The notes beneath the pieces were generated by a model, which saw nothing but the letters and a program-made list of their open reading frames with translations, was not told where the DNA came from and did not search any database. Made by a program: the position numbers and the translations under genes. Positions 1-64,000 of a stretch of 64,000 nucleotides of DNA are shown here, piece after piece. The stretch is from an uncultured Acidobacteriia bacterium (GTDB lineage Bacteria > Acidobacteriota > Terriglobia > Bryobacterales > Bryobacteraceae), in the NCBI GenBank assembly GCA_903923395.1, contig CAIXXM010000089.1, positions 1 to 64,000 on the forward strand, written 5' to 3'. The stretch's first letter is position 1; every line of letters starts with the position of its first letter.

Positions 1-1296
1 ATACTTCTTCGCCGCATTCAACACCTGATCCGGTTCCACGGCGTTGGCTCTGGTTGTGTACTTTTCCAGATAGTCCTTGGGCAAATTCAAAATCTTCATG
101 CGCTCCAGCTGGTCCGCAAGACCGCTTTGTGGTTCCAGGCGAATCAGAAACAAACCGCTGGCCAGTGCCTTGGCGCCGCTGAGTTCCTCACGTGTCACAC
201 GCTCTTTCGCGATGGTTTCCATCTGCGTGAGAATGCCCTGCACGGCATCGGCAGCAACATCATTGCGCACCTGCGTGACCACGCTCAAGATACCGGCATC
301 CGCAAACGGTGTCTGCTCCGTGTGAACGTCATAAGCGTAGCCCCGCTTCTCGCGGATATCAGTAAACAGCCGCGATGTATTTCCACCGCCCAGGATGATC
401 GAAGCCATGGTCTCGGGAACATAGAGCGGGTCCTGAAAAGTGGCCGCGACCTTGCCGATCTGAATATCTGCCTGCACGCCGCCCGGCTTATCCACCAGCA
501 CCAGTTGCTTCTTCGGAGCAGGCACAGGCGCGGCAGTATATGCCGGAACATCTTTCTTTTCCCAGCCCCCGAATTGCTCCGTGATCAGCCTGGTCAACTC
601 AGCCCGCGCGGGCAGCTTGCCCACCAGGATCAGATAGGCATTGTTCGGAACCAGATAAGTATCGCGAAGTGACACCAGTGCGTTGCGGTCCAGCTTGTCG
701 AGAGCCTCCGCGGTGCTCATGATTCTCGAATAAGGGTGTCCCCCGAAGACGCGCTTGCGGAACTCCTCTGAGGCAAGAACCTCCTGCCGGGAGTGCTGCA
801 CCATCAAGCCCTGCTTCTGGTTGGCCTTGTAGAGGCCCAGTTCAGCTTCCGGGAACGCTGCATTGCGTGCCACGTCAGCCACAAGAGTCAGCAACCGCGG
901 CAGATTCTCCGCGAGCACCGAACCGCTGATCGAGGTGGAATCCGGTGAGGACCCCGTGCCCATGGTGCCGCCGATAGAATCTAACTCCTCTGCCAGTTGA
1001 CGGTAAGTCCGCGTTTTTGTTCCCTGCCCCAGCATGGCCCCTGTGGCAGTGCCAAGGCCGGGAAGATCCGCGGGGTCACGCTTGGTGCCCAGGGAGAAAC
1101 TGAGCTTCACGGTTGCCAGCGGGAAGCGGCCATCTTCCGCAATCACCACAGTGAGTCCATTCGGCAGCTTCATCTCCGTCACAGGAGGCAGCTTGTAGGG
1201 CTTCTGTTCGGGCGAGACGGGAGGCTTCGAAAAGTCGGGAACCTGCGCCAGCAAAGGCAGCGCGGCAAACAGCACGGATGTATATAGGGCCTTCAT
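1..1296 (-). CDS. M16 family peptidase, non-catalytic subunit (3' end outside window)
   Basis: Partial gene: 432 residues are visible and the C terminus lies beyond the window edge. An N-terminal signal peptide (hydrophobic run near residues 3-17, ending LAQ) indicates export to the periplasm. The fold signature of the M16 (pitrilysin/insulinase) family is clear, including 'KLPNGLTVVIAEDGRFP' and the downstream Gly-rich dimer region. The zinc motif HxxEH is absent: the equivalent positions (about 83-87) read TATGA. In bacterial M16B enzymes a zinc-binding subunit pairs with a subunit lacking the motif, so this is probably the partner of the gene ending at 1298. The two are separated by one base, which implies translational coupling. 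Inference: peptide-degrading heterodimer; substrate unknown. Confidence 0.9.
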   Translation of the reverse strand, partial: MKALYTSVLFAALPLLAQVPDFSKPPVSPEQKPYKLPPVTEMKLPNGLTVVIAEDGRFPLATVKLSFSLGTKRDPADLPGLGTATGAMLGQGTKTRTYRQLAEELDSIGGTMGTGSSPDSTSISGSVLAENLPRLLTLVADVARNAAFPEAELGLYKANQKQGLMVQHSRQEVLASEEFRKRVFGGHPYSRIMSTAEALDKLDRNALVSLRDTYLVPNNAYLILVGKLPARAELTRLITEQFGGWEKKDVPAYTAAPVPAPKKQLVLVDKPGGVQADIQIGKVAATFQDPLYVPETMASIILGGGNTSRLFTDIREKRGYAYDVHTEQTPFADAGILSVVTQVRNDVAADAVQGILTQMETIAKERVTREELSGAKALASGLFLIRLEPQSGLADQLERMKILNLPKDYLEKYTTRANAVEPDQVLNAAKKY

Positions 1297-1297
1297 G

Positions 1298-2659
1298 TTA
1301 TTGGTTCCCCTTGGGCGCAGCGGCTGGAGGTGCGGGTTGAATGAAGAGGACGTCACGCCGGGCGGCGGTGAGGTACTTCTTCGCTGCTTCCTGCATCTGC
1401 GCGGAAGTTACTGCGATCAATGCGTTGTAGTCCTGCTCTGCCAGTTCCGGCTTGCCGTCCAGAATCTCGTAGATACCGGCCGCCTGCGCGCGGGCGAACG
1501 TGCGCTGCAGGGTATTCGCTTTATTGAAGCGCAACACAGCCTTCACGCGGTCCAGTTCTTTGGCGTCCACACCTTCAGTCACAATGCGGTCTATCTCGGC
1601 CTGGATTTGATCCACAATCTGTTGCCCTTGAAACGTTGGCTTGTAGATAAACAACCCGGTGTACATGCCCGGCCCTTTGTAACTGGGCAGATCCTGAAAA
1701 GGAAAGCCCACGCCGGTATTCGCCTGCAGCACGGATTGTTTGCCTTTGACGAGATCGAGTTGGAACCGTGAGCTGTTGCCCCCGGAAAGCACCGCATCCA
1801 GCATGTTCAGCGCATACCAGTCGGCTGTGTGGCGCGCCGGTGCGGGCCAGCCGATCACGAGTGCGGGCACGCGCGCTTTGGCGTCCAGATAATTCTCCGT
1901 CTTGCCTGCCGCGCGGGGTTCTTCGGTCATATCAGGACGGGGCGGCTGCGGCTGTGAGGGAACACGGCCGAAGTATTGCTCCACCAGCTTCCTCGCTTCC
2001 GCAGTCTCGAAGTCTCCGGCAATCACGAGCACCGCGTTGTTGGGTGCGTAGTAAGTGCGGAAGAATTTCGAAACGTCCTCCGTTGTGGCTGCATTCAGGT
2101 CTTCAAAAGAGCCGATCATCGAATGGCTGTTTTGGAAGTTGCCGTACATCATCGAGCCCCACTTTTCGATGAGCGCCGTGGTGTAAGGCTGACTGTCGAA
2201 GCGCAGACGCCGCTCCTGTTTCACGGCCTCCTTCTGATTCGTCAGGCTCTCATCCGTGATGGCCAGGCTCTTCATGCGGTCACTTTCAAGCCACAGCGAA
2301 AGAGCCAGCTTGTTGGAAGGCAGCGTCTCGTAATACTCGGTGTAGTCAGGGTGAGTGGCACCGTTCAAGCTGCCGCCATTCTCCTGCACATACTTGGCGT
2401 GCTCGCCTTTTTTCAAACTGCCGGAACCTTCGAACATCATGTGCTCAAAGAGATGAGCAAAGCCCGTGCGGCCCTTCTGTTCGGAGCGCGAACCCACGTC
2501 GTAGATCACATAAGTCGTGATCACCGGGACGGCATTGTCGCGAAGCAGAATCACGCGCAGTCCGTTTGCCAGCTTGTACTTTTCCATCGGAGCCTGCGCG
2601 GCGGCGGGATGCGCTGCGGCCAGACAAAACACCGCAAGCGCGGCGAAGAATATTTTCAT
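1298..2659 (-). CDS. M16 family zinc metallopeptidase, catalytic subunit
   Basis: Complete 453-residue protein with a signal peptide (cleavage near AAAQA, residue 22). The inverted zinc motif HLFEH is at residues 69-73 (H69, E72, H73), so this is the active M16B subunit. N- and C-terminal M16 domains are both present, matching the usual 420-470 residue length. It lies 12 bases downstream of polX and one base upstream of the inactive partner, in a five-gene minus-strand run that also holds DUF1549 and DUF1501 genes. The expected role is cleavage of small or unfolded peptides in the periplasm; no substrate can be read from the sequence. Confidence 0.93.
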   Translation of the reverse strand: MKIFFAALAVFCLAAAHPAAAQAPMEKYKLANGLRVILLRDNAVPVITTYVIYDVGSRSEQKGRTGFAHLFEHMMFEGSGSLKKGEHAKYVQENGGSLNGATHPDYTEYYETLPSNKLALSLWLESDRMKSLAITDESLTNQKEAVKQERRLRFDSQPYTTALIEKWGSMMYGNFQNSHSMIGSFEDLNAATTEDVSKFFRTYYAPNNAVLVIAGDFETAEARKLVEQYFGRVPSQPQPPRPDMTEEPRAAGKTENYLDAKARVPALVIGWPAPARHTADWYALNMLDAVLSGGNSSRFQLDLVKGKQSVLQANTGVGFPFQDLPSYKGPGMYTGLFIYKPTFQGQQIVDQIQAEIDRIVTEGVDAKELDRVKAVLRFNKANTLQRTFARAQAAGIYEILDGKPELAEQDYNALIAVTSAQMQEAAKKYLTAARRDVLFIQPAPPAAAPKGNQ

Positions 2660-2671
2660 GAATAGCAGCCT

Positions 2672-4408
2672 TTACCTGCGCGTAGATCGCAATGCCGAAG
2701 CGAACTCATCCGCACGGCATGTGTTGAGTATATCCGCGGACGACAACCCTCCGCGACGTGCTGTGAGCACTCCATAGCGCATATTGTGCAGATGGTTGGG
2801 ATGATGCGCGTCCGTGGACACAATGAACTTCGCGCCCTTCTTCTTCGCCATGCGGATATGGTTCGCGTTGAGGTCCAAACGCTCCGGGCTGGAATTGATC
2901 TCCAGCCACACACCGCGCGCGATGGCGGCATCGATGATGCGCTCCACATCGAAGGGAAACGGGTCGCGGTGCAACAGCAAACGTCCGGTCGGATGGCCGA
3001 TGGCCGTAAGATGCGGGCACTCCAGAGCGCGCAGATAGCGGTCGGTCTGCTCCGCCGCTTCCAGGTTCATGTGGCTGTGTACACTGCCGATCACGAGATC
3101 GAGTTCCGCCAGCGCCTCCCACTCGATATCCATCGCGCCGTCTTTGAGAATGTCGCACTCCAGCCCCGAAAAGATCCGGATGCCGAGATTGCCCGTTTCA
3201 TTGATCTTGCGCACCGTGCGCGCGAAATCCACCACACGCTTCTCATCGAGCCCGAACGCCATGGCCAGGGCCTTGGAGTGATCTGTAATAGCGATATATT
3301 CATAGCCCAGCGCACGCGCGGCCTCCGCCATCTCTTCGAGCGACGCGCGTCCGTCCGTGGCCGTGGTGTGCATATGCAGATCCCCGCGAATCTGTGACAG
3401 ATCCACCAGCAAGGGCAGCGCGCGGGCTTCAGCAAGTTCAATTTCTCCCTGGTTCTCACGCAGTTCCGGTGGAATCCAGTCGAGCCCCAGGATGTTATAA
3501 ACTTCCTCCTCGGTCTCACCGGCGACACGCGATTCATCGTCAATGCGGAAGACCCCGTATTCACTGAGCTTGTAGCCCATGCGGATGGCCCTCTGCCGCA
3601 ATGCCACGTTGTGTTCCTTGCTGCCGGTGAAGTACTGCATCGCCGCGCCGAAGGACTCTTTGCCCAGAGCCCGCACATCCACCTGCAGACCCTCGCGGCC
3701 GACCTTCACACTCGTCTTGTTCTGCCCGCGGCCAAGCACATCGTGGACCCGCGGAAATACGGCGACCCGCTCCAGCGCGTGCACAGCACCCGGCCCGGTG
3801 ACCAGAAGATCCAGATCCCCAATCGTCTCTTTGCCGCGCCGCAAACTACCAGCGGGAGTAATGGCATCAATCCCGTCCAGACCGGAAAGATAGGCGGTCA
3901 GCTCACGAGCCAGATTATCGGCGGCACTCAGCAGGAAGCGCCCGCTGTGTTCTTTGTACTGCGCAATGCTCTTGAGTACCTTCTCTTCGAGCTTCGCCCC
4001 CATGCGCGGCAGCGTGCGCAGTTTCTGGTCTTTGCAGAGTTGTTCGAGTTCATCGATAGTCTGCACCTGAAAATGCTCGAACAGCATCGCGATACTCTTC
4101 GGGCCGAGTCCCTGGATCTTGAGGAACTCAAGCGCCGCCGGTGGAAAGCGCTGCAGCAGCGAATCACGGACATCGAAGGTGCCATGCAGCAGCAGTTCCT
4201 TCAAGACGCCGGCAAGGCCTTTGCCGATGCCGGGAACATCCGTCACCTTGCGGGCCGGGTCATTGAGGATATCTTCGATGCGCTCGGGATAACCTTCAAT
4301 GGCAGAGGCACCATTGCGGTAACTGCGGATGCGGAAACCGTCTTCCGCGGCGATCTCCATCAGATCGGCGGTTTCATAAAGCAGACGTGCGAAGTCTTTG
4401 TTTTCCAA
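2672..4408 (-). CDS. polX: DNA polymerase X family protein with C-terminal PHP domain
   Basis: 578 residues in the bacterial PolX order. Helix-hairpin-helix segments occupy about residues 1-150. The polymerase palm follows, with GSLRRGKETIGDLDLL (catalytic D198 and D200, third carboxylate likely D244 in VDV). The C-terminal PHP phosphoesterase domain begins at about 343 with GDLHMHTTATDG (D343, H345, H347) and contains the later metal-ligand motifs SVHSH and STDAHH. Family members carry out gap-filling synthesis in base-excision repair and have metal-dependent 3'-5' exonuclease activity. The start ATG lies 9 bases after the DUF1501 stop, so the gene is expected to be co-transcribed with the cytochrome genes upstream, an odd functional mix. 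Confidence 0.95.
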   Translation of the reverse strand: MENKDFARLLYETADLMEIAAEDGFRIRSYRNGASAIEGYPERIEDILNDPARKVTDVPGIGKGLAGVLKELLLHGTFDVRDSLLQRFPPAALEFLKIQGLGPKSIAMLFEHFQVQTIDELEQLCKDQKLRTLPRMGAKLEEKVLKSIAQYKEHSGRFLLSAADNLARELTAYLSGLDGIDAITPAGSLRRGKETIGDLDLLVTGPGAVHALERVAVFPRVHDVLGRGQNKTSVKVGREGLQVDVRALGKESFGAAMQYFTGSKEHNVALRQRAIRMGYKLSEYGVFRIDDESRVAGETEEEVYNILGLDWIPPELRENQGEIELAEARALPLLVDLSQIRGDLHMHTTATDGRASLEEMAEAARALGYEYIAITDHSKALAMAFGLDEKRVVDFARTVRKINETGNLGIRIFSGLECDILKDGAMDIEWEALAELDLVIGSVHSHMNLEAAEQTDRYLRALECPHLTAIGHPTGRLLLHRDPFPFDVERIIDAAIARGVWLEINSSPERLDLNANHIRMAKKKGAKFIVSTDAHHPNHLHNMRYGVLTARRGGLSSADILNTCRADEFASALRSTRR

Positions 4409-4417
4409 ACCACTATT

Positions 4418-5869
4418 TTAGGTCAGGACCTCAGAGACCACTCTCGCGGGGAACTGATCTGTCAAACGCTCGCGCAAACCATTGCGGTCGAAGAAGAGTT
4501 CGCGGTAATGCAAGCCCAGCAGATGCAGAATGGTCGCATGGAAATCATGTACGCTGACCTTGTTCTCCGCTGCCTTGAAACCAATATCGTCCGTGGCGCC
4601 GTGCACATAGCCGCGCTTCACGCCGCCGCCGGCCATCCAGACAGAGAAGCCGTTGGGGCCATGGTCGCGCCCGGGTTTGCCACCGCCCTGTGACATCGGC
4701 AGGCGCCCGAATTCTCCGCCCCAGACAACGAGTGTGGAATCCAGCAGCCCGCGCTGCTTCAGATCCTTCAAGAGTGCCGCAACAGGCTTGTCCGTCTTGC
4801 CGCAGGCATATTTGAGCCCGCTCTCCAGATCGCCATGATTATCGAAGATCTGGTCCTCAATGTAGAGTTGGACGAAACGCACGCCGCGCTCCACCAGACG
4901 CCGGGCCATGAGACAGCGCTTGGCGTAAGATGCCGTGGCTGGATCGTTGAGTCCGTAGGCTTCGCGCGTGGCTTCTGATTCCTTGTTCACATCCAGCGCG
5001 TCGGAAGCCGATAACTGCATGCGCGCGGCGAGTTCATAACTCGAAATACGGGCATCGAGTTCCGGCTGATAGGCGCGCTGTTTACGGTGTGCCTCATCGA
5101 GTTTCGCGAGCAGGGCCCGCTCCGCCTCCACCAGCTTGGCGGGAACTTCCGGGCGCGGATTCAGATTCAACACCGGCGGACCTTCCGTGCGGAAGCGCGT
5201 CCCCTGATACAGCGGGGGCAGCCAGGCTGATTGCCAGTTCGAAATGCCGTTGATGGGCAAGCCTTTGGGATCATCCAGCACCACATAAGCAGGCAGGTTT
5301 TGATTCTCCGTACCCAGACCGTACGTTACCCAGGAACCCAGGCTGGGGCGGCTGGCAATCGTGCGGCCCGTGTGCATCAAAAAGAGCGCTGGTTCATGGT
5401 TGGCATGCTCACCATACATGGAACGGATCAGCGAGATGTCATCCGCGCATTCCGCCAAATGGGGCAGCGCACTGGAGATCTCCATCCCCGACTTCCCACG
5501 CGGCTTGAATTCGAAAACCGAGGGCAGCAGCGTGCCGGATTCCTTGCCGTTGGAGATCGCAAAGGCCAGTTCGCGGCTCGGCGCAGTGCCTGCAAGCCGC
5601 TTCAGCGCAGGCTTGGGATCAAAGAGATCCACCTGGCTGGGACCGCCGTTCATGAAAAGGTGAATCACGGACTTTGCCTTCGCCGGAAACTGTGGCTGCT
5701 TCGGCTTGAGATCGAAGATCTGCGGGCCTTTCGGCGGCTCCTCAGCAGCGAGTTCTGCAGCGAAGAGTCCCGGGGCGAACATCTCCGAGCCCAGAATCGA
5801 CGCGAGGGCCGCGCCATGGATACCGTCAACGACGGATGAAAAGAAATTGCGGCGTGTCGGGTTGCTCAT
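4418..5869 (-). CDS. DUF1501 domain protein (Tat-exported, sulfatase-like fold)
   Basis: 483 residues starting with a twin-arginine leader (TRRNFF then a hydrophobic stretch to about residue 30). The body matches the DUF1501 family: 'KSVIHLFMNGGPSQVDLFDPKP', the central 'YGLNDP..YAKRCLMARRLVERGVRFVQLY' block, and 'GRDHGPNGFSVWMAGGGVKRG' near the C terminus. The family has an alkaline-phosphatase/sulfatase-like fold but no established reaction, and is very frequent in Planctomycetes and Solibacter-like Acidobacteria beside DUF1549/DUF1553 genes. That partner lies 7 bases upstream here. Inference: the pair works together on an extracytoplasmic substrate; the reaction is unknown. Confidence 0.93.
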   Translation of the reverse strand: MSNPTRRNFFSSVVDGIHGAALASILGSEMFAPGLFAAELAAEEPPKGPQIFDLKPKQPQFPAKAKSVIHLFMNGGPSQVDLFDPKPALKRLAGTAPSRELAFAISNGKESGTLLPSVFEFKPRGKSGMEISSALPHLAECADDISLIRSMYGEHANHEPALFLMHTGRTIASRPSLGSWVTYGLGTENQNLPAYVVLDDPKGLPINGISNWQSAWLPPLYQGTRFRTEGPPVLNLNPRPEVPAKLVEAERALLAKLDEAHRKQRAYQPELDARISSYELAARMQLSASDALDVNKESEATREAYGLNDPATASYAKRCLMARRLVERGVRFVQLYIEDQIFDNHGDLESGLKYACGKTDKPVAALLKDLKQRGLLDSTLVVWGGEFGRLPMSQGGGKPGRDHGPNGFSVWMAGGGVKRGYVHGATDDIGFKAAENKVSVHDFHATILHLLGLHYRELFFDRNGLRERLTDQFPARVVSEVLT

Positions 5870-5876
5870 GGGGTCC

Positions 5877-8621
5877 TCAGTCGATGAAAGCGAACTCGGC
5901 GGAGTTCAAAATCGCGTGGCAGTAATTGGCCAGTGCAAGCCAAGCCGCGTTGGTCGTGCGTGGTGCGTCAGAGTTATCGGCCGCCAGGCGCGCTGGCCAT
6001 TGCTTCGCAAATTCGGCAATGGCTTCCTGCCCGGTCTTGACCTCACCGGCGGAAGGATTGCGGCCATAGGCGCGGAGATACACGGCGTTGATCTGTTTGA
6101 CTGGATCGGGTCCGGCCTCGTCAATGATGCGGCCGGCCATGAAGCGGGAAAGATCCCAGGACATGGAGCCATTCATCAAGTGCAGAGCCTGTGTGGCCAC
6201 GTTCGAACGCCGGCGTTCCGTGCAATTGGGCGTCATGGCGGGCTGATCAAAAGCATCCAGCAGCGAAACCGGCGTCTGGCGGCGGTGCAGAACATAGATG
6301 GCTCGCCGGAAACCAGTGCCGGAGGCCTTCACCACCACTTCCTTATCGGGCCGGACATCCACCGGAGCGGGCTCCCCGAACATCTTCGTATCCAGACGGC
6401 CAGTGACGTTCAGCAGCGAATCGTAGAGCGTTTCGCCATCCATGCGGCGCAGGTTCATTCGCGATAACAGAACATTGTCGGGGTCCGCTGCCAGAAGCTC
6501 CGGCGTCACTTGTGACGATTGCCGGTAGGCCTGCGACGTCACAATCATACGGTGCAGTTGTTTCATGCTCCAGCCCTGCTGCACGAATTCCGTAGCGAGC
6601 CAGTCGAGCAGTTCCGGGTGAGAGGGCGGAACGCCGGAACGCCCGAAGTTGGAAACAGAAGCAACAATGCCGCGGCCAAAGTGGCGGGACCAAATCTGAT
6701 TGACGGCAACACGCGCAGTCAACGGGTGGTTCGGCTGGGTCATCCACTGCGCCAGCGCGAGGCGGCGTCCGGAAGCACCTGCAAACGGCGGCTTCGGGTC
6801 ATAGGGCTTCAATGCGGCATTTTGCAATACGGCGGGAACGTTGGGCTGCACGGGCTCCCCAAAGCTCACCGGATCACCACGCTTCAGCAGATAGCTGACA
6901 GACGGGACTTCGTTATCCGTCAGAATGCGGACGTGCGGCGCAGGCTTCAGCTTATTGCGCAGGTTTTGGATGTCTGTATCCAGCTGCTTGGTCTTGGTGG
7001 CCAGTGCCGGATATTTCTTCTGCAGGTCCTTCGTGTTGCCCTTGTCCTCCGGCTTGCGGAAGGTCTCGGCGATGGCATCCAGTTGCGCCTGCAGTTTCTT
7101 GATCTCGGCTTGCAGCGGCGCGTTGTTCTCTTCCACAGCCTTCCGTTCCGATTCGAGGGCCAGCTTGTATTCCCGGTCGCGCGGGGCCTTCCACTCATAG
7201 GGGTTATAGGCCGCTTGGAGGATGGCACTCAACGAGTAGTAATCCCGCTGCGGAATCGGATCGTACTTATGGTTGTGGCAGCGGGCGCAACCCATGGTGA
7301 GGCCCATGGTGGAGGAGGCGAGCACCTCCACTTCATCCGCCACCACATTCATGCGTTCGGCAATGAGGGCGCGTTCGTTGGAGTTTGTCTGGTCCGGCGT
7401 CTCGCGCAGGAAGCCCGTCGCGGCGAGGCGGTCAATGACCTCCGGCGGAGCCGTGCTCTTCAACTGCTTCCAGTCATTCGAGAGCTCATCGCCAGCGATC
7501 TGTTCGGTGATGAACTTGTCGTAGGGCTTGTCTGCATTCAAAGAACGGATGACGTAGTCGCGATAGCGCCAGGCAAAAGGGCGAACGGAATCATCCTGCC
7601 CAAAGCCTTCAGAATCGGCGTAGCCCGCGAGATCCAGCCAGTGCTGGCCCCAGCGCTCGCCATATTTCGGGCTGGCCAGAAGACGGTCCACCAGGCGTTC
7701 GTAAGCACCGGGCGCGGTGTCCTTCTGGAAGGCTTCGATCTCCGCCGGAGTCGGCGTCATTCCGGTCAAATCCAGAGTCACGCGGCGAAGCAGTGCCAAA
7801 CGGCTGGCTTCCTTCGAATACGTCAGGTTCTTTGCTTCCAGCTTCTGGAGCAGAAAGGCATCAATGGGATTTTGCACCAGTGCCGCATTCTTGACTGCCG
7901 GAACCGCCGGACGGACGGGAGGCTGGAAAGACCAGAACTTCCGGTCACTTTCACTCACCATCGGAGCAGGCTTCGCGTCAGGTTCCGGGCCGGGCGCTCC
8001 GGCGGCAATCCACTTCTTGATCAGTTCGGTTTCGGCATCCGTGGGGAGTTCCACCGCGAGATCCTTCGCCATGGCAGCCGGGGGCATCGTGCCATTGGCA
8101 ACGCGGCTGTACATCAGACTTGCTTCCGGTTTGCCGGGGACGAGCGCCGGGCCGGATTTACCGCCCTTCAAGCGCGAGGCCATGGTGCGGAGGTCGAGAC
8201 CGCCCTGCTGCTTCAAACCGCCGTGGCAAACCATGCAGCGAACCTGCAGCACCGCGAGCACCTCACGCTCTTTCGGAACCTCAGGCAGGATGACCGCGGG
8301 CGCCTGGATGCCGGTATCCACCCAATGGCGGATCACGTCAATTTCGGCATCACTCAGCTTGTTCTTGCCAGGCGGCATCTGGCGGGTGACGATCTTGTCG
8401 AGGAGCAGGCTCTTGGCGGAATTCCCGGGTACGATCACGGCACCAGCGGCACCGCCCTTGAGCACAGCGTCGGGTGTGCGCAGGTCCAGCTTGCCCTGGG
8501 GAACTTCCCCGTGGCAGGCGATGCACTTGGTCTTGAATATCGGCTGTACGTCCTTCTCAAAGGACTGCGCCGCAACGATTTGCGCGGTCAGAGGGATCAG
8601 GAAGGCGAGCAGAGTCCGCAT
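5877..8621 (-). CDS. DUF1549/DUF1553 protein with planctomycete-type cytochrome c domains
   Basis: 914 residues from the ATG at 8621, which gives a clean signal peptide ending VAAQS. An upstream in-frame start at 8753 is rejected because it would overlap the divergent gene at 8710. Two PSCyt1 haem-binding motifs are visible, CIACH (33-37) and CMVCH (129-133), each followed by an MPP motif that could supply the axial Met. DUF1549 follows (about 250-450), with a third CxxCH, CARCH at 445-449. A charged coiled-coil of about 80 residues comes next, then DUF1553 to the end. The protein is probably a periplasmic multi-haem electron-transfer component paired with the DUF1501 protein. Its start is preceded by TACAAT 12 bases upstream. 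Confidence 0.93.
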   Translation of the reverse strand: MRTLLAFLIPLTAQIVAAQSFEKDVQPIFKTKCIACHGEVPQGKLDLRTPDAVLKGGAAGAVIVPGNSAKSLLLDKIVTRQMPPGKNKLSDAEIDVIRHWVDTGIQAPAVILPEVPKEREVLAVLQVRCMVCHGGLKQQGGLDLRTMASRLKGGKSGPALVPGKPEASLMYSRVANGTMPPAAMAKDLAVELPTDAETELIKKWIAAGAPGPEPDAKPAPMVSESDRKFWSFQPPVRPAVPAVKNAALVQNPIDAFLLQKLEAKNLTYSKEASRLALLRRVTLDLTGMTPTPAEIEAFQKDTAPGAYERLVDRLLASPKYGERWGQHWLDLAGYADSEGFGQDDSVRPFAWRYRDYVIRSLNADKPYDKFITEQIAGDELSNDWKQLKSTAPPEVIDRLAATGFLRETPDQTNSNERALIAERMNVVADEVEVLASSTMGLTMGCARCHNHKYDPIPQRDYYSLSAILQAAYNPYEWKAPRDREYKLALESERKAVEENNAPLQAEIKKLQAQLDAIAETFRKPEDKGNTKDLQKKYPALATKTKQLDTDIQNLRNKLKPAPHVRILTDNEVPSVSYLLKRGDPVSFGEPVQPNVPAVLQNAALKPYDPKPPFAGASGRRLALAQWMTQPNHPLTARVAVNQIWSRHFGRGIVASVSNFGRSGVPPSHPELLDWLATEFVQQGWSMKQLHRMIVTSQAYRQSSQVTPELLAADPDNVLLSRMNLRRMDGETLYDSLLNVTGRLDTKMFGEPAPVDVRPDKEVVVKASGTGFRRAIYVLHRRQTPVSLLDAFDQPAMTPNCTERRRSNVATQALHLMNGSMSWDLSRFMAGRIIDEAGPDPVKQINAVYLRAYGRNPSAGEVKTGQEAIAEFAKQWPARLAADNSDAPRTTNAAWLALANYCHAILNSAEFAFID

Positions 8622-8709
8622 GGGAATCCAATGATTGTATCGGGTTTTAGCGTTTAAGGGGAAGAACTCTGGAGCGGGACGGAACGCTTGCGCGTAAAAT
8701 GGACGGAAC

Positions 8710-9624
8710 ATGACGAATGACGTTTCCCGGCGCGGATTGCTGCTTGGCGGCACCGGCGCGCTGCTCGCCTCCGCCGCACCCGCTCAGACGGTGAAAACCG
8801 CTCCCCGCTTTGCTGTTTCGAGCTATTCCTACTGGCACTTCACGAAAGAACGCTATCCGATGGAGAAGGTCATCGACCATGCCGCCAGCCTGGGCTTTGA
8901 CGGCGTGGAGATTCTGCACCGCCAGATGACGGATGAATCACCCGCGTTCCTCAATCAACTGAAGCGGCGGGCGCTGCTAAACGGGATTTCGCCGGTGATG
9001 TTTTCCATCCACCAGGACTTCGTTTCGCCCTGGGCCGATGAGCGCGGCCAGGCCATCCGGCAGACCCTTTATGGCATTGAACTGGCCGGGAAACTGGGCT
9101 GCCCCGGCGTGCGGATCAATTCCGGCCGATGGCGGACCATCCGGCTGTTCGATGACCTCATGAAAGTGAAGGGCAATGAACCGCCGATCCCCGGCTACAC
9201 CGATGAGGATGCGCTGCAATGGTGCATTGATTCGATCAAAGCCTGCATCCCGGCAGCCGAGAAGGCGGGCGTGATGATGGTACTGGAAAATCACTGGGGT
9301 GTAACTCTGAAGACGGAGAACGTACTGAAGATCATCGCGGGCGTGAACTCTCCCTGGCTGGGGCTGAATCTGGATATCGGCAACTTCCCGGATGATCCTT
9401 ATCCTGAGTTGGAAAAGCTGGCACCGCATGCCGCGTATGTGCATTTCAAGACGTACTTCGGCGGCGGGGAGTACTACACGCTGAATCTCGATTACAAGCG
9501 GATCGCGGGAATGCTCAGGAAGAACGGCTACAAAGGCTATGTTTCGCTGGAGTTTGAGGGCAAAGAAGCCCCGGAAACTGCCGTCGCGAAGAGCCTCGAT
9601 CTGATGCGCAACGCCTTCGCCTAA
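8710..9624 (+). CDS. Sugar phosphate isomerase/epimerase-type TIM-barrel protein (Tat-exported)
   Basis: 304 residues with a twin-arginine leader (SRRGLLLGGTGALL) and a predicted cleavage after APAQT. The rest is an AP endonuclease 2 / xylose-isomerase-like TIM barrel: 'VIDHAASLGFDGVEIL', 'ENHWGV' and 'LGLNLDIGNFPDDP' carry the Glu, His and Asp residues expected for a divalent-metal site, with a final Glu in 'SLEFEGKE'. Such exported isomerases are common in Acidobacteria and Planctomycetes near sulfatases and carbohydrate oxidoreductases; individual substrates are mostly unknown. The gene is divergent from the DUF1549 gene (88 bases apart). TAAAAT lies at 8695-8700, nine bases before the ATG. 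It ends at a strong palindrome. Confidence 0.88.
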   Translation: MTNDVSRRGLLLGGTGALLASAAPAQTVKTAPRFAVSSYSYWHFTKERYPMEKVIDHAASLGFDGVEILHRQMTDESPAFLNQLKRRALLNGISPVMFSIHQDFVSPWADERGQAIRQTLYGIELAGKLGCPGVRINSGRWRTIRLFDDLMKVKGNEPPIPGYTDEDALQWCIDSIKACIPAAEKAGVMMVLENHWGVTLKTENVLKIIAGVNSPWLGLNLDIGNFPDDPYPELEKLAPHAAYVHFKTYFGGGEYYTLNLDYKRIAGMLRKNGYKGYVSLEFEGKEAPETAVAKSLDLMRNAFA

Positions 9625-9634
9625 CCAATAAACC

Positions 9635-9675
9635 AACCATAAAGAATCGGTGCCAGGCACCGATTCTTTATGGTT
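9635..9675. terminator. Perfect 20-bp palindrome, terminator-like, overlapping the sulfatase 3' end
   Basis: Two exactly complementary 20-base arms (9635-9654 and 9656-9675) are separated by a single A. The core is GGTGCC A GGCACC, flanked by AAAGAATC and GATTCTTT. On the plus strand the stem is followed by TTTCTTTTTG, giving an intrinsic-terminator layout for the isomerase gene that ends at 9624. On the minus strand the right arm encodes the last residues and stop codon of the sulfatase (stop at 9668-9670). GGTGCC(A/T)GGCACC palindromes recur as dispersed REP-like repeats in several phyla, so this could also be a mobile short repeat that was captured as a terminator. Confidence 0.8.
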
Positions 9676-11131
9676 TCTTTTTGTAGGTGTAGGTCTTGTA
9701 GTCGAAGTCGATTGTAGAACGCTCCGGCACCGGGGCGGCGCTCCTGGCGGGCATGAACTTTGCCAGTCGCTGCTTCTCTGCGGCGTACTTTGGATTGCCC
9801 GCAAGGTTATGGAATTCGTTCTTTTCGGCAACCTCATCGAAGAGTTCTTCGCTGCCGTCCTTGTATCTCGTGTATCTCCAGCGCTCGTCGCGCACGGAGT
9901 GGTTATCCGGCCAGTAAGTGGTCACCACCGGCGGATGCGAAGCCAACCGGTTGTCGAGCAGTGGTTTCAGTGACTGTCCGTCATTTGCCGTATTCTTCGG
10001 CAAGCCGCACAGTTCGGTCAGTGTCGGATAAAGATCCACCAAACTCACTGGCTGTACACGGACACGACCCGCCTGCCGGGGATGGACATCCTTGATGATC
10101 AGAGGCACGTGCGTCGAGCGCTGCCACAACGTGGATTTGTGCACATGCCGCTTCTCCCCCAAATGCCAGCCATTATCTGACCAGAAGACGACGATCGTGT
10201 TCTTCGCATACTTACTGCTTTCGAGGAAATCCAGTATGTGCCCCACCATGGCATCGGCAAAAGTAATACAAGCCAGATAAGCCTGCACCATATCGCGCCA
10301 CTTGCCATCTTTGACGATGGTTTCGAATTCATCACGGCGGGCGGCGGCGAAGACCTTACCCTGCGCGGGAACGTCGGCCAGGTCATCCTCCGGGACGATG
10401 GGCAACTGCACCTTGTCCTTCGGGTACATATCGAAATACTCTTTGGGCGCGAACATCGGAATGTGCGGATGCCAGAGGCCAACACATGCAAAGAATGGCT
10501 TCTTGTGGTCCTGCTTGAGGAATTTACCGGCCCAGTCCACGGCGCGCATGTCGCCATATTCTGCTTCGGTCTTCGGCAGAACACCCCAGTCAAACTCGCC
10601 CTGGAAATTCTTGATGCCGTTATAGGGATAGCCCGCCGGCATGGGCTCTTTCTTGACCCAGGGATACCATTCGGTACGGCGGTACCAGGGGTCATCAAAC
10701 ACCTGCATCTGGAATTCATCCCACTGGTCCGGCGGGTTGAAGCCGGCAACATGATGCAGCACCTTCCCGGCACCCGCAGCATAGTAGCCATTTTTGCGGA
10801 AGTATTCCGGCAGCGTCAGAGTGCCGGGCAGCGCGGGCCGCCAGTACTGTTCGTTATCGTAAACACCGGTGGTGGAGGGCCGCTTCCCGGTAAAGAGCGC
10901 GGTGCGGGAAGGATTGCAAACCGGCGCGGCACAGTGGGCGTTTGTGAAAGGAACACCAAGCGCGGCCAGGCGGTCAATATTCGGCGTGCGCACACCAGGG
11001 TAGCCACCGAGATAACCCACCCAGTCATTCATGTCATCCACGCCGATCATGAGGACGTTGGGCCGCGCCGGCGTGGCAGCGGAAGCGGTGGCAAGGCCAG
11101 CAGTAAGACTGAGAAATTCCCGGCGGTTCAT
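9668..11131 (-). CDS. Sulfatase (formylglycine-dependent arylsulfatase family)
   Basis: 487 residues from the ATG at 11131, which places the Tat-like leader NRREFLSLT at the N terminus; an in-frame ATG seven codons upstream gives a less typical leader. The sulfatase signature is present: metal-binding 'VDDMNDW' (D32, D33), then PVCNPSRTALFTGK with C72 in the C-x-P-S-R context that the formylglycine-generating enzyme converts. The late 'FWSDNGWHLGEK' block supplies the remaining metal ligands. It resembles iduronate-2-sulfatase-type enzymes acting on carbohydrate sulfates. It stands alone between the isomerase and the HEPN pair, and its 3' end lies inside the palindrome at 9635-9675. Confidence 0.93.
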   Translation of the reverse strand: MNRREFLSLTAGLATASAATPARPNVLMIGVDDMNDWVGYLGGYPGVRTPNIDRLAALGVPFTNAHCAAPVCNPSRTALFTGKRPSTTGVYDNEQYWRPALPGTLTLPEYFRKNGYYAAGAGKVLHHVAGFNPPDQWDEFQMQVFDDPWYRRTEWYPWVKKEPMPAGYPYNGIKNFQGEFDWGVLPKTEAEYGDMRAVDWAGKFLKQDHKKPFFACVGLWHPHIPMFAPKEYFDMYPKDKVQLPIVPEDDLADVPAQGKVFAAARRDEFETIVKDGKWRDMVQAYLACITFADAMVGHILDFLESSKYAKNTIVVFWSDNGWHLGEKRHVHKSTLWQRSTHVPLIIKDVHPRQAGRVRVQPVSLVDLYPTLTELCGLPKNTANDGQSLKPLLDNRLASHPPVVTTYWPDNHSVRDERWRYTRYKDGSEELFDEVAEKNEFHNLAGNPKYAAEKQRLAKFMPARSAAPVPERSTIDFDYKTYTYKKKP

Positions 11132-11195
11132 ATCCGCTTTGCACGGTATCACAGCCGGAAAGATCCGGTGCCAAAATGGGACGCGAAGTTCCGTT

Positions 11196-11201
11196 ATCCT
11201 G
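11196..11201 (+). promoter_or_regulatory. Putative -10 hexamer TATCCT for a leaderless transcript
   Basis: TATCCT ends seven bases before the ATG at 11209, and no Shine-Dalgarno lies between. The spacing would place transcription initiation at or next to the start codon. No convincing -35 is visible. Confidence 0.45.
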
Positions 11202-11208
11202 AAAACAG

Positions 11209-11505
11209 ATGACGGCCCAACTCACCAACCTCGACGAAGGCGTCCGCGAAATGGCGGACAAACTCCGTGGTGAGGTCCTTGGGATCAACTACCACTTCGG
11301 CTATGACTGGAGCGGTGATCCCGCAATATTCTTCCGTGTCTTGCTGGACGACAGCGTCAGCGGCCCGGCCAGCGGAAAAGTCATGCTCCGGATCACGGAT
11401 GAACTCATGGATGGCCTCCGATTAAGGGAATTGGAAGAGATGGCCTATTTCCGATTCCGGACCCAAAGCGAACAGGATCGACTGCAAGAACCGGAATGGC
11501 CATAG
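11209..11505 (+). CDS. Conserved hypothetical protein paired with a HEPN gene
   Basis: 98 residues, no signal peptide, acidic, predicted alpha/beta. The pattern 'VxGxxYHFGYDWSGDPAIFFRVLLDD' followed by a C-terminal 'AYFRFRTQSEQDRLQEPEWP' is one I associate with a small family encoded immediately upstream of HEPN-domain genes; the reading frames overlap by 10 bases here, which supports a two-gene unit. HEPN proteins with a small partner are often toxin-antitoxin or nucleotidyltransferase-type modules, but no nucleotidyltransferase motif is visible in this protein. The function is unknown. A TATCCT hexamer lies seven bases upstream of the ATG. Confidence 0.75.
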   Translation: MTAQLTNLDEGVREMADKLRGEVLGINYHFGYDWSGDPAIFFRVLLDDSVSGPASGKVMLRITDELMDGLRLRELEEMAYFRFRTQSEQDRLQEPEWP

Positions 11506-11910
11506 CCGATGAACTTCTGCTGCTGGCCGGCCACCTTGCGAGCCCAGCGGTGTCAGACCCCGACCAGGCTTGGCTCCGGCGCTCCATATCAACTTCATAC
11601 TATGCGCTCTTCCACTTACTGGTGCAGGCTGCGGCAAGCCAGTGGACCGGATCAACGACGGTCCAACGTGGTCTGGAACGGTGCTTCAAACACGAACAAA
11701 TGAAGGAAATTGCCCGCGGGATGACGCGCGGCTCCTGGCCTGGTTGGAGTAACCCGCAGCTGGGAATACGCCCGGGACTTCGCGAAGTTGCCGAGTCGTT
11801 TTCGAGACTCCAGGAAGTCCGGCACTTTGCGGACTACGACAATACCCGGAACTGGACCCGGCTCGGCTCGAGTGATGCTTTCACTCATGATCGGCAAGAA
11901 GCGCGAATAA
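11496..11910 (+). pseudogene. HEPN-domain protein gene with apparent internal deletion and frameshift
   Basis: The ATG at 11496 opens a HEPN-like protein: 'LRRSISTSYYALFHLLVQAA' is the characteristic helix with the RxxxxxxYYALFH pattern, and 'RHFADYDNTRNWTR' matches the fourth helix. After codon 123 the open frame departs from the family and runs on to 12224, deep into the 3' end of the opposite-strand DUF1552 gene. The next frame instead reads ARVMLSLMIGKKRE and stops at 11908-11910, four bases before the DUF1552 stop; that sequence looks like the family's usual C-terminal tail. The simplest explanation is loss of roughly 80 bases plus a frame change near 11863. A sequencing error alone would not explain the missing residues. 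Confidence 0.6.
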
Positions 11911-11913
11911 CCT

Positions 11914-13278
11914 CTACACCAAGCCCTGCAGCGGACCGGTGCTATCCCCGAACTTCGTCGCCTCCACGCCCATCTTGTTCATCAGCGACAAATGCAGATT
12001 GCAGAGCGGCGTCTTTTCCGGCGCGCGCAGACGGCGTCCCGGACGCAACGCGCCCTTCCCCCGGCCCGCCAGCAGCAGCGGCAGATTCTCTGCATCATGA
12101 CGGTTGCCATCCTTCAAAGTGGAACCGAACAGAAACATCGAGTTATCGAGCAGTGACGTCCCGCCCTCATCCAGATTCTTCACCCGGTTCAGGAAGTAAG
12201 CCACCTGCTCCGTGTGCCAGTTGATGATCTTCTCGTACTGGACACGCCGCGGCTCTTCATTGAGGTGGTGCGAGATGCCGTGGAAACTGCCGTGAACACC
12301 CGGCAGGAATGAGAAATCCTGGCCACTCTGCGCGTCACCAAACATGAAGGTGGCAATGCGAGTGGTGTCAGTCCAGTAGGCCAGCACCATAATGTCGAGC
12401 ATCAGGCGGACATGCTCTTGATGAGAGGTGGGAATCCCGGCTGCTGGACGGTCCAGCGGAGCCTTGCCCTGATTGACCCAGCGCTTCTGCGGCTTCATCG
12501 AAGCCTCCATGCGGGTCTCTACATTGCGCACGGATTCGAAGTACTCGTCGAGCTTCACCTTGTCAAGCGAACTGGCCTTGCCGCGAAGCTTATCGGCATC
12601 TTCCTTCACGATATCGAGAATGCTGGTGTCATCGCGCTGCAGGGATTGCAAAACGGCAGAGCTGTTCGCCGCGGCAAAGACAGGCTTCGCGCCGCCGCGA
12701 TAGATCCGGTCAAACGCCAGTTGCGGAACAATTTCCTTCACCACCGGCGTATGCGGGTCGCGCCAGGAGACGAAAGAGCCGAGCAAACGGGGAAAGCCGC
12801 CGCCCGCGTTATCGATTCCTGTGCGCGGTGCATCGATGCCCAATTCAAACGTAGGCAGAGGCGTGCGTTCGCCGATCTTTTCCGCAATCGCCTGATCGAC
12901 TGACGTACCGCCGCTATCCAGATCCTTGCCATTGGAACGCTGCACATAGCCGCCCGAAAGCCAGGCTGGAATCTTGGGCCAGTGACCATTGCGGCCCAGC
13001 GCGTTCTTGTTATACAAGTTCTCCAGCAGAATGAAATCCTTCTTGAAGGCTTTCAAAGGCTCCAGGTGCGGCGTGATTTCGTAGTCTTCGCCATCGCCCT
13101 TGGGGGTCCAATAGTCCGGGCGCACACCATTGGGCATGAACAGGAAACCGAGGCGCAGCGGCGGTTCAGAGAGTTTGGTGTCCTGGCCGGCGGCCTTCGC
13201 CATGATTTCGAGCCACGGGAGCGACATCGCGGCACCCGCGCCGCGTAGCAAAGTTCTGCGGGAAATCGGCTGGAACAT
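11914..13278 (-). CDS. DUF1552 domain protein (exported)
   Basis: 454 residues from the ATG at 13278, chosen because it gives a Tat-type leader (SRRTLLRGAGAAMSLPWLE). DUF1552 landmarks are 'PLRLGFLFMPNGVRPDYWTPKG', the 'LSGGYVQRSNGKDLDSGGTSVDQ' block, 'HQEHVRLMLDIMVLAYWTDTTRIATFMFGD' and a C-terminal 'GGRGKGALRPGRRLRAPEKTPLCNLHLSLMNKMG'. The family's biochemical role is unknown. It accompanies DUF1592-type multidomain cytochromes, and here it diverges from one at 13335 with only 56 bases between the start codons. The start codon is preceded at seven bases by TAGCCT. Confidence 0.93.
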   Translation of the reverse strand: MFQPISRRTLLRGAGAAMSLPWLEIMAKAAGQDTKLSEPPLRLGFLFMPNGVRPDYWTPKGDGEDYEITPHLEPLKAFKKDFILLENLYNKNALGRNGHWPKIPAWLSGGYVQRSNGKDLDSGGTSVDQAIAEKIGERTPLPTFELGIDAPRTGIDNAGGGFPRLLGSFVSWRDPHTPVVKEIVPQLAFDRIYRGGAKPVFAAANSSAVLQSLQRDDTSILDIVKEDADKLRGKASSLDKVKLDEYFESVRNVETRMEASMKPQKRWVNQGKAPLDRPAAGIPTSHQEHVRLMLDIMVLAYWTDTTRIATFMFGDAQSGQDFSFLPGVHGSFHGISHHLNEEPRRVQYEKIINWHTEQVAYFLNRVKNLDEGGTSLLDNSMFLFGSTLKDGNRHDAENLPLLLAGRGKGALRPGRRLRAPEKTPLCNLHLSLMNKMGVEATKFGDSTGPLQGLV

Positions 13279-13285
13279 ACGTCTT

Positions 13286-13291
13286 AGGCTA
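13286..13291 (-). promoter_or_regulatory. Putative -10 hexamer TAGCCT for a leaderless DUF1552 transcript
   Basis: On the minus strand TAGCCT is followed by AAGACGT and then the ATG at 13278, a seven-base gap with no Shine-Dalgarno. A weaker match to consensus than the other sites. Confidence 0.35.
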
Positions 13292-13334
13292 GCGCAGATT
13301 GCGGCACGGTGCACTTCCGGGTTAAGGTGCTTGT

Positions 13335-15674
13335 GTGCGTATCCTTGCAGCTCCCGCGTACCTTTTCCTCTTATTGCAGGCCGGTTCAGCCCAAACGGCG
13401 CGAAGGGCAGCGCCCGCTCCGGATGACTATGCAACAAAAGTGCGCCCGGTATTGGAACAGAACTGTACGCCTTGTCACAGCGGCACCGGCGGCAAGGGCC
13501 CGGTCAACTTCCTGACCGCACAATCGGCCAGGGATGTGGAGGCAAAGCGCGGGCTGTTCCGGAATGTCGCAGCGCAACTGCGAAACCGCACCATGCCGCC
13601 GGGAAAATCAAAGCTTGCCGAACAGGACCGTATGCTGGTCGCAAGCTGGCTGGAACAGGACCTGAAGCGCACCGCCTGCAGCGGGCAGGACTTCGCCGGT
13701 GCAGTGCAGACCCGACGACTCAACCGCCGCGAGTATCACAACACCGTCCGCGACCTGCTCGGCGTGGATCTCGACCCGACCGATCTCTTCCCGGAAGACG
13801 GCACCGGTGGTGAGGGCTTTGACACGGTCGGCGAGACGTTGTACGTGGCCCCGCTGCTGATGGAGCGCTACATGCAGGCGGCACAGTTCATTCTCGATAA
13901 GGTCGTGATTTCTCCGCCCCTGGTGAAAGGCTTCAGCGGCTCGGAAATGCTTCCCGCCAAACCGGATGCGAAGAGCACCATCGTGAAATCGACCAGACGG
14001 CTTGTACCCTCCGGCGAAGAAGTAACCATGCCAGTTACGATTACGACCGAGGGAAGTTATCAATTCAACCTGACGATAGAGGTCCCGCGCACCGCACCGA
14101 ACTCATCAGAGTTCCGCGTGGATGGGCGCGTTCTGCAGAACTTCACTTATCCGCGTTATGAAGGCCCGGGCACCACAGGCAACGGACGCACGATAAAGCT
14201 GACCCGCGGTTCGCATGTGATCAGCCTGGTTGCCAACAAAGACCCGTTTACGATCGTGCAGGCGGAACTCATGGAGCGGCGCCCGGAGCCCAGCCCGGAG
14301 CAGAAGATGCTCCACCAGAGGCTCTTCGGCATGGAACCGGGCCAGGCCCCGATTGACCCAGGAAGAGCCGCTCGGCAGTTACTGGCGAAGTTCCTGCGCC
14401 AGGCTTACCGGCGCCCTGTGGACCCCGGTGAAGTCGAACTCTACATGAAGCTCTATAACCGCGCCGCGGAGCGTGGCGACCCTTTCGAAGACCGAGTGAA
14501 ACTGGCCCTGCGCGGTGTTCTGGTTTCCCCGAAATTCCTCTTCCGGATCGAAACCCCGCCCGTGAAACCGGGCCTGCACGCACTTACTTCGCATGAAGTC
14601 GCTGCACGGCTCTCGTACTTCCTCTGGTCAACCGCGCCAGATGCCGAACTCTCCCTGCTGGCCGATGCCGGCAAGTTGCAGGACCCCAAAATACTCTCCG
14701 CGCAAGTGGACCGCATGCTCGATGATCCCCGCTCCCGTGTCTTCGCCGAAACTTTCATCGGCCAGTGGCTGGGCACGAAGGACGTTGGCTTCCGCGTGGT
14801 GCCTGCCTTGAACGAACTGAAGGACTTCTACTCCCCGGAAGTCGCGGCCGACCTGCGGCAGGAACCCGTGCTGCTGTTCCATTACATGCTCTCCGAAAAC
14901 CGGCCGCTTCTCGATTTGGTCGATGCCAAGTATAGTTTCCTCACCGACAAGCTGGTGAAGTTCTACCAGTTGGAAAGCAAGGTGCAGGGAATCAAGGCGG
15001 ACTTCCAGCGCGTCGAGTGGCCCGATGACAGGCGCGGCGGCGTGTTCGGCCTTGGTTCCGTCCTGGCCATGACTTCCCATGAGCGCGAGACCAGCCCGGT
15101 GCTGCGCGGTGCCTGGGTCCTCGAGAACATTCTCGGCGTGACGGTGCCACCGCCGCCGCCCGACGTACCACCACTGGCAGCCTCCGCGAAGAAGGGCGAA
15201 AAGCTGACGGTGCGCGAGAAACTGGAACGGCACCGCGCCAACGCCCATTGCGCGACGTGCCATAACCTGATCGACCCCATCGGCCTTGGACTCGAAAACT
15301 TCGATCAAATGGGGCGCTGGCGCGAACAGGACAACGGAAAACCCATCGACGCCTCAGCCACCATGCCCTCCGGTGAAAAGTTCAACGGCCCGGTGGAACT
15401 GCGCAAAGTCATCGTGAACCGCAAAGATGATTTTGTACGAAACATTACTGCAAAGGTGCTTGGCTATGCGCTGGGAAGAAGCTTGCAGGATGGGGATCAG
15501 TGCACGATCCAGAAGATCTCCCAGTCGCTGGACAAAGATAAGCTGGGTGCCAGAACCCTGATCCGTGAAGTGGTGTTATCCATACCATTCCGGAATGCGC
15601 AATTACCGGGGAACGGTGCGGAAACGGCGATACCGGCGACGAAGCGAACCAAAACAGCAGCAGTAATGGAATAG
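13335..15674 (+). CDS. DUF1587/DUF1592/DUF1588/DUF1585 multidomain cytochrome-type protein
   Basis: 779 residues beginning at a GTG codon (13335), with AAGG seven bases upstream and a signal peptide ending near QAGSAQ. An N-terminal haem site CTPCH (about residues 44-48) with the MPPG motif is PSCyt1-like. The known order then follows: DUF1587 ('TRRLNRREYHNTVRDLLG'), DUF1595, DUF1592 ('VAARLSYFLWSTAPDAELS'), DUF1588 ('RRGGVFGLGSVLAMTSHERETSPVLRG') and DUF1585 at the C terminus with a second haem-type CATCH motif. These proteins occur with DUF1552 partners, as here on the opposite strand. Inference: a periplasmic electron-transfer pair. Their substrate is not established. Confidence 0.92.
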   Translation: MRILAAPAYLFLLLQAGSAQTARRAAPAPDDYATKVRPVLEQNCTPCHSGTGGKGPVNFLTAQSARDVEAKRGLFRNVAAQLRNRTMPPGKSKLAEQDRMLVASWLEQDLKRTACSGQDFAGAVQTRRLNRREYHNTVRDLLGVDLDPTDLFPEDGTGGEGFDTVGETLYVAPLLMERYMQAAQFILDKVVISPPLVKGFSGSEMLPAKPDAKSTIVKSTRRLVPSGEEVTMPVTITTEGSYQFNLTIEVPRTAPNSSEFRVDGRVLQNFTYPRYEGPGTTGNGRTIKLTRGSHVISLVANKDPFTIVQAELMERRPEPSPEQKMLHQRLFGMEPGQAPIDPGRAARQLLAKFLRQAYRRPVDPGEVELYMKLYNRAAERGDPFEDRVKLALRGVLVSPKFLFRIETPPVKPGLHALTSHEVAARLSYFLWSTAPDAELSLLADAGKLQDPKILSAQVDRMLDDPRSRVFAETFIGQWLGTKDVGFRVVPALNELKDFYSPEVAADLRQEPVLLFHYMLSENRPLLDLVDAKYSFLTDKLVKFYQLESKVQGIKADFQRVEWPDDRRGGVFGLGSVLAMTSHERETSPVLRGAWVLENILGVTVPPPPPDVPPLAASAKKGEKLTVREKLERHRANAHCATCHNLIDPIGLGLENFDQMGRWREQDNGKPIDASATMPSGEKFNGPVELRKVIVNRKDDFVRNITAKVLGYALGRSLQDGDQCTIQKISQSLDKDKLGARTLIREVVLSIPFRNAQLPGNGAETAIPATKRTKTAAVME

Positions 15675-15676
15675 AG

Positions 15677-16096
15677 CTACAGTTTTTCCAGCTTCTTCTT
15701 CACTTCCGCGGCGTTCTTGGCATCCGGAGCCAGTTCCAGATACTTCTGGTAGGCCTGCTTCGCCTCCGCCCGGTTGCCCACATCAGCACGGGAATCCATG
15801 TCCCCGAGCTTCAACCAGGCTTCCGCATTGCCTTCGTTCCAATGGGTTGCCTCACGGTACCGGTTGGCTGCCGCGCGGGCATCGCGCTTGGACTTGAGAT
15901 AGAAATCCCCCACCTTGACATCTTTCTGCGACTGCAGCGGATTGAAGCTGTAGACCTTCGGCTTCGCTGCGTCATTTTCTTCGGGGGGCAGTTCTTCCTG
16001 TTGCTGCTGCGCCGGTTTTTGGACCGGCTTTTCCTGGGCCGCCCAACAGCCGTCTGCGGCAAGAACTAATGCAATCGTCCAGACCACGCGTGACAT
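15677..16096 (-). CDS. Small exported tetratricopeptide-repeat protein
   Basis: 139 residues from the ATG at 16096; a longer frame running into uvrC on the other strand is ignored. A signal peptide (about residues 1-20) is followed by a low-complexity stretch rich in Gln, Pro and Glu, then about 2.5 TPR units ('GDFYLKSKRDARAAANRYREATHWNEGNAEAWLKLGDM' and 'AKQAYQKYLELAPDAKNAAEVKKKLEKL'). This resembles the YfiO/BamD-like small TPR proteins of Acidobacteria, but no lipobox of the standard form precedes the Cys of DGC. Probable periplasmic scaffold. It is divergent from uvrC with only 12 bases between the two start codons. Confidence 0.82.
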   Translation of the reverse strand: MSRVVWTIALVLAADGCWAAQEKPVQKPAQQQQEELPPEENDAAKPKVYSFNPLQSQKDVKVGDFYLKSKRDARAAANRYREATHWNEGNAEAWLKLGDMDSRADVGNRAEAKQAYQKYLELAPDAKNAAEVKKKLEKL

Positions 16097-16098
16097 TC

Positions 16099-16108
16099 TA
16101 TAAGTATA
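16099..16108. promoter_or_regulatory. Overlapping divergent -10 elements between uvrC and the TPR gene
   Basis: The ten bases TATAAGTATA contain TATAAG on the plus strand (16099-16104, four bases before the TTG of uvrC) and TATACT on the minus strand (16108 to 16103, six bases before the ATG of the TPR gene). Both starts would give nearly leaderless mRNAs, and polymerase could not occupy both promoters at once. Confidence 0.5.
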
Positions 16109-17938
16109 TTGCTCTCCCGCGAAGCCGCACACCTGGCCCTCAAGGCCAAAGCCGCTCTTCTCCCCACCGAACCCGGAGTGTACCTCTACAAGGACCCCGC
16201 CGACCGCGTCATCTACGTCGGCAAGGCCAAGAGTCTGCGCGCCCGCGTCCGCAGCTACTTCAATGAAGACCGCCTGGCGGAGGCCAAGACCGGCACGCTG
16301 ATCGATGAAGCCGTCGATATCGACTACATCGTGGTGGAGAACGAGAAAGAAGCTCTCGCTCTTGAGAACAACCTCATCAAGCAATACAAGCCGCGCTTCA
16401 ACGTGCTGCTTCGTGACGACAAGACGTACCCTTACGTGAAGGTCACCAAGGAACGCTACCCCAGAGTTTTCGTCACACGCCGGTTGCGCAAGGATGGCGG
16501 CACCTATTACGGCCCCTACTTCCCCGGCAATCTGGCCCACCGGCTGGTCCACTTCATTCACCGGCATTTCCTGGTCCCTTCGTGCAAGGTGGACCTGAAC
16601 CGCTACCACCCGAAGCCGTGCCTGCAGTACCACATTCACCGCTGCCTGGGCCCGTGTGTGGAAGGCCTCACCACGCCGGAAGCTTTTGCCGATGCCGTCC
16701 GGCGCGTCCGCCTGTTCTTGGATGGCAAACTCTCATCGCTCTCCGATGAACTCCGCGCCCGCATGGAAGAAGCCGCGGAGGATATGCGTTTTGAGGAAGC
16801 CGCCGGACTGCGGGATCTCATCAACACCGTCGATGAACTCGACCAGCGCCAGAAGATGGCCGCGGCTTCAGGGGACGATGCCGATATCTTCGGCATCTAC
16901 GCCGAGCCTCCTCTGGTCGCGGTGAATCTCTTTCACCTCCGCAACGGCCAGATTGTGGACCGCCGCGAGTTCTTCTGGGAAGACCAGGTGGAGTTCAACC
17001 CGCCCGAATTCTTCTCCTCCCTGCTGTTGCAAATTTACCTGGACCAGCAGTTCGTCCCGGCCGTGATCCATGTGCCGATTGAGTTCGAAGATGCCGAAGT
17101 TCTGGAAGAACTGCTTACGGAGAAGAAGCAGCGCAAAGTGGAAATCCACACGCCGCATCGCGGCCAGAAGAAGGCCATGCTCAATCTGGTGCAAACCAAC
17201 GCGAAGCACAGCTTTGACGCCCGCTTCCGGGTGTTGAAGCCCTCTTCCACGGCGATCCAGGAGGCTTTACAGGAGGCCCTCAATCTGCCGGAAGCACCAC
17301 GGCGCATTGAGTGTTTCGACATTTCCCACATCCAGGGCACGGAAAAAGTGGCCAGCATGGTGGTTTGGGAAGACGGCAAGATGAAAAAGGCGGATTACCG
17401 CAAGTTCATCATCAAGACCGTGGTTGGCAACAACGATTTCGCCAGCATGGATGAAGTGGTGACACGCCGCTACAGCCGTCTGCAGGAAGAGGGCGCGGAG
17501 TTTCCCGGACTGGTGCTGATCGACGGCGGCCTGGGCCAGTTGCATGCTGCGGCGGCGGCGCTGGAACAAATCGGCATCATCAACCAGCCGCTGGCCTCCA
17601 TCGCCAAACGCGAGGAAATCATTTACGTGCTGGGCCAGGAGAATGAGCCCGTCGTTCTGGACCGCTATTCGCCCATCCTGCACTTAATCCAAACCATCCG
17701 TGATGAGGCGCACCGTTTTGCCGTCACTTTCCACCGTACGCGGCGCAATGCACGCACCTTGACCAGTGAACTCGACCAGATTCCGGGGATCGGTGAAGTG
17801 ACCCGCAACAAGCTGCTCAAAGAGTTCGGCAGTTCCATTCTGGTGCGGCAGGCGAGTGAGGAGGAGCTGGCAAAAAGGGTTGGAAAAGCCGCAGCCCGCA
17901 AGATCACAGCGCATTATCACGAAACCGCCGGGACATAA
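16109..17938 (+). CDS. uvrC: UvrABC nucleotide excision repair endonuclease subunit C
   Basis: 609 residues, the usual UvrC length. The N-terminal GIY-YIG nuclease domain is clear (PGVYLYKDPADRVIYVGKAK, about 18-37), and the UVR domain that contacts UvrB lies near 200-240 ('MEEAAEDMRFEEAAGLRD'). The RNase-H-like 5' nuclease domain follows ('RRIECFDISHIQGTEKVASMVV' and 'FPGLVLIDGGLGQLHAA'), and paired helix-hairpin-helix motifs end the protein ('IPGIGEVTRNKLLKEFGS'). UvrC makes both incisions around a UvrB-bound lesion. The start is TTG at 16109; it fits homologue N termini but has no Shine-Dalgarno and sits directly behind a TATAAG. A good terminator follows. Confidence 0.97.
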   Translation: MLSREAAHLALKAKAALLPTEPGVYLYKDPADRVIYVGKAKSLRARVRSYFNEDRLAEAKTGTLIDEAVDIDYIVVENEKEALALENNLIKQYKPRFNVLLRDDKTYPYVKVTKERYPRVFVTRRLRKDGGTYYGPYFPGNLAHRLVHFIHRHFLVPSCKVDLNRYHPKPCLQYHIHRCLGPCVEGLTTPEAFADAVRRVRLFLDGKLSSLSDELRARMEEAAEDMRFEEAAGLRDLINTVDELDQRQKMAAASGDDADIFGIYAEPPLVAVNLFHLRNGQIVDRREFFWEDQVEFNPPEFFSSLLLQIYLDQQFVPAVIHVPIEFEDAEVLEELLTEKKQRKVEIHTPHRGQKKAMLNLVQTNAKHSFDARFRVLKPSSTAIQEALQEALNLPEAPRRIECFDISHIQGTEKVASMVVWEDGKMKKADYRKFIIKTVVGNNDFASMDEVVTRRYSRLQEEGAEFPGLVLIDGGLGQLHAAAAALEQIGIINQPLASIAKREEIIYVLGQENEPVVLDRYSPILHLIQTIRDEAHRFAVTFHRTRRNARTLTSELDQIPGIGEVTRNKLLKEFGSSILVRQASEEELAKRVGKAAARKITAHYHETAGT

Positions 17939-17953
17939 ACCCGGCATCTTTTT
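17927..17953 (+). terminator. Intrinsic terminator of uvrC
   Basis: GCCGGG (17927-17932), a seven-base loop ACATAAA that contains the uvrC stop codon, then CCCGGC (17940-17945) followed by ATCTTTTT. A standard Rho-independent layout overlapping the last codons of uvrC. Confidence 0.85.
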
Positions 17954-17989
17954 CGAACCCGAATCAAAGCTGTCGCGTAACGTAGGTAG

Positions 17990-19909
17990 ATGATGGTGAT
18001 ACTGTTGCGCGACCGGATTGTCCGGAGTGTGTCCGCCCTTTCTCTGGTCTGCCTGCTTGCAGCCCCCCCTGCGGGTGCGCAGAGCTCAATCCGGATTGAT
18101 GACCCTACGCCGGGCCGCTTCTCCAAGCTCCTTAACCCCTACAAGACAAGGAGCGTACCGGAGATTCACCTCGCCAATACGTCGCGTTTTGATTCCCTCA
18201 TCAAGGGCGGAAACCTGTATCTTTCCTCTCAGGACGTTGTCGCACTGGCGATTGAGAACAATATCGATGTGGAAGTGCAGCGCTACGCTCCGCTGCTGGC
18301 GCGGGAAGTGCTGCGGCGTGCACAGGCGGGCGGCATTCTCCGCAACGTCGGTACCGGCGTGCAGGCAGGACCCACCAGCGTCAGCCTCACCGGTGTGAGC
18401 ACGAACTCCGGCGGCACGGGCGGCTCTTCCGGCGGCGTTTCGTCCGGCGGCGGCATCATCACACAGCTGGGACCCAGCATCGCCTCGCTTGACCCGAACT
18501 TCTCTTTCTTCGCGCAATTCCAGCATGCCACCAGCCCGCAGAGCAACACCGTGCTGACCGGCACCACTTCGCTGCAGATCAACACGCGCAGCTACCAGGC
18601 GCAGTATTCGCAGAACTGGGATTTCGGCCTGAATGCGCAGCTGAGCTATTCGAGTTCCCACACGGCGGTGAACAGCTCGTTCTACAGCCTGAACCCCTAC
18701 ACTACCGGCAACCTGGATCTCCAGTTGACCCAGAACCTGCTGCAGGGCTTCGGGCGCGCGGTCAATACGCGCAACATCCTGGTGCAGAAGAACAACCTCA
18801 AGGTCACTGACCTGCAATTGAAGCAGCAGGTGGTGACGACTGTTGCTGCCGTGCTCAACCTCTACTGGGACCTGGTCAGCTTCAACGTGGATCTCAAGGC
18901 CCGCCAAAAGGCCGTGGCTGCCGCGCAACAACTGCTTGAAGACAACCAGAAGCAGGTGGATCTGGGTTCCCTGGCTCCCATCGAAATTACCCGCGCCAAG
19001 AGCCAGCTGTACGCCGCCAAACAGGATCTGGTGATCTCAGAAACCAACCTGCTGCAACAGGAGACTGTGCTCAGGAATGCGCTCAGCCGCACCGGTGTTG
19101 CGACGACGGATCTCGCGGACGTCCGCATCATCCCGCTCGAAAACATTGTATTGCCGGCGCAGGACGACATCCGCCCGGTGGAAGAACTGGTGGCCGCGGC
19201 CATGCAGACCCGCATTGAACTGGAACAGGCCCGGCTCAACCTGAAGAGCAACAACACGAATCTCGTGGGCATCAAGAATGGCTTGAAGCCGACGCTCTCC
19301 GCCTTCGCCGAACTGACCAATAACGGTTTGACAGGCGACCTGACCACGCTGGGCGCAATCCAGGGCGGACTGCCCTATCTTTCCGGCGGCTACAGCAACC
19401 TGCTGGCGCAGATCTTCCGCCGCAATTACCCGAACTATTCGGCTGGCTTCTCACTGAATATCCCGCTGCGCAACCGCGCCGCGCAATCGGATTATGTGAC
19501 CAGCCTGCTCGAAATCCGGCAGAACGAACTGAGCTTGAAGAAGCAGGAAAACCAAGTCCGTGTGGATGTACAGAATGCAGTGATTGGTCTGCAACAGGCG
19601 CGCGCCCGGTATGAGTCGTCTGTGCAGGCGCGGGTGCTCTCTGAGCAGACTCTGGATGCGGATTCCAAACGGTACGCACTCGGGGCTTCCACTGCCTATC
19701 AGGTCATTCAGGACCAGCGGGATCTCGCCAACGCGCAGAACTCAGAGGTGCAGGCGATGGCGAATTACACACACCAGAAGATCTCTCTGGAACTCGCTCT
19801 GGGCACGACTTTGGATGAGCACCACATCACCATGGATGAGGCCGCGCAGGGCAAGGTGAAAGCGGCGCCATCCGCAATTCCCGCAGCTGCACCCCGGGGA
19901 GGCCGCTAA
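17990..19909 (+). CDS. TolC-family outer membrane channel protein
   Basis: 639 residues with a signal peptide (cleavage near PPAGAQS). Two outer-membrane-efflux-protein repeats are recognisable: long coiled-coil helices such as 'LKARQKAVAAAQQLLEDNQKQVDLG' and 'QNAVIGLQQARARYESSVQARVLSEQTLDADSKRYALG', with the conserved 'LGASTAYQVIQDQRDLANAQ' near the end. It is longer than E. coli TolC (493) because of a Gly/Ser-rich insert near residues 130-160 and an extended N terminus. TolC proteins form trimeric outer-membrane ducts for RND or ABC pumps or type I secretion, but no inner-membrane pump or adaptor gene is adjacent. Start could be 17990 or 17993. TAATG-coupled to the next gene. Confidence 0.9.
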   Translation: MMVILLRDRIVRSVSALSLVCLLAAPPAGAQSSIRIDDPTPGRFSKLLNPYKTRSVPEIHLANTSRFDSLIKGGNLYLSSQDVVALAIENNIDVEVQRYAPLLAREVLRRAQAGGILRNVGTGVQAGPTSVSLTGVSTNSGGTGGSSGGVSSGGGIITQLGPSIASLDPNFSFFAQFQHATSPQSNTVLTGTTSLQINTRSYQAQYSQNWDFGLNAQLSYSSSHTAVNSSFYSLNPYTTGNLDLQLTQNLLQGFGRAVNTRNILVQKNNLKVTDLQLKQQVVTTVAAVLNLYWDLVSFNVDLKARQKAVAAAQQLLEDNQKQVDLGSLAPIEITRAKSQLYAAKQDLVISETNLLQQETVLRNALSRTGVATTDLADVRIIPLENIVLPAQDDIRPVEELVAAAMQTRIELEQARLNLKSNNTNLVGIKNGLKPTLSAFAELTNNGLTGDLTTLGAIQGGLPYLSGGYSNLLAQIFRRNYPNYSAGFSLNIPLRNRAAQSDYVTSLLEIRQNELSLKKQENQVRVDVQNAVIGLQQARARYESSVQARVLSEQTLDADSKRYALGASTAYQVIQDQRDLANAQNSEVQAMANYTHQKISLELALGTTLDEHHITMDEAAQGKVKAAPSAIPAAAPRGGR

Positions 19910-21768
19910 TGAAACCCCTGATTGCCGGCCTGCTCTGTTACGCGCTCGCTGCGCCATTCACCTTTGCGCAGCAGCAGGGGATCGCGCCGGAAATGCCTGC
20001 CGGATCGAAAGCGGTACAACCCTACCGTCCACCGGTGGTGCCTCCCACGCGCGTGGCCGATTCCACACGCATCGCAGCCCTGGTAAAAGGCGGCAAGTTA
20101 TATCTCACGCTGCAGGATGCCATTGCGCTCGCACTCGAGAACAACGTTGACCTGGAAGTGTCCCGTTATTCGGAGAGCACTCTGACGTGGCGACTTCGCC
20201 GCGCCGAAGCGGGTGGTTCCCTGCCCGGTGTTCCCAGCGGTTCGTCGCAGGTATCCGGCGTGACCAGCGGCCAGGGCGTGCTCGGCAGCCAGGCCGCAGC
20301 CGGAGTTTCCGGTGGCGGCGGCAACGGTGGTGGCGCTGGCGGCGGTGGCACCACCATCTCTCAGGTGGGACCCACGGTGCAGACGTATGATCCGGTGGTG
20401 CAGGAATCCACCACGTTCTCGCACAAAAGCCTGCCCCAGGCCAACTCCACGCAGGCTGGCTCTGTGCTGGTGCAGAATCAGCGCGCTTACTCGGCTTCCA
20501 TCCAGCAAGGTTTGGTCACCGGCGGCAGCGCCACACTGAGTTACAGCAACCGCTATCTTAATGAAAACGCGCCGACAGACGTTTTGAATCCTTCTTACGG
20601 CACCAGCGTTTCTCTCTCCGTGCGCCAGAACCTTTTGCAGGGCTTCGGCAAGCGTCTGAATGAGCGCAACATCGAAGTAGCCCGGCTGAATTTAGGGATG
20701 AACGATCTCAACTTTCACACGCAGGTCACCACGGTGGTGAACAACGTGGTGAATGCTTATTGGTCACTGGCTTCCGCCTATGATGACCTGAAGGCCAAGG
20801 ACGCTGCCTTCAGCACCGCCAAGACATTTCTCGATGAAAACAAACAGCGCCTGGAACTGGGTGCTCTCGCCGCCGCGGATATTCCTTCTTCGGAAAACCA
20901 GGTGGCACAGGCGAAGCAGAACCTGATCAATTCGCAGACGGCGATCATCCAGCGGCAGATTACTCTGAAGAACCTCATCAGCCGCACTGGCACAGTGAAT
21001 GCCGAAATCGTGCCTCTCGACCAGATTTCGATTCCAGAGAAGGATGATCTGGAACCCGTGCGCACGCTTGTGGAGACCGCCTATAAGAACCGTTCGGACT
21101 TGCTTGCCTCGAAAGAAAACCTGCACGTGAATGATGTCTCTGGACTTGGCACAGCGAATGGCATCAAACCCACGCTGCTGGCTTTTACGACGTTGAGCCA
21201 GTCCGGTCTGGGAGGAACAGCGCGCGTGGTAAAGGGGCAAAGTCCGCCGGACGCTTACTTCGTGGGTGGACTCGGCACCGCGCTGGGACAAGTCTTCCGG
21301 CGCAACTTCCCCACGGAAAGTGTGGGGGCATTCTTCAGCGCGAATGTGAATAACCGCCAGGCGCAGGCGGATCTTGGGATCGACCAGTTACAGACCCGTC
21401 AGCAGGAATTGAGTTATCAGAAGGCGCTGAAGCAAGCGCAGGTGGATATCTCGAATTCTATTGTTGCGTTGAAGCAGGCGAGAGTCCGGTATGATGCCGC
21501 GAAGGAGAACCGCATCCTCTCTGAGCAGTTACTGACCGCTGAGCAGGAGAAGTATAAGTTGGGGGAATCGACGCCCTATAACGTGCTCGTGCAGCAGCGC
21601 GATCTTGTGACGGCGAAATCGAATGAACTGGCAGCGCTGGTCAGTTATCAGAATGCCCGGACAAGCCTCGATCAGACGCTGGGGCTAACCCTGGAAGCGC
21701 ATAACGTGAATCTATCGGAAGCGAAGGCGGCGAAGGTGGCGCGGGAATCAGTGGCGCCGGCAAAATAG
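19909..21768 (+). CDS. TolC-family outer membrane channel protein (tandem paralogue)
   Basis: 619 residues, starting at the ATG that shares its A with the preceding gene's TAA stop. It carries a signal peptide (residues 1-21, ending FTFAQ). It is clearly paralogous to the upstream gene: both share 'RIAALVKGGKLYLTLQDAIALALENNVDLEVSRY'-type N termini, a Gly-rich insert (here about residues 125-148), 'NLLQGFGKRLNERNI' and 'VFRRNFP'. The two may form one hetero-oligomeric duct or serve two pumps. The absence of a periplasmic adaptor or pump next to them means the inner-membrane partner must be elsewhere. Confidence 0.9.
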   Translation: MKPLIAGLLCYALAAPFTFAQQQGIAPEMPAGSKAVQPYRPPVVPPTRVADSTRIAALVKGGKLYLTLQDAIALALENNVDLEVSRYSESTLTWRLRRAEAGGSLPGVPSGSSQVSGVTSGQGVLGSQAAAGVSGGGGNGGGAGGGGTTISQVGPTVQTYDPVVQESTTFSHKSLPQANSTQAGSVLVQNQRAYSASIQQGLVTGGSATLSYSNRYLNENAPTDVLNPSYGTSVSLSVRQNLLQGFGKRLNERNIEVARLNLGMNDLNFHTQVTTVVNNVVNAYWSLASAYDDLKAKDAAFSTAKTFLDENKQRLELGALAAADIPSSENQVAQAKQNLINSQTAIIQRQITLKNLISRTGTVNAEIVPLDQISIPEKDDLEPVRTLVETAYKNRSDLLASKENLHVNDVSGLGTANGIKPTLLAFTTLSQSGLGGTARVVKGQSPPDAYFVGGLGTALGQVFRRNFPTESVGAFFSANVNNRQAQADLGIDQLQTRQQELSYQKALKQAQVDISNSIVALKQARVRYDAAKENRILSEQLLTAEQEKYKLGESTPYNVLVQQRDLVTAKSNELAALVSYQNARTSLDQTLGLTLEAHNVNLSEAKAAKVARESVAPAK

Positions 21769-21784
21769 CTATACTGGAGGGGCG

Positions 21785-21994
21785 ATGGTGGACCCGATAG
21801 AAGATTTGAACCAGAAGTATTTGCGCAGCGGCCACCCGTCGATTGAAGAACTGGCCGTGGCGCAGGGGGTGAAACTTCCCCAGGATCCGCGTGATCTTCT
21901 GGGCAACTTTTGGCCGGATGATGAATCGCCAGATGCTTTCCTCAATGCGCTCTATGAGTGGCGCGGCAGAAAGCAGTCTGACCCCGCTGCATGA
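21785..21994 (+). CDS. Antitoxin of a PIN-type toxin-antitoxin pair
   Basis: 69 residues with a strong GGAGGGG ribosome-binding site at 21776-21782. The C-terminal part 'RDLLGNFWPDDESPDAFLNALYEWRGR' is typical of small antitoxins whose acidic and aromatic tail wraps the PIN toxin groove; the DNA-binding N-terminal part is not recognisable. The last four bases overlap the toxin start (ATGA), the classic coupling of such modules. It starts 16 bases after the tolC-type gene, so it may be inserted at the end of that operon. Expected role: neutralise the toxin and repress its own promoter. Confidence 0.75.
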   Translation: MVDPIEDLNQKYLRSGHPSIEELAVAQGVKLPQDPRDLLGNFWPDDESPDAFLNALYEWRGRKQSDPAA

Positions 21995-22389
21995 AGCCTT
22001 TCGTTGTCGATACCGACGTCGTTTCTTTTCTGTTCAAACAAGATTCACGTGCGAGCCTCTATCTGCCGTACCTTTCGGGGCATAGTTCCATCATTTCCTT
22101 CATGACCGTTGCTGAGTTGGAGCGCTGGTCATTAACCGCAAACTGGGGCAGTAAGCGGACAGAGTGGATGCGGCTATTCATTGCGCGATTCGTAGTGGTG
22201 CCGTACACTCACGATCTCGCCGTGAAATGGGCCATTGCGATGACTTCCGCGCGGCGCGCGGGGAGACCGATTCAAACCGCTGACGCTTGGGTCGCTGCCA
22301 CTGCGCTGCTGTACCAAACCCCGCTTCTCACCCACAACAAGTCCGATTATCTTGGCGTGGACAGCCTGGAGTTTGCGGACCGCTGCTAA
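21991..22389 (+). CDS. vapC: PIN-domain toxin (VapC-like ribonuclease)
   Basis: 132 residues, standard VapC length. All four acidic positions of the PIN site are visible: 'VVDTDVVSFLF' at the N terminus, E in 'MTVAELERW', D in 'IQTADAWVAATAL' and D in 'LTHNKSDYLGV'. The predicted activity is Mg-dependent endoribonuclease, often against tRNA or rRNA in VapC enzymes. It is translationally coupled to the antitoxin and followed 12 bases later by metY. The frame appears intact. Confidence 0.88.
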   Translation: MKPFVVDTDVVSFLFKQDSRASLYLPYLSGHSSIISFMTVAELERWSLTANWGSKRTEWMRLFIARFVVVPYTHDLAVKWAIAMTSARRAGRPIQTADAWVAATALLYQTPLLTHNKSDYLGVDSLEFADRC

Positions 22390-23699
<1,310 letters not shown>

Positions 23700-23700
<1 letters not shown>

Positions 23701-24200
23701 TGGATGGCGTCAGCGGCAGCTCCCCGGTCAACACCAGTTCCTTTGCCACCACCGCAGTGGACCGTCTGCGGATCTTGCGCCAGTACAAGCGCGTGGCGAT
23801 GGTCGGCCTTTCGGCGAATCCTTACCGGCCCAGTCATTTCGTCGCGATCTATCTCATGGCCCACGGCTATGAAGTGATCCCCGTAAATCCGCGCGAAAAG
23901 GAAATCCTCGGCCAGAAGTGCTACCCATCCTTGACGGCCATTCCCGGACCCGTGGATATCGTCGATATCTTCCGCGACCCCAGCGCCGTGCCGGGCATTG
24001 TCGAAGAATCGATTCAAATCGGGGCGAAGGTGGTCTGGATGCAGCTCGGTGTAATTCACGAGGCCGCGGCACAGCGCGCGCGTGAAGCCGGACTCGAAGT
24101 GGTGATGGACCGCTGCATGAAGATCGAACACGCGCGGCATTTCGGCGGCTTGAGCATGATTGGCCTGAACACCGGAATCGTGTCGTCCAAAAAACGTTAG
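23700..24200 (+). CDS. CoA-binding domain protein (YccU-like)
   Basis: 166 residues; the ATG at 23700 overlaps the metY stop by one base. A single Rossmann CoA-binding domain is clear: 'YKRVAMVGLSANPYRPSHFVAIYLMAHGYEVIPVNP', 'VDIVDIFRDPSAVPGIVEESIQIGAKVVWMQLGV' and 'MDRCMKIEHARHF'. The family resembles the alpha subunit of succinyl-CoA synthetase without the catalytic part, and its physiological role is not settled. Its frequent place beside metY suggests a role in acyl-CoA or sulfur amino acid metabolism (inference). Confidence 0.9.
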
Positions 24201-24212
24201 TTTCGAATCAGT

Positions 24213-24218
24213 TATTCT
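24213..24218 (+). promoter_or_regulatory. Putative -10 hexamer TATTCT of a leaderless moxR transcript
   Basis: TATTCT ends eight bases before the moxR ATG at 24227, with GAGGTTTC between. GAGG is too close to the ATG for a normal ribosome-binding site, so either a short leader or a leaderless mRNA is possible. Confidence 0.4.
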
Positions 24219-24226
24219 GAGGTTTC

Positions 24227-25213
24227 ATGACCACTGTCCCGCCCATGGCGCGGTTTTCGCCCGATCCGGCACTTAGCGCGCGTCTCCGCCACATAGCGGA
24301 CGCTGTGAGCCTGAAGCTGCGCGGCAAGCCCGAGGCCGTTCGCGTGGCGCTGGTCTGCCTGCTTGCCCGCGGGCATCTGCTCATCGAAGACGTGCCTGGT
24401 GTCGGGAAGACCACCCTCGCACAAGCCATCGCCGGAGCCGTGGATGGCAGCTTTCATCGTTTGCAGTTCACATCGGATTTGCTGCCGTCGGATGTTCTCG
24501 GCGTCACTGTTTTCAGCTCGCATACCGAACAGTTCGAGTTCAAACCTGGACCCGTCTTCGCGAACTTCCTGCTTGCCGACGAAATCAACCGCAGCACCCC
24601 AAAGACGCAATCCGCGCTGCTGGAAGCCATGAATGAGTCACAGGTGACGGTGGAAGGCCAAACCCTGCCGCTGCCCGATCCCTTCATGGTGATTGCGACG
24701 CAGAACCCCTCTGACCATCACGGCACTTACCCACTGCCGGAATCGCAGTTGGACCGCTTTCTGGTGCGGTTGCGCATTGGTTATCCCGACGTGGCGAGCG
24801 AGCGCGAAGTCATCCGCCAGCCCGAGGCGAGGCATGCACAGCACTTAGGCCCCGCTGTCTCCCGGGAGGAGTTACTGGCGCTGCAGGAAGCCGTGACGCA
24901 GGTTACGGTTGAGGATTCGGTTATTGATTACATGCTCGCCATTGTGGAGCGAACCAGGCAGAGCGATGCGATCTCCCTCGGCGTCAGTCCCCGCGGCTCC
25001 CAGGCCCTCTACCGCGCGGCACAGGCGAATGCCCTGCTGGAAGAACGCGGCTTTGTGCTGCCGGACGATGTGAAATTCCTGGCCCCGAAGGTTTTCGGAC
25101 ACCGGATTCTGCCCTCCACCCGCGGACTGGCCAGCCGTAGAAATGCCTCAGATTCTGCTGCGGGAGAACGGCTGATTGAAGAGATTCTCACGCAGGTGGA
25201 TGTGCCCCTGTAG
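24227..25213 (+). CDS. moxR: MoxR-family AAA+ ATPase
   Basis: 328 residues, normal MoxR length. Walker A is GVGKTT (58-63), Walker B is LLADEIN (about 112-118) with sensor motif 'VIATQNPSDHHGTYPLPESQLDRF', and the helical lid ends with 'PDDVKFLAPKVFGHRI'. MoxR ATPases act as chaperones in maturing complexes and usually precede DUF58 and von Willebrand or transglutaminase genes. Here the usual partners are missing and the stop codon is followed at once, in the same frame, by a truncated PIN toxin, suggesting that downstream DNA was lost or replaced. Confidence 0.93.
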   Translation: MTTVPPMARFSPDPALSARLRHIADAVSLKLRGKPEAVRVALVCLLARGHLLIEDVPGVGKTTLAQAIAGAVDGSFHRLQFTSDLLPSDVLGVTVFSSHTEQFEFKPGPVFANFLLADEINRSTPKTQSALLEAMNESQVTVEGQTLPLPDPFMVIATQNPSDHHGTYPLPESQLDRFLVRLRIGYPDVASEREVIRQPEARHAQHLGPAVSREELLALQEAVTQVTVEDSVIDYMLAIVERTRQSDAISLGVSPRGSQALYRAAQANALLEERGFVLPDDVKFLAPKVFGHRILPSTRGLASRRNASDSAAGERLIEEILTQVDVPL

Positions 25214-25510
25214 TGGATAATAGTATCGCTGGCGGAGCACCGACTCGCCGCGAACGCGGGTGAAGGGGATGTTCGCAACCTTCTGGACTCTATCTTTGAC
25301 GTGATTATCCCGGTTGAGGTGCACTACCAGTGGCGTCCGCAATTGATGGATGCTGGAGATGAAATGGTGCTCGAGGCAGCCGTGAACGGTCGCGCGGATG
25401 CTATCGTCACGTTCAATCACAACCACTTCAGGAATGCCCCCGGGCAGTTTGGAATCCAGTTGTGGAAGCCCTCGGAAGCATTACGCAAGCTGAAAATGAT
25501 GACGAATTGA
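25214..25510 (+). pseudogene. Truncated PIN-domain toxin lacking its N terminus
   Basis: The frame that continues after the moxR TAG has no ATG but reads a recognisable PIN C-terminal half: 'WRPQL..AGDEMVLEAAVNGRADAIVTFNHNHF' is the hallmark of the COG2402-type toxin family, preceded by 'AEHRLAANAGEGDVRNLLDSI'. Only about 98 codons exist where 135-145 are usual, and the first acidic residue (the VxDTN segment) and the Glu helix are gone. A GTG at 25301 could start a 69-residue fragment, which would lack half of the active site. The intact antitoxin follows at 25523. This is a decayed toxin-antitoxin locus. Confidence 0.75.
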
Positions 25511-25522
25511 AAGGTTGATGAA

Positions 25523-25777
25523 ATGACACCCAAAGTATCCACATTCCCCTTGCGACTGCCGCTCTCCTTGAAGTCTGCAGTCGAACGGATAGCTGCGGCT
25601 GATGGCACCAGCATGAATCAATTCCTCGTAATGGCAGCCGCTGAGAAGATTTCCGCGATGCAGACCGCAGAGACCTATTTCGCAGCCCTGCGCGGGAAAG
25701 GCAATGCTGAGCAGGCAGTCGCTTTCCTGACCCGCCCCGGAGGCGAAACGCCCCGCGCGGGCGACGAGATCGACTAA
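25523..25777 (+). CDS. HicB/Arc-type antitoxin of the truncated PIN toxin
   Basis: 84 residues. 'STFPLRLPLSLKSAVERIAAADGTSMNQFLVMAAAEKISAM' is a ribbon-helix-helix DNA-binding domain of the HicB-associated type, followed by a tail 'TYFAALRGKGNAEQAVAFL' found in antitoxins paired with COG2402 PIN toxins, where the toxin gene normally comes first. The ribosome-binding site is AAAGG upstream of ATG 25523. Its cognate toxin is truncated, so this antitoxin may be a relic or a free repressor. Confidence 0.78.
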   Translation: MTPKVSTFPLRLPLSLKSAVERIAAADGTSMNQFLVMAAAEKISAMQTAETYFAALRGKGNAEQAVAFLTRPGGETPRAGDEID

Positions 25778-25786
25778 CCCCGCTCT

Positions 25787-27412
25787 CTACTTCGCGAACC
25801 GCTTGAAGAAGCTGTCGTCCTTCCACTTCGGCCGCGCGGGGTCATCCGCCACGCGCTTCATCAGCCCGAAGATGATCCGGTCGAACTTCGCGGCGGACTC
25901 TTTGTCGATCGGCTGATTCAAATCATCCGAAGGCCGGTGATACACGGTCTTGACCCATTCCTGGCGGATCTTCTCCTCAGGCGACCCGAACTCATAGCCG
26001 AACTTGAACGCGAGCGCCGGAATCCCGTTGCGGATGAAGCTGTACTGGTCACTGCGGATGAAGCGGTTCTGTTCCGGCTCGCGGTCGGTCTGCACGTCCA
26101 CACCCTCTTCCTTCGCTGCTTCCTTCACCACATCGCCCAGGGAAGACTCTGTCAACCCCTGCACTTCCAGCACCTTGAGCTTGTAGAGCGGCAGGAACAT
26201 ATCGAGGTTGATATCCGCCACAATCTGCTTTACCGGCACCGTCGGACGCAGCGCGAAGTACCGTGAACCGAGTTCCCCCTTCTCTTCCGCCGTCACCGTA
26301 AGGAAGATCAGAGAGCGCTTCGGCTTCACGCCGGATTCCTTGAACAGCCGCGCCACTTCAAGCACCGATGCCACACCCGAAGCGTTATCCATCGCGCCGT
26401 TATACAGAGAGTCGCCATTCACCGGACGCCCAATCCCCACGTGATCCAGATGCGCGGAGAACACCACATACTCGTCCTTCAGTTTCGGGTCCGAGCCCGG
26501 CAGAATCGCCACCACGTTCGATGCCTCCATGGTCGAAGTTGTGTAAGCGGCTTTGACTTGCAGCGACACGGCCAAAGGGAACGTCGGCAACGGCTGATTC
26601 TCCGCCGCCAGCTTCATGATCGATTCGTAGGTATGGCCGGAACCGGCGAAAAACTTCTCACCACCGGCGCGCCCGATCGTCAGGCTGACCTGCTGCCCGG
26701 CACCCTCGCGCAGTTCGGGGTCCGCCAGCAGGAAAGCCGGTTGCGGAGCCTGTGCGCCTCTGCCACCACCCTGACCACCACCAGCCGGATTTCCTCCACC
26801 AGCCGGAGCACCACCGCCTGGAGCAGGGTTTCTTGGGTTCATAATCGTCGCCACACCAATCGCCCCGGCCGCTCGCATGGCCGCCCAGCGCTCCACCGCC
26901 GAACCGTAGTGCGATTTGATATTCCCCGATGCCTGTACGGGTCCGGGAGCGTTGATGTAGACCGCAATCTTGCCCTTCAGGTCCAGGCCCTTGAGGTCGT
27001 TGTAATTGGCTTCGGGGATATTCAAGCCATAGCCAACGAAGACCATCGGCGCGGTGAGCGGCCCCGTCGCCTCGCCCCGGCTGGAGAGCGTCGCCTCCTG
27101 CCCGGGGACAAGGGCTTCCACCACGCCATCCCGCACCAGAGCTGCGCCCGATTGATCCGGCACAAGCGTGCGCGTTTCGAACTTCACCGGCTGCTCATAG
27201 GCCATGGTCCCGGCTGGCTTCAACCCCAGCTTTTCGAACTGCGTGGCCACATAGGTCACGGCTTTCTTGTAGCCATCTGAACCGGTGTTGCGTCCCTCCA
27301 GCTTGTCGTCTGCCAGGAACTGGATGTGTGCCCACCAGAGCTTGCCTTCCGCGGCATAATCAGCGGCGAAAGCGGAGAGAGCAGCGAAGAGGAGAACGAA
27401 AGTCTTGTTCAT
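25787..27412 (-). CDS. M28 family zinc peptidase with PA domain (exported)
   Basis: 541 residues from ATG 27412, giving the signal peptide 'KTFVLLFAALSAFA'; an upstream in-frame start lies inside lnt and is rejected. The M28 co-catalytic zinc residues are seen in 'VVFSAHLDHVGIG' (His), 'GAMDNASGVASVLEVAR' (bridging Asp), 'TAEEKGELGSRYF' (Glu-Glu) and 'VADINLDM' (Asp). A PA-type insert (about 110-290) carries a Gly/Pro-rich disordered stretch. The protein is likely a secreted aminopeptidase. Its start overlaps the lnt stop by four bases (ATGA), so it is translated as part of the lnt operon. Confidence 0.93.
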   Translation of the reverse strand: MNKTFVLLFAALSAFAADYAAEGKLWWAHIQFLADDKLEGRNTGSDGYKKAVTYVATQFEKLGLKPAGTMAYEQPVKFETRTLVPDQSGAALVRDGVVEALVPGQEATLSSRGEATGPLTAPMVFVGYGLNIPEANYNDLKGLDLKGKIAVYINAPGPVQASGNIKSHYGSAVERWAAMRAAGAIGVATIMNPRNPAPGGGAPAGGGNPAGGGQGGGRGAQAPQPAFLLADPELREGAGQQVSLTIGRAGGEKFFAGSGHTYESIMKLAAENQPLPTFPLAVSLQVKAAYTTSTMEASNVVAILPGSDPKLKDEYVVFSAHLDHVGIGRPVNGDSLYNGAMDNASGVASVLEVARLFKESGVKPKRSLIFLTVTAEEKGELGSRYFALRPTVPVKQIVADINLDMFLPLYKLKVLEVQGLTESSLGDVVKEAAKEEGVDVQTDREPEQNRFIRSDQYSFIRNGIPALAFKFGYEFGSPEEKIRQEWVKTVYHRPSDDLNQPIDKESAAKFDRIIFGLMKRVADDPARPKWKDDSFFKRFAK

Positions 27413-28854
27413 GATGCGGATTGGAAATAGTGTCTCACCAAGCCGCACACCACTGCCAATCCGCAGAGCACAACAAACCAATCCCCGTGTTCCGTGTAGA
27501 CCGTCGTACCCGTCAAATAGCCGAAGCGGGCATTCAGCGCGGCCTCCACATATTCCGGACCCCGCGTAATCACGCGCCCTGCCGGGTCCACCACTGCTGT
27601 GACACCGTTGTTCGTGGCGCGGAGAATCCAGCGGTGGTTCTCCACCGCGCGCATACGCACCAACCGGAGATGCTGATACCTCGCGGCAGATTTGCCGAAC
27701 CAGCCATCATTCGAAATATTGATCAGGACCTCCGCGCCCGCTTTCGCAAACTGGCGGACGAAGCCCGGGAATACGGATTCGTAGCAGATGAACGTCCCCG
27801 TTTTGTGTTTGCCCAGGTTGGTGACCACGACGCTGTTCCCGGCTTCAAACTCCCCCGCTTCCGTGGAGATCTGGTTGGTGAGTTGCTTGAAGGGAAACGG
27901 CACAAACTCACCGAAGGGCACCAGGTTTACTTTGTCGTAGCGGCTGAGTTCCCTGCCCTGCGGATTCACCGTCACCGCGGAATTCGAAGGCCCGCCGTTC
28001 GACGCATGGCCCACGGCGCCGGCAATCACAGTAGCACCGGAAGCGCCCGCCAGAGAGCCCAGCGCATTCATATAACGGGGGTCATATTCGTAGAAGGGAC
28101 CCGGGTCCTCCGGCCAAATGATGAGATCCGGCTGTTCGGCAGCTTTCAAAGACAGTGCCGTCATCCTGCGCAGACTCTTCTCAAAGAGTTCGCTGCTCCA
28201 GAGCGTGCCGGGGTCCTGATTCGGCTGCAGTAACACCGCCTCTGACTTCCCGTGACGATCCAACAACACAGGCGGCAACAGCGCCACACCGGGAAGCAGA
28301 ATGATCCAGACCAGTTCCTGCCGGGGACGCCGCTGCGCCACGGACGCCAGTGCCGCGGCCGCCAGCGCAAAGAAGAACGAAAGACCCCACACTCCCGTGA
28401 CCGGAGCCAACCGCAGAGGGATCGACATATCACTGCCGGCGTTGCCCAGATTCAACCACTCGAAGCCCATCACGCCATGGGTCCACTCGATGGCAGTCCA
28501 GGCGGCCGCGGTAAGGGGCAGCGTCCAGAAGCTTCTTGCGAAGTACCTCGCCAGCACCGCGAAGACACCCATCTGGAATGACTTCGCGATGCAGAACATG
28601 ACGAACAGTGTGACGGCACCCGCCTTCGGAATGCCTGCATATTGGCTGAGTGTCCACTCGATCCAGTAGCAAATGCCTGCCCAGTAGACAGCACCACAGA
28701 TGCACCCAAGCAGAGCCGCTTTCTTCCAGTTCTCCACTCTGCTGACAGCGAACAACAGGGGTGTTAGTGCTGCAGGTGCCAGCCAGGTCCAATTATAGGG
28801 CGGATGGCACAAGACGAGCAGAACCGCAGAGAGTACCGCAAGCGCCCAGATCAT
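27409..28854 (-). CDS. lnt: Apolipoprotein N-acyltransferase
   Basis: 481 residues with about seven hydrophobic segments around a periplasmic nitrilase-like domain. The catalytic triad is identifiable: E249 in LIIWPEDPGPF, K308 in RYDKVNLVPFGE and C357 in FICYESVFPG; 'LINISNDGWFGKSAARYQH' is another family block. Lnt transfers an acyl chain from phospholipid to the N-terminal Cys of apolipoproteins, the last step of lipoprotein maturation. It lies one base downstream of lipA and overlaps the M28 peptidase. Confidence 0.96.
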   Translation of the reverse strand: MIWALAVLSAVLLVLCHPPYNWTWLAPAALTPLLFAVSRVENWKKAALLGCICGAVYWAGICYWIEWTLSQYAGIPKAGAVTLFVMFCIAKSFQMGVFAVLARYFARSFWTLPLTAAAWTAIEWTHGVMGFEWLNLGNAGSDMSIPLRLAPVTGVWGLSFFFALAAAALASVAQRRPRQELVWIILLPGVALLPPVLLDRHGKSEAVLLQPNQDPGTLWSSELFEKSLRRMTALSLKAAEQPDLIIWPEDPGPFYEYDPRYMNALGSLAGASGATVIAGAVGHASNGGPSNSAVTVNPQGRELSRYDKVNLVPFGEFVPFPFKQLTNQISTEAGEFEAGNSVVVTNLGKHKTGTFICYESVFPGFVRQFAKAGAEVLINISNDGWFGKSAARYQHLRLVRMRAVENHRWILRATNNGVTAVVDPAGRVITRGPEYVEAALNARFGYLTGTTVYTEHGDWFVVLCGLAVVCGLVRHYFQSAS

Positions 28855-28855
28855 G

Positions 28856-29779
28856 TTACTTGTGCGACTCAGCCTGTTCGCTTACCAGATCCGCCATGTA
28901 CGAACTCCGCACCAGAGGCCCGCTGAAAACCATCTTGAAGCCCAGCGAGAGCCCGAAATCCCGGTAGCGGTCAAACTGCTCCGGAGTAACATACTCCGCG
29001 ACGGCCAGGTTGCGCCGCGTGGGTTGTAGATACTGCCCGATGGTCGCCACATCTGTATCCTGCTCCCGCAGATCCCGCAGCAACTGCTCGACTTCCTCCG
29101 CCGTCTCTCCCAACCCGGCCATGAAGCCGGATTTCGTCAGCACTTCAGGCCGGTGCTGCCGGGCGAACCGCAAGACATCGAGGGATTGCTGGTAATTTGC
29201 CTGCGGACGCACCTTCCGGTAGAGCCGCGGCACGGTCTCCATGTTGTGGTTGAAGACATGCGGACCCGCATCAAGCACTCTCGCGACAGCGTCCAGGTTG
29301 CCGTCGAAATCCGGCGTCAGCACTTCGACGCGTGCTTCGGGCAACGCTTCCCGCACACGCAGCACGGTTTCCGCGAAATGGGCTGAACCGCCATCCGGCA
29401 GATCATCCCGGTTCACGCTGGTGATCACCACGTAGCGCAACTGCATTGCCGCAGCCATTCGCGCCGTGTTGGCGGGCTCACTGGCATCGAGCGCCATGTC
29501 ATGAATTCGCGGATTGCCCTTGGGTACGGAGCAGAAGCCACAGCCACGTGTACACAGATTGCCCAGGATCATGAACGTCGCCGCGCCCCTGTGAAAGCAC
29601 TCGTGGATGTTGGGACACCGCGCCGATTCGCAAACGGTATGCAGGTTCAACTCCCGCAATCCGCTCTTCAGCTTGTTCAGCGACTCAAAATGCGTGCGGC
29701 TCTTGCGCGCCCATTCCGGCAGTCTCGGCCGCGCAGGGGGCTTGCCGCCCGTTTCGATCTGAACAAAGGTCTGGGACAA
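28856..29779 (-). CDS. lipA: Lipoyl synthase (radical SAM)
   Basis: 307 residues. The auxiliary cluster motif CxxxxCxxxxxC is at C50, C55 and C61, and the radical-SAM CxxxCxxC is at C76, C80 and C83 (CTRGCGFC). The C-terminal Ser ligand of the auxiliary cluster fits 'PLVRSSYMADLV'. LipA inserts two sulfur atoms into protein-bound octanoyl groups, making the lipoyl cofactor of pyruvate and 2-oxoglutarate dehydrogenases. It is in the minus-strand group nfeD-SPOR-lipA-lnt-M28. No lipB is in the window. Confidence 0.97.
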   Translation of the reverse strand: MSQTFVQIETGGKPPARPRLPEWARKSRTHFESLNKLKSGLRELNLHTVCESARCPNIHECFHRGAATFMILGNLCTRGCGFCSVPKGNPRIHDMALDASEPANTARMAAAMQLRYVVITSVNRDDLPDGGSAHFAETVLRVREALPEARVEVLTPDFDGNLDAVARVLDAGPHVFNHNMETVPRLYRKVRPQANYQQSLDVLRFARQHRPEVLTKSGFMAGLGETAEEVEQLLRDLREQDTDVATIGQYLQPTRRNLAVAEYVTPEQFDRYRDFGLSLGFKMVFSGPLVRSSYMADLVSEQAESHK

Positions 29780-29791
29780 GACTTCAGTTTC

Positions 29792-30478
29792 TCACTTGGG
29801 CTTGTAGACAAACGGTTCCGCGAAACCCAGCGCCTTGAGCTTGATCTTGGCCTCAGCCACTTTCGACTCTTCCTTGAACGGGCCCACCAGCACGCGGTAG
29901 AGATTCTCCTTGGAACTTTCCGCCAGAATCGCCGGGAACTTCTGCTCCCGCAGGGTCCGCACCATGTTGTCGGATTCCGGTCTCGGCAGAGCCGTCACCT
30001 GCACGTACTTCATGCCCCGCTCCGGCACCATTAACGGCACGGATTTCGAATCCGCCTTAGCCGCCTTTGGGGCAGGCTTGGACTCGTCTTTTCTGGGTTC
30101 TTCTTTGTAAACCGGCGGCTCGGGCATCGGGATCTTCGGGGCCGGGGCTTCCACACGCTTATCAGGCACTGCTACCGGCGCGGTCACAGGCTGTTGTTCC
30201 ACGGCGGCCGGGGGAGCCGAACCCGGACCCGGGTCTTGCGTTTGCACCTGGGCAGGCTCGCGCACGGGGTCTGCGTCCCCTTTGGGAAGCGGCGATCTGC
30301 CGGAAGGCGGAGCCGTGGTTTCCGTGCCCGCCTGCGCCGTTTCCACCGGCTTGCCTGATTTCTGGCCGATCATATAACCGGCAACGAACGCCACCGCAAG
30401 CATGACGATGCCGCCCACGAACAGGGTGAGCAATTGCTTGTTTCCGAGAACGATCTCTTTGTCTCTGGCTGGAGTCAT
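29792..30478 (-). CDS. SPOR-domain membrane protein
   Basis: 228 residues: a single transmembrane helix (about 16-33, 'TLFVGGIVMLAVAFVAGYMIG'), a long Pro/Ala/Lys-rich periplasmic linker (about 40-150), and a C-terminal SPOR domain ('KYVQVTALPRPESDNMVRTLREQ' to 'YRVLVGPFKEESKVAEAKIKLKALG'). SPOR domains bind denuded septal peptidoglycan, so a role at the division site is likely. The start overlaps the nfeD stop by four bases. Confidence 0.88.
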   Translation of the reverse strand: MTPARDKEIVLGNKQLLTLFVGGIVMLAVAFVAGYMIGQKSGKPVETAQAGTETTAPPSGRSPLPKGDADPVREPAQVQTQDPGPGSAPPAAVEQQPVTAPVAVPDKRVEAPAPKIPMPEPPVYKEEPRKDESKPAPKAAKADSKSVPLMVPERGMKYVQVTALPRPESDNMVRTLREQKFPAILAESSKENLYRVLVGPFKEESKVAEAKIKLKALGFAEPFVYKPK

Positions 30479-31125
30479 GATGGCTTCTTCTCCATAGCGT
30501 AACCGGAAGTGGCGCTCCGCACCAGCAAAGTCATGCCGTCAGTGCCATAAACAATCACTTCAGCGCCGCTTGCGACGGAGCCTTCGGCGCGCGCGGGCCA
30601 TTGCTCCCGGCCAATCTGGATGAAACCATCGGGCTGCATCGGCGCGACTGCTGTTGCACGGCACCCGACGAGCAGTGCCGCAACGGTAAGTGTCTTGTTC
30701 CGTTTTGCTTTCCAGGCCACCGAGAACAGGAAACTGCTCACCGTCGCGAGCGGCAAACCGGCAGCAATCGCACAGGCAGGTGTGATTCCCCCGGCACCGG
30801 GCCGCACCTCCACCAGCAACAGGCTGCCGAACACCATCAGCGCGGCGGCCAGGGCAGTCAGCCAGCCCCCGCTGGGTCGTCTCGCTTCCGCCACACAGCA
30901 GAGGAATGCCATGACCAGCAGCACAATTCCAACCGGTGAGAGCGGAAATTGGCGCAAGGCGGCCAGACCGGTCAAAGCCATTGCGCCGCCGGCCGCCCCT
31001 GGAATGATCTTTCCCGGCGCGGAGAACTCCAGGTAAATTCCCAGAATTCCTACTACCAGAATCAGGAGAGAAATATTCGGATCCGAGGGCAGGTGCTGTG
31101 TTCCGAAATGGAATTGGTCCGGCAT
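30475..31125 (-). CDS. nfeD: NfeD-family membrane protein (short form without protease domain)
   Basis: 216 residues from the ATG at 31125; a TTG two codons upstream is the alternative. Four to five transmembrane segments include the diagnostic 'ILGIYLEFSAPGKIIPGAAGGAMAL' and 'CVAEA', followed by the C-terminal OB-fold NfeD domain ('GFIQIGREQWPARAEGSVASGAEVIVYGTDGMTLLV'). Long forms carry an N-terminal ClpP-like serine protease that is absent here. NfeD proteins partner stomatin-like membrane proteins, but none is adjacent. It heads the minus-strand operon running to the M28 peptidase. Confidence 0.88.
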   Translation of the reverse strand: MPDQFHFGTQHLPSDPNISLLILVVGILGIYLEFSAPGKIIPGAAGGAMALTGLAALRQFPLSPVGIVLLVMAFLCCVAEARRPSGGWLTALAAALMVFGSLLLVEVRPGAGGITPACAIAAGLPLATVSSFLFSVAWKAKRNKTLTVAALLVGCRATAVAPMQPDGFIQIGREQWPARAEGSVASGAEVIVYGTDGMTLLVRSATSGYAMEKKPS

Positions 31126-31137
31126 ATGCAACGTTGT

Positions 31138-31191
31138 GAAAATCGCAATTTTCTATAACTTTGATGGGCTAAATAAAACAAATTTTAGCCC
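31138..31191. promoter_or_regulatory. AT-rich divergent control region with two dyads
   Basis: Between nfeD (minus) and the DUF2934 gene (plus) the DNA is strongly AT-rich compared with its surroundings. It holds two inverted repeats: GAAAAT/ATTTTC (31138-31143 and 31148-31153) and GGGCTAAA/TTTAGCCC (31166-31173 and 31184-31191, ten-base spacer). The second lies about 20 bases upstream of the TATAAT at 31211, where a repressor or activator could act. No regulator can be assigned. Confidence 0.5.
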
Positions 31192-31210
31192 GTATGTAAC
31201 GTTCGCCTTT

Positions 31211-31216
31211 TATAAT
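31211..31216 (+). promoter_or_regulatory. Consensus -10 box TATAAT of the DUF2934 gene
   Basis: A perfect TATAAT lies 14 bases before the ATG at 31231, with a GGAG ribosome-binding site at 31218-31221. No good -35 lies at the normal distance, so an activator or alternative contact at the upstream dyad may be needed. Confidence 0.65.
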
Positions 31217-31230
31217 TGGAGCTTAGAGTT

Positions 31231-31614
31231 ATGGCGAAAAAGCAAATCCAAACCGCACCGGAAGTCGTCACGGGAGCCAAAGCTGCCGCGGCGAAGAAGA
31301 TTACCAAACCAGCCGCTACGGCATCCGCCACCAAAGCCGCACCCCGCGTTCCTGCTGCGAAGCACAGCCGGGCCAAGTGTGCAGTTGTTGAAGTTCCTGT
31401 CGCCGAACAGGAAGCAGTGAAGAAGCCCGTGGCAAAGAAAGTGAAGGCCCTCAAGCCTGCAGAACCTGCAGTAACAGTGGCCGCCCCGGTGGCAGAAAAT
31501 CCACATGAGGCGATCGCGAAGATTGCTTACGGCTACTATGTCGCCAGGGGTTATCAGCCCGGTGATCCCGCCGCGGACTGGTTCCGTGCCGAAAGCGAAT
31601 ACTACAGCCGCTAA
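31231..31614 (+). CDS. Lys/Ala-rich histone H1-like protein with C-terminal DUF2934 domain
   Basis: 127 residues from ATG 31231, chosen over an in-frame TTG at 31216 that lies inside the -10/SD region. The first 85 residues are a low-complexity Ala/Lys/Pro/Val tail (AKK, AAAKK and PVAKKVK repeats) like bacterial H1-type proteins. The C-terminal 'AIAKIAYGYYVARGYQPGDPAADWFRAESEYY' is a DUF2934 domain, common in Acidobacteria and Proteobacteria and of unknown function. The basic tail suggests nucleic-acid binding. The 3' end overlaps the lexA stop by four bases in convergent orientation. Confidence 0.85.
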   Translation: MAKKQIQTAPEVVTGAKAAAAKKITKPAATASATKAAPRVPAAKHSRAKCAVVEVPVAEQEAVKKPVAKKVKALKPAEPAVTVAAPVAENPHEAIAKIAYGYYVARGYQPGDPAADWFRAESEYYSR

Positions 31615-32246
31615 TATTTCCTCAACACCGCGAGCAGCCGGCCCTGCACCTCCACTTCATGAGCGTGCAGACGAATCGGAGACATCTCCGAGTTGGCCGG
31701 CTGCAAGCGAACCATGCCACCCGGTTCACGGTGGTACCTCTTCAACGTAGTCTCCACACCCCGCACCAGTGCGACGACAATCATGCCGTCCCGCACCTCA
31801 CTGATGGACTTCACTGTTTCCACCAGAATCATGTCGCCTTCGCAGATATGGTCATCCACCATGGAAGACCCGCGCACGCGCAGGGCGAACGTTTCCTTGT
31901 GGCCGATAAAATCCGCGAAACTGACCGTATCCCGCTGATCTGTGTAATGCTGCACCGGATAGCCCGCCGCAATGGAACCCAACACGGGCACTTCCAGAGA
32001 AGCCTCAAACCTCCCGCGGCTCTGCTCCTGCTGATAGCGCTGCGTGATCTCAATCGAACGGCTCTGGTTATGATTGCGGTTCACATACTTCTTCGCCTCC
32101 AGGGCCGAGATGTGTTTGTGTACCGTCGCGATGGACGCCAGATCCAGATTCCGCGCAATCTCCTCATAACTCGGACTGATCCCGTTATCCTCACGGTAGG
32201 AGCCGATGAAATCCAACACCTGCTTTTGTCTTTTGGTCAGTGCCAT
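31611..32246 (-). CDS. lexA: LexA SOS repressor
   Basis: 211 residues: an N-terminal winged helix ('RQKQVLDFIGSYREDNGISPSYEEIARNL') and a C-terminal S24 peptidase domain. The self-cleavage bond is A94-G95 (SIAAGYP), the nucleophile S128 (RGSSMVDD) and the general base K169 (TTLKRYHRE). On RecA-ssDNA stimulation LexA cleaves itself and releases SOS genes. No recognised LexA box is obvious in its own upstream region. The start codon follows TAAACT by eight bases with no Shine-Dalgarno. Confidence 0.95.
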   Translation of the reverse strand: MALTKRQKQVLDFIGSYREDNGISPSYEEIARNLDLASIATVHKHISALEAKKYVNRNHNQSRSIEITQRYQQEQSRGRFEASLEVPVLGSIAAGYPVQHYTDQRDTVSFADFIGHKETFALRVRGSSMVDDHICEGDMILVETVKSISEVRDGMIVVALVRGVETTLKRYHREPGGMVRLQPANSEMSPIRLHAHEVEVQGRLLAVLRKY

Positions 32247-32254
32247 TGCCTATT

Positions 32255-32260
32255 AGTTTA
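32255..32260 (-). promoter_or_regulatory. Putative -10 hexamer TAAACT of a leaderless lexA transcript
   Basis: On the minus strand TAAACT is followed by AATAGGCA and the lexA ATG at 32246. The eight-base gap puts the predicted first transcribed base at or beside the start codon. Confidence 0.45.
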
Positions 32261-32303
32261 GGCGAAGAAAAGGGGAAATGCCAGAGCAAAAGTAGCGACC
32301 TGC

Positions 32304-32309
32304 TATTCT
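32304..32309 (+). promoter_or_regulatory. Putative -10 hexamer TATTCT of a leaderless aroDE transcript
   Basis: TATTCT ends seven bases before the ATG at 32317, with no Shine-Dalgarno between. It has the same layout as the moxR and yggX upstream regions. Confidence 0.45.
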
Positions 32310-32316
32310 GCCCGTA

Positions 32317-33840
32317 ATGACGCAACGCCGGGCGCTCCCGCGAATCTGCATCGCGCTCGGACTGCCTGACATTCCGCGCCTCTTGGAACAGGCTGTCCGC
32401 GAAGCTGAAGCAGGCGAAAGCTTCCTAGAATTCCGCCTCGACTATCTGCCAGACCCCATGGCCGGTGCAGCCGCCATCGCAGGGTTTCTGGAACGGTACC
32501 CCACGTGTGTCGTGATGGCCACCTGCCGCCGCCACCAGAACCATGGGCGCTTCAACGGCAGCATTGATGAGCAGTTCGCCATTCTCGATCACGCCGTTGC
32601 CAAGGGTGCGCGGGCCGTGGATGTCGAAATTGAAACCGCCGAACTCGCACTGGACCGCTGTGCCGCCATCCGCGCGAAGGCCAACCTCATCGTTTCGTGG
32701 CATCACTTCGAAACCACCCCGCCAGTTGACCGCGTTTTGAAGCGGATGCAGAAGGTGCCCGCCGATATCTACAAGATGGTCAGCACGGCACGCAAACCCA
32801 GTGACACCGGGCGCATCCTCGCAGCCAACCGCATCACGCCGAAAGTTCCGCTGGTCACACTGGCGATGGGCGAAACCGGTTTTCCGTCACGCGTGCTCGC
32901 CCCGGCTTTGGGCGCGGCATACACCTACGCAGCTCCCGCGCATGCGGTGGGCACGGCTTCCGGACAGGTGAACGCGAGACAACTCCGGTCACTGTACCGC
33001 ATCGATAAGTTCACCAAAGCCGCGAAGATTTTCGCAGTGATCGCAGACCCCGTGCGCCATTCCATCTCGCCGCACGTCCACAACCGGGCGTTCCAAGCCA
33101 AGCGCATGGATGCCGTCTACGTGCCTCTGCTGGTGGCGCCGAACCAATTGCGCGATTTCTTCCATCTGGCCGAAGACCTGCCCCTTTCCGGCTTTAGCGT
33201 GACGATCCCGCACAAGCAGCGGATCATCCGCTATCTCGATCACGTGGACCCTCTGGCGAAACGGATCGGAGCCGTAAACACGGTGGTCAAGAAGGCCGGC
33301 AAGTGGCGTGGCAGCAATACCGACGCCGCTGCGGTTGTGGCACCAGTGTCGAAATTGATCCGGCCCCCGGGTGCTTCTGTGCTGATTCTTGGCAATGGGG
33401 GTGCCGCACGCAGCGCGGCCTGTGCGCTGGCCACGGAAGGCGCGAAGATCTCTCTCACCGGGCGCAATCCAGACCGTGTCCGCGCCTTGGCCCGCTTTGT
33501 TTCCGGCGAAGCTCTGTCAGAGGAGCAGGTGCTGCAGCGCCACTTCGACGTGATCATCAACGCGACTCCTGTCGGTATGTGGCCCAATGTGAATGATTGC
33601 CCCTTCGCCGATAAGATTCCGGGCGAAATCATTTTTGACATGGTCTACAACCCGCTCGAAACCGTGCTCATGAAGCGCGCCAAAGAGCAGGGCCGGACCG
33701 TGATTCCGGGTCTCACTATGTTCATTGAACAGGCCGTGCGCCAGTTCGAGATCTTCACCGGTGAGACGGCTCCGCGCGCCGCAATGCAAACCGCCGCGCA
33801 GGATGCGCTTGAAACCCGCTACTCTGAACAAAGGCTATGA
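32317..33840 (+). CDS. aroDE: Bifunctional type I 3-dehydroquinate dehydratase / shikimate dehydrogenase
   Basis: 507 residues in two domains. Residues 1-225 form a type I dehydroquinase with the Schiff-base lysine K153 (IYKMVSTARKPSDT) and catalytic histidines in SWHH (129-130). Residues 236-500 form shikimate dehydrogenase: 'VIADPVRHSISPHVHNRAF', K in 'VTIPHKQRIIRYL', NADP-binding 'LILGNGGAARSAACAL' and 'NATPVGM'. The two activities catalyse consecutive steps, 3-dehydroquinate to 3-dehydroshikimate to shikimate. The plant-like fusion is known in several bacterial phyla. The stop overlaps the next small gene (ATGA). Confidence 0.96.
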   Translation: MTQRRALPRICIALGLPDIPRLLEQAVREAEAGESFLEFRLDYLPDPMAGAAAIAGFLERYPTCVVMATCRRHQNHGRFNGSIDEQFAILDHAVAKGARAVDVEIETAELALDRCAAIRAKANLIVSWHHFETTPPVDRVLKRMQKVPADIYKMVSTARKPSDTGRILAANRITPKVPLVTLAMGETGFPSRVLAPALGAAYTYAAPAHAVGTASGQVNARQLRSLYRIDKFTKAAKIFAVIADPVRHSISPHVHNRAFQAKRMDAVYVPLLVAPNQLRDFFHLAEDLPLSGFSVTIPHKQRIIRYLDHVDPLAKRIGAVNTVVKKAGKWRGSNTDAAAVVAPVSKLIRPPGASVLILGNGGAARSAACALATEGAKISLTGRNPDRVRALARFVSGEALSEEQVLQRHFDVIINATPVGMWPNVNDCPFADKIPGEIIFDMVYNPLETVLMKRAKEQGRTVIPGLTMFIEQAVRQFEIFTGETAPRAAMQTAAQDALETRYSEQRL

Positions 33841-34028
33841 GCAAGCTCACCCGCCGCAAACTCCTGACCGTTGCCGCAGCAGTTCCCGCCGCTGCGCAAA
33901 CCCCTGCGGGTACCACGGCGCAGGATTGGGCAAAAGCGGCACGTGAGGCCAACCAGCGCAACGGGGAACTGCTGGGCGGGATCAAGATCCCCATCGCGGT
34001 GGAACCAGCCACAATCTTCAAGGCATAA
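33837..34028 (+). CDS. Small Tat-signal protein upstream of amidase
   Basis: 63 residues. 'KLTRRKLLTVAAAVPAAAQT' is a twin-arginine signal peptide, leaving a mature peptide of only about 40 residues ('DWAKAAREANQRNGELLGGIKIPIAVEPATIFKA'). The gene overlaps aroDE by four bases and ends four bases before the amidase ATG, in another frame. Its pairing with the amidase resembles small Tat-targeted partners that carry a folded subunit across the membrane, a hypothesis only. Not recognised otherwise. Confidence 0.7.
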   Translation: MSKLTRRKLLTVAAAVPAAAQTPAGTTAQDWAKAAREANQRNGELLGGIKIPIAVEPATIFKA

Positions 34029-34032
34029 CAAC

Positions 34033-35439
34033 ATGCAGGGCTTCGGCGACGACATCTTCTTTGCCTCCATCGCGGAACTCAACACCCGGCTTCGCAAGAA
34101 GGAGTTCAAAGCCGAAGAGCTGACGAAAGCCTTCGCGCACCGCCTGGAAACGCTGGGCCCCCGCTACAACGCGCTCGCTTTGCCCCTGACCAAGACGGCC
34201 CTGAAACGTGCCAAAAGCGTGGATGACGAACTCAAGCGCGAACGTTTCCGCGGCCCTTTGCAGGGCATTCCCTATGGTGCAAAAGATTTGCTCGCCCTGG
34301 CAGGCCACCCCACCACATGGGGCGCGAAACCCTATGCGACGCAGGTTTTGGATGAGACGGCCACGGTGCTCAACAAACTGGATGCCACAGGGGCGCTTCT
34401 CATCGGCAAACTGGCGCTGGTGGAACTCGCGGGCGGAGGCGGCTACCGTTTCCCCAGCGCTTCTTTGTTTGGCCCGGGCCTGAATCCCTGGGATGTGACG
34501 CGCTGGTCCGGCGGATCTTCGAGCGGTTCCGGTGCTGCCGTCGCAGCGGGCCTGGTTCCCTTTGCTCTGGGTTCTGAGACCAACGGTTCGATTCTTACGC
34601 CATCCGCATTCTGTGGCGTGACCGGACTCCGCCCCACTTATGGACTCGTCAGCCGCCATGGAGCGATGGCTCTGGCCTGGACCATGGACAAGATTGGTCC
34701 ACTGTGCCGCTCCGCGGAAGATTGCGGACTCGTGCTGCAGCAGATCGCGGGCGGTGATCCCCTCGACCATGGCTCGGCGGCCAAGAACTTCTACTACGCG
34801 CCGCAGTACGCGCGCAAATTCACAGATCTCAAGTTCGGCTTCTCTCCCGCGGATATCACCAACGCAGAGCCCGATGCCAGACCGGTTTTCCAGGCTGCGA
34901 TGGAAGTCATCCGTTCCATCGGCGCATCCATGGTGGAAACGGCACTGCCGGAGTTCCCTTACGCAGCGCTCTCCGGCATCATTATCAGCACGGAAGCAGC
35001 CAGCATCTTTGAACCTTTGATCACCAGTGGCGGAGTAGATCAACTGGCGGATGTGAAACAGGCCGAAGGGTTGAAGGCCGGTCTGGAGATTCCCGCAAAA
35101 GACTATCTGAAGGCCATGCGGATCCGCAGCATCCTGAAGCAGAAGTATCGCGAGTTATTCAGCAACGTGGATGTCCTCATCGCTCCCGTGCGCGGCACGA
35201 TTGCGCCGAAAGTCACCGAGCCGCTGAATGGCTCACCGGTAACATCCGGAATGGCGCAACTGGTCACGGCCGGTAATCTCGCCGGGTTGCCCGCGCTGTC
35301 TTTGCCCTGCGGCTTCGTCAATGGCATGCCGGTCGCGCTGCAAGTCGCGGGTCCGCCGTTTTCCGAGAATATGATCCTCGCCATTGGCCGGGAGTTCCAG
35401 AACCGCACGGACTGGCACAAGCGCAGGCCAAAGGTCTAA
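34033..35439 (+). CDS. Amidase signature family enzyme
   Basis: 468 residues from ATG 34033; a longer frame starting at 33871 runs in the wrong frame through the small Tat gene and is rejected. The Ser-cisSer-Lys triad is visible: Lys in 'GIPYGAKDLLALAG', and the Ser pair in 'WSGGSSSGSGAAVAAGLVPFALGSETNGSI'. There is no signal peptide of its own. It resembles GatA or general amidases that hydrolyse carboxamides; gatB and gatC are not adjacent, so a role in Glu-tRNA amidation is unlikely. Possibly co-exported with the small Tat protein just upstream. Confidence 0.9.
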   Translation: MQGFGDDIFFASIAELNTRLRKKEFKAEELTKAFAHRLETLGPRYNALALPLTKTALKRAKSVDDELKRERFRGPLQGIPYGAKDLLALAGHPTTWGAKPYATQVLDETATVLNKLDATGALLIGKLALVELAGGGGYRFPSASLFGPGLNPWDVTRWSGGSSSGSGAAVAAGLVPFALGSETNGSILTPSAFCGVTGLRPTYGLVSRHGAMALAWTMDKIGPLCRSAEDCGLVLQQIAGGDPLDHGSAAKNFYYAPQYARKFTDLKFGFSPADITNAEPDARPVFQAAMEVIRSIGASMVETALPEFPYAALSGIIISTEAASIFEPLITSGGVDQLADVKQAEGLKAGLEIPAKDYLKAMRIRSILKQKYRELFSNVDVLIAPVRGTIAPKVTEPLNGSPVTSGMAQLVTAGNLAGLPALSLPCGFVNGMPVALQVAGPPFSENMILAIGREFQNRTDWHKRRPKV

Positions 35440-35448
35440 GAAGCCCAG

Positions 35449-36474
35449 ATGCGGCAATTGACGGATCATCCTTCGATCAATCACCCCGGCTACTTTCTCG
35501 AAAGCAGCTTCACGCCGGATGGTGCCGCGATCATCTTCACTTCTTACCGCACCGGCACGCCGCAGTTATTCCGCCTAAGTTATCCGGAGCTCGAGTTATC
35601 GCAACTCACCTCGGGCGGGGCGATTCATCCTTACTCCGCGGCGATCCGGGACAGCCGAGTTTTCTTTGTTCGCGGCGGCACGGTTTGCGAACTGCGCCTG
35701 GATACCGGCGGGGAACGGATCATCGCGGATTTCCCCGGTGCGCAATTGGGTGAAGTTTGCCCGGACTGGGCAGGCGACTGGCTCGTGGCCGCGGCAAAAC
35801 AGGGCAGTACGCGCGGCTTGGTCTGCGGGCGCGTGGATGGCACCGGCTGGCACTTCATTGCGTTCCCGCGCACGGTCATCCATCCCCAATTTCATCCACT
35901 GGAACCGGAATGGATTGAGTTTTCAGGCGACCCCGCCCCGCGCATGTATCGCGTTCGCCGGGATGGTACAGGTATGGAATGCCTCTATCAACACGAAAAT
36001 GACGAGTTTGTAGTGCATGAGACGTTCCTCGGCAACACGGGCGGCCTGGTCTTCACTGTCTGGCCGCGGCTGATCTGCCGCATGGACTGGACAACGCGGC
36101 AGATCACGACCATCGCCAACTTCAACGCCTGGCACATCACACCGAACCGGGCAGGCACAAAGATTCTCTGCGATACCAATCACCCTGATACGGGAATTTG
36201 GCTGGTGGATGCCGCCACCGGAACCCGTGACTTGGTTTGCGAACCGCAGGCCACTTGCCAGGGTACGCAGTGGAAGAAATCCACTTATGCACTGGCCGCT
36301 GATTTTGCCGCTGCCCAGACGGGAAACCTAAGTTGGATGGAAACGCCGGTGGATACTGTTTACGGTCCACAATGGACGCATCCGCACCCGGCCTTTTCCC
36401 ACGACGAGAAACACATTACTTTTACCAGTGACCGCACCGGCCACGCGCAGGTCTATCTCGCGGAGTTGCCATGA
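35449..36474 (+). CDS. Oligogalacturonide-lyase-like (PL22-type) beta-propeller protein
   Basis: 341 residues of WD40-like or TolB-type blades ('SFTPDGAAIIFTSYRTGTPQLFRLSY', 'CRMDWTTRQITTIANFNAWHITPNRAGTKILCDTNHPDTGIWLVD', 'HPHPAFSHDEKHITFTSDRTGHAQVYLAEL'). The His- and Gln-rich positions (HPQFHP, HETFLG, QWTHPHP) match metal-binding residues of oligogalacturonate lyases, which split unsaturated digalacturonate. No signal peptide, consistent with cytoplasmic oligosaccharide lyases. The assignment rests on pattern memory; a substrate other than pectin is quite possible. The gene lies nine bases after the amidase and overlaps the glycosyltransferase by four. Confidence 0.72.
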   Translation: MRQLTDHPSINHPGYFLESSFTPDGAAIIFTSYRTGTPQLFRLSYPELELSQLTSGGAIHPYSAAIRDSRVFFVRGGTVCELRLDTGGERIIADFPGAQLGEVCPDWAGDWLVAAAKQGSTRGLVCGRVDGTGWHFIAFPRTVIHPQFHPLEPEWIEFSGDPAPRMYRVRRDGTGMECLYQHENDEFVVHETFLGNTGGLVFTVWPRLICRMDWTTRQITTIANFNAWHITPNRAGTKILCDTNHPDTGIWLVDAATGTRDLVCEPQATCQGTQWKKSTYALAADFAAAQTGNLSWMETPVDTVYGPQWTHPHPAFSHDEKHITFTSDRTGHAQVYLAELP

Positions 36475-38231
36475 ACAAGACACTGCGTGATGTGCTGCTG
36501 CTCATCCTGCTGGTATTCGCTCTGCGCGTTCCGTTTCTGAACCAGGCGGTGGGTGGCGACGAACCTTACTATCTGGCTGCTGCCGAGCATGCCCAGATTG
36601 ACCCCTGGCATCCGAACCATACGACTTATATCTATGAAGGCCGCGAAGTAACTTTCCGCGGTTATCCGCATCCTCCGGGGAATGCCTGGTTTCAGGCGGC
36701 GATGCTCGCGCTCTGCGGCGACATCCGGGAAGTGCCGTTTCATACCGGCTACATCCTGTTTTCGCTTATCGCCGTGTTGGCAGTTTATGCGCTGGGCCGC
36801 AAGTTTTCCACGCAGCCTCTGCTCGCGGCGCTGCTCTTTCTGGCTGTTCCGGTCTTTGTGATCAACGGCAACACCATGGAATCTGACCTGCCCTATGTAT
36901 CGCTCCTGCTGGCGGGCTTTGCGTTCTATGTTTGGGAACGGCGCATCGCCGCAGCCTGTCTGCTGGCGCTGGCAGCGATGGTGTCCTATCAATCCTTCCT
37001 CGCGCTGCCCATTCTGTTGCTCTATGACCGCAAAGGTCTTCGCTCCTGGCTGCCCGCCGCAACGCCGATTCTGACTCTGATCGCATGGCAGGTTTTTGAG
37101 AAGATCACCTCGGGCCAGTTTCCGGCGGAAGTTACTGCCGGCTATCTCAGCAGCGAGGGCTTGAACCGGCTTCCGCGCAAGATCGAGAACGCCCTCGGGC
37201 TCTTCGTGCATTCGTGGTTCATGATCTTCCCACTGCTGGTGCCTGCTGCTTTGTATGGAGCGTGGAAGCGGCGGGAGTGGTTCCTGGGCGGCTGGATTGT
37301 GCTCTATCTCGGTGCCGCGATGGTGCTGTTCTACTCCGGTGCGGCGCGTTATGTTTTCCCCATCGCCGCTCCGCTGGCACTGCTGGCTTCCCGCATGCCG
37401 AAGAGCTTTGTCTGGCCGGGCTTCGCGCTGCAGTTGATCCTCTCTGTCTCGCTCGCCACGGTGAATTATCAGCAATGGAATGCCTACCGCGATTTCGCCC
37501 GTGCACTGGACCTGCAGCCCGGCCACACCTGGGCCAATGGCGAATGGGGCCTGCGCTTCTATCTGGAGGAAAAAGGCGCTTTGCCGCTGCACCGGAACCA
37601 GTTGATTGCAGCGGGTGACATGGTGGTGACCAATGACCTTGGCTATCCCGTTTCCTTCCGGCATGGTGGCAGCCGCCTGGTCTCCGCCGCTGCTGCCGAC
37701 GTGGACTCCACAGTGCCTCTGCGTTTGATCGGCATCGGCTCCCACGCCGGGTACGCCACCGCTGCGCAGGGCTTTCTGCCCTTCGCCATTGCCTTCGGCC
37801 CCATTGATCATCTGCATGCCGAACGACTGGTCGAAAAGAAACCCGTCCGCAGCTGGCTCGATATGAGCGCCGCGGATTTTGAAGATCATGCGATTTCCGG
37901 GACCTATTCGCTCGAAGGGAACAGCTTCCGCTGGGTAGCGGGAACATCGTCCTTCCTGCTGAAGGCCCCCGCTGCACCGGCCCGGGTCGCGGCGGAGTTC
38001 TCCATTCACGAGATGGCCAAAGCGCGCAAGATCACCCTGCTGGTGGATAACCGGCCCGTCGCCACGCTGGATTGCCCCGGGCCGGGAACGTACAACATCC
38101 AAAGCGCTGCGCCGGTGCAGGCCACCGGGGCAGTCCAAATCACGCTGCAGGCGGACAAATCCTTCTCGGTTCCCGGGGACAGCCGGACACTGGCCTTGAT
38201 CCTGACCGGCATCGGGTTCCGGGCCAATTGA
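36471..38231 (+). CDS. ArnT-like GT39/GT83-type membrane glycosyltransferase
   Basis: 586 residues. The first half has 8-10 hydrophobic helices, and the first luminal loop carries the acidic pair of GT-C enzymes ('NQAVGGDEPYYLAAAEHAQIDPWHPNHT'). The second half is a periplasmic globular region that ends in a beta-sandwich-like stretch. GT-C enzymes of this family move sugars from polyprenyl phosphate donors to lipids or proteins on the periplasmic face. The acceptor is unknown. Coupled to the upstream propeller gene by ATGA. Confidence 0.82.
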   Translation: MNKTLRDVLLLILLVFALRVPFLNQAVGGDEPYYLAAAEHAQIDPWHPNHTTYIYEGREVTFRGYPHPPGNAWFQAAMLALCGDIREVPFHTGYILFSLIAVLAVYALGRKFSTQPLLAALLFLAVPVFVINGNTMESDLPYVSLLLAGFAFYVWERRIAAACLLALAAMVSYQSFLALPILLLYDRKGLRSWLPAATPILTLIAWQVFEKITSGQFPAEVTAGYLSSEGLNRLPRKIENALGLFVHSWFMIFPLLVPAALYGAWKRREWFLGGWIVLYLGAAMVLFYSGAARYVFPIAAPLALLASRMPKSFVWPGFALQLILSVSLATVNYQQWNAYRDFARALDLQPGHTWANGEWGLRFYLEEKGALPLHRNQLIAAGDMVVTNDLGYPVSFRHGGSRLVSAAAADVDSTVPLRLIGIGSHAGYATAAQGFLPFAIAFGPIDHLHAERLVEKKPVRSWLDMSAADFEDHAISGTYSLEGNSFRWVAGTSSFLLKAPAAPARVAAEFSIHEMAKARKITLLVDNRPVATLDCPGPGTYNIQSAAPVQATGAVQITLQADKSFSVPGDSRTLALILTGIGFRAN

Positions 38232-38242
38232 TACGTTCGCGG

Positions 38243-38248
38243 TATCCT
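38243..38248 (+). promoter_or_regulatory. Putative -10 hexamer TATCCT of a leaderless yggX transcript
   Basis: TATCCT ends seven bases before ATG 38256 (GTGGTTT between), with no Shine-Dalgarno. Confidence 0.45.
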
Positions 38249-38255
38249 GTGGTTT

Positions 38256-38555
38256 ATGCCCGCTCCTGACAGCCAAGCAGCTCCCCGCATGGTCTTCTGC
38301 GTCAAGTTCCAGAAGGAAATGGAAGGTTTGAGCGAAGTGCCTTTTGAAGGCCACCCCCTCGGCCAGAGAATCTACGAGAACGTTTCGAAGGAAGCCTGGA
38401 AGATGTGGGTCGAGCACATGAAGATGCTCATGAACGAATACCGCCTCAATCTGGGAACGGCCGAAGCGCAGAACTTCATCATCCAGCAGATGGAACAGTA
38501 CTTCTTCGGAGAAGGCGCCGCGCTGCCGCCCGATTACGTGCCGCAGAAGCACTAG
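38256..38555 (+). CDS. yggX: Fe(II)-trafficking protein, YggX family
   Basis: 99 residues; the core matches YggX closely (VFCVKFQKEMEGLSEVPF, GQRIYENVSKEAWKMW, 'NEYRLNLGTAEAQNFIIQQMEQYFF'), including the conserved Cys of VFC. In enterobacteria YggX protects iron-sulfur clusters from oxidants. The N terminus is about ten residues longer than in E. coli; a second in-frame ATG at 38289 would give the usual length. It is followed four bases later by an FAD oxidoreductase. Confidence 0.93.
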   Translation: MPAPDSQAAPRMVFCVKFQKEMEGLSEVPFEGHPLGQRIYENVSKEAWKMWVEHMKMLMNEYRLNLGTAEAQNFIIQQMEQYFFGEGAALPPDYVPQKH

Positions 38556-38558
38556 TTC

Positions 38559-40148
38559 ATGGCTCAGAAGACCGCTCTTATCATCGGGGCCGGCCCCGCA
38601 GGGCTCACCGCTGCGTTTGAATTCGTCAAACGCTCGGACATCAGACCCGTTGTCCTGGAAAAAAGCGACTACGTGGGAGGCATCTCCCGGACGGTCCGCT
38701 ACAAGGGCAACCGCATTGATATTGGCGGCCACCGCTTCTTTTCGAAGTCGGACAGGGTGATGAAGTGGTGGATGGACGTCATGCCGGTGGAAGCCGGGCA
38801 GGGCGACGCGCAGACCATCGCTTACCAGAACCAGAAACGCACGGTCTCCACCGCCGGTGCCGAAGCCGACCCGAAGACTACGGACCGGGTCATGCTGATC
38901 CGCAACCGCAAGAGCCGCATTTACTTCCTGCGCCAGTTCTTTGATTACCCCATCAAGCTGAGTGCCGATACGCTCAGCAAGCTGGGTATTGCCCGCACCA
39001 TCAAGATCGGTATCAGCTACACCTGGGCGGTGCTGCACCGCACCATGCCGGAGACGACGCTCGAACAGTTCCTGATCAACCGCTTCGGACGCGAACTCTA
39101 TCTCACCTTCTTCAAGTCCTACACAGAAAAGGTTTGGGGCGTGCCGTGCGACAAGATCTCCGCGGAATGGGGCGCGCAACGGATCAAAGGTCTTTCGATT
39201 ACCAAGGCCATCGGCCACTTTCTAAAGAAGGCTTTCGAATCGAAGAAACCAGCCGATATCTCGCAGAAGGGCACCGAAACCTCTCTCATTGAGAAGTTCA
39301 TGTACCCCAAGCTTGGCCCCGGACAGCTTTGGGAATTCGTGGCGGAAGATGTGCAGGCCAAGGGCGGCACGGTGGAGATGTTCTGGAACGTGGAGAAACT
39401 CTACGCGGACGGTTTCCGTATTACCGCGGCCGATGCAGTGAACTCCCAAACTGGCGAACGGCGGCACATTACCGCGGATTACTTCTTTTCCACCATGCCT
39501 ATCAAGGAATTGATGCGCTGCCTGGAAGCTCCCGTACCCGCGCCGGTGCTGGATGTCAGTGACAATCTGGTGTACCGCGACTTCATTACCGTCGGCCTGC
39601 TCTTATCCAAGTTGAAGGTCAAAGAAGAAACCCCGCAGGGTTCGCGGCTGCTCTCTGATAACTGGATCTACATACAGGAACCGGATGTGGTGGTGGGGCG
39701 CATGCAGATCTTCAATAACTGGAGTCCCTATCTGGTGGCGGACCAAAGCAAGGTCTGGATCGGCCTGGAGTACTTCTGTTATGAGTCCGATGATCTCTGG
39801 AAACAGTCTGACGAAGCGATGATTGCGCTCGCCAAGGCCGAGATCGCGAAGATTGGAATCATTGAAGAGGCGGACGTGCTGGATGCCTGTGTGATCCGTG
39901 TTCCGAAGACTTATCCTGCTTACTTCGGCGCCTACGAACGCTTCGATGAAGTCAAAGATTACATCAGCAAGTTTGAAAACCTGTTCCTGGTGGGCCGCAA
40001 TGGCATGCATAAGTACAACAACCAGGATCACTCCATGCTCACGGCCATGACTGCGGTGGACAATATTCTCGAAGGCCGCGTGGATAAGTCAAACATCTGG
40101 GCGCTCAACACCGAGATGGAGTATCACGAAAGCAAAGACGGCAAATAG
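38559..40148 (+). CDS. FAD-dependent NAD(P)/amine-oxidase-like oxidoreductase (UDP-galactopyranose-mutase-like)
   Basis: 529 residues with an N-terminal dinucleotide-binding fold ([16 protein letters not shown]) and '[30 protein letters not shown]', as in COG1232-type proteins related to protoporphyrinogen oxidase and UDP-galactopyranose mutase. The C-terminal '[29 protein letters not shown]' completes the FAD site. Such proteins often sit beside polysaccharide or glycolipid genes, and the glycosyltransferase two genes upstream fits; the reaction is not determined. Intact, with the start at ATG 38559. Confidence 0.87.
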
Positions 40149-40188
40149 ACTCCCCCTTGTGCAGGAGCTTGATTTCAGCGCACACTAA

Positions 40189-40203
40189 GAGGCAAGCTGC
40201 CTC
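40189..40203 (+). promoter_or_regulatory. Hairpin that buries the ribosome-binding site of the deacetylase-caspase gene
   Basis: GAGGCA (40189-40194), loop AGC, TGCCTC (40198-40203), with the ATG starting at 40204. The only Shine-Dalgarno candidate, AAGAGG (40187-40192), lies in the 5' arm, so the 6-bp GC-rich stem would hide it. This suggests low or conditional translation. Confidence 0.5.
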
Positions 40204-42888
40204 ATGTCCCGCCGTTGGAAGTTCCTTCTTTTTGCAATTCTTCTCTCTACCTCTGCCGCCGGCATCTGGTACCGCTGGCTGCGGGTCCAGCCAGACCCGG
40301 CGGTTGCTGCATCACTCCAAAGCGTTACCTTGGCGTACCGCAAGATCATCATCCTGATGGATGGAGCCGCCGCGCTCGATGATCTCACGCGTGCCCGCTG
40401 CCGCACCGCCGGGCGAATCCTTTTCGATGAAAAGCAGCAGGCGCTGGCGCGGCTGGAAAGCGCGGCCACGGGCAATGCAGCAGTCAGCCGCCAAATCCTC
40501 CGTTACATCCGCACCACCGTGCCTCATGACGCCGACCGGCTCGCCTTCCTGGATCTGCTGGAAGCCATGGCCGCCCCTGCCGCGGCACCCGATGCCGACG
40601 TGAAAGCGGAACTGGATGATGTGCGCTCCATACAGAACAGCTACCGCGAAGAAGTCAGCCGGATCTTCTCCCAATTCGCCACCCGGGGTCCGCAGGGGAA
40701 GCGCGAAAAGTGGGATAGCTATGTGGCGTGGCTGAAGAAATCTCTCAACCGCGAAAAGATTCTGGCGGATTACACCGATATCATCACCGATGAAATCTCG
40801 GAGTTGGCCGCCGTACAGCGTGGAAGGATTGTAACGTCGATCGCCGGAGTGGTTCCGCCGAAACTGCAGGAACCCGGGCATGGGGATAACGAACATGAAG
40901 TTTCCGGCGTTTCTTTCGAGCCGAAGACCGTCGCCCTGACCTTTGACGACGGGCCGCACCCGCGCTACACGGAGGAAGTCGCGGCGCTGCTTCGGAAGTA
41001 CGGCATCCGTGCGGCTTTCTTTGAAGTTGGGCGCAGCCTGGGCACCGTGACGGGTCCTGAAAAGACGGTAAAGCTGCTCAAGACTGCGGAGATCTCCAAG
41101 CGCCTGCTCGACGCGGGGCACACCATCGCGAACCACACCTTTTCGCACCGCGCTTTACCGAAACTGACAGACGCCGAGCGCGAAGAGGAGATTGCCTCGA
41201 CGTCGCTGCTGCTGGAGAAGGCCAACGGCGTGAAGCCGGTTCTGTTCCGTCCGCCGTATGGTGCCAGAACGGCGCCCGTATTGCAGGAAATCAATGCTGC
41301 CGGCTTGCGGAACGTGATGTGGAATATTGACTCCGAAGACTGGGCCGACCCCATTCCGGAGTCCGTCGCGGCGAGGGTCATTCATCAGTTGAACGTGAAC
41401 CACCGCGGCATCATCCTGTTCCATGACACGCACAAACAGGGCGTTCTGGCACTCCCCATCGTCTTGAACGAACTGGTGCAGCAGAACTATACCTTCCTCG
41501 CGTATGACGGCAAGGAGTTCCGGAAGTCTTTGCCCCCGGTGGGTGCGGAGCGTTCAGTGGAAAACGTGGATAGCGCGCCGCCAGCCGTTAGTGACCGGCC
41601 CAGTCCGTACCGCAAGAGTTGGGCCGTTATTATCGGCATCAATGATTACAAGAACTGGCCCCAACTCCGGTATCCGGTCAACGATGCCAATGCCATTGAG
41701 CAGACGCTGATTACCAAGTTCGGATTCGCGAAGGAGAATATCCGCAAGTTACTCAACGGCGATGCGACGAGGCAAAGGATCATGCAGGTGCTGGGCGATG
41801 AGTTGACCGATGCGGGCAAGGTTTCCCGCGAAGACCGCGTCTTCTTTTTCTTCGCGGGGCACGGTGCCACGCGCACCCTGGCGGACAACCGGCAACTGGG
41901 CTTTCTCATCCCCGCCGATGCCGACCAAAGTAACTATTACTCAACTGCCATCAGCATGAACTCCATACGGGAAGCCTGTGATCTCATTCCCGCCAAGCAC
42001 ATTTACTTCGTGATGGATTCCTGTTACAGCGGGCTCGCTCTCACCCGCGGGGCCGGGACCGTGAGCAGTGACCGCAGTTATCTGGATGAAATCACGAAGC
42101 GGACAGCGCGCCAGATCCTGACCGCGGGCGGTGCCGACCAAATGGTGGCGGATGATGGCCCCAACGGCCATTCCGTCTTCACCTGGGCTTTGTTGCAAGG
42201 CCTGGACGGCAAAGCAGATCTGGATCACAACGGGATCATTACCGCCTCCGAACTGGGGGCTTACATCAGCCCGATTGTTTCGAACTTCTCCAAGCAGACG
42301 CCCGTGATGGGGAACCTGATCGGCAGTGAAGGCGGCGAATTCATTTTTGAACTGCAACCTGAGGCCCTGGGTCCGCTGACACAGCAGTATGAGGATAAGG
42401 CGATGCGCTTGAATGGTCAGTTAGCAGCGCTGGAAAGAGAAATTGCAGCCAAGCAGAAGGAGTTGCTGCAGTTGACGCAAAGCGTGCAGGCCGCATCGGC
42501 GAAACCTGTTTCCATGCCCAAGCCGCAGCCCAGAATGCGTGCCTATGAGATGGACCGCACGGCACGCCAACTCTTCCGGGCGAAGAAGTACGACGAAGCG
42601 CTCGCCCTTTTGCAACAGGCTGTGGAGATCAAGCCGAACGATGCAATCTTGCTGAATAATCTGGGCTTTCTCTACTACGAAGCGGGGCGCTATAACGAAT
42701 CCGTCGCCTGGCTGGAGAAGACGCTGCAGGTCGATCCGAACCGCAAGGAAGCGCAGGGCAACATTGCCTACGCTTACTGGAAGTTGAACCGGAAAGCGGA
42801 GGCGAAACAGCATTTCGAGCGGTATCTGGAGCTCTTTCCTGCATCGCCCAAAGCACCGGAAGTGAAGCGGATTCTGCAGACGTTATAG
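40204..42888 (+). CDS. Membrane-anchored fusion: polysaccharide deacetylase, caspase-like peptidase, EF-hand loop, coiled coil, TPRs
   Basis: 894 residues. An N-terminal membrane anchor (residues 5-24) and a helical region precede a NodB/CE4 deacetylase domain: TFDDGPHP (246-253; D248, D249), zinc histidines H311 and H315 (HTFSH), RPPYG (349-353) and LFHDTH (H407). A peptidase C14 caspase-like domain follows (about 472-715) with the catalytic dyad H553 (AGHG) and C607 (DSCYSG). Residues 672-683 are a complete EF-hand calcium loop (D672, D674, N676, G677, I679, E683). Then a coiled coil (about 723-765) and C-terminal TPRs (about 785-890). Expected activities are N-deacetylation of a cell-wall or exopolysaccharide and Cys-dependent proteolysis outside the cytoplasm. 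All catalytic residues are present and the frame is continuous. Confidence 0.92.
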   Translation: MSRRWKFLLFAILLSTSAAGIWYRWLRVQPDPAVAASLQSVTLAYRKIIILMDGAAALDDLTRARCRTAGRILFDEKQQALARLESAATGNAAVSRQILRYIRTTVPHDADRLAFLDLLEAMAAPAAAPDADVKAELDDVRSIQNSYREEVSRIFSQFATRGPQGKREKWDSYVAWLKKSLNREKILADYTDIITDEISELAAVQRGRIVTSIAGVVPPKLQEPGHGDNEHEVSGVSFEPKTVALTFDDGPHPRYTEEVAALLRKYGIRAAFFEVGRSLGTVTGPEKTVKLLKTAEISKRLLDAGHTIANHTFSHRALPKLTDAEREEEIASTSLLLEKANGVKPVLFRPPYGARTAPVLQEINAAGLRNVMWNIDSEDWADPIPESVAARVIHQLNVNHRGIILFHDTHKQGVLALPIVLNELVQQNYTFLAYDGKEFRKSLPPVGAERSVENVDSAPPAVSDRPSPYRKSWAVIIGINDYKNWPQLRYPVNDANAIEQTLITKFGFAKENIRKLLNGDATRQRIMQVLGDELTDAGKVSREDRVFFFFAGHGATRTLADNRQLGFLIPADADQSNYYSTAISMNSIREACDLIPAKHIYFVMDSCYSGLALTRGAGTVSSDRSYLDEITKRTARQILTAGGADQMVADDGPNGHSVFTWALLQGLDGKADLDHNGIITASELGAYISPIVSNFSKQTPVMGNLIGSEGGEFIFELQPEALGPLTQQYEDKAMRLNGQLAALEREIAAKQKELLQLTQSVQAASAKPVSMPKPQPRMRAYEMDRTARQLFRAKKYDEALALLQQAVEIKPNDAILLNNLGFLYYEAGRYNESVAWLEKTLQVDPNRKEAQGNIAYAYWKLNRKAEAKQHFERYLELFPASPKAPEVKRILQTL

Positions 42889-42907
42889 AGGGCTGCGCGG
42901 GCTTTGC

Positions 42908-44512
42908 TTAAGCTGACGCCCGCTTCATCCTCGCCTTCTTTGTTTCGGGAGAAGCTTCCCGGACGCGGGTAAACTCAGCATCAATCTTCTGCCACTGCGC
43001 CGCCAGCTTCGAAGCCACTTCGGGCTGGGTGTGGATGAGATCGTGCTGCTCGCTGCGGTCTTTCTTCAAATCGTAGAGTTCCCAGGTGCCGTCTTTACCG
43101 GTCGCAATCAGCTTGGTGTCACCAACGCGGAGGGCACGGTTGTTGTTGTGATTAAAGTACAGCCAGTCATGGATGCGGGTGCCATCTTTCTGGAATGCAG
43201 GCGAGAGACTCTTGCCAGAAACCGCCGGGACTTTGCCACCGGCGAGGTCAATCAGGGTCGGCGCAAAGTCAACGAAGTGGCAAGGGTCATGCCGCAGTTT
43301 GCCTTTGTCCTTGATGCCATTGGGCCAGGTGACGATCATGGGCGACGAGATACCGCCCTCATTGACCCAGCTCTTATGCAGGCGGAAGGGTGCGTTGGAG
43401 TTGCTGGCCCAGCCGGGGCCCAGGCCGAGGTGGGTCGCGGCAGAACCGAGGGGTGCGGAGGAATCGTGCCCATCGCCGCGGATGAGTTGCTCCGAACTGG
43501 CACCATTGTCTGAAAGGAAGATCACGACGGTGTCTTTGGTTTGCCCCATGGCTTCAATCTGCGCGAGAACCCGACCGATTTCGAGATCCATGCGGGTGAT
43601 CATCGCCGCATGAATCGCCATCTTCGTGCGTTGCAGCTTTTTCTGCTCCGCATTTAACGTGGACCACGGCAGCGCCTTCGAGATTTCCCCTGGCCCGATT
43701 TTGGCGATCAGTTCTGCATCCGGCGTATTCCAGGGGGTCCACATGTTTGGTTCCAGCGGCGCGAGCGCACAGTTGATGAGGCCCATTCGGGTCATCTTCT
43801 GCCATTTCTTCTCGCGGGCCGTGTCCCAGCCTTCTGAAAACTTTTCGGCATAGCGGTCAATATCAGCCTGCGGCGCCTGCAACGGGAAGTGCGGCGCGTG
43901 CGGAGCGAGATAGAGGAAGAACGGCGACGCAGCGTGATTCGCGGCGTGGTCTTTCAGGAAGTCAATCGCGTAGTTGGAGATCGCCGTCGTGGAGTAGTAA
44001 TCCGGCCCGGGCTTCGGCAGCGGCTTCCCATCGAGTTCGTGGTAGTTCTGCGTGAAGAAACGCAGTTCATCGAGCATTGTGTAGCTGCGGTCGAAACCGA
44101 CGCCGCCCTCCATGGCTGAGAACTTCAGGTGCCATTTGCCGGAGTGATACGAACGGTAACCGAGGGGCTTCAGATGCTCCGGAAGGAACGTTGTGGCGGC
44201 AGGCGTCTTGCCTGGCGTCATGATGTCGCAGGCCGTTTCCTGCGCGTACTGCCCCGTCATCAGGCAACTGCGGGACGGGCCGCAGCGCGCCGTGGAGTAG
44301 GCCTGCGTGAAACGGAGTCCCTGCGCCGCAAGACGGTCGAGGTTCGGCGTCTCGACTTCACCGCCGAAACAGCCGGCGTCAGAGAAGCCCATATCGTCCG
44401 CAAGAACAATCAGGAAGTTGGGCTTCTTTGCGGGGGCAGCGAACGCCCTTGCGGCAGCGGCAGTTTGCAGAGCGGCAGCAGCAGTTTGCAGAAAGGTGCG
44501 GCGGGTAAGCAT
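42908..44512 (-). CDS. Sulfatase (formylglycine-dependent, exported)
   Basis: 534 residues with a Tat-like leader (LTRRTFLQT...ARAFAAP). Metal-binding 'LADDMGFSD' (D39, D40) and the formylglycine site C77 in ARCGPSRSCLMTGQ (R81) define an active S1 sulfatase; 'FLSDNGASSEQL' provides later ligands. Length and pattern fit arylsulfatase A-type enzymes. It is the last gene of a minus-strand run with a hydrolase, a sialate O-acetylesterase and an oxidoreductase, which points to use of a sulfated and acetylated glycan. Confidence 0.93.
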   Translation of the reverse strand: MLTRRTFLQTAAAALQTAAAARAFAAPAKKPNFLIVLADDMGFSDAGCFGGEVETPNLDRLAAQGLRFTQAYSTARCGPSRSCLMTGQYAQETACDIMTPGKTPAATTFLPEHLKPLGYRSYHSGKWHLKFSAMEGGVGFDRSYTMLDELRFFTQNYHELDGKPLPKPGPDYYSTTAISNYAIDFLKDHAANHAASPFFLYLAPHAPHFPLQAPQADIDRYAEKFSEGWDTAREKKWQKMTRMGLINCALAPLEPNMWTPWNTPDAELIAKIGPGEISKALPWSTLNAEQKKLQRTKMAIHAAMITRMDLEIGRVLAQIEAMGQTKDTVVIFLSDNGASSEQLIRGDGHDSSAPLGSAATHLGLGPGWASNSNAPFRLHKSWVNEGGISSPMIVTWPNGIKDKGKLRHDPCHFVDFAPTLIDLAGGKVPAVSGKSLSPAFQKDGTRIHDWLYFNHNNNRALRVGDTKLIATGKDGTWELYDLKKDRSEQHDLIHTQPEVASKLAAQWQKIDAEFTRVREASPETKKARMKRASA

Positions 44513-44533
44513 GATTGACTTCCCGCTATTACA

Positions 44534-46099
44534 TCACTTTGTGATGTGAAAGGTTTGCTTCACCGTATCGGCGGCCCGGACGGGTTGCTCTCCGCCGCGC
44601 CCCCATTGCCAGGCAGCAACGGTGACTTCGACTGGAAACCTGGTCTGTGGCGGAACTGCAGAAAAGACCACCCTGCCGTTCTCAATGACCGCCGGACCAG
44701 CAACGACGAAGTACCCGACAGGCAAGCCGCTGTCTGACACCGCGTGGATCGGGATGGACTTCGTGCTCAGCCGGACGTCGCTGATGGGGTCCCATTGGAT
44801 CTTCTGCGGTTTGCCTGTAGTGTTCCTCTGGAGCTTGACGCCGATGGGTTGCACGGCGTCCCGTATCTGCGCGGTACCCTTCTGGCGAGCGGCAAGATAG
44901 ACGGCTTGCTGCGGCCAGGTCCGGTCAAGCGCAACGCGGAAGCGGCCATCCCCGAGGGGTTCCACCGCTCCCGAAAGCCATTCGATCCCGGGCGTGCCGG
45001 GAGCTTTCGTTAACGGAGAACCGGCATTCATGAAATTCGCCGGGAGTTGATCGAGCATTACAGCCTGCAGGCGGAACGTGATCCCGTCGGCCTCCATTTC
45101 GGGTGTGATGCTGGAGATGCCATTGAAATCAAATGGCAGCAGTTTGCCCTTGCCGTCTTGAAATGCGGGGATTTGCGTTTCCGCCTTCCAGTTGATCGCG
45201 GCGATGGACTGCGCTTCCCTTGCGCTTGCCGGATCCGGAAACCAGGGAGCAACGCCTGGGATGGCGTGCCCGGGCAGATGAAGGTCGGCGACAATACCTT
45301 TGTTCCGCGGGATTGCCCGCAGCAGACCGTCCCGGCCGAGCCGCGCTTTGGTGATGACATCGATATAGTGCGCGAAGTACTGCACCAGGCGCGCGGAAAC
45401 ATCGAAGTGGCCGCTGCCGCCGTCAAAGACGAAACTCAATGGCCAGTTCGGATGCTCCTGGCGCTGCTTCAGAACGTTGTCGTAGGGAGTGAGATTGTTC
45501 CAGCGGGTATGGATATCCACCTTGTCCTGCCCCCACTCCTGCGCGGACCCGAAGACCACCAGGGCAGGCACCGTCCGGTTGTGTGGCGGCAGGTGGGCGT
45601 TCTTGATCCAGATGCCCGCGATGCAGCGTTCGGGAGCGGCTTCCACCAGAGCATCCACCATCAGCAGATGACCGGATTCGCCCATCGGCAGCCATGGCAC
45701 CGTGGCGACCTCAGGGTAGCCAGAGGTCTTCGCAAGGCCGTCCAGCAGGGATTGCAGAAACGTGACGACGGTCTTGTCCTCATTGACCTCGTTGTCATGC
45801 CGTGCCTTGGAATACCAGAAGGTAGGCGAGCCCCAAACGATGCCGAGATCATTGGCTGCCGCAACCGCGCGGATGGATCTGTCGCCGACCAACATGTGCT
45901 CGGGAACGTTGGACGCCATCACGAGCAGGCCCCTGAGCTTTCTGCATTTCTCAGGAATCCAAAGGTATGCCGTGGCGCTGATCGTTTTGCCATCCGCCCA
46001 GACCGGCGAGGTTCCTGCCTGCATAAACTGAAACACCTGATTGACAGGGGTTTGGCCGCTGCAAACGGCGCACAACAGGCTGGCGAAGAGGAGTCTCAT
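44534..46099 (-). CDS. Exported alpha/beta-hydrolase-like protein, substrate unknown
   Basis: 521 residues, signal peptide 1-16 (LLFASLLCAVCSG). The N-terminal half has an alpha/beta-hydrolase look: 'RGLLVMASNVPEHMLVGD', a nucleophile-elbow-like LPMGESGHLLMVDALV, and a late 'FDGGSGHFDVSARLV' that could carry the catalytic His. The C-terminal 200 residues are beta-rich and unrecognised. Its start overlaps the stop of the O-acetylesterase gene upstream by four bases, so the two are probably made together. An esterase on a carbohydrate ester is the best guess, at low certainty. Confidence 0.65.
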   Translation of the reverse strand: MRLLFASLLCAVCSGQTPVNQVFQFMQAGTSPVWADGKTISATAYLWIPEKCRKLRGLLVMASNVPEHMLVGDRSIRAVAAANDLGIVWGSPTFWYSKARHDNEVNEDKTVVTFLQSLLDGLAKTSGYPEVATVPWLPMGESGHLLMVDALVEAAPERCIAGIWIKNAHLPPHNRTVPALVVFGSAQEWGQDKVDIHTRWNNLTPYDNVLKQRQEHPNWPLSFVFDGGSGHFDVSARLVQYFAHYIDVITKARLGRDGLLRAIPRNKGIVADLHLPGHAIPGVAPWFPDPASAREAQSIAAINWKAETQIPAFQDGKGKLLPFDFNGISSITPEMEADGITFRLQAVMLDQLPANFMNAGSPLTKAPGTPGIEWLSGAVEPLGDGRFRVALDRTWPQQAVYLAARQKGTAQIRDAVQPIGVKLQRNTTGKPQKIQWDPISDVRLSTKSIPIHAVSDSGLPVGYFVVAGPAVIENGRVVFSAVPPQTRFPVEVTVAAWQWGRGGEQPVRAADTVKQTFHITK

Positions 46100-47712
46100 T
46101 TGACCCAGTCATCCGTGCGGAAGGGCGAAGCAGGAAGCCCTTCGCGGTTATAGAGATTGCAGCGCGGGGAGTTTGCCCACCCGTACCGAACTGCCAGCGG
46201 CTTTGCGATTGCCGGACTCGAAACGATTACGCTGCCACCTTCGATGCGTGCCTCGGCCTCCACCCATTTCCGGTCATCGCCCGCGATATAGAAACCCGTC
46301 AGATGGTCCAGTGGCAGTGGCTCAACACCCTGTGCCCGCCACGGTGCCTGCCCCGGCGTCAGACCGGAACCGGTTTCCTTGAAGTCGATCCTGACCTTTC
46401 CGCCCTCGATCTTGTAACCGTTGTAGAGCGGGCCGGAAGCCACAATCTTTTCTCCGTAAACGTCGCGGCGGGCGAGAAGCGCAAGACGCGTGCCGACATC
46501 GATCTTGTCGGTGGGATGCACATTGTTGGGGTCGCCGAGATCGATCGCTATTGCCATGGAAGTACGAATCTCATCCAACGCGCGGAATTGGGCTTCGCGC
46601 AACCAGGGCCAGCCATTCGAGGCCACTGGAGTAGAATCCTTGCCGTTCATGGGCAGTTGCACATAGAGGAAGGGCAATTCCCTGCCCCACTGAAAACGCC
46701 AGTCCCGCATCAGGCGGGGCAGCAAGGTTCTGTACTCCATACCAGCGCTGCCGTTCGCTTCGCCCTGATACCAAAGAATGCCCCGCATGCTGTAGGGAAC
46801 GAGCGGCGCGATCATGGCATTAAAGCTAACGGCTGGAGTTTGCGGCCGACGCGAGGGCGATGGCATTCCCATCGGATCGGGATTTACCGGCTCCGGCGTC
46901 GCAGGGATCGGCTTGGGTCCAACGGGGTTGGCATTCCAGGCCTTCGTTGCCGCGTTGAAGGCAGGTTCCACCTCTTTGCGCCAGCGCTGCAGTTCCGCGG
47001 CATAATCGGCAGCGATTTTCGGGTCCGCCTGGATCTTTTTGTACTGCTCCACGGCCTTGTCCCACTGCTGCAGCGGCTTGGCAACGGGCGGGTCCGTCTT
47101 GAAACCTTCGAGACTGATCCACGTTTCAATGGGCGTGCCACCCCAGGAACTGTGAATGACCGCAACCGGCACCTTCTGCGTTCGCCGGATCTCTGTGGCG
47201 AAGAAATACGCCACAGCGGAAAAGCCCTTCGCTGTTTGGGGATTCGTCGCCTCCCACTTTCCCTGCAGATCGCTCTGCGGTTCCGCGGCCGTCTTGTGGG
47301 TGACGGTGAAGAACCGGAGCTGATCGTCATTCACCTTGGGCAATACTTCGGCGGCATTGTGGGCCGAGCTGAGGCCAAAGGCCATGTTGGATTGCCCGGA
47401 CGCCAGCCAGACATCGCCCACCAGCACATCATGCAGAGTGATGCTGCCAATCTTCAACTCCGCGGGAATGCTATTCGCGCTCAGTGTATCGAGCAGCACC
47501 TTCCACTTCCCCGCCGCGTCGGCTTGGGCGGACTTCTTTTGTCCGGAAAATTCGACCGTTACAGTTTCCCCGGGCGCAGCTGTTCCCCAAACGGGAACAG
47601 GATAGTCACGCTGCAGAACCATGTGGTCCGCAAACATGGCCGGGAGCTTGACCTCCGCCTGTGCGGCTGCGGCCAGAGCAAAGAGGATTACCGAAACTTT
47701 CGAGTGCGCCAT
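46096..47712 (-). CDS. Sialate O-acetylesterase family protein (SASA domain)
   Basis: 538 residues from ATG 47712, which gives the signal peptide 'KVSVILFALAAAAQA' and leaves a 46-base gap to the gene upstream; a longer frame to 47784 would overlap that gene. The family blocks are clear: 'PAMFADHMVLQRDYPVPVWGTAAPGETV', the SGNH nucleophile S108 in ASGQSNMAF, and 'GILWYQGEANGSAGMEYRTLLPRLMRDWR'. These enzymes remove O-acetyl groups from sialic acids or other glycans. An internal Pro-rich insert near residue 275 is unusual. Coupled to the hydrolase downstream by ATGA. Confidence 0.92.
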   Translation of the reverse strand: MAHSKVSVILFALAAAAQAEVKLPAMFADHMVLQRDYPVPVWGTAAPGETVTVEFSGQKKSAQADAAGKWKVLLDTLSANSIPAELKIGSITLHDVLVGDVWLASGQSNMAFGLSSAHNAAEVLPKVNDDQLRFFTVTHKTAAEPQSDLQGKWEATNPQTAKGFSAVAYFFATEIRRTQKVPVAVIHSSWGGTPIETWISLEGFKTDPPVAKPLQQWDKAVEQYKKIQADPKIAADYAAELQRWRKEVEPAFNAATKAWNANPVGPKPIPATPEPVNPDPMGMPSPSRRPQTPAVSFNAMIAPLVPYSMRGILWYQGEANGSAGMEYRTLLPRLMRDWRFQWGRELPFLYVQLPMNGKDSTPVASNGWPWLREAQFRALDEIRTSMAIAIDLGDPNNVHPTDKIDVGTRLALLARRDVYGEKIVASGPLYNGYKIEGGKVRIDFKETGSGLTPGQAPWRAQGVEPLPLDHLTGFYIAGDDRKWVEAEARIEGGSVIVSSPAIAKPLAVRYGWANSPRCNLYNREGLPASPFRTDDWVK

Positions 47713-47758
47713 ACCTTTCCAACAAGATGTCATATCGGGGGCAAACGTTGGGAGAGAA

Positions 47759-48328
47759 TCAGCGTCCAGCCGCGTGGCTTCCAATATGAAGCCGCCGGTT
47801 GTCCAGCCCGCTGCGAATCAAATCCACATCTGTGTCTTCGAATACCAAAGCATTCATACGCATCGCGGAATGATCTTCGCCGCTCCAGTGCGCCTTCATG
47901 ATGCCGTGTTCAGAATGCCTCGCCACTCCCTGCAGAAGGTGCGCGATCTCATGAGCCATCACGTGACCGAGCAGCGCTTCCGGGTGACTCCGGATGGCGA
48001 TCCGGTCCCAGAATAAGTGGATTCTTGTGCCTTCGTAGGGGAAAGCGATCGCGAGCGTGTCACCCGGCAGGGCTTGATCGCAGGCGTTGACGAAGCGCAG
48101 CGCAATCACACCCTCCGCGTGTTTCAACGGCCGCCCCATTCGCCAATCCAAACCAATGCCGATTCTCGCGAACACAGAAGTGGTGATGGACTGCGCAGCC
48201 ATGCGGGTAAAAGCGGGCACCACAGGATCCGGGTCGAGATACACCGTGAGTACCCGCTCGAAACGTTGTTTCGCAGGCAGAACTGTACCGCACAGCAGCA
48301 GTAGAAAAACCAGACACGCCGCGTTCAC
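47759..48328 (-). CDS. Exported HExxH metalloprotease-like protein
   Basis: 189 residues beginning at GTG 48328, with a strong GGGAGG ribosome-binding site eight bases upstream, and a signal peptide (VFLLLLCGTVLPAK). The motif MAHEIAHLLQGVARHSEHGIMKAHW contains HExxH with a third His eight residues further on and a Met-turn-like GIM. This is the pattern of a small acidobacterial family that I know only as hypothetical proteins. The spacing differs from the metzincin HExxHxxGxxH. Zn-dependent peptidase activity is likely, target unknown. Confidence 0.75.
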   Translation of the reverse strand: MNAACLVFLLLLCGTVLPAKQRFERVLTVYLDPDPVVPAFTRMAAQSITTSVFARIGIGLDWRMGRPLKHAEGVIALRFVNACDQALPGDTLAIAFPYEGTRIHLFWDRIAIRSHPEALLGHVMAHEIAHLLQGVARHSEHGIMKAHWSGEDHSAMRMNALVFEDTDVDLIRSGLDNRRLHIGSHAAGR

Positions 48329-48379
48329 ACCAAACCTCCCGCGGAGAAGAGCGGAAGATTGCGTGAAAAACTTTAGGGC

Positions 48380-49702
48380 TTACACCTTCGCGGGATCGGG
48401 ATGAACCCAGCCCTGCCGGTAAGAGCGCCGCAATAACTTGTTGGCTTCCGGGTCTCCCGTGACAACACCCTTCGCCGCATCCCAGGCCAGCGTCCGTCCC
48501 AACTGCATCGACATATTGGCCAGAATACAGCAGGCAGAAGAGATGTAACCCTCTTCGATGTCCGCCACAGGCTTCCCACGTGTTGCAATCTTGTCGAGCA
48601 GGTCCTGCATGTGGGCACGTATGGCCGGAGCAACCTGCTTCTCCAGTCGCGGCTCCACTTTATCGATGGGGTATTGCTCCAACTCCATGGTGACGTCACG
48701 GTGGATCGGGTTGCCGCCGCCCAGCGGGATGAAGTCATAGCTGTTGATGCCGGCCTTCAGCGTCCCCTTGTCTCCATAGAGGGTTGCGCCCCAGGTGTAG
48801 GCGGGGTCCGGCGCGGCGCCAAAACGCCGGTGCTGCCAAACCACTTCGAGATTGTCGAATTCAAACATCGCGGTCTGGGTATCGGCGATGTTATTCGAGC
48901 CACCCTTCAGAACGCGCAAGCCGCCAAAGGAAGAGACGCGCTTCGGCCAGCCCAGGCCCATGAACCAGCGGACCATATCGAACATGTGAATCCCCATGTC
49001 GCCGATGGTGCCGTTACCGTACTCCATATATCTGCGCCAGTTCTTCTGGATTTCGCTGCTGTAGGGCAGGAGTGGCGCGGGGCCGCACCAGGCATTCCAA
49101 TCGAGAGTCGCTGGCACGGGTTCCACCGGTGCGGGAGTCGGCCGGCCGCCGCCATACGAGTAAATCTCCACATGGCCGATGTTGCCGAGCTTGCCATCCT
49201 GCACGATGCGCCGTGCTTCGGCCAAATGCGGTGTGCTGCGGCGCTGCGTGCCCACTTGCACCACACGTTTGTACTTCCGTGCAGCCGCCAGCATCGCCTG
49301 CCCCTCCGCGATATCCACGCAGATGGGCTTCTGCACATAAACATCCGCGCCGGACTTCACCGCCTCAATGAACGGCAACGCGTGCCAGTGGTCCGGGGTG
49401 GCCACCTCCACAATGTCGAGATCCTTCTGGGCGAGCATCTCTTTGTAGTCCGTGAACAGCCGTGGCTTTTTGTGGGAAACCTGCCGCTCCACGGCCCATT
49501 TCGCCGCTTCTTCCAGGTTGGCCTTGTCCACGTCGCACAGCGAAACAATTTCCACGGGAGCAATCTGCACCAGACGGAAAATATCACTCTTGCCGTACCA
49601 GCCGCAGCCGATCAGGCCGACACGCTTCGGTGGATTGTCGAACAAGGGAGAAGCCGCGGCGGCGGAAGCAATACCGGTCTGGAGGAAATGGCGACGGAGC
49701 AT
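48380..49702 (-). CDS. Gfo/Idh/MocA family oxidoreductase (Tat-exported)
   Basis: 440 residues. Leader LRRHFLQTGIASAAAASP, then a Rossmann fold (VGLIGCGWYGKSDIFRL), 'VEVATPDHWHALPFIEAVKSGADVYVQKP' with the catalytic-lysine motif QKP, and a C-terminal alpha/beta dimer domain. The family oxidises or epimerises sugars with NAD(P); exported members are common in Acidobacteria, Bacteroidetes and Planctomycetes and may carry tightly bound cofactor. It heads the minus-strand carbohydrate run. CATAAT lies six bases before its ATG. Confidence 0.92.
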   Translation of the reverse strand: MLRRHFLQTGIASAAAASPLFDNPPKRVGLIGCGWYGKSDIFRLVQIAPVEIVSLCDVDKANLEEAAKWAVERQVSHKKPRLFTDYKEMLAQKDLDIVEVATPDHWHALPFIEAVKSGADVYVQKPICVDIAEGQAMLAAARKYKRVVQVGTQRRSTPHLAEARRIVQDGKLGNIGHVEIYSYGGGRPTPAPVEPVPATLDWNAWCGPAPLLPYSSEIQKNWRRYMEYGNGTIGDMGIHMFDMVRWFMGLGWPKRVSSFGGLRVLKGGSNNIADTQTAMFEFDNLEVVWQHRRFGAAPDPAYTWGATLYGDKGTLKAGINSYDFIPLGGGNPIHRDVTMELEQYPIDKVEPRLEKQVAPAIRAHMQDLLDKIATRGKPVADIEEGYISSACCILANMSMQLGRTLAWDAAKGVVTGDPEANKLLRRSYRQGWVHPDPAKV

Positions 49703-49708
49703 GGGGAA

Positions 49709-49714
49709 ATTATG
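49709..49714 (-). promoter_or_regulatory. Putative -10 hexamer CATAAT of a leaderless oxidoreductase transcript
   Basis: On the minus strand CATAAT (five of six to TATAAT) is followed by TTCCCC and the ATG at 49702, a six-base gap without Shine-Dalgarno. Confidence 0.45.
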
Positions 49715-49809
49715 TCACCGATCACACAGAAGAGAACCGGCCCTGCAATTTTTTTTGGTCCGCGCGAACCCGCAGCCCCGCTTCTACAGGCAAAGGCGGA
49801 CACAACGAC

Positions 49810-50001
49810 ATGAACCTCATCAAAAATTTGACCCTGATTGCCTTCGCGGCAGGTTCGGCTTACGCGGCAGCTTCCAGGCCGGACGCGCCTGCAACAGACC
49901 CGGTTGCCTTCCTCATGCTGGGCTCAGTGCTGATCGGAGTCGCGAAGCTTTGCTTTCGTCACGTGGACGCGGCGGGCCGCCAGACGAACTGGGGCAAGTA
50001 A
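49810..50001 (+). CDS. 63-residue secreted/membrane protein with PEP-CTERM-like C terminus
   Basis: Starts at ATG 49810. A signal peptide (NLITLIAFAAGSAYAA type, residues 1-20) is followed by PDAPATDPVAFLMLGSVLIG, then a basic end with Arg and His. The order short Pro-rich motif, hydrophobic helix, basic tail recalls PEP-CTERM sorting signals, although the PEP box itself is degenerate. The mature protein would be hardly more than the sorting tail. A longer frame running through it into the sigma factor gene is not real. Nine consecutive A bases follow at its stop codon. Confidence 0.5.
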   Translation: MNLIKNLTLIAFAAGSAYAAASRPDAPATDPVAFLMLGSVLIGVAKLCFRHVDAAGRQTNWGK

Positions 50002-50075
50002 AAAAAAATGATCCCTCTATGACCCGCACAACGCTTCCATGTGTAGATCTCAAAAGAAACACCAGGGAACCCTAC

Positions 50076-50696
50076 ATGACTACGCTGTTTGAGAACAGAT
50101 TTGGTACCATCCGAGTCTCAGTGAAACCTTCACCTGAAGACGAAATCAGTGTCCTCCTGGGCCGTGTAGCCGCAGGCGAGCCTGCGGACGACCGGCTCAT
50201 CCATATGGTTCACAGTCACCTGCGGACCATCGCACGCCGCATGATGCGCGCGGAGCGTCAGGGTCACACACTGCAGCCCACAGCACTGGTCAATGAGGCC
50301 TGGCTCAAGCTGAACAAAGGCGAGGAACGGGCCTATGCGGACCGCGAACACTTCTTCAACCTTGCGGCCGCAGCCATGCGTCAAATCCTCACCGATCATG
50401 CGCGGGCAAAACTAACTGAACGCAGAACCATGAATCCGGAAGCCAGACAGCGGCTGCAGGAAGGCCCCGACGTCAACCGCCAGGCTGTCGAAATGATTTC
50501 ACTGGACCAGGCGCTCAAAAAGCTGGAGGAACGCGATCCCCGACTGGCCAAAATCGTGGAGCTGCGCTGCTTCTGTGATCTCAGCGTGGAAGAGGCCGCG
50601 GAGGTGCTGGGAATATCGCCCACCACGGTGAAGCGGGAATGGAAGATCGCGAAGTCTCTGTTGCAGCATGATCTGGAGCGGCCAGCCTCCGCGTAA
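50076..50696 (+). CDS. ECF RNA polymerase sigma factor (acidobacterial/planctomycete type)
   Basis: 206 residues from ATG 50076, selected for the AGGGA ribosome-binding site at 50064-50068; an upstream ATG at 50019 is possible. Sigma region 2 ('LRTIARRMMRAERQGHTLQPTALVNEAWLKL') and region 4 ('VELRCFCDLSVEEAAEVLGISPTTVKREWKIAKSLL') match the ECF group usually found beside Ser/Thr kinases. The receptor-type kinase 26 bases downstream is its likely partner, and the two may set expression of the operon that follows (inference). Confidence 0.92.
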   Translation: MTTLFENRFGTIRVSVKPSPEDEISVLLGRVAAGEPADDRLIHMVHSHLRTIARRMMRAERQGHTLQPTALVNEAWLKLNKGEERAYADREHFFNLAAAAMRQILTDHARAKLTERRTMNPEARQRLQEGPDVNRQAVEMISLDQALKKLEERDPRLAKIVELRCFCDLSVEEAAEVLGISPTTVKREWKIAKSLLQHDLERPASA

Positions 50697-50722
50697 TTTG
50701 AGCGCAGACTGCCGGAGCAAAG

Positions 50723-53221
50723 ATGAGAAGCGTACTCGAAACGGTTGGAGATAAAATTCGCCAGGCAAGGGGACTGCTGGATTCACTGACCTCCTACCGG
50801 GCGAAACGCTCCCCGCTTTCCACAGACGAACGCAGTCAATTTTCCTCCCCCAGCCTCAGTTCCCTCTCTTTGCCCAAAGCACGGAAGCGTGGCAGACCGC
50901 TGGTGGAAACCGGCGACATGCTGGCGGGCAGATTCTGCATCGGTCCGCTGCTTGGCGAAGGGGGCATGGGAACGGTCTACGCCGCCGAAGATACGCTGGT
51001 CGGCTCCATGGTCGCGATCAAAGTCATCCGCCCGGAACTTGTGGGCGATGATGATGCGAGACGAAGGCTGGTGAAGGAACTGCGAACGGCCCGTCTGGTC
51101 ACGCATCCGAACATCTGCCGGCTGTATGACGTGGGGGAATGCTCCGCAACGCGCACAGGCGACGACAATCTGCTGTTCCTCACCATGGAGATGCTGCACG
51201 GTGAGACACTGGCCGAGCGGCTGGGACGCCGTCCGAATCTGACGGAAGCGGAAGCGAAGACCATTGCGCTGCAACTCTGCGATGCCCTCGCGGCACTCCA
51301 CAAGGCCGGTGTGGTGCACCGCGACTTCAAACCGGGCAACGTGATGGTGACCGAAAAGGACGGTGTACTCCATGCCGTCGTGATGGATTTCGGTCTGTCG
51401 CACGGTGGGGACAACGTTCAGGAAACGCGCTCCGGTTCGGTCGGCGGAACCCCTGCTTATATGGCACCAGAACAGGCCCTGGGAGGCACCGTCTCCAAAG
51501 CCTCTGACATATTCCCGCTCGGCATAGTGATCGCCCAAATGGTGACGGGGCTGGGAGTCCAGGCCACGATTGACAGGGATAGCGGCACGCCCCGCCTCAG
51601 CGTGGCAGCGCAGGCCATTTTGCGGCACGTTGGCCTGCAGTGGCTGAAGATCGTCACCCGCTGCCTGGAGGTCAATCCGGCCAGGCGCTATGGTTCCATC
51701 GAACAGGTGCAGGCTGCGCTGCAGGCCAAACCTTCCGGAAATCCAGTCCAGGCAAAATACGTGTTTGCGGCGGCTTTGGCTGTGGCATTGGTGCCGGCCT
51801 CTTGGGTGGTGTGGAATTACTTCCGTGCGGGCCCTGGTTCCGTGGCTGTGCTTCCCTTTGTAAATGCCACGGGAGATGCATCGCTCGACTATGCCGCCGA
51901 GGGAATAGCAGAGTCCCTGTATCGAAGTCTGGGTCGGTCACCCAAGTTAACCGTGGCAGCGTGGTCGAAGTCACAGACCTTTAAGAATCCCCGACCAGAT
52001 CTCGCAGCGGCCGGAAGCTCGATGCATGTGGATTCCATCGTGACGGGAAAACTCCGGAAAGACGGCCGGGATCTTCGCCTCGATGTGGAGTTGCGCGAGG
52101 CCGCCACAGGCAATGTCTTATTTTTCCGTTCCTATCAGCGCCCCGCCGGACAACTGCTGGCGCTGGATCAAAATCTACTTACTGATTTAACTCCCCAGTT
52201 CGACCGGACAGTGCGCGCGCAGCTTTCGGCAGGCACTTACAAACCGAATCCGCAAGCCTATGAGCTTTGCCTGCGCGCTTACCACGAGATGAGGGGCCGC
52301 AACACCTCTGACGTGTTACAAAATGCCGTGGCACTCTTCCGCCAGGCCATCGATCTGGACCCTGGATACAGCCTGCCCCACAGCGGACTGGCTGATGCGT
52401 ATTCGAGAATGATCAACTACAGTTCGCAGCCCCCCGTTGTCCTGGTACAGCAGGCGAAGGCGGAAGCACAGCGGGCCGTGGAACTGGACCAGAACTCCGC
52501 CGAGGCGCAGGCATCTTACGGAAACGCGGTGATCACGAGTGATTTCGATTGGATTGCAGGGGAGCAGGCTTTCCGCCGCGCGATCGCACTCAAGCCCAAG
52601 ATCGGCTACTTCCATACCTGGTATGCGATGCAACTCCTGACCCCGTTGAAGCGGTATGAGGAAGCGCTGATTGAGATCAATGAAGCCATCCGGCTGGACC
52701 CGGAAGATACATTCAACCCTGTTGCCAAGGGAACGATTCTGTTTTGGTGCCGGCGGTATGAAGAGTCGCTGAGCGTACTTCGCTCCGCTTCACCCAAATT
52801 CCCCCAGGACTTTGTGATTTCCATGCGCGCCAATGATCTGATGATGCTGGGCAGGACGCAGGATGCGGTGAACCTGGCGGCAGACCCCAAGTTCCAAAAG
52901 CCAGGTTCCCCATACGACAGATTCTTCTACTACCGGCTGGCGATTCTGGCAGAAGCGATGGCGCGCCAGGGCAGGCTGGATGAGGCGGAAGCCATCAACA
53001 AACGCCTGGAAGCGGAGGCGCTGGGCACGAACATCAACGGCTGTAACTTGGCCGCTATCCAGATAGCACTTCATCACAACTCCATTGCATTGGAGAAGCT
53101 TCGCCAGTGTTATGAAAGCAGAGATGTAAATTACCGCTACATTGGCGTGGACAGCAGTTATGATGAACTGCGGTCCGACGCAGGGTTTGCCGCATTGATG
53201 CAGTTGGCAGGCCTCAGGTAG
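50723..53221 (+). CDS. Transmembrane Ser/Thr protein kinase with TolB/FlgO-like and TPR sensor region
   Basis: 832 residues. The kinase domain (about 70-330) has the Gly loop LLGEGGMGTVY, catalytic K100, HRD at 199-201, N206, DFG at 222-224 and APE at 248-250, all intact. One transmembrane helix lies at about 345-367. Outside, a FlgO/TolB-like domain ('VLPFVNATGDASLDYAAEGIAESLYRSL', about 374-500) is followed by several TPRs (about 510-800). This is a common acidobacterial receptor-kinase layout, encoded with an ECF sigma factor. It ends 41 bases before the putative RiPP precursor gene, with no terminator visible between them. Confidence 0.94.
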   Translation: MRSVLETVGDKIRQARGLLDSLTSYRAKRSPLSTDERSQFSSPSLSSLSLPKARKRGRPLVETGDMLAGRFCIGPLLGEGGMGTVYAAEDTLVGSMVAIKVIRPELVGDDDARRRLVKELRTARLVTHPNICRLYDVGECSATRTGDDNLLFLTMEMLHGETLAERLGRRPNLTEAEAKTIALQLCDALAALHKAGVVHRDFKPGNVMVTEKDGVLHAVVMDFGLSHGGDNVQETRSGSVGGTPAYMAPEQALGGTVSKASDIFPLGIVIAQMVTGLGVQATIDRDSGTPRLSVAAQAILRHVGLQWLKIVTRCLEVNPARRYGSIEQVQAALQAKPSGNPVQAKYVFAAALAVALVPASWVVWNYFRAGPGSVAVLPFVNATGDASLDYAAEGIAESLYRSLGRSPKLTVAAWSKSQTFKNPRPDLAAAGSSMHVDSIVTGKLRKDGRDLRLDVELREAATGNVLFFRSYQRPAGQLLALDQNLLTDLTPQFDRTVRAQLSAGTYKPNPQAYELCLRAYHEMRGRNTSDVLQNAVALFRQAIDLDPGYSLPHSGLADAYSRMINYSSQPPVVLVQQAKAEAQRAVELDQNSAEAQASYGNAVITSDFDWIAGEQAFRRAIALKPKIGYFHTWYAMQLLTPLKRYEEALIEINEAIRLDPEDTFNPVAKGTILFWCRRYEESLSVLRSASPKFPQDFVISMRANDLMMLGRTQDAVNLAADPKFQKPGSPYDRFFYYRLAILAEAMARQGRLDEAEAINKRLEAEALGTNINGCNLAAIQIALHHNSIALEKLRQCYESRDVNYRYIGVDSSYDELRSDAGFAALMQLAGLR

Positions 53222-53262
53222 CGGTTCGCGGAGTACGAAAAACACGAAAGGTTGAATGAACA

Positions 53263-53535
53263 ATGATTGACACCAAGATACTCGATGCCACAGGCCTGTC
53301 TGAGCACGACGCAGCCGACCTGATCAACAAATTCCAGGCCTTTGCCGCCTCGCTGAACCCGGCTCAGCTCGCAGCCTTCGCGACAACCCAGCCTGCCGCC
53401 GCAGAGGTTGCCAAGGCTGTTTCCGCCGAATGTACCGCGGAAGACCTCAACGCCTTCATTTCCAAGCGTTGCGAAGGTCTCGGCTCACCCATCGTGATGG
53501 GGGTTCCAATCGAAGTCACCGATGAAGTGAAGTAA
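53263..53535 (+). CDS. Putative ribosomal peptide (RiPP) precursor of the YcaO/TfuA operon
   Basis: 90 residues, ATG 53263 with GAAAGG upstream. The first 67 residues are Ala-rich, amphipathic and acidic, like a leader peptide ('SEHDAADLINKFQAFAASLNP'). The C-terminal 21 residues change character: Gly, Pro, Ile and Val-rich (CEGLGSPIVMGVPIEV) and ending TDEVK. Cys57 and Cys70 are the only cysteines. Placed directly before ycaO and tfuA and separated from them by a hairpin, it is the natural candidate substrate of the modification enzymes. No precursor family was recognised; the start of the core is a guess (after residue 68 or 69). Confidence 0.65.
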   Translation: MIDTKILDATGLSEHDAADLINKFQAFAASLNPAQLAAFATTQPAAAEVAKAVSAECTAEDLNAFISKRCEGLGSPIVMGVPIEVTDEVK

Positions 53536-53551
53536 CTGCAAGGCTGTATCC

Positions 53552-53579
53552 GCGGCGGAGACTGGCCAGTCTCCGCCGC
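53552..53579 (+). promoter_or_regulatory. Perfect 14-bp inverted repeat between precursor and ycaO
   Basis: GCGGCGGAGACTGG (53552-53565) is followed directly by its exact complement (53566-53579). As RNA it would form a 12-bp stem with a four-base loop. No U-run follows, so it is not a full terminator. It could slow transcription or protect the precursor mRNA 3' end, giving more precursor than enzyme. Confidence 0.7.
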
Positions 53580-53603
53580 CTCAAATTCACTGGTTATCAG
53601 CGC

Positions 53604-54932
53604 TTGCGATTTCAGCATACTGCCCTCAAAATTTCGGGAACCAGAACGGTGCCTTCGGAAGAAACCCGGCGACGGGCGATGCCGTTGGCGGCGCGCTTTG
53701 GTGTCACCCGGGTCACTGATATTACCGGCTTGGACAGGGTCGGTATTCCTGTCTCCAGCGCCATCGTCCCGCGCTCGAATGACGCCATTGGCGTTTATAA
53801 CGGCAAGGGGTTGCGGCAGGAAGACGCGATGACCGGTGCCTTGATGGAAGCGATTGAGCGGCAGGCTGCCATTCGGGCACGTCCACCCATGATCACCGCT
53901 GCCACGGCAGAACTCCGCAAACACGAAAACATCCTTGAGCCCGAACGCCTGCTGCCAAGACTTGGCGACAATTGGAGTGACCAAAGGCGCTATGAATGGG
54001 TGGAGGGGTTTGATCTCGTCACCGAACAAGCCGTTTGGGTTCCTGCCGGTGCTGCCGGACTGCGCTGGGCCCACTTAGGCGGCGGTTCCCCTTACCGCTA
54101 TAACACCTCCCATGGACTGGCTTCCGGCAATACCCTCGAAGAAGCCGTGTCACAGGCCCTGTGCGAATGGGTGGAGCGCGATTCCTGGACCCTTGCCGAT
54201 TTGGCGGGGTATTGGAAGCCCAGAGCCATTGCGGAAAAGCTTGCTGGTTGTAACCCTGAGAATGATTTCCTCGATGATCTGGAGTTCGCACCCTCCATTG
54301 ACCTGGACGGACTAACTGGCCCGGTTGAAGTCCTGCTGCGGCGTTTCCGGCGCGCGGGTCTGGAGCCAATGGTGCGCGATATTACGAGCGACACCTCAAT
54401 CCCCGCGGTGGTTGCGGGAGTGACCGAAGATGATGTTCCGGGCTTTCCGCAGGTGCATCTCGGTGTCGGCTGCCACCCTGACCTGCGGGTTGCGGTGTCG
54501 CGGGCATTGACAGAGGTGGCACAGTCGCGTTGCGTGGATATTCAGGGCGTTCGCGAAGATCTCTCAGATGCCGAGGGGTTCGGCGCGCTGGGCTCTACCG
54601 GAGTTTCACACCACACCAGACGGGCAAAGTCGATTGATCGAAGGCGCTGGCAGATCGTCCCTTCGGTGCGGCGCCGTTCCTGGCGGGAGATCCCCTCGTT
54701 CCAAAGTAACGACATTATGCAGGAGCTGCGCTGGATGATTGCGCAATTGCAGCGGGTTGGAATCCGTCAAATTGTGGCGGTGGATCTTTCTCCCGCAGAT
54801 ACAGGACTTTCGACCGTCCGCGTGCTGGTTCCGGGGCTCGAAGTATGGGTGCTGGATCATGGCCGTTTGGGGGAAAGAGCTGCGGCCTTTTGGCGCAAAC
54901 TCATGGAACCCGCGGAGGCAAGTTATGCCTGA
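53604..54932 (+). CDS. ycaO: YcaO-domain ATP-dependent peptide backbone-modifying enzyme
   Basis: 442 residues from TTG 53604; a GTG at 53649 is the alternative and there is no ATG. The N-terminal 'RFGVTRVTDITGLDRVGIPVSSAIVP' is a standard YcaO opening. ATP-Mg motifs follow: 'QEDAMTGALMEAIERQA', 'GLASGNTLEEAVSQALCEWVERDSW' and the C-terminal 'DLRVAVSRALTEVAQSR'. YcaO enzymes activate a peptide amide with ATP for azoline, amidine or, with TfuA, thioamide formation. No E1-like cyclodehydratase partner is present, so azole synthesis is less likely than thioamidation. The last eight bases overlap tfuA. Confidence 0.93.
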   Translation: MRFQHTALKISGTRTVPSEETRRRAMPLAARFGVTRVTDITGLDRVGIPVSSAIVPRSNDAIGVYNGKGLRQEDAMTGALMEAIERQAAIRARPPMITAATAELRKHENILEPERLLPRLGDNWSDQRRYEWVEGFDLVTEQAVWVPAGAAGLRWAHLGGGSPYRYNTSHGLASGNTLEEAVSQALCEWVERDSWTLADLAGYWKPRAIAEKLAGCNPENDFLDDLEFAPSIDLDGLTGPVEVLLRRFRRAGLEPMVRDITSDTSIPAVVAGVTEDDVPGFPQVHLGVGCHPDLRVAVSRALTEVAQSRCVDIQGVREDLSDAEGFGALGSTGVSHHTRRAKSIDRRRWQIVPSVRRRSWREIPSFQSNDIMQELRWMIAQLQRVGIRQIVAVDLSPADTGLSTVRVLVPGLEVWVLDHGRLGERAAAFWRKLMEPAEASYA

Positions 54933-55617
54933 TTCCACGGTGATCTTTCTGGGTCCAAGCCTGCCGCTTGCAGAAGCGCGGGCCATACTGCCGGACGCAC
55001 TGTATCTGCCGCCGGTCCGGCGCGGCTCCCTGGCACAGTTTCAACAGAATCCACCAGCGGTGATCGGGATTATTGACGGTTCATTTTTTCAGACACTGTC
55101 GTTGTCGCCAATGGAGATTATTCCGTTCCTGGACCAGGGCGTCCGTATCTTTGGATCGTCAAGCATGGGAGCCATGCGGGCCGTGGAACTGCGTTTCGAA
55201 GGCATGACGGGAATCGGGCAGATTTATGAAAGATTCGCCAGCGGAGAGTTCTCCGCTGATGATGATGTTGCGATTACTTTCCATTCAGAGACCTTGCGTC
55301 CGCTCTCTGAGCCGCTGGCGAACTTACATATCGCGCTCCTGCAGGCGGAGGCAGCCGGCCAGATCAGTCTCCGCGAACGCCGCCGGATCACGGCCCTGCT
55401 GCGCGGCATCTACTTCCCCAACCGCACACTCCCTGCCCTGTTTCTAACTGCCGCCCGGGTCCTGGGTGCGGAACGGGCCAGTTATTTCCGAACCTGGTGG
55501 CAACAATATGCACCAGACGCGAAGGCAGAAGATGCCCGTGCTCTGCTGCGGGCCATCGCCAAACTTTCCACTTCTCTACAAACGAACGAGGAACCACTGC
55601 ATGCAAAAGCTATCTGA
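54925..55617 (+). CDS. tfuA: TfuA-like protein, thioamidation partner of YcaO
   Basis: 230 residues, ATG 54925 with GGAGG six bases upstream. The family core is evident: 'VIFLGPSLPLAEARAILPDALYLPPVRRGSL', 'VIGIIDGSFFQTLSLSPMEIIPFLDQGVRIFGSSSMGAMRAVEL' and 'GIGQIYERFASGEFSADDDVAI'. TfuA proteins cooperate with YcaO in making thioamides, as shown for methyl-coenzyme M reductase thioglycine in methanogens and thioviridamide-type peptides, probably by delivering sulfur. The 3' end overlaps the oxidase gene by 17 bases. Confidence 0.9.
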   Translation: MPDSTVIFLGPSLPLAEARAILPDALYLPPVRRGSLAQFQQNPPAVIGIIDGSFFQTLSLSPMEIIPFLDQGVRIFGSSSMGAMRAVELRFEGMTGIGQIYERFASGEFSADDDVAITFHSETLRPLSEPLANLHIALLQAEAAGQISLRERRRITALLRGIYFPNRTLPALFLTAARVLGAERASYFRTWWQQYAPDAKAEDARALLRAIAKLSTSLQTNEEPLHAKAI

Positions 55618-58576
55618 CAAGAACCAAGCTGCCGCTTCCTGCGCGGACAATCCAATCCAGTGCCTCGTCGACATGTGGACGCAGATGCTGCAGTGGAGCA
55701 TCAACAGCGGCCAGTGCCCCGCACAGCGCACCGGCTTTCAAAAGCCGCACGGCATTGTGGGCGGTAAGTTCAAGATACTTCCCAATCTGCCGGAACATCT
55801 GCGCGTGGGTATCTTCGCTGGAACGGAATACCCTGCCTGGGTTCGATTCTCCTCAGACACGACCACAGGCAGTAACGACTATAAGACCATCCTCGGCGCA
55901 GGGATCAAACTGTTTGACGTGCCAGGCACTAAGATCTTTGGCCAGCCCGGTGCAACCACGTTTGACTTTGCACTGCAGAACAGTGATGTCTTCTTTGTGA
56001 ATAACGCGCTCGAAATGTGCAACTTCACGCAAGCCGCGATGTCTGGAGGACTGAATAACTTCTTCGAGTCCAATCCGGCCTCGAAGAAGATCTTTGATGA
56101 AATGAACTCCAAGCCGGTCGCCAGTGTTCTGACCACGGATTATTGGAGTGGAGTGGCCTTCGCCTTCGGGCCGGACCACTATGTCAAATACAAACTCGAA
56201 CCTTACTTCAAGCCGCAACCGCTCAAGCAACAACCCGCGGACCCCGGCTATCTCGCAGCGGACCTTGCTGCCCGCCTGCAGGTGGGAGAAGCCGGATTCC
56301 GGTTCATGCTGCAGTTCCAGACCCACCCGGAGACCATGCCTCTCGATGCCGCCATGGTGCCCTGGAGCGAGAAAGCCAGCACCCCGGTTCATGTCGCGGA
56401 CTTGATTCTCTTCCAGCAGGACATGAACGCCCGCGGCCATGCTGCCTATGGAGAAAACCTTTCTCTGAATATCTGGCGCGTCACCGAACCACATACACCA
56501 CAAGGTTCACTTGCACTCGCGCGCAGAGAGGTTTACTCGGCCTCAGCCAAGCTCCGCCGCGATATGAACGGTGTGCCGACAGGGGAACCGGACCATGCCA
56601 AACCCTACGCCGAAACGGCACCGGTCGCCGACCGCGTCATCGTCCGGGCAGCCATCCATCCCGGCATTGGAATCGCAAGAATCGGAGACAGCACGGAAGA
56701 ATACTTTGTGGGTCCGCAAACGATCACTCCCGATCTGCAACCGGCAAATTACTACCGTGACCCCGGCTATGCGCTCAAAAGACAGGCTGCGGAATTCCGG
56801 ATCTATGGTTATAACGCAGCGGGCAAAGTTGTTAGTGAACTTACCGCGGACAATGCCTACATCCAGTGGACCGCCCACTTAGCGAACAAGAAGGCCTCCT
56901 GGTACCGGTTCATTGTTCCCATGGATATCCCGCAAGCCATCAAGGTCAACGCGCCGCTGCGGAATCCGGAGGTGCAGGACCGGGCCTCTCTCATCATTGA
57001 CCCCGGCCCGCGAACTATTTCCGGGAAGTGCATGAGCGGCGCGGATTATCACTTTGACAGCGGCACCTTCCAGGGCATTCCTGTGCCGCTGGGTGAACTG
57101 CGCACGGATAATGCAGGGCACTTACTCGTACTCGGCGGCAGAGGCAACTCAGGGTCACCCAACGGCACGCCCGTATTCAACCCTGCCGATACGGAAAGCT
57201 TCGCCAACGCGGATGGCTGGTATGACGATATCTCGGATGGTCCTGTCAGTGCGCAGGTTTCCATCAATGGCAAAGTTATTCCCGTGGAACCCGCGTGGGT
57301 GGTGGTGGGACCTCCCAACTATGCACCGAATGTACTTGCCTGGCGCACAGCTTATGACCTGCTTACCGATAACTACACAAGAGCAGGCGTGCTGCCAGTG
57401 CCGGAGCAGGTATCCTTCACGCAAGATGTGTTGCCATTGCTGGCCCGGCTAACCAATCTGCAGTGGGTGAACCGCGGGTTTGCCGCGATGTTCGGCTCCG
57501 GCGCACCCATGGACTTCAACAGTCCGGACCTGCTGAAGAAACTCTCCGCGACACCGAACCCAACCAGTCACGATGACCCGTATAAAGCCCTTCGCTTTGC
57601 GATCCTCAACTCCTTCCGCCTGGGACTCACGGAGTTAAATCAGCCGCAGGCCTGGCCGTGGCTCTTCGGCAATGCCTATGAAGTAACTACTGCGCGCCAT
57701 CCCGGAGCCGGATATTACCCGATGAGCAGCATCGGGCTTTCGATGTTGAACTTCGAGCAGATGCAAAAGTGGGCGAATGGCGACTTCATCAATGACTGGT
57801 CGGCCGATGCTGCCAGTCCGAAGACAATCAGCCAGGTTCCGCTTGCAGACCAGCCGGCGATGCTGGATCGCGCAGCTCTGGAATACTGCGCCGCCGGTGC
57901 GTTCCTGCCTGGCGTGGAAATGCCCTGGATCATCGGTACAGACATGATCTACTCGAGTCCTTACCGGTTCCGGCAGGCAGAGCAGGACACTGCCGGACCG
58001 TTGCCGCCCACGCTGGATATCCGGGAGACTTATGCGCTGCGCGGGCCACTGCATCATGGCTTCCGGCCAGGCGATGTCACACGCTGGATGGCAGTCCCCT
58101 GGCAGACAGACACCGCCTTTTGCCGCTCGGGCTACAGCCCCAACTTCAACCTCTACACCCCGGCCTTTTGGCCTGCGAGGGTGCCGAATCAGGTCTTGAC
58201 AGAATCCGATTACAAGATCGTGGTGGACACCACACAGCCCATGGAAGTAAGAATGTCCGCATTCCAGCGGCGCTCCAGCTGGTTCCGCAGTCTGACGCCC
58301 ACGGGCCCGGGCGGCGACCCGATCTCCCAGGAGACGCTGCAAATGGTGGCTGGTTTCAGCGCCATGGGGCTGATCACGCCGATGCCGGGTGTCCCTGGTG
58401 AGGATATTTTTCCAGATCCAATCTTTGTGGAATCCCTCGATCCGGACAAGCTGAAGGAACTGGAAGCACAAGCGAACCTTTACGGCGATGCGCCGCACTC
58501 CAATCTGCAACTCGCTGGATGGCGGAGCCAGGAGGAACTGGAAGCAGCGCGCGCTATTCACGCCCGCAACTTATGA
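55601..58576 (+). CDS. Fusion of catalase-like domain with LodA/GoxA-type CTQ-dependent amine/amino-acid oxidase
   Basis: 991 residues from ATG 55601 (GAGG nine bases upstream). Residues 45-330 are a catalase-family fold: H50 in KPHGIVGGKF is the probable distal His, with 'LPEHLRVGIFAGTEYPAWVRFSS', 'GAGIKLFDVPG' and 'PQGSLALARREVYSASAKLRRDMNG'. Residues 345-991 are LodA-like: 'VRAAIHPGIGIARIGDSTEEYFVGP', C763 in ALEYCAAGAFLPGVEMPW, and W829 (or W834) in GDVTRWMAVPWQTD. The C763-W829 spacing of 66 is close to that of the cysteine-tryptophylquinone residues of LodA (516/581). LodA makes H2O2 from lysine and GoxA from glycine. The attached catalase domain could destroy or use that peroxide. No signal peptide. 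Substrate unknown. Confidence 0.88.
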   Translation: MQKLSDKNQAAASCADNPIQCLVDMWTQMLQWSINSGQCPAQRTGFQKPHGIVGGKFKILPNLPEHLRVGIFAGTEYPAWVRFSSDTTTGSNDYKTILGAGIKLFDVPGTKIFGQPGATTFDFALQNSDVFFVNNALEMCNFTQAAMSGGLNNFFESNPASKKIFDEMNSKPVASVLTTDYWSGVAFAFGPDHYVKYKLEPYFKPQPLKQQPADPGYLAADLAARLQVGEAGFRFMLQFQTHPETMPLDAAMVPWSEKASTPVHVADLILFQQDMNARGHAAYGENLSLNIWRVTEPHTPQGSLALARREVYSASAKLRRDMNGVPTGEPDHAKPYAETAPVADRVIVRAAIHPGIGIARIGDSTEEYFVGPQTITPDLQPANYYRDPGYALKRQAAEFRIYGYNAAGKVVSELTADNAYIQWTAHLANKKASWYRFIVPMDIPQAIKVNAPLRNPEVQDRASLIIDPGPRTISGKCMSGADYHFDSGTFQGIPVPLGELRTDNAGHLLVLGGRGNSGSPNGTPVFNPADTESFANADGWYDDISDGPVSAQVSINGKVIPVEPAWVVVGPPNYAPNVLAWRTAYDLLTDNYTRAGVLPVPEQVSFTQDVLPLLARLTNLQWVNRGFAAMFGSGAPMDFNSPDLLKKLSATPNPTSHDDPYKALRFAILNSFRLGLTELNQPQAWPWLFGNAYEVTTARHPGAGYYPMSSIGLSMLNFEQMQKWANGDFINDWSADAASPKTISQVPLADQPAMLDRAALEYCAAGAFLPGVEMPWIIGTDMIYSSPYRFRQAEQDTAGPLPPTLDIRETYALRGPLHHGFRPGDVTRWMAVPWQTDTAFCRSGYSPNFNLYTPAFWPARVPNQVLTESDYKIVVDTTQPMEVRMSAFQRRSSWFRSLTPTGPGGDPISQETLQMVAGFSAMGLITPMPGVPGEDIFPDPIFVESLDPDKLKELEAQANLYGDAPHSNLQLAGWRSQEELEAARAIHARNL

Positions 58577-59604
58577 TGCATTGCGATGCACTGGTGGCCG
58601 GTGCGGGACCAGCGGGATCGGCTGCGGCGAAAGTACTGGCGGACGCCGGCTGGAAGGTGCTGCTGGCCAACCCGGCGGGAAAGCGTGTACGAAAAATCGG
58701 AGAGTCCTTGCCGGCTGCGGGGTTACGCCTGCTGCAGCACCTGAAAATGGCAGGGGCCGGCTTCGAATCGGTCCACCGCAGAATCAGCGGCAATCTCTCC
58801 TGTTGGGGATCCGCGCAGCTCGATGCGGAAGATTTTCTGCGCTCGCCGGATGGTGCCGGATGGCGGTTGGATCGTGATGCCTTCGATGCGTCCTTGCGCC
58901 AAGCGGCGTTCGGAGCTGGCGTTGTCCCCAGGGAAGCAGCGGTGCAGAGTGCAGTGTTGGAACAGGGGCGCTGGCAGATCACCCTGGACGACGCGACGCA
59001 GGTTACAGCCCGTTGGTTGTTGGATGCGACAGGCCGCGGCAGCAGACTGAGTGGCATCCGGCAACGCGAATCGGCCCTTGTGGCACTCTGCGGGTATGGG
59101 GAAGCGGCGGTGCCCGGCTTCGACCGCACGTTTGTGGAAGCGGTCCGGGAAGGCTGGTGGTATGGCGCGGTGCTGCCCGATGGGCGGGCCGTTCTCGCTC
59201 TTTACGTGCGTCCAGAAGACGTGAAATCTGCGCAGGAAAACTGGCATGGCCTGTTGGCGGCAGCACTCCACCTGCATCGCTTCTTCCACGTGCCCAGCTT
59301 CGCCAAGCCGGATTGCACGCTGGATGCGGGCTCTGGCAGACTGGCTGCACTCACCGGGGAGAAATGCATCACCATGGGAGATGCCGCCATGACGTTTGAC
59401 CCGCTCTCTTCGCAGGGTGTTCAAACGGCGATCTATTCCGGGATGCGCGCGGCACAGGTGATATTGACCGGCGACCCGGCCTCCTACGAACGGGAATTCA
59501 CCGAACTTCGGGCGCTTTATCGGAAGAGGCTGGAAGCTTACTACCTTCGCGAAACCCGCTGGCCGGAAGCACCCTTCTGGAAGCAGTTCACTTCCGGTGG
59601 ATGA
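58573..59604 (+). CDS. LodB-like FAD-dependent oxidoreductase (quinone cofactor maturation)
   Basis: 343 residues; ATG 58573 overlaps the oxidase stop (ATGA). FAD site 'DALVAGAGPAGSAAAKVLADAGWKVLL', 'GESLPAAGLRLLQHL' and 'GDAAMTFDPLSSQGVQTAIYSG' place it in the tryptophan-halogenase/LodB flavoprotein group. LodB-type proteins are needed to form the cysteine-tryptophylquinone of LodA, so strict adjacency supports the CTQ assignment upstream. It lacks an obvious halogenase WxWxIP motif. Its last 17 bases overlap the convergent TIR gene. Confidence 0.88.
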   Translation: MMHCDALVAGAGPAGSAAAKVLADAGWKVLLANPAGKRVRKIGESLPAAGLRLLQHLKMAGAGFESVHRRISGNLSCWGSAQLDAEDFLRSPDGAGWRLDRDAFDASLRQAAFGAGVVPREAAVQSAVLEQGRWQITLDDATQVTARWLLDATGRGSRLSGIRQRESALVALCGYGEAAVPGFDRTFVEAVREGWWYGAVLPDGRAVLALYVRPEDVKSAQENWHGLLAAALHLHRFFHVPSFAKPDCTLDAGSGRLAALTGEKCITMGDAAMTFDPLSSQGVQTAIYSGMRAAQVILTGDPASYEREFTELRALYRKRLEAYYLRETRWPEAPFWKQFTSGG

Positions 59605-60118
59605 TTGCGTGCAGACGCGCCAGACCCGTGTTCCAGTCCGGGAACATGTCTAAATATTGGGTTTCCCGCTGAATGCGCGCGGGCATGGGACATTCGTCCA
59701 GCCGCAAGGGGACCAGGAACACGTCATCGAGAGGCATCTTCTTCGCGCAATCGAGCGCAAAGCGGACCTCGGTTTGAAAGCCGCCCCGCTTTCTCACGGA
59801 GTTGGTGGAGAAGCAGGCGACGAAGTAATCGCAGCCGGCAATGGCTTCTTCGATGCGCCGCGGCCAGTTTTGTCCCGGCAGCAGCTTGTGGCGGTCCATC
59901 CAGGGCGAAAATCCCAACCATCGAAGATCGAAGTACAGCCGCTCCGCTGCCTCCAGATCTTCGATGGCGTAGGCGATGAAAACACGGGGAGCGTTGCCCC
60001 CGTGGAACTGTATTTGACCGAGGGGGTTCTTTGAGAACACACCCAGCCCGTCGACTTCGACCCAGCCGTGGCGGTCGAGCGCTTCCAGCACCAGCGTGCT
60101 GAGCTCTTCAACGGTCAT
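59588..60118 (-). CDS. TIR-domain protein with short HU-like N-terminal segment
   Basis: 176 residues. From about residue 45 it is a TIR domain: RVFIAYAIEDLEAAERLYFDL, 'GFSPWMDRHKLLPGQNWPRRIEEAI', 'DYFVACFSTNSVRKRGGFQTEVRFAL' with E117 as the probable NADase glutamate. The first 40 residues ('LSTLVLEALDRHGWVEVDGLGVFSKNPLG') resemble the beta-arm half of an HU/IHF fold. Bacterial TIR proteins often deplete NAD+ or make signalling nucleotides in antiphage defence. The start overlaps the HU-like gene by 11 bases, implying one two-gene unit. Confidence 0.87.
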   Translation of the reverse strand: MTVEELSTLVLEALDRHGWVEVDGLGVFSKNPLGQIQFHGGNAPRVFIAYAIEDLEAAERLYFDLRWLGFSPWMDRHKLLPGQNWPRRIEEAIAGCDYFVACFSTNSVRKRGGFQTEVRFALDCAKKMPLDDVFLVPLRLDECPMPARIQRETQYLDMFPDWNTGLARLHAIIHRK

Positions 60119-60302
60119 TGCGGTCCGGCCTCAGTATCCACTTCTCACCCGGCTCGATGGTGCCAATACCGGGAAGTCTCGCGGGCTTCCCGTGGCGCAG
60201 CGCCCGGAGCAGACGGCTGACGGTGCGATCAATTTGATCAGCGGCGTCGCCAGCCGGAGTGCCGTGCTGCTTTGCGAGTTTGTGAGCAAGAACGTGCTTC
60301 AT
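60108..60302 (-). CDS. HU/IHF-like small DNA-binding protein, partner of TIR protein
   Basis: 64 residues from ATG 60302; ATG 60305 is equally possible. 'KHVLAHKLAKQHGTPAGDAADQIDRTVSRLLRALRHGKPARLPGIGTIEPG' follows the HU pattern of two helices then 'G...LPGIG.F', but it lacks the long DNA-binding arm, being shorter than HU (90). Coupled to the TIR gene, which starts with a similar motif, it may act as a sensor or DNA adaptor for the TIR effector (inference). Confidence 0.7.
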   Translation of the reverse strand: MKHVLAHKLAKQHGTPAGDAADQIDRTVSRLLRALRHGKPARLPGIGTIEPGEKWILRPDRNDR

Positions 60303-60446
60303 CATCTGCCTGAACACTAGCACGCGGAGAAAACGGCACTACCTGCAACATATTGATTCTATTGGAAAATATCTGCGTGACCGCGCGGCCCGCCCGCTAC
60401 AAAGCCCAGCGCCCTACGGAAATCTGCGTACTTTCCGCACCGTCGA

Positions 60447-61091
60447 ATGCCCGACTTGGCTCAACCCTTTTTTGCGGACCTCCAAGCGGGCCTTTCCGGG
60501 GATGCTGCCCCTTTGCATTCGGCTTACGCTTACCTTGACCGCTACTTTCCAACGCAAAACAAAAGGACCTCAGTAATGGACGCTCTGGCTCTTAAACGGA
60601 CCGTATTCGGATTGGACCCCGATCCTGTGATCGAGACCCTGGAAAATCTGCTTCGCGAAGAAGAAGCAGCCTCGCCTGCCTCCCGGTTTGCAGATGCCCT
60701 CCGCGCTGCGGTGCGTGTCAGAATGCAACCGCTGCGCAGGGCACACAATGATTCGCGGGCGGCCATTGCGCCCTACCGTCTGCGGCGCGCGAAGCAGTAT
60801 TTGGAAGACAACCTCTGCCAGGAAATCCGTTTAGAGGATATGGCGGCTGCGGCGGGTTTAAGTCCATATCACTTTTGCAGACAGTTCAAACAGGCCACTG
60901 GCGTAACGCCTCTGCGGTATGTGCTGGAAAGGCGCATCGACCGCGCGAAACAGCTGATTTTGGATACGGAGACGCCGCTGGTGGACCTTTCCCTGCTTCT
61001 CGGCTTTTCGAGTCAGAGCCACTTCACGGTGATCTTCCGCAAACTCACGGGACAAACACCGCGCCGGTACCGGGAACTTTGCAGGCAGTGA
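60447..61091 (+). CDS. AraC-family transcriptional regulator
   Basis: 214 residues from ATG 60447; ATG 60576 would also leave a complete DNA-binding domain. The C-terminal 100 residues carry the double helix-turn-helix: 'KQYLEDNLCQEIRLEDMAAAAGLSPYHFCRQFKQATGVTPLRYVLERRIDRAKQLIL' and 'LSLLLGFSSQSHFTVIFRKLTGQTPRRYRE'. The N-terminal 110 residues are short and unrecognised, with no cupin motif. Possible targets are the neighbouring TIR or formate dehydrogenase genes, but no site can be assigned. Confidence 0.9.
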   Translation: MPDLAQPFFADLQAGLSGDAAPLHSAYAYLDRYFPTQNKRTSVMDALALKRTVFGLDPDPVIETLENLLREEEAASPASRFADALRAAVRVRMQPLRRAHNDSRAAIAPYRLRRAKQYLEDNLCQEIRLEDMAAAAGLSPYHFCRQFKQATGVTPLRYVLERRIDRAKQLILDTETPLVDLSLLLGFSSQSHFTVIFRKLTGQTPRRYRELCRQ

Positions 61092-61095
61092 CAGG

Positions 61096-61617
61096 TCAGA
61101 GAGCGGACGCGACCGCATGCAGTTCCCGGGCCGCGGCAGTGACATCCTGCGCCGCATAAATCGCCTTGCCCAGCAGCACGTCCTCCACGCCGTATTTCGC
61201 CACACCGGTCATAGCGGCGGCATCTGCGCAACCGGCCAGGTACAACGGCACTCCCAGAGGCGGAATGGCGTGAAACGCGGCAAGAAATTCGATATCGAGA
61301 ACCACCGCGTTTCCGCCGGGTGGCCAACTGCACTGCGGCGCGAATCTCGGCGTCAGAGGCAATCCCGAGAAGCGTTACGGCATCCGCCCTGGCACCGTCG
61401 GCAAGCTCCGCCTCCAGGCTGGCGAATTCAAAGCTCCGCATATCCGCCACCACGGCATATCAGGGAAAGAGATTTTGAAGGCTTCTGCTGCTCTGAGGCG
61501 CTCATTCTTCAAGAGCGCCGGACCGATCCACATCGATTCGACATACGCGCTTACAGCCTCAGCCAGCTCCAGCGCGGGCCCGAGGGCAGCTAAGTCGACT
61601 GCCAGATGTATCTTCAT
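61096..61617 (-). pseudogene. Hexulose-6-phosphate-synthase-like gene broken by two opposite frameshifts
   Basis: Three pieces in two frames read as one protein of the 3-hexulose-6-phosphate synthase / OMP decarboxylase group. The start is MKIHLAVDLAALGPALELAEAV (frame 1, 61617 to about 61453). The middle is VVADMRSFEFASLEAELADGARADAVTLLGIASDAE (frame 2, to about 61321). The end is GGNAVVLDI...VEDVLLGKAIYAAQDVTAAARELHA (frame 1 again). In frame 1 the middle is garbled and stops at 61375. The joined product is about 174 residues against about 210, so some 30 residues are also missing. Intact homologues join formaldehyde to ribulose 5-phosphate. Confidence 0.7.
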
Positions 61618-61843
61618 GAAATCTCATTCGTATTGGACCGGACCACGTTTCAAGTACAGCAGTGACCGCGCGGGTTATCTTGCGCAGAATTGCTAAATCT
61701 TTCCCTGCCTTGCCCCGGCGGCAGCGGCGAAGGGTATCGCAGGAATCAAACACGGTGCGCAAACGAAGTGAAGACCAGAGGGGCTGTCTGCGGTTACGCT
61801 CGTCTCATGCAAGCGCATCTCTACGGGCAACTCGCAGCGGGAA

Positions 61844-62287
61844 ATGCTGAATATTAGTAATCATCCGGAAACAATTATGGAAACTGCGGGTGCTGTCGCG
61901 GTGAGAAGTCCATTGCATGCCCTGGTCCTGGCACTTGGACCACACCTGCGCTGGCTGGCTTATCTCTCCCCGGATAAAGAGCCACGCATCATCCCGCGAC
62001 CGGAAACCGACAGCGCTGCGGCAGTGATCACGCAAAAACTGGAAGTGCTGAAAGACTTCACGCCGGAACTCTGCCGGACAGGCGCGGGGACACTTGTGTT
62101 CGTGCACGCGGGCGAGACCTTTGTAGTGTTCTGTGATCAACTGATGCCCTGGCTGATTCTCAACGTGCAACCCACAATCACTCTGGATGACTTACGGGCT
62201 ACTCTGGACACTTGTGTACAAACACACATTAGCCGCAGAGATATCCAGGCGGGCCGCAACCAGACTCAAAAACAGGCAACCAGCTGA
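61844..62287 (+). CDS. Unrecognised protein upstream of formate dehydrogenase
   Basis: 147 residues from ATG 61844; ATG 61877 would also fit. No signal peptide, no transmembrane segment and no recognised motif. The central part ('LHALVLALGPHLRWLAYLSPDKEPRII' ... 'LVFVHAGETFVVFCDQLMPWLILNVQPTITLDDL') predicts as alternating strands and helices, somewhat like a profilin/roadblock-type fold, but that is only an impression. The tail is polar and Gln-rich. It lies 35 bases before the formate dehydrogenase start. The 226 bases before this gene hold no convincing coding sequence. Confidence 0.6.
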   Translation: MLNISNHPETIMETAGAVAVRSPLHALVLALGPHLRWLAYLSPDKEPRIIPRPETDSAAAVITQKLEVLKDFTPELCRTGAGTLVFVHAGETFVVFCDQLMPWLILNVQPTITLDDLRATLDTCVQTHISRRDIQAGRNQTQKQATS

Positions 62288-62322
62288 TACGCAATTTTCC
62301 CGCTCTCATTCATGATGACAAT

Positions 62323-64000
62323 ATGAATCCCAACCGGCGGCAGTTCCTTCAAACAGCGGCAGGCGCAGGTGCCCTGGCACTTGGTTTTGACTTACAACCG
62401 CTGCGGGCTCAGGCGCGGGCGCTCAAGACAGCGAAAACTACAGAGACCCGCTCCAACTGCCCATATTGCGCAGTCTGCTGTGGAGTTATTATTCACACCA
62501 TTGGTGACCGTTCGAAGAATGTCGTACCGCAGGTGGTGCACGTCGAGGGCGACCCTGATCATCCCGTGAACCGTGGCACCCTTTGTCCGAAAGGTGCGGC
62601 TCTGCTGCAGGATTGCGTCAATGACCGCAGGCTGACAAAGCCGCAAGTCCGGCGCCCGGGGAAGACAGAATGGGAAGACATTTCCTGGGATCAGGCGCTG
62701 CAGGAGTTAGCCCGCCGGATCAAAGATGACCGGGACCGCGGCTTTCTGGAATTCGATGAGCATGGCCGCAAGGTAAACCGCTTCCCTAACATCGCCTTCG
62801 CGGGAGGTGCAACAGATTCCAATGAATTCTGCTGGATGGCCGTGAAGACCATGGCAGCGCTGGGGGTGATACGCCACGAAAACGTGGCGCGAACTTGACA
62901 CGGCCCCTCCGTCCCCAGTTTGGGGGCAACGTTTGGCCGCGGCGCCATGACAAACAGCTGGACCGACATCGCAAATACCGATGTAATGCTCATCATGGGT
63001 GCCAACCCTGCGGAGAATCACCCCTGTGGCTTCAAGTGGGCCTTGGAGGCCAAGCGGAAACGCAATGCACGCATCATCGTAGTGGACCCCCGCTTTACGC
63101 GGACTGCCGCGACCGCCGACTTTCATGTACCGATCCGCGCTGGTTCGGACATGGTCTTCGTAGGCGGCTTGATCCGCTATGCCATCGCGAACAACTTATA
63201 TGCTCATGAGTATGTCACCCACTATTCGAATGCGGCATTTTTGGTTCATCCGGATTTCCAGTTACCCGAAGATGGCGTCTTCTCGGGCTTTCAGGAGGTT
63301 ACTTCTGACTATGACCGGACCACGTGGAGTTACCAAACCAGGCCCGATGGCACAGTCATCACCGACGCCTCCATGCAGCACCCGCATTGCGTCTTCCAAC
63401 TTCTGCGCCGCCATTATTCGCGTTACACACCGGAAATGGTGGAACAGGTAACAGGGGTTCCAATACCACTGTTCCTGCGGGTTGCGGATGAGTTTCTCGG
63501 CATCCGGAAACACGGTGACATGAAACGGACCGGCACCCTGATTTACTCCCTGGGATGGACACACCACTCCACCGGGACGCAAATCATCCGCAGCGGCGCG
63601 ATGTTGCAATTGCTGCTTGGTAATATGGGCCGCCCCGGCGGTGGCGTGAATGCCCTGCGCGGACACTCCAACGTACAGGGTGCCACCGATCTCGCCATTA
63701 CCTGGGACAGCTTACCCGGCTACCTGAAACAGCCAACGGCCTCCGATGGCAGCTTTGAAGCATGGATGAAGCGGACCACTCCGGCAGTTCTCAAACCTGA
63801 GGAAACACAATCACTGAATTACTGGGCGAACACGCCGCGGTTTGCCGTCTCACTAATGAAATCGCTCTACGGGCCCGCAGCCACAAAGGAAAACGGCTGG
63901 GCCTATGATTACATCCCCAAGCCTCCGGATGGACGTGCCTGGTGGGGACTTTCGCAGGAAATGATCCAGGGCAAGGTGCAGGGCATGATTTGCTTCGGCA
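62323..64000 (+). CDS. fdnG: Selenocysteine-containing formate dehydrogenase (FdnG-type) catalytic subunit, 3' end outside window
   Basis: At least 559 residues. Tat leader NPNRRQFLQTAAGAGALAL, then a 4Fe-4S site C46, C49, C53 and C88. The frame meets UGA at 62896-62898 (codon 192) in the context VART-UGA-HGPSVPSLGATFGRGAMTNSW, which matches the active-site 'U-H-G-P' of FdnG/FdoG enzymes, and then stays open to the window end through typical molybdopterin-binding blocks ('MLIMGANPAENHPCGFKWALEA', 'LLLGNMGRPGGGVNALRGHSNVQGATDL'). The UGA is therefore read as selenocysteine. The enzyme oxidises formate to CO2 on the outer face of the inner membrane with W/Mo-bis-MGD. Confidence 0.94.
62896..62927 (+). 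promoter_or_regulatory. SECIS-like element after the UGA-Sec codon of fdnG
   Basis: GUCCCC (62911-62916), a five-base loop AGUUU, then GGGGGC (62922-62927) form a six-pair stem whose loop starts 18 bases after the UGA. That is within the distance used by bacterial SelB-binding hairpins. The apical bases differ from the E. coli GGUCU loop. Confidence 0.65.

Follow-up and report, generated by a model that had tools for sequence, protein, structure and literature searches.

Pairs of YcaO and TfuA proteins form thioamides (PMC5589413, PMC8120280), and in methanogens such a pair is required for the thioglycine of McrA (PMC5589413). In the TfuA/YcaO clusters of the thioviridamide and thiovarsolin kind, as presented in PMC6511847 and PMC8120280, the two genes are adjacent and a short variable peptide is encoded beside them. 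In LodA, C516 and W581 are the residues of cysteine tryptophylquinone (CTQ), and Table 3 of the same paper lists 21 catalase-LodA fusions, all of group III and none characterised as of 2015 (PMC4417212). QhpG, the peptidyl-tryptophan dihydroxylase of QHNDH (PDB ID: 7ctq; PMC7876137), is a solved relative of the LodB-like flavoprotein described below.

The window analysed here, a stretch of 64,000 nucleotides from the genome of a soil acidobacterium (6.15 Mb in 169 contigs), joins a YcaO/TfuA pair with a LodA/LodB-like pair. It shares the adjacent YcaO and TfuA genes and the short variable peptide with the thioviridamide/thiovarsolin kind, but differs from those clusters, as the two papers present them, in an upstream receptor-like kinase, an appended CTQ oxidase, a precursor family that has no Pfam or NCBIfam model, and an operon in which no exporter or peptidase is recognised. 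With the McrA pair of methanogens, as described in PMC5589413, the locus has the best NCBIfam models and the overlapping ycaO-tfuA arrangement in common; however, its scores lie below the equivalog cut-offs, the organism is a bacterium, and a peptide gene adjoins the pair. The oxidase resembles the fusions of PMC4417212 Table 3 in domain order, in the LodB gene behind it, in the Cys/Trp pair and in size (991 residues against 963-1072), a likeness drawn from these features, yet it sits in a YcaO/TfuA operon. Because that table already lists such proteins, the catalase-LodA fusion itself is not new. According to the initial annotation, no described system joins LodA with YcaO/TfuA, and none was found in our literature search either. 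The search, with supplements outside its scope, also gave no paper that had a kinase-peptide-YcaO-TfuA cassette as its subject by title; the cassette may already be among the 613 cluster families of PMC8120280, where Acidobacteria are mentioned once in the text available.

Organisation of the locus

All genes of the unit lie on the plus strand. It opens with a gene for a Ser/Thr protein kinase with TPR repeats (50723-53221; Pkinase PF00069, 4e-41, and TPR models), which ends 41 bases upstream of a 90-codon ORF (53263-53535) for the putative RiPP precursor. The following genes encode YcaO (53604-54932, TTG start; PF02624, 4e-65), TfuA (54925-55617; PF07812, 1e-33), a 991-residue fusion of a catalase-like and a LodA/GoxA-type domain (55601-58576) and a LodB/GoxB-like flavoprotein maturase that adjoins the LodA-type gene (58573-59604). 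The initial annotation had given overlaps of 8, 17 and 4 bases between YcaO and TfuA, TfuA and the oxidase, and the oxidase and the LodB-like gene, which the ORF coordinates confirm, and each of the families it had named (YcaO, TfuA, a CTQ oxidase with a catalase-like domain, LodB-like) is supported by sequence matches. Its unit of five genes is real as to genes and overlaps, but left out the kinase/TPR gene upstream that belongs to the conserved unit. For overlapping genes on the same strand, each with a match to a known family, a chance pattern is ruled out.

The sequence AGGA lies 9-12 bases 5' of the LodA ATG, within the 3' end of TfuA. A scan of 49700-60400 for sigma-70-like promoters returned a single site where 2.7 were expected; it lies on the minus strand, so no internal promoter was detected on the plus strand. 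The same region holds nine terminator-like sites against 10.0 expected, no excess over shuffles. Since neither an internal promoter nor an excess of terminators was seen, a single transcription unit is plausible. The 68-base gap between precursor and YcaO contains a GC-rich inverted repeat of 12 pairs (53552-53579) and folds at -30.4 kcal/mol, a value reached by one of 500 mononucleotide shuffles run on the window sequence alone. The repeat is possibly an attenuator or an mRNA stabiliser. Similarly low energies were obtained for the gaps of two other cassettes (L007, -33.5; L065, -28.9) and not for most of the others, and a hairpin at this position is therefore not established as a trait of the family. 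Rfam gave zero matches in 49000-61000.

The recurring cassette and its peptide

TfuA is rare in the phylum. It was found in 3 of 61 relatives and 5 of 396 phylum genomes, in 12 of 257 genomes of the window's order, in 20 of 399 of its class and in 2 of 169 of another class; these draws overlap and combine to 29 positive genomes with 32 TfuA places. A YcaO scan of named genomes gave five loci, two of which duplicate contigs of G466 and G468 as judged by length, for a total of 35 places including the window. The order kinase/TPR, small ORF, YcaO, TfuA is present at 12 of the 35, all in Acidobacteriota (the window, L005, L006, L007, L008, L009, L014, L017, L065, L117, L119 and L121), and in all 12 the kinase/TPR homologue lies directly 5' of the small ORF. 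A YcaO tree with 27 rows, from which eight of the 35 places are absent (L072 and L129 had no YcaO match; L068, L069, L118, L123, L128 and L146, each with a match, were left out), unites the 12 cassettes in one clade against the 15 others, with support 100/99. The window YcaO groups with L014, from the same genus, and L005, again with support 100/99; both of these cassettes are without LodA. Behind TfuA, a mechanical call in eight other cassettes placed the next ORF on the opposite strand in six; in the remaining two, L009 and L065, it shares the strand of TfuA. An ECF sigma gene upstream was considered as a further member and rejected, as matches occurred in only three of eight cassettes tested and at inconsistent positions: immediately after TfuA in L009, about 2.6 kb beyond TfuA on the other strand in L008, and upstream of the kinase, not adjoining it, in L017.

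Kinase genes with TPR repeats also lie upstream of the more distant YcaO/TfuA pairs of L122, L124 and L125, at which the homologous peptide was not found. Because kinases precede distant pairs that have no recognisable peptide of the family, the association with a kinase may extend beyond the cassette. At another YcaO/TfuA pair, a 79-residue ORF lies 5' of the pair (L123:2534-2773), and we take it to resemble a Nif11-type leader peptide.

Nine of the small ORFs were aligned, and an HMM of these, searched against 25 other TfuA loci in six frames, added three more (E up to 0.01), all in the gap between kinase and YcaO. Mean pairwise identity among the 12 peptides is 0.32 in the leader against 0.15 in the tail, and Gly, Pro and Cys are more frequent in the tail (0.155, 0.119 and 0.026) than in the leader (0.040, 0.033 and 0.001); most tails contain a short hydrophobic run, as judged by eye. 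An AlphaFold model of the window peptide, computed with five homologues, predicts five helices up to residue 69 (block mean pLDDT 79-86), followed by a disordered tail (mean pLDDT 51 and 37). This boundary, taken from the predicted model, divides the window peptide into a leader of about residues 1-69 and a variable tail of residues 70-90. The predicted anatomy, a conserved helical leader with a variable disordered tail, is that of RiPP precursors, and from these sequence features the 90-residue ORF is likely to be one. It had initially been annotated as a putative precursor, with an alignment of small upstream ORFs proposed as a check; the alignment produced a 12-member family with a shared, conserved leader and variable tails, in keeping with that proposal. 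Modification of the tail is suggested by the presence of YcaO and TfuA.

With a leader ending at residue 69, the window tail would start CEGLGSP. Its GVP motif is also found in the congener L014, which lacks LodA, its C-terminal Lys is not conserved across the 12 precursors, and no sequence feature was found in the window peptide that goes with the presence of the oxidase. None of nine precursors scanned matched a Pfam or NCBIfam family above cut-off. A copper-uptake-associated NCBIfam family reached E 0.011 and 15.7 bits, against a cut-off of 50, in two of the nine, and was taken as chance. A fold search with the precursor model gave no match (best E 2.4).

For both YcaO and TfuA the top-scoring NCBIfam models are those of McrA thioamidation, which places YcaO nearest to the McrA-glycine type. 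Neither reaches the equivalog cut-off, as YcaO scores 255 bits with TIGR03266 (cut-off 365) and TfuA 200 bits with NF033432 (cut-off 235). The solved relatives are 6pe3 and 6peu (MJ1094) for YcaO, with 6pe3 at 1.8e-43, and 6xp8 for TfuA at 8e-34. A unique TfuA tail was considered as a scar of insertion and rejected as not diagnostic, because tail lengths vary in several relatives.

The oxidase pair and its occurrence

The LodA/GoxA-type domain (56639-58576) matches LodA_N (PF17990, 6e-78) and LodA_C (PF18417, 5e-33), both above curated cut-offs. By score it is nearer to GoxA than to LodA, with 335 bits for the glycine-oxidase model (cut-off 750) and 180 bits for the lysine-oxidase model (cut-off 600), both below cut-off; the A4 profile, built from four fusions of which two share a genus, gave 1.9e-58 with GoxA and 2.2e-55 with LodA. 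C841 aligns with C516 of LodA. Because the LodA alignment did not reach W581, the CTQ tryptophan was assigned through GoxA: W857 aligns within the WWAANLP stretch of GoxA and is by inference the CTQ Trp. D837, C841 and W857 do not vary among the four aligned fusions, two of which come from one genus.

The catalase-like N-terminal domain (55601-56638, about residues 1-346) rests on its match to 3e4w (phmmer 4.8e-6; A4 profile 5e-8), as the first ~345 residues matched no Pfam model, catalase included, at E 0.1. The database label of 3e4w is that of an uncharacterised protein, which we take to be a haem-containing catalase-related protein. H50, R308 and Y312 are invariant in the same four fusions, two from one genus, and residues such as these presumably form the haem site of catalases.

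The LodB-like protein has the GoxB maturase NF038174 as its best model (6e-59; 200 bits, cut-off 400), and also matches LodB NF038171 (5e-50, below cut-off) and the peptidyl tryptophan dihydroxylase 7ctq (6e-16). QhpG is its second-best NCBIfam model; the window protein differs in fitting the GoxB model better and in having a LodA-type oxidase, not QHNDH, as its partner.

The full-length oxidase and LodB were used as tblastn queries against the DNA fetched around the other 34 TfuA places, and no LodA or LodB match was obtained at E up to 0.01 (up to 0.001 in one set). The sequence available downstream of TfuA ends early at L125 (~0.2 kb), L007 (0.4 kb), L120 (0.6 kb) and L146 (1.5 kb). The 34 places include the 11 other cassettes (0/11 in the DNA fetched), and a conserved order of the five genes is rejected on these grounds. 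The functional link had been made to depend beforehand on conservation of the joined gene order, and a search for co-occurrence of TfuA, YcaO and LodA had been proposed; the union was seen in the window alone, and no second joined locus appeared among the TfuA or LodA places examined.

From the oxidase side, parts of the fusion have matches (E up to 1e-20) in 38 of 257 genomes of the window's order, at 42 places listed, of which 12 have no fetched locus (one such genome was examined). No match to YcaO, TfuA or the precursor was obtained in 52 acidobacterial oxidase- or catalase-like loci with flanks of mostly 1.5 kb, among which L021/L073, L022/L074, L037/L039 and L040/L041 are overlapping pairs. 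Among 53 acidobacterial LodA- or catalase-like loci, 21 hold the catalase-like part only and 32 the LodA part only. As none holds both domains, the window fusion stands alone among the 53 loci fetched. In the congener locus L145 (G018) the LodA and LodB genes are divergent and not in the same direction, and in L073 (G306:C252) the LodA-like match falls in an open frame of 1845 codons, possibly a very large fusion.

Outside Acidobacteriota, the search for LodA-linked YcaO/TfuA covered plasmid records alone. Catalase-LodA with LodB occurs as a stand-alone pair on alphaproteobacterial plasmids of Rhizobium and Azospirillum, with identity reaching 48% across 98% of the protein, and 6 of 135 LodA-like plasmid records have one place that covers at least 80% of the fusion. 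No YcaO or TfuA was found near the plasmid catalase-LodA-LodB genes up to ~9 kb on each side; YcaO, TfuA and the precursor were likewise absent from nine plasmid loci, L073, L074 and L145, and neither YcaO nor TfuA is named in the annotated surroundings of four plasmid records that contain the fusion whole or in pieces. A comparison of 60 of the 135 LodA-like records with the best 25 and a spread of 60 of 353 TfuA records gave at least one in common, with the two places ~795 kb apart among the matches listed. On two Sinorhizobium plasmids (L045, L047) the catalase-LodA genes match solely as a number of separate fragments and appear to be broken.

Each module, the RiPP cassette and the oxidase pair, thus occurs without the other. 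Because the sister cassettes L014 and L005 are without LodA, the pair is most simply read, from the YcaO grouping, as a gain on the window's branch. A foreign codon composition of the oxidase gene was not seen: GC at codon positions 2 and 3 resembles that of its neighbours, so that its composition gives no sign of a recent foreign origin. On the minus strand, a TIR-domain gene (59588-60118) converges on LodB, the two sharing 17 bases, and has upstream of it a small gene (60108-60323, minus strand) that is the same in seven congener loci. Of the 19 genomes of the genus, 16 carry the TIR gene, the window's own among them, with best matches of 57-64% identity in the others, and the two genes are a TIR pair of genus level. 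No parts of the block were found in the surroundings of the TIR gene in the seven congeners.

Interpretation of the joined operon

The locus is probably an acidobacterial operon for a thioamidated RiPP, associated with a kinase, into which a separate and self-sufficient oxidase pair has been captured. We infer its chemistry, the role of the kinase and the co-regulation as follows. The receptor-like kinase would couple the operon to a signal, and the helical leader of the 90-residue peptide would present its tail, which is short and hydrophobic and contains Gly and Pro. YcaO, dependent on ATP, and TfuA would exchange oxygen for sulfur at one or more backbone amides of the tail. The LodB-like flavoprotein would hydroxylate a Trp of the LodA-like protein to give CTQ, the GoxA-like oxidase would deaminate a free amino acid or amine, and the catalase-related domain would use up the resulting peroxide. 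Shared transcription and translational coupling may place the oxidase under the RiPP signal, and direct action of the oxidase on the peptide would not be required. The overlaps and the missing internal promoter on the plus strand agree with a functional link no less than with capture, and a single occurrence cannot separate the two. The recurring cassette makes available a family of precursors on which bacterial thioamidation can be tested, with leader and tail clearly distinguished. It also provides a natural experiment, with one cassette that has the oxidase and eleven relatives that do not; therefore any extra modification could be assigned by comparison.

The oxidase could instead be a tailoring enzyme of the RiPP that, once the leader is removed, oxidises the thioamidated peptide at its free N-terminal amine or its C-terminal Lys to give a carbonyl. 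Its place in a single overlapping gene unit with YcaO and TfuA, the AGGA inside the TfuA gene and the Gly near the start of the tail are consistent with this, and the GoxA-like scores make an alpha-amine a plausible target. Yet with LodA and LodB missing from the DNA fetched at all other TfuA places, the same type of oxidase present elsewhere with no YcaO/TfuA nearby, and the tail GVP motif shared with a LodA-less congener, such a role appears possible but unlikely. The initial proposal that Lys is the oxidised residue loses ground in particular, as the terminal Lys is unconserved in the 12 precursors and the glycine-oxidase score exceeds that for lysine oxidase (335 vs 180 bits); lysine is accordingly weakened as a target. 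The full hybrid pathway, in which a LodB-matured CTQ quinoprotein deaminates a thioamidated ribosomal peptide while the peroxide is removed or used by the haem domain fused to it, seems quite unlikely. If true, a single peptide would carry both a thioamide and a new carbonyl, and a quinoprotein would act as a RiPP tailoring enzyme, for which no precedent was found in the literature search.

The small ORF itself might be a helical partner of YcaO/TfuA or of the kinase, with another protein as the target of thioamidation, like McrA in archaea. Residues 1-69 are predicted to form a folded five-helix unit, and the top NCBIfam models of YcaO and TfuA belong to the McrA type, in which a protein is modified. 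The Pfam and NCBIfam scan of the operon genes recognised neither a transporter nor a leader peptidase; either might lie at another locus, and a secreted RiPP whose operon lacks both is unusual. The position of the small ORF directly before YcaO in 12 loci and its less conserved, Gly/Pro/Cys-richer and predictedly disordered tail argue against this role, which we regard as improbable. A thioamide in the oxidase or at its CTQ site, another of the initial suggestions, draws on adjacency only, while YcaO/TfuA cassettes exist without LodA and LodA fusions exist with no YcaO/TfuA nearby; we give this suggestion almost no credence. The release of peroxide by amino acid oxidases is described as making them antimicrobial (PMC4417212). 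A peroxide-producing antimicrobial device, also put forward initially, is nonetheless very improbable, as the oxidase bears its own putative catalase-related domain, which speaks against peroxide release as its purpose.

Dyp-type peroxidase genes were observed near LodA genes on plasmids of Mycetohabitans and Bradyrhizobium (L059, L060). They may represent another way of dealing with that peroxide.
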